Source: Oasisia sp. SBJ-2009 (lineage: Eukaryota > Annelida > Polychaeta > Sabellida > Siboglinidae). Taken from it: a stretch of DNA of 64,000 nt. Of this stretch, positions 1 through 64,000 are shown in pieces. Where the stretch lies: assembly GCA_964017155.1 (NCBI GenBank), contig OZ024865.1, forward strand, positions 38,779,926 through 38,843,925, in the 5' to 3' direction. The translations under genes and the position numbers were made by a program. The notes under the pieces are model-generated. The model saw nothing but the letters and a program-made list of their open reading frames with translations, did not search any database and was not told where the DNA came from. Position 1 is the first letter of the stretch, and every line of letters starts with the position of its first letter.

Positions 1-647
1 CTTTTTCCTGAAATTTGTAAATGCATATACTGTATACATTTTATTTATTTTTGACTGCATGGTGATTTAGATGTAGAAATTAGATTTAGTCAACATAAGA
101 TATTAATGACAAATCAGATCTGAGTACAAATCCTTACTAACTTACTAAAGACTGATCTTCAGGTGATGTAAGACCACAATAAGGTGCTCTTTTGCCATTA
201 CCCGACCAAAGAGTAACCCTATAAAACCAGCATTATGCAGGTTGTCTGAATTTCTGTGAGCACATATGTAGTGTGGAGTGAGTAGAAATTATGTTTTTGT
301 GCACCGTGGAATCAGAGCTGTCAAATTATGACAGCTGTCAGTCGGTGCATTTCTGCGTATTAATACAGTTGTCATTTTGCTTGGTGATATAATCAGGGGC
401 AATCCGTGGGTGGTTCAAGCAGAAATGGAGGGGTGTAAGGTTTGAAAGAAGTTTGTGGGAGCCTGAGGTATGAGAAGTTCACGAATTTTTGATATAACTT
501 GTGTCTATGGAATATGCTGTGAAATCGTCAATAACAGAGCACCGCAATATTAGTAGGTAATGAAGGAAACGTTGTAATGTTCGCCTATGAAAAATGTAAA
601 TGTGGTCTGAGTCCAGGTCTTACATGAGTTGAATTTGAGGGAATAAC
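1..647. other. No gene recognised; possible intron or upstream region of the CCCH gene
   Basis: AT-rich single-copy-looking sequence without a convincing reading frame. Because a good 3' splice-site sequence (pyrimidine-rich, ending in TAG at 668-670) lies just inside the following reading frame, this stretch could be an intron of a gene that starts to the left of the window. Confidence 0.4.
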
Positions 648-1280
648 ATGACACATGATCTGTTCTGTAGAAAAGAACAAGACGGCCGACAGGAGAAACA
701 CGTTGACTACACGAGAGGTTCAACAGACAGCGACGAAGATGACAGCGAAGTCGAGCAGTTGGAGGTTGACACAAAAACAGAACCAGAAGATGACACTGAA
801 ACAGTCGCTCGGCTACCTAACCCACTGGCAGCCGTGTCCTTGCCCAGTGCTACGGGTAATGATGTTTCTTCCGTGTTTGTGAACGCCTTCAAAGTTGCCG
901 AGCAAGCGAAGCACTCGATCCTTGAACAGCACGTGAAAATGACAGCCGAACAGATCAGGGAGAGTCGATTAAAGAAAAAGGTCTGTTACAACTTCCAGAA
1001 AGGGAAGTGTCGGTTTGGTAGCAAGTGTAAGTATTCGCACGGGGACGATCATATCATGGCGAACAGAGCCAGTGGCGAGAACGTAGGAGGTGATGTTGTA
1101 CGACAGGTTCAGCCAGACCAAAACACAAACTTTCCCCCGGAAACGGATGATGATGGGAATGTGATTAAGAGAAAGCGTCGAGCTGGTGTAACAAATAACT
1201 TGCTTCCGACAAAGAAGGCAAGAGCAACACTGGACAAACAAAGGGCACAGGAGAGACCATGGACAATGCATGCCAACTAG
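648..1280 (+). CDS. Small CCCH-type zinc-finger protein (possibly last exon only)
   Basis: A 210-codon frame beginning at ATG 648. It has an acidic N-terminal third (roughly residues 25-50, rich in D, E, S and T), a middle part, then one CCCH zinc finger: Cys113, Cys121, Cys127 and His131 with spacing C-x7-C-x5-C-x3-H, in the context CRFGSKCKYSH. A basic, nuclear-localisation-like segment (KRKRR, about residues 175-179) and a Lys/Arg-rich tail follow. Single CCCH fingers of this kind usually bind RNA; an RNA-processing role in the nucleus is inferred, not shown. The start is uncertain: a 3' splice site could make an exon begin at 671, splitting codon 8, in which case upstream exons lie outside the window. 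A possible ATTAAA polyadenylation signal lies at about 1370. I do not recognise the orthologue. Confidence 0.7.
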   Translation: MTHDLFCRKEQDGRQEKHVDYTRGSTDSDEDDSEVEQLEVDTKTEPEDDTETVARLPNPLAAVSLPSATGNDVSSVFVNAFKVAEQAKHSILEQHVKMTAEQIRESRLKKKVCYNFQKGKCRFGSKCKYSHGDDHIMANRASGENVGGDVVRQVQPDQNTNFPPETDDDGNVIKRKRRAGVTNNLLPTKKARATLDKQRAQERPWTMHAN

Positions 1281-1676
1281 TGTGGTGTGTCGGTCGGTCG
1301 GTGAGGATTTCTGTTTTTAGGAAGTGTGTTTGAATGTTTTGCTTGTTAGATCTGTTGTGCATTTAGCATATTAAATGTGTTCTGATGTTTCAATTGTTTC
1401 ATTGTCAGTCATTGATTAAATTGTATACGTATGGTGAAAGAAACTGGGTCAATACTAACATTGAAATTAGAGGATTTCAGTCTTTTGGGCTGAAAGTCCA
1501 ACAGACTTATGGCATCACTCTGCATCTGACGTGTGCCATTAGCTTGTGTATCAGAAATTGTCTGCTACTGTCATTATGTAACAAAATTATTGACACATTT
1601 TGAAGCCTCCTAGGGTCCTGTAGGGCCTAAAAACAGGGTTGGCACGTTTCTTCCCAGGCGCCACAAATACCTTTCG
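1281..1676. other. 3' flank of the CCCH gene
   Basis: AT-rich sequence with a TTCAG/CTGAAAGTCC palindrome-like stretch near 1480 and no supported reading frame. Probably 3' UTR followed by intergenic sequence. Confidence 0.35.
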
Positions 1677-1960
1677 CTCGGGGCTTTATGCAGGAATAAA
1701 TTATTGCCAGTCACACAAGTTTTGGTAGACACATGGATGTTAATTGTTAAGCCAGTTTACAAACTTTAAGTGTCTGATGACCTAAAATGGACTACAAATA
1801 CACATGTGACACAATTTACACTGACTTACTTTTGAGGCACAACTGACAATATCTATGGTTTTGGAACACCTGTTTTGCTCCTTCATTTTTTACCCGTCCA
1901 CCTATATTTCTACCCATCCACAACGGTTTTTACCCGTCCAAATGATGGGTGGACGGGTCT
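1677..1960. repeat. Interspersed repeat, copy 1 (pair with 11742-12023)
   Basis: About 280 bp that recurs in the same orientation at 11742-12023 with small indels and roughly 85-90% identity by eye. Both copies run from GCTTTATGCAGG to a terminal hairpin: ACCCGTCC, a short loop, then GGTGGACGGGT. No coding content; an uncharacterised non-autonomous element or old duplication. Confidence 0.7.
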
Positions 1961-2034
1961 CGTTAATTGATTAAGGACAGTAAAATTTGTGTTGTCACTG
2001 CTTACTTACACACAAGTGGGTGCTAGTAAACATT

Positions 2035-5000
2035 GATCAGAAGCATGACAAATAATTTCAAAGAGATGATCTCAAAAAGAAAATGTTCTTAAATGTTAGC
2101 ACTATTTTTGAAATGTCACATTTACTGTGCAGTTAGTGTTGCATGTGAGCTGGTATTTTATATGTGATCTATCCCTTTGAGATGGTATGTAGATTTAGAA
2201 TTTTTCAAAAAATATTGTGTTAGGAAACTTAGGAGGCTCAAAATTTCAAAAGGCTGTACCTGGAATTCATAATATATTTCTATATCAATGACATTGTAAA
2301 CGTATTTATGCCATCTACAACTATATGTCACATGTTAGCATTTTGTTGTCTCCATCCCCTGGCAGGCATGAGTGCACCATCTATTTCTGGGGCACATTGA
2401 AACAATTTAACTTTTCAGTAGAGGTCCAGTTTATTTTTAAAACTAGGCCAATAACCAGTTACAATTTATCAATGCAGTAGGCTGTAAACATAATTATGTG
2501 ATGGGAATCTATTTTCAGTGTCCATAATTACGCCAACAAAATAACCTTTGCAAAGTGTTATCATATTCCAGTGGACAAGTACCTGGATGCACTCCCCAAG
2601 ACTAAATTAATTTATAAATATAATTAGCACAGATGTGGTTTTATCTGAACAATTTATTTGCCTCCAATGCAAAGCCGAACAGCTTGGCTAGAATTGTTAT
2701 TCAGGGCAATAGGTAGGGAACCCCAGGGATCAACATTTTCAAGTCTTGTGCAGGTGACTGTTTTTCCCCCAAGCATTGCTGGGTAATTCAGCTAGTATCT
2801 GCAATAAAACTAATGTTATTAAACATTAATTTCAAACATAATAAACAAATCTGCTATATCTAATATATTTAAAATGTGTGGATCATCATTTAGTAGAAAA
2901 AAATTGATAATCCTTGTTGTGTTAAAAATTATCCATCAACATACTATCCTGGGGTAACAGTATTGTCGAGAAATTATAGGATATTACCACATCGTTAATA
3001 TCCGTGTAGATTGTATAATGACAGTTTTGCTCACACAAATTAAAGAAGATGAAAGGCAGCATATCAAATATCCACTGTTTATTAACAAATTTTACTTGTC
3101 TACATTCTCTACAATAACATAGACTTTTGATAATAAAGTATAATGAATAATGAACGGAACAAAACACATCAGTGTTAAACTACAATTACCTATTTATGTA
3201 GCTGCCAAAAAGGCCAAATATCAAATCTCTTACTAGACAATCTTGACAAAACATGCTCTTTATCCTTATATATCTCCTTGCATCGACAGGTAAAGTCCAT
3301 AGTAATTTACAAAACGTAAATAATGCTAAAGAAATTGTTATCATCAGGCAAAACCTTGAAGTGGTATTTTATTTTAGTGTTTTATTTCGCACTAACTACT
3401 TGACAAATATCCTGAGTTGTATTTTACATATATTTGGTTTATGGCTTCAACAATTGTAGATGCAGAGCCTAAACAGCGTCGCTACACTGCTGTGCAATTA
3501 ATCTTGCGAGATTCACAAGGCAAAACTAACAGATGTTTAAGTTTGCAGACCACAGCTTATTTCTGTCTCTTGCCGATACAGTAAACGACCCCTCACCAAC
3601 GACCACCCGGCAGACGCGACCAACGACCATGGCAATTTGAATTTTACCCCTGACGAACGACCATCCGATAGGTGGCCAGCACATTTTTTAACCTAACCAT
3701 CGCAACCAACTCTTATTAAACACATGACTAACGTGCACGGACGCGCATAATCATATGCCATAAAAACAATAAATCGCCTGATGACGACCATTAATTTTGG
3801 CGATCTTTTACTTTCTGACTGAATTATGAAAACGACATCTAACAGCCGCTAGACTTTCCTCACATATCTTATATATAATTATAAACACACACTATGTTAT
3901 AAAATTAAATCTCTTACATTATTGAAACATACAAAATTCACGAAACAAACTTGCGCAAGAACTCGCTAGCAAGACATCATGGCGGACATGGTCACCGTCA
4001 GTGGCTACACATAATTTGTTTGTTCTTATGCCACCATGTGAAACATGTTAATTATTAAGTGTCACAATTTCTCTGTGTCATGTCAGACTTTGTGTTTGAA
4101 GCCACACCTAACTAAAATAACAAAGGTTTTTCAAACATGCGTTCTCCATAAGTCATCCTGCGAACACATTTCCGGTAAGTATAATACAGTACTACAATTG
4201 ACAGGTATAAATTTGATTTAGTTTTGGTAATCAGTACTTGCTTGTCAACCGAAGCCTCCAAGCAGTGAACTTGTGGTAAATGATAATATTATCATTATTT
4301 ATTAACAACACAAATAGACATAAAAAAATATTTTTAAACAGTATTTATTCAACGTGCTTCCTGAACACAGGTTTTTTCTGCAGGTGAAAAAGTGCCCCTC
4401 TAGCTAAGACAGACTCAGTGTTTAGTAAAGTTGGCTGCACCTTTCCTGAGTGGTTTAAAGCGACATGGTCCATTCGTGGCTTTTTATTTTTATTGCAAAA
4501 TCATGTTAATCAGTATACGTTATAACTATTATAGGGTCCTGACCGCCAATAAATGTTTTATCGAAACAGAACTAACTTCGTAATGTTAACATCGAAATTT
4601 TTATATACGCTGTCACTCAAATCACCGCGAGTGACACCCACCCTTTGACCTTTACCAACTGGGAGCTGTGCACCTGGCTGGGTGTGGCGTCAACTTGTAT
4701 TCACGTGATACTGCATTGTGTGATCATGCATTTCCTTCTGGGGGTTTAGCCATGCCTACAACGGTTTCGAAAATGCCTCGTGCTCGATGTGTAAACAGAG
4801 TTAAGCATCCCTTACTGCGTCTATTTTCAACCCCTAAATGGTACATGAAAACATATTTTGACTGGCTTTACACTATAATAGGTATAATTTATACCCTATA
4901 ACATGATTTTGCAATAACAATTAAAAACCACGAATCGACCATGTCGCTTTAATACAGTTGACTACACAAGACAAAATAATACTGCAATGAGATTTCACTT

Positions 5001-5845
5001 CAGACTTCCACACCAGTAAAGCCGTTGTTTGTTTACAAGAGACTCCATGACGTATGTCAAAATGAATCATTCTTCGATAGCAATCATTAGCAGGAAATCT
5101 GCTGAATTAGTTATTTAGGAATTGGGAACATGACAAGAGGCAAACAACCTTTCAAAACGAGCATGTTTAGGATTTACAGGTTTGTGTACAATTTGTATAT
5201 TTCACCATTGAGATATTCAAATTGTGAGCACTATTGCGATCTTGTTAAAGCGCAATTTCATGGAAGTGTATCTTCAACATTCTAGTATAAAAACATCATA
5301 TTAACCAATGAAAACAAAACAAACAGCCAAGTTTAATGTCATTCTTACAGATATATTAATGGCTATGTATGAAACGTGTTATATAAAAATATGCATCTAT
5401 CACATACAAGATAATTATAGTGTTTATATATTAGTAACATCTTCAAAACTACATACACATTGCAATTAATTTGCGTATGACATTTCAGCGTGACAAAGTG
5501 ACAAAGTTCTGCATCATGTAAAGCTAAAGTTTCTAAAACACAACTACAGTGTTACTATTCTTAATGTTGCCCTGAATTCATATATAAAAAGTAAACAACT
5601 AATATGCGGACGAATACTCTCTGTAACACAGTCTTCAAACGTCAACAGTCTACACATACAACAAACATGGAAGTGTATTTCATCTCTACTCCACATTACA
5701 AGCTTTTCACAAATGCACATTATCTAAACTGTAGCTACACTTCAGTGACAGAATTTGGTAATGTAAACATGAACAGTCATGTAATTATTACTCTGTAAAT
5801 CTTTTACTTAAGACAGATTGTGGCTCTATCTATTGGGACAGACGT
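2035..5845. other. Intergenic sequence 3' of HPD
   Basis: No supported gene. The sequence parallels 55411-58727. The segment 3574-4010 is absent from copy 2 and has repeated CGACCA/CCAACGACC motifs near its left edge; I cannot tell whether it was inserted in copy 1 or lost from copy 2. Confidence 0.5.
4456..4952. mobile_element. TTAA-flanked TIR element (MITE, Kolobok-like ends)
   Basis: About 497 bp bounded by TTAA on both sides, with long imperfect terminal inverted repeats (around 50 bp) starting AGCGACATGGTC and ending GACCATGTCGCT. The paralogous site in copy 2 (TTAA at 58060-58063) is empty, which confirms insertion into a TTAA target after the duplication or at a site polymorphic at that time. 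It encodes no transposase; mobilisation in trans by a Kolobok- or piggyBac-type enzyme is inferred from the TTAA target. Confidence 0.85.
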
Positions 5846-30542
<24,697 letters not shown>

Positions 30543-30700
30543 GTTTGGCGCGCGTCGTTTACGAGAACCGAGGGATTAAGTACATGAAGCCGCCCAATGA
30601 TTGGTTTAAATAGGTGGGCGCCCTCTACAGGTGCTCACCTGTTAGCCAATCATAGAGATCGAGTTGTCCTTCATTTGCATAATGTATTCATGGGGAACCA
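30543..30700 (-). promoter_or_regulatory. HPD: HPD promoter region
   Basis: Upstream of the ATG on the minus strand: a TATA-like TATTTAAA (30612-30605), a CCAATGATTGG palindrome (30594-30604), a second CCAAT box (30646-30650, plus strand), and an octamer ATTTGCAT/ATGCAAAT (30673-30680). Transcription would start around 30575-30580, giving a short 5' UTR. Placement is by motif only. Confidence 0.55.
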
Positions 30701-30835
30701 CACAGCGTGCGTGCGGGCGCTGCACGACTAAATTCAAAAAAAAGTAAAATAGATGATTATCTTTCGATGTGCCACCAAGGATTCTATAGCTTCACAAAAC
30801 CACCTGATATTAAGCGTGCTAAACTACGATAATGA

Positions 30836-31262
30836 AGGTTCAAATTACAGAGACTGCACCAGCGTGTTAGGACACGATATAGACTGTGTCAATTTTCAAG
30901 AAATGTAAACCCTGTAGGCAAATCGTGTTAATTTATGGCATACATGCTATTTAGGGATATGGAGGGGTGCTGAACTCGAATCTGCTGTATGCCCGGCTAA
31001 AAATGGCTCATAAGCCATGAAAAATCCAAGATGGCCGCCACCGCCGTGCTAAAATTAGTAAATGTTCATATCTTTTTTACTAAGCAAGGTAGAAACATGA
31101 ATGAAGTGTGCTTTTGTATGTTTTCGAATATGAGGAATCCAATGGCAAACTCAGATTTGTGATAAAATACAAAAAAACTGCTTAAAACGCATATTAATTA
31201 CCCAAATAATCATTTAAACAAAGCAAATAAAATAACAATTAAAATAACTATGTCAGGCATGT

Positions 31263-31333
<71 letters not shown>

Positions 31334-34300
31334 GTCCTTGTAGTTACTCATCAACAGAATATTAACAACTTTTTATATTGCAGGTTTGAATTGATGTCGC
31401 CATGGCTGAGGGCACAGACTCCACTAGAAAAAGACCAGTGTCGCTAGAGTCACAATTACAATTGTGCATCGATTGCCAGAATGACAATCAACAGAAACTT
31501 ATGAATGTCAGCCATGATGGCCTCCAGTCAGTTGATAACATCAGACAACTACGAACGAAATTACCTATCGATAACTTTCCAGATGCAACTGATCGACTCA
31601 CCGAAATATTTCAAGCAGATGTCCCTCAAACTTTCTCGTGGCATAAAGACTGTCGGTCAAGTTACATGAGCAAATTGAAAGTTGAACGCTTGAGGAAAGA
31701 TGGATTGAAAGAGATGAATGAACCAATCTCCTCCACATCCATGTAACATGCTCATCATCAAAAGGTCAGTCTACGGAGTGAAACGCCTCACATAGACTGG
31801 AAGCAGTGCATCTTTTGCCAACAAGACAAGAGAGAATCACTTCATCTCATCCAAGAACTGCTAGCCAGCAGCAGGATACTAGACGCATCAAAGTACGATC
31901 AAGTCCTGAGTGTTCGATTAGCATGTGTCAACGATCTCACAGCTGCAGATGGAGCACATCACCGGAGTTGCATGGTCAAGTTTGAGCGACAAACAAAGCA
32001 TATTGCCACAATGTCACCCCAGACCTCAGACGTAGCCTTGCATGGCTTTGTCAAGAGCTGAAGCAATCAGCGGAACAAACTGATATCTTGGATCTTGTAG
32101 ATGTTTCGGACAGATACTGCAAAATTTCCGATGATGCTCAGGCGCAAATTCCACCTTCATTTCTAAGCCGTAGGAACACGTTCAAGGACAAACTAGCTGA
32201 CTGCTTTGAAGGCTTGTACGAGGTCGTTGTACTACACGACAAGGCTCGAAATGAACCCCGTACAGTGCTAGTTCCTTCCAAGTTCCAACATCTTCCAGTA
32301 TCCGCGATGATCAACGATGACGGTGACGTGAAAAGACTCATCCCTACCTTCAAGCATGATGATCAAGACACTTTCCTGACCATGGTTCATGTGACACTTC
32401 AGATCCGTGGTGACATGTTGTCACATCCCAAGCCAATTGGGTTGGACATCAGCACAGACATAGCTATCGATTGCGTACCTGATAGTCTATACATGTTCCT
32501 AAGCCTGTTACTAGGTGGTCAACGTTTACTGGAGAATGATGAACTTGACGATGAGAAACACGAGAACAGACAACGACTCAGAATTATCAGTATTGCTCAG
32601 GACCTCATGTACACAGCTAATGGAGACAAGTTTCTCACTCCGAAGCACATAGGGATGGCTAGCAAATTACACCAAGCAACACGGTCGAAAGAGTTGGTGA
32701 ACATGTTTCACTAGGCAGGTCACGTCATGGGTTACAGGGAGGTTATCAGACTTGACACTGCACTCGCTAAAAATACACTGGAGTCAATGGACAGCAACGG
32801 TGCAGTGATCCCACGAAATCTAGTAAAGGGTCGCTTTGTCCATTTCTCTGCAGACAACGTAGACATCAACGAGTATACCTAGGATGGAAAGGGAACCTTT
32901 CATGCTACACAAGTCACTGCCTGGCAACGCGGGCTACCAGAACGAGATCTCAGAGGAATAAACATTTCCAAGATAGCCACACTGAGGTGATGACTGAGAT
33001 AATACCCGCGCCAAACAGAGGAATCAAGGAGCGTCCATTTGTCGGTGCGATCACAGCTGATCATTTTGCACAAGCCATTGAATACTGCCCATCAGCACTA
33101 AAAGCAGAGGCGACTGACATGCCTTTTGTATTGACCCGGTCTCAACACAAACCAATGCCTTCCTGGACACTTTACAATCAAACAGCTAGCAAAGTCAACC
33201 AAGAGAAGACCACTGTAGGTTACCTACAAGATCCTGCATCTGAACTCGATACATTGGACACAGTCATGAAACGAGTAATCCACGTAGCAGCCAATTCGAT
33301 GGAGCAGCAGCATGTTGTTCTGACTGTGAATGAGGCGCTTTTTCCAAATCTAATGGAGTTGAAGTGGTCGGTAGCAGAATACAAGGACGTACTTATACCC
33401 TGCCTGGGAGGACTTCACATTGCCACGAACTTTCTGGGAGTGATAGGACGACATATGAATCAATCTGGCCTGTGCGAGCTGTGGGTAGAGTGTGATCTTC
33501 TGGGGGCCAATGCTGCACAACATGTCATGGACGGAAAGGGCTATGCACGTGCAATGAGAACGCACAAGCTCACTCTGCAGGCACTGTGGCAACTACTGCT
33601 TCCTCGGTTCTACACGTACTTGGATGACGTTGACGACACACTGAGAGCCGAATTTTCAGATGGGTGCACTTCCATAGATGTGGATAGCATCACACAGATG
33701 GTTGAAACTCTGAGTACTGAAAGATTCCGACAGCCCATGAAAGAGTTTGCTGAGGCACTGGCAGTTGATGATCCAAACGCTGAGTTCTGGTGGCAGTATA
33801 TGACCATGCTGAGCATCCTGCTCTCATTCACCCGAGCACAACATGATGGGTTGTGGAATCTTCACCTGTATTCCTTCAAGCGTATGTTGCCACATTTCTT
33901 CAGGTATGATCATGTCAACTACGCCAGATGGGGTACTGTGTATCTGGCTGAGATGTCGACTCTCCCACCACGTTCCACATCATGCGAGCACACTATCAAG
34001 CAAGTGTCTGGAACAAAGCACACTTACCATGTCCTGATCTTCCGCCTGACACTGAAATGGGATGGATGCACCTGGAGGCAAGCTAGTCCCACGGCTCCTA
34101 TCTCTCCCGCCGATACCGAAAGCATGTAGGGAGATCACCTCATGTGGCTGTACTAATGGATGTCTTACCCAACGCTGCAGCTGTAGGAAAATTCGCATGG
34201 AGTGCATCGAAATGTGTGCTTGTAAGAGACATTCTGACGTCTGTCGAAATATTCACGACGACATGAAAGACCTTGAGGACAGGGATTGAATTCTCACATG

Positions 34301-34968
34301 TAGACTTATCAACCTGACAATGCAGGCTTTAACATTTGAACCACGTGTGATCAAGTTTGGGTGTATGTTGATATTAGTTGTTAAATGTAATGTTTCATAT
34401 CATGAGACCTGTATAACTATATGTATACAAATATATGTATATATCATCATATATGATATGAAGATCACTTCATAAATATTATTTTATGTAATTAAACCAA
34501 GTGGGTTCTTTTTGTTCGTGTGAGTGATAGAAAAATAAAGTTATTTGTTATTACCTGCTTGAGGAATTGTTCATTCTTAAAAATCATATTTGTTTCAACA
34601 ATTTCGATTTATTTGTATTTTGTATTTATTTTATTACATTTCTGAGTTTGCCATTGGATTCCTCATATTAGAAAACATATAAAAGCACACTTCATTCGTG
34701 TTTCGACCATGCTTAGTAAAACAAATATGACCATTTACGAATTTTAGTACGGCGGTGGCGGCCATCTTGGATTTTTCATTTTTTAGGGCTTATGAGCCAT
34801 TTTTGAGCCGGGCATACAGCAGATTCGAGCTCAGCACCCCTCAATGCCCCTAAATAGCATGTATGCCATAAATTAACACGATTTGCCTTCAGCCCTTTAA
34901 ATATGCACATTTTCATGAAATGTGCCTAGTCTAATAGCAAAGGTTCAAATGACAGAGGCTGCACCAGC
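30836..34968. mobile_element. Long-TIR element A carrying the N-terminal half of a large element protein
   Basis: Inverted arms at about 30912-31175 and 34636-34895 share GGCAAATCGTGTTAATTTAT, GCATACATGCTATTTAGG, CTGCTGTATGCCCGGCT, AATCCAAGATGGCCGCCACC, ATGAAGTGTGCTTTT and GAGGAATCCAATGGCAAACT. Weaker inverted similarity continues outward. A 29-bp imperfect direct repeat (two mismatches; AAGGTTCAAAT...CTGCACCAGCG) flanks the whole at 30836-30864 and 34940-34968. About 4 kb. A (TA)n run lies at 31265-31330. The internal frames run on the plus strand. Confidence 0.85.
31402..34289 (+). pseudogene. Element A protein: two zinc modules, transposase-like core, Cys-rich tail; broken
   Basis: Pieces in order. 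31402-31743 starts MAEGTDSTRKRP and has a CIDC...WHKDC module. 31788-32061, in another frame, has a second CIFC...HHRSC module. 32088-32711 runs on past TAG (32712) to a second stop at 32878. 32987-33970 has GLHIATNFLGVIGRHMNQSG, LWVECDLLGAN, YARAMRTHK and HDGLWNLHLYSFKRMLP...NYARWG. A frame change then leads to YQASVWNKAH...DLPPDTEMGW. A last frame, 34062-34289, ends in the Cys-rich CGCTNGCLTQRCSC...CIEMCAC. These landmarks belong to a high-copy protein family I recall from invertebrate genome annotations, usually named only 'uncharacterized'. At least four stops or frameshifts make this copy inactive. The central nuclease-like segment seen in element B is missing. Confidence 0.8.
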
Positions 34969-34970
34969 GG

Positions 34971-35235
34971 TCATATATCGTAATCGTCACATTTCTATAG
35001 CGCTGTTCCAACGTTCGCTGCTCCCAGCGCTGTACAAAATGTTCTTGTAAATAAATAAGTCTTTAATTTTACTTTAAATGCAGCAGTGGTCATAGATGAC
35101 AATGTCAGATGATGCGGTAGTGCATTCCATAGACTTGGGGCTGCCACGCTGAAAGCTCTGTCACCCCAGTGACGCCTTGTCCGTGGCACACACAATAAAC
35201 TGTGTTCGCTGGAGCGCAGCGACCTAACCGGCTGG
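34971..35235 (-). mobile_element. LINE C-terminal fragment
   Basis: Minus-strand frame with RHWGDRAFSVAAPSLWNALP, then FKVKLKTYLF and a stop, the usual end of LINE reverse-transcriptase proteins. A GCGCTATAGAAATGTGACGATTACGATAT tail abuts element A. Confidence 0.85.
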
Positions 35236-35239
35236 CGTC

Positions 35240-36015
35240 GGCTTACACAGTGTCCAATGTAATATACCCCCCTCTCACCCTAACTCACCCCACTCGCCTT
35301 GTAGATAGTGTTTTTAAGCTAGTGTATTATTTTAATTGAGGTTAATTAATGACACAGTACATTCCTGGGTCTATTTCGTAATAAACGCGATAGTTCTGGC
35401 CCCATATTATTAAAGATTTGAGAATTTGTTCAAATTCTTGCTCGAATTGATTGTTCAATTACTCATGTACCTGTTTTGCTTGGTTTGAAGCGGCAGAATT
35501 GCAAGAATTAAGACAATTGGGTTGAAAATGCACATAGTTAGTAAAGTCAAATTCCCATACAAGCATAGATGCATTGAACAATTAAGACAAACAGAATATG
35601 ACTATAACGAGGTACAGAAGATTTATTCACAGAAAGATAACAAGCCCAAAAGTCCCAATTAATAATGTGTACAATTCAAAATGATCGTTACAGTTATCTA
35701 AATATATGTGAGGCAAAGCGCACCCCCGTGTGCACGTTGCCTCACAAAACGAAATTTGACAAATTGTTTATTTCATATTTACCAGTATACGATTCTATAC
35801 TACACTAGTATACGATACTATACTTTCATGTAGCTAATTTGCATAATTGGTTACTTACCGTGTACAGTCGCTAAGTACGCCGAAATCTGTTCACGTTTTT
35901 ACAATAATAATTTATAGACGAAAACTGCTAATTTCTATAGCTTACTTCGAGTTCTGTGTTTCCTGAAATAATTGCCACCAAGATAGTTATGGCGGCATAG
36001 TGCTTTCACACAACG
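35240..36015. other. Intergenic, no gene recognised
   Basis: AT-rich sequence with a duplicated TATACGATTCTATAC/TATACGATACTATAC motif near 35800. No supported frame. Confidence 0.5.
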
Positions 36016-36020
36016 GTAGA

Positions 36021-36661
36021 AAGGGCCGCTAAAACGTATATCTTAAGATTTGGGTGGGGTGCGCTTTGTGGTTTGCGATAGTTTGCAGCGCGCCTACTCA
36101 TGTATTGCGCTCGGTGACGCAACGCTTCTCACGGTGACGTTGTCGGTGAGAACAATTGGACGGGGCAGCCTTGCGGTGCGCTGGCAGGCCCAACTACGTT
36201 GTCAAAATGTGTGCGATGAACTGGAACATTTGCAGCTTTCCGGAAATAACTAAAAACTCATCGATTTCCCTTGCATTACATGCCTTTTATAATTCTGGTT
36301 TCTACTCTATAGCACTGCTTGGTTTTAAATTGTTCTGTTTGAAACAGTATTTTTACAATTGAATTTATTTCTTTATTTCTATTACAACTATTTATCTTAG
36401 CTTTCGAAAGCGATACATCACTCATAGTCACTGCATGCGATTGGGAAAAATTGCATGCAACCAAGAGACAACGTTGGACGGAATATAACCTTTCCTATCC
36501 AAGAGACACGTTGCATGCAACATGAGACGCCGTCTTATGAGACGCTTTTGCATGCGAATTTATATATTTACACGACGCGATTTGGCTGCAACGGGGTCGC
36601 AAACAACCGTGTCTCGATCAATTTGCATGCAACCGCGTTGCATATCGTAAATCGGCCTTAA
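36021..36661. mobile_element. Candidate TIR element with TTGCATGCAA palindromes
   Basis: Imperfect inverted ends: AGGGCCGCTAAAACGTATAT at the left and, inverted, AAGGCCGATTTACGATATGC at the right. Within the last 230 bp the core GCATGC in TTGCATGC(A/G)A context occurs five times. No coding content. Confidence 0.5.
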
Positions 36662-37965
36662 ATATATCTATATCCAGTGAAGTTATTTATTTGATAGAAT
36701 GGCTTTAAAACGTCCGTTATACGTTATATCATATGATACATTAAACATGCGTAACTATAATTATTAATTATGATCTATGCAGATTCATGGATAGTTATTT
36801 CTACAATGGAAGATGTGACACCAAGATCGTGCACACATCGCCGACGTTTTGTCCTTCAAGTGCGACGTGTATTACACAAAGACAAGGGTTGTGGCTTTGT
36901 ATGCCGGAAATAGCTTCTCCGTTCGTGTCGAAAGTGCAGACAGCTATGATAATAAGGAGGTGGCAACTTGCTAACCACTCATGTACAAATGCATGTAGAA
37001 CCACCTAACGTCAATCTTGCCAAAAGTACCTTCAACCTAACCCTCACGCTAACCTAAACCTTATTCCAGATAAGAACAACCAAAAATGGGCATCTGTACG
37101 TGAGATAGCATGCCTTATCTGATTAATAAAACGAGTCCGCCAGATGGAGACTTTGTCAGACTTAGCCGGTAGGACGTCACATCTATACTTTTGTTGTGTG
37201 AAGTGTACACACAAATCGTACCAAATACTACGCATTGAAATACTCTCAGTAACCTGAGTGTTGTTCCAGTCGCCACTAAGAACCGAATATAGGTTCTACT
37301 ACGTCAACGCAGTATAAGAGGACATATACGACGTTGCTGCAAACTCCGGAGGGGGGGGGGGGCACATGGGCCATATTGGGGCAGGGAAAGAATGTTCACC
37401 AATGTGTACGGAAGGGGTGACAACTTATAGTGTAATTGTTTTTGTTTTTTAAGTGGAACTGGTGATATGATTAGCTGAAATTTAGGTTTTTGGAGAGTAA
37501 AAATATTTATAAAAAAACTCTGACCGTCGCAAAATATGTTTTCAATAGGGCCTGTAACTGGGTCACGATACATGGTGAGACTCAGCGCGACTGGAACCGA
37601 TTGTGGACTGGACACATGAATAATGTTCTAACGATGGATGACAGTTGTAACTTCCGACTGATGAATACTAGGAAAATCAGGTCATAAATATCTTGTGTTA
37701 TATCTTTCTTATTTAAAATGTCCGATTTAATATTGACTTTACCACATTATCATAGACATAAAAATTATACCGATTTACGTAGTGCAGATAATAGACACAC
37801 TTTTAGACCGTATGTGTCTTCGTCACTGCCATGGTGCATGTCGTCCTCCATGGTTCTTTTACTTCTCAAACTCAGAACGGATTCTCTGCTATTTCATTTT
37901 ATATTTCGGAACTCCTGATTTACTAGCAGGTAGGGTGTCAGCTACCCCCTGTTCCTGCGCCAATG
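36662..37965. other. Intergenic, no gene recognised
   Basis: Holds a run of about 14 G at 37350 and no supported gene. Confidence 0.5.
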
Positions 37966-38589
37966 GTCTATAGTGGGGCGGATATGTGGACAATATCAGA
38001 GGGATTGTGGGTTTGGTGGTAAAAGCACCAACATTGGCATAGTTGATGTTAAAGAGGTATTAAGCGATTTTAGATATAGTGCCAAGCTCAATTTTCCCCT
38101 GGTGTCCATACAATTACCAAATCCAAGATGGCCACCAATCGAAGTTTGAAAATTTAGAAAAGGCTTTATCTTCATTAATAATTGACATAAAAAGATGAAT
38201 GAAGTGTCTATTTCTATGTTTTCAGGTATGGGGATTCCAACGGAACCATCATTTGAATGGTAAAATGTAAAACAATTAACATTTACAAGACATTTGTGTA
38301 AAATATGATCGTAAAAAGGCAAAACGACAAGAAAATTTGGGTGCAATAAATTGATTTTGTTTTAATTGCCAATCATGTTGGTACAATAGCATGGAATCAT
38401 ATTTTCAACTGTTCATACATATTTATATTGAACATAATTCAAAACGTTAGCATCGATATTCAATAATGATAATTGCTGTCATTGTATACAGCTTGACAAG
38501 ATGAAACAAAAATAAATAAATAAAAGTTGAACATGAGACTGGACTTATCACTTTGGCAAAAAAGCAACAATACAAAATAACACAAATAT

Positions 38590-39222
38590 ACAACTGAGTG
38601 ACATAATTAATACTGCCATCACTCCTGTATTATTACAACATTATCCAATTGAAGCCTTCACACTTTACACAATGCCATACAATGACTGACAAACTGATAT
38701 AAAATGGACTAGAAACATTAACAAACAAATTTGCTAATTCCAAACGCATACATTTGTGAACAAAAACAATAAATCTGATAGACACTGAACTGCTGCTCGA
38801 CATCACATCTTAATAGTGATCACTGTGTTCACAGTTGCCGAATACGCAAGTGCTGCTAGACATCCCATCTTAAACAAAATGGTGAACATACACAGACTCG
38901 ACTCACTGCTAAAAGCCACCAATACAAATATAAAAAACCTAACATATATATAATATACAACTGAGTGACATAATTAATACTACACAAAGTACCATCATTC
39001 GTGTATGATTACTATGTTATCTAATTGAAGCCTTCACAGTTGGCAAATGTGATACAATGGCAGATATATCGATGTAAAATGGACTAGAAACATTAACAAA
39101 ACAATTTGGTAATTCCAAACACATACAGTTCTGAACAAAAGAATAACTCTGATAGACACTGAACAGCTGCTAGACAGTAGACATCACATCTTAATAGTGA
39201 TCACTGTGTTCACAGTTGCCAC
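38590..39222. repeat. Internal direct duplication in element B
   Basis: 38590-38850 and 38955-39222 share GAGTGACATAATTAATACT, AAAATGGACTAGAAACATTA and CATCTTAATAGTGATCACTG. The second unit contains the end of the coding region (stop near 39193), so the duplication copied the coding end and 3' UTR. Confidence 0.85.
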
Positions 39223-41275
39223 AGCAGTGGCACAGTGACGTGCACTTCAGATTAGCTTTAACATAATATTTGCACAGCCCTCTGCATCCCTTCTTACAGC
39301 CGCATCTTAACAACTCTGAGCAGGACACGGCCGCTTCTGGGAGTAACGTCCACATCGGTTCCCATCCTCGCGTCGGATTCTTGCTCCATCCCCAGGACTC
39401 TGGAGAAGGAAGATCTGGATCTCGGACCTGGGCCTGACCCCATACACGGCCACCCTGGTATGTTGCTCGTCTTGCATGCTGCAGCAGTGCAGCTCTGGTT
39501 GGTGGAATGGCGTCGATAGGTCTGGCTTTTAACGTGAACATGTGCTTCCTGGCTGAGTCCACAGTAGTTTCGTCACTCCCCATACATAAGCACCACGTAT
39601 GACTCGAGTACAGACATGCAGACATTGTCCAAACTTGTCGGTCGTGTGACAAGTCTAGCGAAGATTTCCGTTGCAGCATTGAATGACCTCCACGTGTCAA
39701 AGGCTGACTTTTTGCCTTTCCCAGCAAACGACGAGACTGTGTCACAACCGGTGAAGGCGTGGAACATGTGAAGAGCTTGTGCTTTCTCTGCACCCAAAGA
39801 GGTGGCAATTTCATGAGCTGGTATGTACCTCATGTGTTTATCCGTTCCAAACGCTTTGCACAGCTGTGTGTTCTCCATTGACACAACAGTGGAGACAGCC
39901 AGGACGGCAACGTCTGTATCTACTGTTGCCGATGACCTTTTTCGGCCGCATCCTTAGCGTGCAGGAACATGCGCGTATCCGCTTCTTCGTGAGAGCATGG
40001 TGCCAAGGCCGAGACATCTTGATGGACACGTGAGCACAGCGCATGCTTCCCACAGGTTGAGAAGACTTCTTTCTCTGTAGACAGATTTTCCACGACTTCA
40101 TGTGCTAGGAAGTTGAATAGTTCTGTCTTGTTCTCGTCCACTCGCAGGAACTCCAGCCAGTTTCCCGGGATGGGGTTGGCTGCTGCAACACGTCGTCTGA
40201 CGCCCTTTCCACGATTTTCTCTTGCTGTGGACTTCAGGCTATCTTGTGTGTAGACATCCCAGATGATGTCCACCCTTGTGACTCTAGCCAACTGTGCTTT
40301 GTTGTATGGCAGGAACACTAACATGGCATAGTCTTGGAAGGTTTTCGCTCCAACTGGCTTCAGCATGTTGATGATAGCAGCTCCATCCAGTATGATGACG
40401 TCGATGACTGGAGCTTCGCCTTTGGATGTGCACAGCTTCTCCAGGCAATCTGTGAGATCTGCCTTTGTACCGAACCGCAATTTTCCCAGTTGCGACAAGG
40501 ATGGTGGGTATGCATGATTTTCATGCTTGAAGAAATTGTCCAAGTCTCCGTCTCGAGTCTGGCACGCGATGTACAGCCTGGAAAATAGTGCACAGTCGCT
40601 CTTGAGGGATGTTATCATGTGTGTAGCTTTGGATGATTTCCTTTTGGATGGACTGTTGAACAGTGGCATACTGTTCTTAGAGATGGTGTCTGATACAGGT
40701 GATGTACACTCAACCAACCGATCCGTTACAAAGCTGTCATACTGATCATGCCCATTCTTCTCTATCCCTCGCACAGATCTGCGATGTCTCTGGTATCCAA
40801 AACCAGAAGATCTCCACTCTCCAGACTTGTAGGGCCTATAGCCATTGTGTGTTCGTGGTGCCTGCCGTTGTCCCTGCCAGTGTGGTTATCCAGGCATGCT
40901 GTTTCAAAGCCGTCGATGGTCCTCGCAATTTCTGGTCCAGCTACCATCCATCGCAGTAGAGCTCTAAGGTTTTGCGTCAAGCCGATGGCTCCACCATCAC
41001 CTTTGACGACTGCGTTGTTTTGCTCATGCGCGTGGTCGATAGCTATGGCTGAGAAGGGACGGGTCGACTTGTGCACTACGAAGCTGCCTCGGTCAAACTA
41101 TTTCGCTACATCAGGGAGTCTTTCGTGCAGTGTTGTCATATCACGTATATGTACCAGAACCCAGCGAGAATAGTGTGTGTGGTTCAGGGCAAAAGAACCA
41201 TGGAGCTAGTGCTCTCAATGCAGTGATGTAGAGTGGGAAGTTTCCTTCACGAATTGATCGCACAAAGACCAGCAT
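39191..41275 (-). pseudogene. Element B protein: FEN1/XPG-like nuclease part plus Cys-rich tail; broken
   Basis: In order on the minus strand. 41275-41098 has a HYSRW module matching NYARW in element A, with a frameshift near 41192 and a stop at 41100-41098. Next come RPFSAIAIDHAHEQNNAVVK and GDGGAIGLTQN (to 40762), then a frame change and RDGDLDNFFKHENHAYPPSL, VIILDGAAIINML, FQDYAMLVFLP and SHEEADTRMFLHA. A frameshift near 39921 leads to VDTDVAVLAV and FHAFTGCDTVSSF, and another near 39575 to ARPIDAIPPTRAALLQHARR, ATYQGGRVW and a Cys-rich CGCKKGCRGLCKYY tail. The acidic positions (LDG, EEAD, DTD, GCDT) have the order of FEN1/XPG-type active-site acids, so a structure-specific nuclease fold is inferred. 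Multiple lesions make it inactive. It has no N-terminal zinc modules. Confidence 0.8.
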
Positions 41276-41603
41276 AAGACATTCGAAGTGCACCCATTTT
41301 AACATCAATATCATCATAATAAAAATTATGAATTTAAATGCATTGTATCGAAAATAGGTGGTGGCATTTGATTCCTTATGTCAGAAAACATACACAACGA
41401 CACTTCATTCATGTTTATACGATATTTATTCAGGAAGATATGACGATAATTAGAATTTCGCGACTCGGATGGCGGCCATCTTGGATTTTTCAAATTTTAG
41501 GGCCCCATGGGGAAAATTTACCTTCTTAGCATCAACTATGCCAATTTTGGTGCTTTTACCACCAAACCCACAATCAAATCACATATCTGCCCCAATACTA
41601 AGC

Positions 41604-42768
41604 GCCCCCAGTGTTTTGAGACGCTTGTGTGTGGGTGTGTATGTGTGGGGCGTGCGTGTGTGTGTGTGTGCGTGTGTGCGTGTGTTATTGACAAACTGTG
41701 GCTGCATGCCTTCTGGGAGGGGGTGGTGTGGGACAGAACCACAAGTCTGCCCCCACCGAAATTGCAGGGTCTGGCAGCTTCTCTTGCATTCCTGCGCCCT
41801 CATCCATGGTCCCTATTGCTGCTTCCCCAACTCTCTGGTAATCCTACCCTGCCTACTCTCTCTTGGCACGCGGTATATTCTTTGAGGACTGTGGTAGAAA
41901 TGTTGCGCACAGTGCCGCCGATTCACCTAGCGGAATCATGGCTGGAGTGGAGCATTTCGGGATATGGTAAAACATCGAAACAGAGGTTATGCTAAGATGG
42001 CGGCCCCAATATGGCAACAACAGTGAAATCCCTAGTTCGCTCGTTTCTTAGACCCGCATGGCCGCACCTTCAATGATCGCGTAACTAGGTATTCCATACG
42101 TAGAATAACACCAACAATGGCATACATTTTAAATTATCCATTTTTATTACATACAATTTACATCAATTTTTTAAACCTCAATTAATTACTTAATTACTAA
42201 CGTCCAATAATGATTACTAATGTCACAGTCCACACAAGCTTCGTCAACTTGACCGCGTCCGAAAATCCCGTCCCATTCCGTCGAAGTTCGCCACTGATGT
42301 CGTCAATGCGAAACATTGGAGTGAAGATCGATGCTGTCGGTCAATGATATGTCTTGTGTCTTCGGGCGATTCGGGCCAATTACTGTTCTGCAGGTCTTCG
42401 CTTCCGAAACAAGACGTCCCGAGTGAAAGTCCAGTCGTGAAACGTTCGAGAAACACGTCCACGTTCTTCTATGTCGTACGTAAAACTGGTCGTTAGGCAG
42501 AAACAATGAATGTCACGTGTTGAGAATCCCGCACCACATGTGGTCAAATTTATATAATACAAAAAAAAACGAGGATGCACAATTACGTGATTAGTACCTA
42601 CTCATTTACTTCTGTTTAACGAACACTTTCGACAAATACGACGAGTCAAACCCGAAGAGATATTAACAGTAACATGTTTAAAAAAAGAACGTAAAGTGCA
42701 ACCGTCGCAATGACGTCATAGCTATTTGTGTGTTGTCAGTTAATAAGTTCTGTGCACATGGATACGCA
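41604..42768. other. Intergenic, GT-rich start; no gene recognised
   Basis: 41625-41690 is (GT)n with GCGTG variants. The remainder has no supported gene. Confidence 0.5.
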
Positions 42769-42937
42769 CGCACTCACTCACTCACTCACTCACTCACTCA
42801 CTCACTCACTCACTCACTCACTCACTCACTCACTCACTCACTCACTCACTCACTCACTCACTCACTCACTCACTCACTCACTCACTCACTCACTCACTCA
42901 CTCACACACTCACTCACTCACTCACTCACATATATAC

Positions 42938-42993
<56 letters not shown>
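42769..42993. repeat. (ACTC)n microsatellite followed by (TA)n
   Basis: About 155 bp of CTCA tandem repeats, then a TATACATATACATATA transition into TA repeats. The apparent Ser-Leu-Thr-His frames are artefacts. Confidence 0.95.
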
Positions 42994-42994
<1 letters not shown>

Positions 42995-43084
42995 CGCGAT
43001 ATGTACATATTGAACGTTGCAGTTACTTCTTTCTACATTCTGCAACTTGCCGCATATACAGTAGTCCCCTTCGAACGCTGATGT

Positions 43085-43575
<491 letters not shown>

Positions 43576-43579
43576 CTGC

Positions 43580-43845
43580 GCTGATCGAAGCGACATCGGT
43601 CGCTGGCACTCCCGTACATGTTGCGTAATTTTGTACCGGGCGACGTTCGTGGGGCGTGGCACGCGTGGCTGTCCGTCGAACGATCATGGCATGTGACGAA
43701 TATGTTGTCAAAGTCAAACTCGAAAGCAGCGCATTTAACATGTTCTAAGCTGATGCAGTTCTAAGTATTGGTGTAATTGGAAAGAAATGATCTTACTAAT
43801 AACATTGAAAGTCGTCGAAATGGCATCGATTGATGGCTTGTCTCT
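43580..43845. other. Unassigned sequence
   Basis: GC-richer than its surroundings at 43570-43690, with no recognised frame. Confidence 0.4.
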
Positions 43846-43849
43846 TCAA

Positions 43850-44345
43850 ATAGATTACCCGGACGTGAACCAGCATCATGACATTTAAGGTGGGTAAAGA
43901 CGGAACAGAACTAGATGCTCTTTGAGGTGTATACCCAGCCAATACACTGCTAAGAAGTTCCACATGGCGTTATGCTCTTTAATTAATTGCAGAACGTTTT
44001 TGGACAAATAGAGATTCTATTTTAGTTCTAATATCTACAACATTAAGACCTCCGTTCGCAAATGTGTTTAATAGTGATTTTCTTTTCAAAGCTTCGGGAT
44101 TACTGTTCAAAAGAAATGGAAATGCCAATTTTTCACCACCTTGTTTGGTACTGAGTTAAGACTCCCTATGTGCCAAATGGAGATGCACAGCACAGATTGC
44201 ATGGCGAACCTTTTCCCCTAAATGATAATTCAATCCTGCTATATAGTTCACATATTTTTCGAAATTAGAAATAACTTTTCCCGAAGTCTTTTTATCGGCT
44301 TCTTTTGTACCTGTGTAAACGCCGTATGTTTTGGGGGAAATCACT
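43850..44345 (-). mobile_element. LINE fragment, L1/Tx1-like C-terminal region
   Basis: Minus-strand pieces read VISPKTYGVYTGTKE and, in a neighbouring frame, NPEALKRKSLLNTFANGGLN then VVDIRTKIESL. The GGLNVVDI context resembles the region after the reverse-transcriptase domain in L1/Tx1-type LINEs. Several stops. Confidence 0.5.
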
Positions 44346-44364
44346 AGTCCATTTTTGACCATCA

Positions 44365-44612
44365 GGTAAGAGGACCCGGGTTCGAATCCTGTGCTGCGGT
44401 GTTAAAACCTTGGGCAATTTATTTCATTCTACATTGCTCCCGTTCACTCAGCTGTATAAATGAGTACCTGGCAAGTAACAAATGATTGATTTGTGTGCGA
44501 GTAGCCTTCGTGCATGATTTGCAGCATATGGCTGCATGCTTCCCGGAGATGGTGTCTGATTTAATAGGCTGTCAGGGAAGTAAAGTGTAAAGCGCTTTGA
44601 GCAATCCTTGTC
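44365..44612 (+). mobile_element. tRNA-derived SINE, truncated at both ends
   Basis: Begins at the box B part (AGGACCCGGGTTCGAATCCT) and carries the shared body and AAAGCGCTTTGAGCAATCC. The box A half and the final tail are missing. Confidence 0.88.
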
Positions 44613-44996
44613 TAAATTCAAGCTGTTCTTCACCGATTTACACTTACACTATTGCTCTTATTCTGCAATCCAGATTCTTTCCAGCGACTTATGGCTTAGC
44701 AACGTAGTGCCTCAATGTTTTCCCGGATCATGCACATCTCCCTTTCTTTTCTATATTCGGACACTTAGCCCCATTCTTTATTCCTCTGTGAACTTCCCGT
44801 CTCTCTTGCAGGTGTTCAGTAATTTTTGTTGTCGATCATCTTCCAACTCGCTCAGCCACCGCACCGCCACCGCCAGCATCTCTACTCGCACTTCACCAAT
44901 GCTTGTTTATTTTTCAAAACAAGCCTTCACGATAAACCGTACGGATTGCCCGGCTGTGACAAGTTTCATTAAGCTTACATTACTTTCCACCACTGT
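44613..44996. other. Unassigned sequence
   Basis: An open frame from 44608 runs through here into the GT repeat, but it shows no recognisable domain and I do not call it a gene. Confidence 0.4.
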
Positions 44997-45302
44997 GTGC
45001 GTGTGCGTGTGCGTGTGCGTGTGCGTGTGGGTGTGCGTGTGTACGTGCGCGTGTGCACGGGTGACCGGGGATGTGGGTGTATGTATGTGGGCGTGTGCGC
45101 GCGCGCGTGTGTATGTGGATGTGTGTGCATGGGTGTATGCGTGTGGGTGTATGCGTGTGTTTGCGTGCGCGTGTGCTCGGGTGTCCGGGGATGAGTGTGT
45201 GGGTGTGCGTGTGTGCGCGCGTGTGTATGTGGGTTTGTGTGCATGAGTGTATGCGTGTGGGTGTTTAGGAGTGCGTGCGTGCGTGCGTGCGTGTGTGCGT
45301 GT

Positions 45303-45355
<53 letters not shown>
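44997..45355. repeat. (GT)n/(GTGCGT)n microsatellite tract
   Basis: About 360 bp of GTGTGC, GCGTGT and GTGTGGGT variants ending in about 50 bp of pure GT. All reading frames here are repeat artefacts. The purine-pyrimidine alternation favours Z-DNA. Confidence 0.95.
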
Positions 45356-48300
45356 GTATTTACATTCATTGCTTACTCTTATTAGAAAACCTACCCAGCA
45401 TCGATTATCTGGTTCTGTTTTACATTTTACCCCAATAGTAAATACAAATATTGGAAGTAGGTGTTTTTTCTGTGTCTGTATTACTCTTTGGAATATAGGT
45501 CTATGATTCCATCGATCTAGTGTTAGATCAGACGCAGACTGAAACATTATGCGATTTTTAACTATTTAAAATATCTTGCTTTTACGTTTTTGAATTAGTA
45601 ATGGTTTATTAAAATAGATAAAACCCAGAATAATATACTAAACCGTTACGTTGCGGTTTGTGTACGTGACAATCAATTGCTGCACGTGACCTTCGTCAAG
45701 CATAACCTTTGCCAACAGTATTTATAATGGTAACGTATGAGCGGCATCATATCTGCTATATCAGATCAAACTGACCCCATCTATTATGGACACACCGGTG
45801 ATAGCCAAGAGGTTACGTGACGTGATAACGTTAGAGTACGCTGCGCACACATTTGATGATTGTTGGAAGTTATCTTTAGATATACTATATTTTTGTTCTA
45901 AAAGCAGTAAGAAACTTGATTTAATCAGTAATGTATATGATAATATAAAGTCTTCATCGGAAGGAGGGTGCCGATTAATACAAAAAGAAATGTGACGATG
46001 ACAACATATATCCATACAACACAATCTCTTACACATAAAAGCACGCTCTCTTTTTTCTTCCGTTAATCTCTCCCCTCAGTATCTCCTGTCTCCCTCTCCT
46101 TCCTTCACACCTCTCCTTCCCTCCCTCCACCCCCTCACTGCATCATCAGAATAATGTTTGTTTGTGCTAATATCACTCATCTATCTAATCCTGTATATAG
46201 AATACCATTATAAAGAAGAAGTGCATTGGTGATTTGGCGCAGCAGCACCTCGACTGTCGATTGAATTACCTGTGAACATTCTTGCATCCGGGACATTATG
46301 TATGTTTAGAAAGTGTTTAAAAAAATATCTCTTTATTAAACATTTCAATTAATTCAAATTGTTTTGAAATGACGGACATTGCTTTATAATTTCTTTTTAG
46401 TGTCATACACGTTTCAATCAATGTTTATGTTTTAGATTAATTTATAGATTTATATAAATATATATTTACGTACACAGTTTTAGTAAAGGTTTTAATTTTA
46501 ATTTGATATATATAATTAACATACCAAGTTTTAGTACTATACATATTAAAAGCAGTGCTTAATTTATTTTTAATTAATTTATATAAATTACATACAAAGA
46601 GGTTTACTAGTACATCTTAAAACCAAAACAATTATTAATTTATATAATTTACATTTCTATTTATTAATATACATTCAGTATATTTCTTGTGCAGCGCATC
46701 GATCCGCTATGCGGGAATTAGCGCTACATAAACACTTTATTATTATTCTTATTATTTAAACCGTCCAGTGTCCATTTTTAGCAAATAGATGAATGAAATG
46801 CAGAAATGAGTAGCGCTGCAATCCTTTTTCGTTCTGATGCACAATGTGTCAGAGTGAACAAGTTTGTGAGGTTGTCTCAATTTATCTGTCTCCCTTCTGA
46901 TTTACCTCTCCCCATCCCTTCCTTTAAAAATACTCAACATTTTCTCCCTTCCTCCCTGCTTGGCGGCCTCTCGCCCACTCCTTCTCCCACTCCCTCACTT
47001 TCTTTATCCTCTACTATTTCCCTTCTCACTGTCCCTCTACACCCCTCTTCCTCCATACTTTCATCCACCAATCCTTTTCAACCCTCCGGTCATTCTAATT
47101 AAGTCGCAATTCGGTACGGTCATGGGTAATTGCACATTCGACAAGAAGAGCGAAGCTACTTGTGCTATTCAAGGCAACCTTGTTTTGTCCGTGTGTAATA
47201 CCTGTCATGTTTCATTGTCAGCTTAACAAGGACAATGCAATGCTTCACTACCGTGGACATTCTTAGACTGACGTGCGGCCTCCGACAATGGTATGTTCTT
47301 GGTCCCGCGCAAGAACGCACTGATTGACAACGTGTAATTAGCAGCCTCTTTCGCGTTGAACATGACAGCTGCTACAAACAAATGACTTAAGCGTTCGATC
47401 GAAAGCATGGATTTGTCGATATGCAGTTGTATTCGAAATGCAGTTCTCCCGGTTTTCAGTACAAGACCAACTTCACGTGTTTATGGATGTTTCGTGTGCG
47501 GTCGGATGCAGCGTATCGCATGCTATTCGGCAAACAATACACATTCGACGCTCTACGTGGTTTGACAGTTGGTCTCGAATGATCGAGCTGCAAATGTTGC
47601 AGTTTGGCAGTCATCAGACATTGGGATATACAACTAGACGCCAAAAAAGAGAGCAACGATTGCTACAGACAATTGATTTAAGGTAGGTTATGTGTGTAAT
47701 GTTGTTGTGTTATTTAGAACGGCAACTGTTGGTAGTACACTACATATATTGCCATGTGGTACAGTGTCGACATTCTGTATTGCTAAATTGCATAGTCAAA
47801 CCTGCAAGGCATTACGGAAGACAAACATTATCATCATTATGCATAACTGTTAGCGTCGTTCTACTGTGAATATAATTACACAGATAATCCATTTCTCATT
47901 AATCAAAACATTATTTGGCAACATATTTGATATGTAATGAATGGATCCACTTGCTGATTTGCGTCGACATAAATCGTAGGTAAGCATTGTATTTATTTAT
48001 TCAATAAAATAACAAATAACTAATATTTTAATCCACCTCGGTTTATTATCTTAAATTATGAATTCTCGTATATCAATGAGAGCTATATTATTCACTGTAG
48101 GATGTCCTGTATTATGTATCAGCGTTTAAAAATAATGTCTTGTTTAATTTTATAAAGGAAAAAACGACGGCGATGTGTGCGCCATATTGTTGCCAAACTT
48201 CCGCTTCCGAACCATGAATCTGCATAAGGCAACATTAATAATTATAGTTATGCATGTTAACATGTTTGATGTATGACATGATATAGCATGACATATAAGC

Positions 48301-49160
48301 GAAGTTTTAATGTAATGCTAGAACATAAATAACGTCATATAAATCAGCTTACGTGTCTTACAAATTGACACCACAATTTCGCCAGCTAAGGCTAGACATT
48401 GCTTTATAAGCAAATAAAATGGCTACCTTCATTGCAACTGAGTGTTACGACCGCACGTGGCGGAAGGGGATACCAGTGACGCTCATCCTATGGAGGTCAC
48501 AACCGGTCTGGCGAACCGGGGTTTGGGCCAGGTATTTCCCTCCCATAGTAACACTTCCGGCGGAAGTCGGTCAGTTGTGAGGGAGTAAGGATTGTGACCA
48601 ACCGTGCCAGGGAACGTTATGAGGAGCAACCGATTAGGTATCTCTGGCCGAACTAGTTACATTAGATTGTACTACAGGCTATGTACCAAGTGTCTCCCAC
48701 TTCCTCATTCCCTCATTTTTTGTCTTTTTCAAAGTTTTTCTTTAAAACAGTAAATGTGTGACATTGACATTGACTGTTATTTTTAAGGTATTAAGAAAAA
48801 TATGAATTTAACTAAATTCAAGGCTTTTCATGTTTGACTTTAAAACACATTTTGTTTTGTTTTAATCGTACACAACATCTCAGCTTCACGACAAACTTTA
48901 GTAATTTTTTTGCACGTACGGGAAACTATATTATTGAAAGTTACACAAATGCTGGAACTATTTTAAATTGTGAAAGAAGTAATAGCATTAAATTAAATCA
49001 TAACTATTGCAATAATTTTTACTATTTAAATATATTGCTACGTCTTTTAATCGTGAATAAATAATGCAACTATGATATGTTAACAATAATACGTTCAATA
49101 CATTCATAATTGTTAGACACACATAGACAAATAGACTGCACATACACACGGTCCCACACC
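45356..49160. other. Intergenic, no gene recognised
   Basis: AT-rich. A retroposon-type tail (GCAGCGCATCGATCC...GCGCTACATAAACACTTTATTATTATTC) lies at 46690-46750. A pyrimidine-rich stretch lies at 46050-46130 and 46890-47090, and a GC-richer island of unknown nature at 48440-48660. Short frames at 45786-45995 and 47438-47686 show no domain. Confidence 0.45.
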
Positions 49161-49166
49161 TAACGA

Positions 49167-50135
49167 AAATGTATTACAGAAAGAACCCAACAAGTTGTAA
49201 TAAATGGATCAGCATCAACACCCATTCAAGTCACCTCAGGGGTACCACAGGGAACGGTACTGGGGCCCCTCTTTTTCCTACTATACATAAATGACCTACC
49301 CAATAATCTCACTTCAAATGTTCGCCTTTTTGCAGATGACTGCCTACTATATCTACCAGTTAAATCCGACAATGACACTTCTCTCCTCCAAAATGATCTA
49401 CTCAAACTCGAGGAATGGCAAAACACTTGGCTTATGAAATTCAATCCCTCCAAATGCTTCACAATGACATTAGCTTCAAGAAAACCGACACCAAATCACT
49501 ACACCTTCTGTGGCCAACAACTTAAATCTGTTCAATCTCACTGTTATCTTGGAGTACAAATATCAAATACTTTAAATTGAACAACACAATGCAACTCAGT
49601 CGCTAAGAAAGCACAACAGACACTTGGAGTCATAAGGAGAAATCTAAATAAATGCCCAACCCACATTAAATCTATAGCTTACACAACCCTTGTCCGACCA
49701 ATACTTGAATATGCGTCAGCATCATGGGATCCACATTGCCTAAAACATATTAAAACCTTAGAAAGAATGCAAAGACAAGCTGAAAGATTTAGCACACAAA
49801 ACTATTCTAGAGAGCCAGGAACCGTAACCCAACTTCTCAAAGACCTCCAATGGGACACCCTTCAAACAAGACGAAAAATTAAAAGACTTAGCATTATATA
49901 CAAGATGGAACATAACCTTATAGATATCCCGCTAGATCACTATATCCAACACAACACTAGATCCTCACGTAAACATGACAGTCAGTTCTTGCAAATTAGA
50001 CACTCTGCAAACATATTTGGAAACAGCTTCTTCCCAACCACAATTAAAGAATGGAATTCTCTGCCCCCAAACACTGTCTCAAGTAAATCACTAAACTCAT
50101 TTCAAAAAAATGTAATCCAACATTTTAACAACTAA
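49167..50135 (+). pseudogene. LINE reverse transcriptase, C-terminal half
   Basis: One continuous frame with a single stop. KCITERTQQVVING leads into TSGVPQGTVLGPLFFLLYIN (reverse-transcriptase motif region), FADDCLLY (catalytic Asp pair), then CYLGVQIS. After an in-frame TGA at 49578-49580 come TTLVRPILEYASASWDP, RQAERFSTQNYSREPGTVTQ, and FFPTTIKEWNSLPP at the C-terminus. The order matches CR1/L2/Jockey-type LINEs. It is 5'-truncated, missing the endonuclease and the first reverse-transcriptase motifs. The following GCGCACTGGCGTGATGTGTC is LINE 3' UTR-like. Confidence 0.92.
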
Positions 50136-51050
50136 TCCAAACGACCCACCATGCGCACTGGCGTGATGTGTCCCCAGGACATTTTGCCAGTAACAGATAC
50201 ATATATTGAAGATAACGCTCTTGAGAATATGTTGGATGTTGTTAGACGATGCAACATTTTCTGGTTTAATAATTGTCACTAAATTATACTAGTTTTGTTA
50301 TTTTTCTGGCAAAAACATTCTTTGAAATTGGCTTTTGGGCAGCCTTAGTGCCGCGATATGAAGTGCTCAAAACCACAATTAGCAGTCTTGTCTAGAAAAA
50401 TCAGTTTGTGCATGCTTTTACAGATCGTGTACTGTTAATTATGTATTCCTATCATACCATATTCATTTTCTAACAATACAGTTGTGAATGGTTGCAGTTA
50501 GAATACTGTGTTTTAGCGCAAAAGCACTGTCAAATGTTTCTCTAAACCATTTTGTTCACTTGCACAGTTTAGGGTAATATCGGTTCAGTGTTGTGTGTGG
50601 CAGGTTCATAGCCTGCTGGTGTTCCTTATGCAAACACTACATGTTGTGTGCACACACATTGATTCCATTTCATACGTTTAGCTGGTTTTGTGATATTTTT
50701 CCAGGGTTGGCCAGGAGAGGGCAGAGGCCAAGGTGCATCCAGATGTCTCCCAGCTGTAATTATGGGCCACGAATCTTGCTGCCCGGTGCTGGACCCCCTC
50801 TAAACAAAGAGGAATTAATATCCAACTCACACAAATAAGACGTAAGACCTACAAGTGGGCTGTAGAAGAAGGCAGATAGCATGTTTTTTCGCTAGCAGCA
50901 TCATACTGGTCAGTTCTACCAGGTCATCAAGTTAAGTACAAAAAATAAAACTCTTGTCGAGGTTAGCATAGCATATGCTGAAGACTGGAAAAATAGAGAC
51001 TTCTATCCATCTTATCACGATTGGTTGGGTGCACATAAAACAGAGAGGGA
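50136..51050. other. LINE 3' UTR and intergenic sequence
   Basis: The first 150 bp probably belong to the LINE. The segment at 50700-50840 is GC-richer (GTTGGCCAGGAGAGGGCAGA) but has no supported gene. Confidence 0.4.
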
Positions 51051-51164
51051 GAGAGAGGCAGAGACAGAGAGATGTGGTGTCCACAACAAAAGTGAGTAAA
51101 TTGTATGAGCATGGCTGAATTAGAGCAAAACAGTGAGAGAGAGTGGGGGGCACCAGTGAATGAT

Positions 51165-51425
51165 GACTGAGATTGTCCCTAACAGTCACCAGTCCATCAG
51201 AGAATTATGATTGAGATGGTCCCTAAGAGAATCAGAGCATCAGAGAATGATGACTGAGACAGTCCCTAACATTCACCAGTGCATCAGAGAATGATGATCA
51301 ACACAATCCCTAAGAATCATCAGCCCAGTACTAGAGAATGATGATCGAGATGGTCCCTAAGAGTTACTAGTGCACCACAGAATGATGAGACGGTCCCTAT
51401 GTGTAATCTGTGTACCAGACAATGA
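51165..51425. repeat. Diverged minisatellite, about 55-bp units
   Basis: Five units built on CATCAGAGAATGATGA, GAGATGGTCCCTAA and CACCAGTG. Confidence 0.8.
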
Positions 51426-51719
51426 AATCATTGACAGGGTCATTCAGTCCGTCAGACAGGGGCGTCAGAATGAAATGATTGAGAGCTCCCAAACTGTGCT
51501 CTCAAATTATCAGTCACTTAAAGACTGAACCCATTCAAAGACTTCTAACAGTTTTTTCGCTCCAAGTTTAGTTCCCTTAACAGAAACATCTAAAGTCACT
51601 ATGCTATATTTATTATGACTTTGAGCAACAGTCTATAGAAAGTAGTTCTAGAAATTTACTATATAATCATATTGCACTGACTGGCACCATCCTATTGCAT
51701 TCTATGGGAAATTAATGAA

Positions 51720-52700
51720 AGTGAGGGAGGGAGGGCGGGAGGGAGGGAGGGAGGGAGGGAGGGAGGGAGGGTGGGAGGGAGGGATGGAGGGTGGGAGATC
51801 GAGAGAGAGAGATGGGGGTAGTGTATGTGTCTGAAGAGTGATGGTTAACGTAGCTGAAGATAGACAGAGAGAGGCCGTATCTGCAACAGAAGAGAGTAAA
51901 ATGTGTGTGTGGCTGAAGAAAGGGGGAGTGAGAGAAAGGGGGAGTGAGAGAAAGGGGGAGTGAGAGAAAGGGGGAGTGAGAGAAAGGGGGAGTGAGAGAA
52001 AGCGAGGGAGGTGGCGTCCACAACAGAAGATAGTAAAATGGGTGAGCATGGCTGAAGAGAGAGAGAGAGAGAGAGAGAGTGATGGGAGAGAGAGAGAGAT
52101 GATGGGAGATGATGGGAGAGAGAGAGAGATGATGGGAGATGATGGGAGAGAGAGAGATGATGGGAGATGATGGGAGAGAGAGAGATGATGGGAGATGATG
52201 GGAGAGAGAGAGATGATGGGAGATGATGGGAGAGAGAGAGATGATGGGAGATGATGGGAGAGAGAGAGATGATGGGAGATGATGGGAGAGAGATAGAGAA
52301 AGAAAGAGAGCGAGAGAGGAAATAAAGGAGGTGAGCACGGCTGCAGGGAGAGAAAAGCGAGAACATGAGAAAGAGAGAGAGGGATAGTGTACATGTTTGA
52401 AAAGTGACTGTTAACGTGGGGAAGAAAGAGAGAGAGGGAGAGAGAAAGACAGAGAGGTTGCATCCAAAACAGAAGAGAGTAAAGTGGGTGAGGGTGGTTG
52501 ATGAGAGCGAGAGAGTGAGCGAGGTAAAGAGACGAGGATGGTTTACATGTCTGAAGAGTGACAGTGAACGTGGCTGAAGAGAGAGGGGGAGGGAGATACA
52601 TAGGAGAGAGAGCCAAAGAATGAGGTAGAGAGAAAGATATGAAGAAAAGAACGAGATGGTGAACACATCTAAAGTAACAGACGTTGTGAATGCGACAGTG
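51720..52700. repeat. Purine-rich tandem repeats (GGGA, GAGA, GATGATGGGA)
   Basis: Begins with (GGGA)n at 51723-51790 and (GGGGGAGTGAGAGAAA)n at 51925-52005. A minisatellite of GATGATGGGAGAGAGAGA units runs 52080-52290, then GAGAGA tracts. Phrases such as CCACAACAGAAGA...GTAAAATGGGTGAGCATGGCTGAAG recur every 200-250 bp, suggesting a larger decayed tandem unit. Long minus-strand frames (Ser/Leu/Pro/His-rich) are artefacts of the pyrimidine bias. Confidence 0.9.
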
Positions 52701-52759
52701 ATGGCACAGATTATGAATATCAATTTTATTAACTTGGCTTAAACCATCTGCCGACAACT

Positions 52760-53360
52760 TGTGAAGCCGTCCATATGCACGAACGTGTAAGTATGCATCG
52801 TTTTTTCAGTGCATATGTATGTTGCATTGTGCTACTAAGGTTGTATCACACAGCAGTGTGGCACAATGGTATGCGTTTAATAATCTTTTTTGTATCTACA
52901 ATGTGGATGGGCATATGAATTTTGTTGTTATGATATTTGCACGGAAAAACAAGTTTTATTTATTCACAAATTTATTTTCACCTAGGTATCAGTATACACG
53001 TATACATGGATATTGGATTGTTAACCATTAATACACAAACACATAGCAAACTGTTAATTTTATTATCTCAGTCTATAGCAATACACAATATAAAGAAAAA
53101 ATATGCTCTCAGGCAATACATAAAAGTGATAAAACACTGGACATAGTTTATCACCTTACAATGTTGTTGCTACCATCTTGTCACATCAACTACAGTCAGT
53201 AATGAATGACCTGTGACAGGTCATATTTTCAAGGGTTGACTTGGTAACTCAATAAAACAAACGCATTGAAGTATGCTGTGCAAAGTGTGGACACACAACT
53301 TGTAACCAGTCACAAACACTATTTCAGTAGACAGTTCAGCAGAATAAAGACATGACAACT
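52760..53360. other. Intergenic, no gene recognised
   Basis: AT-rich, with no supported frame or element. Confidence 0.5.
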
Positions 53361-53364
53361 AAAT

Positions 53365-53545
53365 AAAACAGCCCAACAAAATAATATTAGCCCACCAGAA
53401 TACTGATGGCCCACTAAAATAAAGGAAACCCACCAAAATATACAGCCCAACACAACAAAGATAGCCCACCAGAATAAAGATAACCCACCAACATATTAAG
53501 TCCACTAGAATAAAGATAGCCCACCAGAATATAGACAACCCACTG
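53365..53545. repeat. Short minisatellite (GCCCACCAGAATAAAGATA)n
   Basis: About nine units of 18-22 bp with drift. Confidence 0.85.
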
Positions 53546-54930
53546 GATTTCGCATCAAGTTGGTTTTCAACATTAGCTAACATATGTATAACCACATGGG
53601 CAACAGTGACACCTTACTTAGCCATCGAGACTCTACAAATTCACTTAATGTGTAAATTAAACAGACACTGTACAATGTCATCCATTCTGTGATAAATGAC
53701 TCCTATTTGCAAAGTAATACTTTTAAGAAACTGCAAGACAATAGCATGTTTATACAGTTGTATGTTAAATGAATGTCTAAGTTTAACCGTGCATGTCCTA
53801 TAAGACACTTGACTCAAGCAGCAGCATGATGAGAACAACATCTCTCTATTTACCAGTATCAGCAGTACTCGGGGTAACTCCACAACCACTAACTTTCAGA
53901 AAAACTCATATCTGTGACATTTTCAAAACCAATGTCCCTCACAACTGCTGTTAGCAATATCACTTTGGTTGTATTATTCAAACCATATCTCATCCCATGC
54001 CCAGTTGAACACAGTGCCAAAAATACAAATATTTACATATTATAAATATATGTACAAGCAAGTGTTTTCATATTTTTAGTACATATCTGGTCTGTGACAT
54101 GAGTCATTTACAAGTATAAATATAAATAAAAAAATTCTCTGACAACAGAACCGTTAGTGCCAAGCAGTAATTTGTAATGGGAACCTACTGCGTGGGAAAG
54201 TTAAACATAAAAGGCTATTGTAGTTAACTCTGATTGCCTTGGCATTACTGCCATTCAATTTTTATTTTGAAACTGGATGTTATGTTTATAGTTTGAATGA
54301 GTTGCAGGCAGAATCTTTCAAATTGCTAATTTTGTTCTGAGCTTAATAAAGTAACTAAACACAAATAATCAGGCAGTAAACCTTCAACATGTATGTTGTA
54401 GTCATAAGAATAAAATAGTAAATGAAAACATCCTAGGAGCTGGTAACCCCACTAGTATTAGGACTGTCAAATTGTAAGGAATTTTTAATTTCAAAGAATG
54501 GTTGTAGAATGAAGCCCGTTACACAAAAATACAATGGGACAATATATATATATATATATAATTATATATTATGCATTCAGACTTCAACGTTACTCACCAG
54601 CATGAGAGATGTGCAACTAATCGACAGAACTATTCAGCAATCATTCTGACGGACTAAGAACAATTTAAACATTGACTTGGTTAGTATTCGAGTAAAAGAT
54701 CACTTACATTGTCCCAGATCATTGAGGCATATCTATAAATAAGGCAAAAAAGAGGATCTCTTACACATATACCAGTTTTGTAATTAGCATGGGAATGTGT
54801 ACAAACATAGTTAATCACCATGGCAATATGTCAGCATAACAAGCCTTGCATAGCAAGCCTTGATACAAGAGAGTCCAGCATCATGACCACATCACCATGG
54901 AAACAGGTCAGAGTTGTCATCTTGTTAAAA
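53546..54930. other. Intergenic, no gene recognised
   Basis: AT-rich. A short TATATA run lies at 54542-54575. No supported gene. Confidence 0.5.
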
Positions 54931-54934
54931 CCTG

Positions 54935-55410
54935 CACCACTTTGACACTGTTTAAGCCTGCAACACACTGACAAATGTTAATATGTGCAACACTCTGACA
55001 TTGTGAGAGCCTGCAACACACTGACAAATGTTAATGCGTGCAACACACGTGCTGACACTGTTAGAGCTTGCACACACTTACAAATGTTAATGCATACAGC
55101 ACACTGACATTGTGAGAGCTTGCAACACACTGACAAATATTAATATGTGCAACACACTGACAATGTTAGAGCTTGCAACACACTGACATTGTGAGAGCTT
55201 GCAACACACTGACACATGTTAATGTGTGCAACACAGTGAACACACTAACACTGTTAGAGCTTGGCTTGCAACACATTGACATTGTGACAGCCTGCAACAC
55301 ACTTACAAATGGTAATGCATACAGCACACTGACATTGTGAGAGCTTGCAACACACTGACTGACTGACTGACTGACTCACACACACACACACACACTCACA
55401 CACACACACT
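54935..55410. repeat. Minisatellite of GCAACACACTGACA units ending in (GACT)n and (CA)n
   Basis: Units alternate GCAACACACTGACAAATGTT and GCAACACACTGACATTGTGA. The array ends in ACTGACTGACTGACTGACTC and CACACA immediately before the edge of segmental duplication copy 2. Confidence 0.9.
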
Positions 55411-58400
55411 AATAAATAATTTCAAAGAGATGATCTCAAAAAGAAAATGTTTGCACTATTTTTGAAATGTCACATTTACTATGCGGTGAACACATTGGAA
55501 ATTGCACTATTTGTCAGCACATTGTGTCTGCTCTGATACCTGCACTTTTTGTTTCGACAGTTTGTGTGGATTGTGACACTTTTAAAATGTATTTTTATCG
55601 GTGCATGTTTCTATTTAATTTGTATGGGCTTTGTTTCTATATTTTAAAACAGTTCACTCTTTCTTTGCGGACTCATATCTCCATCAGTGTATTGAGCTGG
55701 TATTTTAGATGTGATCTATCCCTTTGATGTTGAGATGGTTCGTAGATTTAGACTTTTTCAAAAAATGTTGGTTTGGGAAACTTAGGAGGCTCAACATTTC
55801 ACAAGGTTGTACATAGAATTCCATCCATGGAATTTCTTATTTTTCTATATCAATGGCATTGTAAAAGTATTGACAACTGTCACGTGTTAGCATTTTGTTG
55901 CCTCCAGGGTCTGGCAGGCATGAGTGCACTATCTATTTCTGGGACACATTGAAACAATTAAACTTTTCAGTATAGAAGCCCAGTTTATTTGTTTAAACTA
56001 GGCCAATAACCAGTTACAATTTATCAATGCAGTAGGCTGTAAACATAATTATGTGGTGGTAATCTATTTTTTCAGTGTCCATAATTACGCCAACAAAATA
56101 TATCTTTGCAAATAATTATAAATTTGGTCATATTCCAGTGCATGAGTATGTGGAAGCACTCCCCAAGACTAAATTAATTTATAAATATAATTAGCACAGA
56201 TGTAGTTTTATCTGAACAATTTATTTGCCTCCAATGCAAAGCCGAACAACTTGGCTAGAATTTGTATTCAGGGCAATAGGTACGGAACCCCAGGGATCAT
56301 CATTTTCAAGTCTTGTGCAGGCAACTGTTTTTCCCCCAAGCATTGCTGGGTAATTCATCTAGTATCTGAAATACTAATAATATTAAATATTAATTTCAAA
56401 CAATAAATAAATCTGCTGTGTATAATAAACTTAAAACTGGTGGATCATCATTTAGTAGAAAAAAACTGATAATCCTAGTTGCATTAAAAATTATCCATTC
56501 ATCAACATACTATTCATCGACATTATAGGATGATATTACCACATTGTTAATTTCCCTGTAGATTGTATAATGAGTTTTGCTCACACAAATTTAAGAAGAC
56601 GAAAGGCAGCATATCAAATATCCACTGTTTATTAATTAATATTAATTCTCTAAATTCTCTACAATAACATAGGCTTTTGATAATAAAGTACAATGTATAT
56701 TGAACGGAACAAAACACACCAATGTTAAACTACAATTACCTATTTATGTAGCTGCCAAAAAGGCCAAATCTCAAATCTCCTCTTACTAGACAATCTTGAT
56801 GCCCTGTCCATACCAGACCTCGCCAGGACGTAAATCGGAAGAAATTTGCTCACATTGACGTATACGATACTTGCGATCTGTGGAGGGCGGGTGTGGACGG
56901 CATCGCAAACCTTATAAGTCAAAGACTTGCGATATTTTGAACATTCTCCTGTCGAATCGTAGAAATCGTTAATCGGTAATGAGGACAGGTTCGTTGCAAA
57001 TCGCAATAAACGTAAGTCGCCTCGAGGAATTACGTGAAACGCTTCAGCCAATCAGCGTGCGAGTATCGAATTACGTCTTGACGTATAACGTCACAATTGT
57101 TGTAGCTTTCCTTTGGTACACACCAGATGGCATGTATGTTCCCTCGCGATGAGAACGTAAATCTTCGCGGTGTGGACACGAAAATCGTAACTCACTCAGG
57201 ACGTAGATTGCAGTTGCTTTTGTCTGCGGTGTGGACACCCTTCGTCGTACATTGGATCCAGTGTGGACCGAGCATAACAAAACATGCTTTTTTTCTTTAT
57301 ATATCTCCTAGCTTCCACAGGTAAAGCCCATAGTAATTTACAAAACGTAAATAATGCTAAAGAAGTCAGTTATCGGCAGGCAAAACCTTGAAGTGGTATT
57401 TTATTTTAGTGTTTTATTTCAGCAACAAAAACTACTTGACAAATACCGAGTTGTATTTCACGTGTATTTGTTTTATGTTTTTACCAACTGTAGAAGCAAA
57501 GCCTAAACTGCATCACTACATTGTTGTGCAATTAATCTTGCGAGATTCACAAGGTAAAACTAACAGATGTCAAAGTTTGCAGACCACACCATGTTTCCGT
57601 CTCTTGCTGATAGTTTTGTTTGTTCTTATGCCACCATGTGAAACATGTTAATTATTAAGTGTCACAATTTCTCTGTGTCATGTCACACTTTGTGTATGAA
57701 GCCACAGCTAGCTAAAACAACAAAGGTTTTTCAAACATATCTTCACCATATAAGTCATCCTGCGAACACATTTCCGATAAGTACAATACAGTACTCAATC
57801 GACGGGTATAAATTTGATTTAGTTTTGGTAATCAGTACTTGCTTGTCAACCAAAGCCTCCAAGCAGTGAAGTTGTGGTAAATGATAATATTATCATTATT
57901 TGATAATAACAAAACAAGTAGACATAACAAAATATTTTTAAACAATATTTATTCAACGTGCTTACTGAACACAGGTTTTTTTCTGCAGGTGAAAATGTGC
58001 CCCTCTAGCTAAGACAAACTCGGTGTTTAGTAAAGTTGGCTGCACTTTTCCTGAGTGGCTTAATATAAACAAAATAATACTGCTCAAGACAAAATAATAC
58101 TGCAATGAGATTTCATTTCAGACTTCCACATCAGTAAAGCAGTTGTTTGTTTACAAGAGACTCCATGACGTATGTCAAAATGAAACAGAAAATACAGCCA
58201 AGTTTAATGTCATTCTTACAGATAAATTCACGGCTACGTACGAAACATTTTATATAAAAATATGCATCTATCACATACAAGATATAGTGTTTATATATTA
58301 GTAACATCTTCAAAACTACGTACACATCGCAAAGAATTTGCGTATGATATTTCAGCATAATAAAATGACAAATACTGCATCATGTAAAGCTTCTAAAACA

Positions 58401-58727
58401 CAACTACCGTGTTGCTATTCTTAATGTTGCTATGAATTCATATATAAAAAAGTACACAACTAATTTACAGAAGACTACTCTCTGTAACACACAGTCTTCA
58501 AACGTCAACATTCTACACATACAACAAACATGGAAGTGTTCTATTTCATCTCTAGTCCACATTTCTTGCTTTTCGCAAATGCACATTATTCAAACTTCAG
58601 CTACCCCAGGGGGTACACTTCAGTGACAGAATTTTGTAAGGTAAACATGAACAGTCGTGTGTAATTATTACTCTGTGTAAATCTTTTACTTGAGACAGAC
58701 AGTGGCTCCATCTGTTAGGACAGACTT
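55411..58727. other. Intergenic sequence 3' of HPD copy 2
   Basis: Parallels 2035-5845. No gene; contains the copy-specific insertion at 56800-57275. Confidence 0.5.
56800..57275. mobile_element. Copy-2-specific insertion with TIR-like ends
   Basis: Copy 1 reads CAATCTTGACAAAACATGC (about 3238-3256), while copy 2 has about 480 bp extra between CTTGA and ACAAAACATGC. The insert starts GCCCTGTCCATACCAGA and ends, inverted, GCTCGGTCCACACTGGA. GTGTGGAC and its inverse recur inside. No coding frame; a MITE-like element. Confidence 0.7.
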
Positions 58728-63445
<4,718 letters not shown>

Positions 63446-64000
63446 GTTAACATTAAAATGTTTACTCGATTAAGAAAACAATGGTGCCGACCACAATGAC
63501 ATGCCGATTGCCCAGTGTGCACGAGTTATTTTTGTGCATAGGCTGTTCCTTTCCTGGCTGTTATTTGTCACAACAATTGAGTCAAAACAATATTTTATTG
63601 ACCACAATAATAATGGCACAATTAAATTCAAGACTTTTCAAGACTTCTTTGTAAAATTAAAGGACTTCAAAGCCCTTCTATTTGGTGTCTGTGCCAGGGG
63701 AAGTAAAAGATCCCACCCAGTGTGTAAATGTGTAACCTGTAGTGGACTCACTAATTCTAAAGAGAAGGATAACTCCTGCGTTAGTCCAAGTTTGGGCTGT
63801 TTGGAAGAAATCACCCTAGACCTGAGATTAGGGATAAAGGCGCCCAGATTGATAAAAACTCGTGCAAATCACCCATCTAGGGAGTGATTTATCGCTCACG
63901 CTAATTACGATAATTGCTCCCGTCACCAGACCATGTGGCGCCAACTAGCGGCAAAACGTGAAGGACGATTCCAGGTGGAGGCTCTACTCTACTATTTCAG
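63446..64000. other. HPD copy 2 intron sequence, runs off the window
   Basis: Parallels 11000-11306, with a copy-specific stretch at about 63446-63770. No exon lies in this part; the exon 8 equivalent should come shortly after the window end. Confidence 0.6.

Follow-up and report, generated by a model that had tools for sequence, protein, structure and literature searches.

Two dead transposons in an Oasisia genome carry parts of a fused transposase and flap nuclease of probable AcademX type

How does one large protein come to lie in two incomplete parts on neighboring DNA elements? The question is raised by the window, the whole 64-kb stretch of Oasisia sp. DNA analysed here, in which two elements, A and B, each hold part of such a protein. 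Very probably, A and B are the dead remains of two internally deleted, cut-and-paste DNA transposons of AcademX type, from two old lineages in which an intact copy would have long inverted repeats on either side of a gene for a single ~1,530-aa protein.

We fixed the ends of both elements by extending the alignments of their terminal inverted repeat (TIR) arms outward, and each target site duplication (TSD) is read from one copy.

30880..34933, + strand: element A, non-autonomous internally deleted AcademX-like transposon of 4,054 bp, from TIR alignment and 3-bp TSD
30877..30879, no strand: left TSD of element A, ATA
34934..34936, no strand: right TSD of element A, ATA
30880..31177, + strand: left TIR of element A, starting TAGACT
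34619..34933, − strand: right TIR of element A
30835..30864, + strand: left copy of a pre-existing direct repeat outside element A, with its partner at 34940-34969
37971..41597, − strand: element B, non-autonomous AcademX-like transposon of 3,627 bp without the 5′ half of its gene, from TIR alignment and 3-bp TSD
37968..37970, no strand: left TSD of element B, CTA
41598..41600, no strand: right TSD of element B, CTA
37971..38275, + strand: TIR of B downstream of its gene, starting TAGTGGGG
41330..41597, − strand: TIR of B upstream of its gene, starting TATTGGGG

The long TIRs proposed in the preliminary description are present on both elements, the arms being 89% identical over 274 columns in A and 67% identical over 222 columns in B when aligned with each other, and both elements have 3-bp TSDs in addition. 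The position formerly given as the start of A, 30836, falls in the external direct repeat, and the true start is 30880. The two 30-bp copies of this repeat are identical at 28 of 30 positions and lie outside the 3-bp TSD. When the flanks are rejoined with a single ATA, the spacing of the copies is 48 bp. A period of this length is matched at 32 of 50 positions at the joint, the next best among periods 40–59 being matched at 19, indicating that a small tandem repeat was the insertion site of A. The direct repeats are thus rejected as a long target duplication. Just beyond element A, a 94-aa open frame (34995-35279, − strand) contains GDRAFSVAAPSLWNALP, which we take to be typical of LINE reverse transcriptase ends.

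To collect relatives of the protein of A, we searched about 5.8 billion proteins with residues 210–900 of A. Of 7,615 candidates, 57 proved to be relatives; the best of them, P0001 (1,539 aa), shares 72% identity with A across 99% of the query region. A follow-up alignment search gave at least 62 proteins, at least 40 of them new. The gene remains of A and B, with the deletion junction placed to within about one residue, are as follows.

31402..34289, + strand: transposase pseudogene of A, with two C2HC zinc modules, the first part of a DDE core, a deletion and a CXC-like tail
33971..33973, + strand: internal deletion junction in A, joining P0001 residue ~860 to ~1441
39192..41320, − strand: transposase pseudogene of B, with the end of the DDE core including the catalytic Glu, a whole FEN1/XPG-like nuclease, a linker and a Cys-rich tail

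The pseudogene of A, translated by reading through to 957 aa, has the content previously assigned to it, namely two C-x2-C...H-x2-C modules, a GLHIATNFLG...LWVECDLLG core and the NYARW module, followed by a jump to a YQ..VW...GW linker and a Cys-rich tail. It matches P0001 to residue ~860 and resumes at ~1441, residues ~861–1441 being missing; A is a full-length-type gene with an internal deletion. Specifically, the first catalytic Asp is present, the second Asp is replaced by Asn, and the last Glu and the nuclease are absent. The reading frame is interrupted by three in-frame stops (31744, 32712 and 32880) and several frameshifts.

The pseudogene of B, read through to 701 aa with several frameshifts and one in-frame stop, aligns to P0001 residues 808–1524 at about 30% identity. 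As described earlier, it contains the HYSRW region, DHAHEQNN, the nuclease motifs and the tail in that order. B lacks the second Asp and everything before it, and retains the last Glu and all nuclease residues that we checked. As read from their sequences, both copies are dead; with stops, frameshifts and missing catalytic residues in each, neither would be able to make active enzyme. In the 3′ part of B, 38585-38839 and 38952-39220 form a ~270-bp tandem duplication (82%) that includes the gene end.

Alignment to P0001 confirms that the coding sequences of A and B overlap at both ends of the deletion in A. Furthermore, 25 of the 57 relatives, which were collected with A and not with B, have at least 1,300 aa, and all 25 match both A and B, with an identity to B of about 22–32%. 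The two halves therefore belong to one ~1,530-aa protein, as had been proposed, and the reading of them as two separate genes is rejected. B's own search yielded at least 589 relatives, and the best among the best 120 of these is P0098, 73% identical. Relatives with named sources come, among those listed, from corals, sea anemone, sea cucumber, fish, hagfish, molluscs, sponge, tunicate and stick insect, and, stray labels aside, the named proteins among the matches listed are annotated as hypothetical, uncharacterized or CXC-domain proteins. P0071 and P0151 are labelled as coming from a bacterial MAG (Sedimenticola sp.), probably because DNA of an animal host was binned with that of the bacterium. 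Among the 120 listed B-type relatives, 45 (including P0106 and P0130) start near the equivalent of P0001 residues 540–599, which may mark an intron boundary in that lineage or the presence of a second reading frame.

The tree places the two elements far apart. In a quick tree of 31 rows, in which B fills 44% of the columns and P0001 (72% identical) stands in for A, B groups with 10 relatives from its own search with a support of 100, while eight A-type relatives form another clade, also with a support of 100, and the branch to the B-type is long, at 2.61 changes per column. By this tree, A and B come from two deeply separate lineages. The earlier claim that A is an internally deleted copy and B a 5′-deleted copy thus stands, except that the elements from which they derive are not close relatives, and A and B are rejected as halves of the same element. 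The A and B proteins are identical at 16 of 49 residues (33%) and 31 of 81 residues (38%) in the two stretches in which they overlap, and comparison of their coding DNA gave no alignment among rows of at least 45 bp.

The inner parts of the TIRs are alike in the two elements.

31018-31177, 34619-34779, 38119-38275 and 41362-41503: inner TIR stretch common to A and B
31022..31039 (+, left arm of A), 34757-34774 (−), 38119-38136 (+) and 41471-41488 (−): conserved inner-TIR block AAATCCAAGATGGCCRCC
31099..31125 (+, left arm of A), 34671-34697 (−), 38197-38223 (+) and 41384-41410 (−): conserved inner-TIR block GAATGAAGTGTNNNTNTNTATGTTTTC

The four pairs of A and B arms are 75.5% identical over 143 columns, 75.8% over 132, 71% over 160 and 68% over 125. 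The patterns of the two blocks were derived from these same four arms, and allowing up to three mismatches the window holds no copy beyond them of either AAATCCAAGATGGCCRCC (0.03 expected by chance) or GAATGAAGTGTNNNTNTNTATGTTTTC (0.00 expected). One of the two blocks, in the inner stretch of both elements, has a CCAAGATGGCCGCC motif, which resembles a YY1 site. The likeness would be explained by constraint on a putative binding or promoter site, or by exchange between lineages. One form of exchange, in which B is chimeric and acquired its inner inverted repeats by copying from an element of A-type, strikes us as unlikely. It would account for inner TIRs that are 68–76% identical over 125–160 columns beside proteins that are only 33% and 38% identical, for coding DNA that does not align in rows of at least 45 bp, and for relatives in separate clades. 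However, the shared block is present in both arms of B, so that both arms would need to have been replaced, and a common constraint on a putative binding or promoter site suffices without exchange.

The predicted structure of the core has an RNase-H (DDE) transposase fold, whose presence had been left to structure prediction to check, and is nearest to the P element (best match) and Hermes. In this core, an insertion that is all helical precedes the last Glu. C-terminal to the DDE core lies the proposed FEN1/XPG-like nuclease, which has very weak sequence similarity to FEN1, EXO1 and XPG and is borne out by a predicted FEN1/EXO1-like fold together with conserved, putatively metal-binding acidic residues in the alignment of relatives. 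Across 44 relatives, candidate catalytic residues, including D/D/E, vary little or not at all. FEN1, EXO1 and XPG nucleases share the fold; here it is fused to a transposase. The predicted full order of zinc modules, transposase-like core, nuclease and Cys-rich tail is seen in A-type relatives.

Pfam scans connect the core with a domain whose function Pfam lists as unknown, DUF6589 (PF20231). DUF6589 was matched by four of the first six relatives scanned (E limit 0.5), one above the cut-off (P0036, 41.9 versus 27 bits, E 6.9e-11, at about P0001 659–934), and by five of six further relatives (E limit 0.1), again one above the cut-off (P0080, 32.6 bits, at about 601–898). These scans gave no Pfam match for P0001 or P0142. 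On P0001, where the second Asp is residue 646 and the last Glu residue 889, the matches of five relatives cover about 659–934, 663–896, 663–933, 665–934 and 601–898. Since they begin near the second Asp and extend beyond the last Glu, covering the second half of the core, we read DUF6589 as probably part of the DDE transposase core. Papers found in a limited literature search did not contain the term DUF6589.

The TIRs and 3-bp TSDs on both broken copies indicate that the protein belongs to a DNA transposon, as the preliminary description had suggested in naming Academ as the best candidate relative. AcademX elements have a transposase and an XPG-type nuclease in one protein, and long TIRs; the transposase-nuclease arrangement is already known from that lineage. 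P element and hAT superfamilies have an 8-bp TSD, and we know of no nuclease fused to a P element or hAT (Hermes) transposase. Both superfamilies, which provide the closest folds of the core, are rejected because the TSDs of A and B are 3 bp, and they differ in the nuclease fusion as well. According to the part of the literature consulted, AcademX makes 3–4 bp duplications and AcademH, a lineage likewise named for the Academ superfamily, 9–10 bp duplications, a difference seemingly tied to nuclease versus helicase (PMC10045372, citing Kojima 2020). AcademH is rejected on its description there, as the TSDs of A and B are 3 bp and no helicase family was found in the 12 relatives scanned with Pfam. 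By its described features, as far as that source covers them, AcademX fits: a DDE/D core is found as a predicted fold and as D/D/E in relatives, an XPG/FEN1-type nuclease lies in the same protein in relatives, the TSD is 3 bp in both elements (single copies), and TIRs flank the two broken copies. We found no difference between AcademX and A or B, save that both copies are broken. Many Academ elements are present in bivalves, and the curated ones average 5,565 bp in the portion of that survey available (PMC10294476), about the size needed for a 1,530-aa gene with long TIRs.

An improbable alternative is a separate, unnamed DDE transposon superfamily that gained its FEN1/XPG nuclease independently of Academ. 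The best fold match of the core is the P element, and none of the 12 Pfam-scanned relatives hit a named transposase family, the scans returning only DUF6589, a weak TCR match or nothing. However, a nuclease in one protein, as known for AcademX, and a 3-bp TSD both agree with AcademX, so far as it is described in the source at hand, and two separate origins of this combination of traits would be the less simple account. That host genes or domesticated copies lie between repeats by chance, as the hypothetical, uncharacterized or CXC-domain labels of named relatives in corals, sea cucumber, fish, molluscs and others might suggest, is hardly credible given that both copies are broken, with TIRs of their own type on either side and TSDs, and that the empty site of A restores a repeat with a 48-bp period.

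Elsewhere in the window, an open 525-aa frame (24229-25806, − strand) with a Cys-rich end matches Pfam DDE_Tnp_1_7 (E 3.1e-71), which we take to be the piggyBac-type transposase family. Two tRNA-like sequences (23560-23631, + strand; 63213-63284, − strand), of which only the latter reaches the Rfam tRNA threshold, have the same odd four-base anticodon call (ctcg) and are possibly tRNA-derived SINEs. A 213-aa frame with a CCCH zinc finger (639-1280, + strand; E 4.5e-7) is perhaps a host-gene exon.

Returning to the AcademX reading, an intact protein would comprise two C2HC zinc modules, a DDE core with a helical insertion, a FEN1/EXO1-like nuclease and a Cys-rich CXC-like tail, the order of parts being taken from A-type relatives and the TIRs and TSDs from the two broken copies. 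The zinc modules and tail may bind the transposon ends. Cutting and joining of the 3′ strands, with a stagger of 3 bp, would fall to the DDE core, and the flap nuclease fused to it would cut or trim the 5′ strand, acting either at the ends or on flaps that remain once joining is complete. Only protein supplied by intact copies elsewhere could move A and B. We tentatively suggest, at rather long odds, that the inner half of the TIR is a module common to AcademX lineages whose proteins are about one-third identical, either a shared recognition or promoter site that lets the enzyme of one lineage move copies of the other, or an exchanged part, and that the protein is a P/RAG-like transposase whose built-in flap nuclease performs the second-strand processing done elsewhere by hairpin or staggered cuts. 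With a structure predicted for such a transposase–flap nuclease fusion, the question of second-strand cutting becomes testable. Furthermore, our analysis suggests a function, as part of a transposase core, for DUF6589 and for many animal proteins listed as hypothetical, uncharacterized or CXC-domain proteins.
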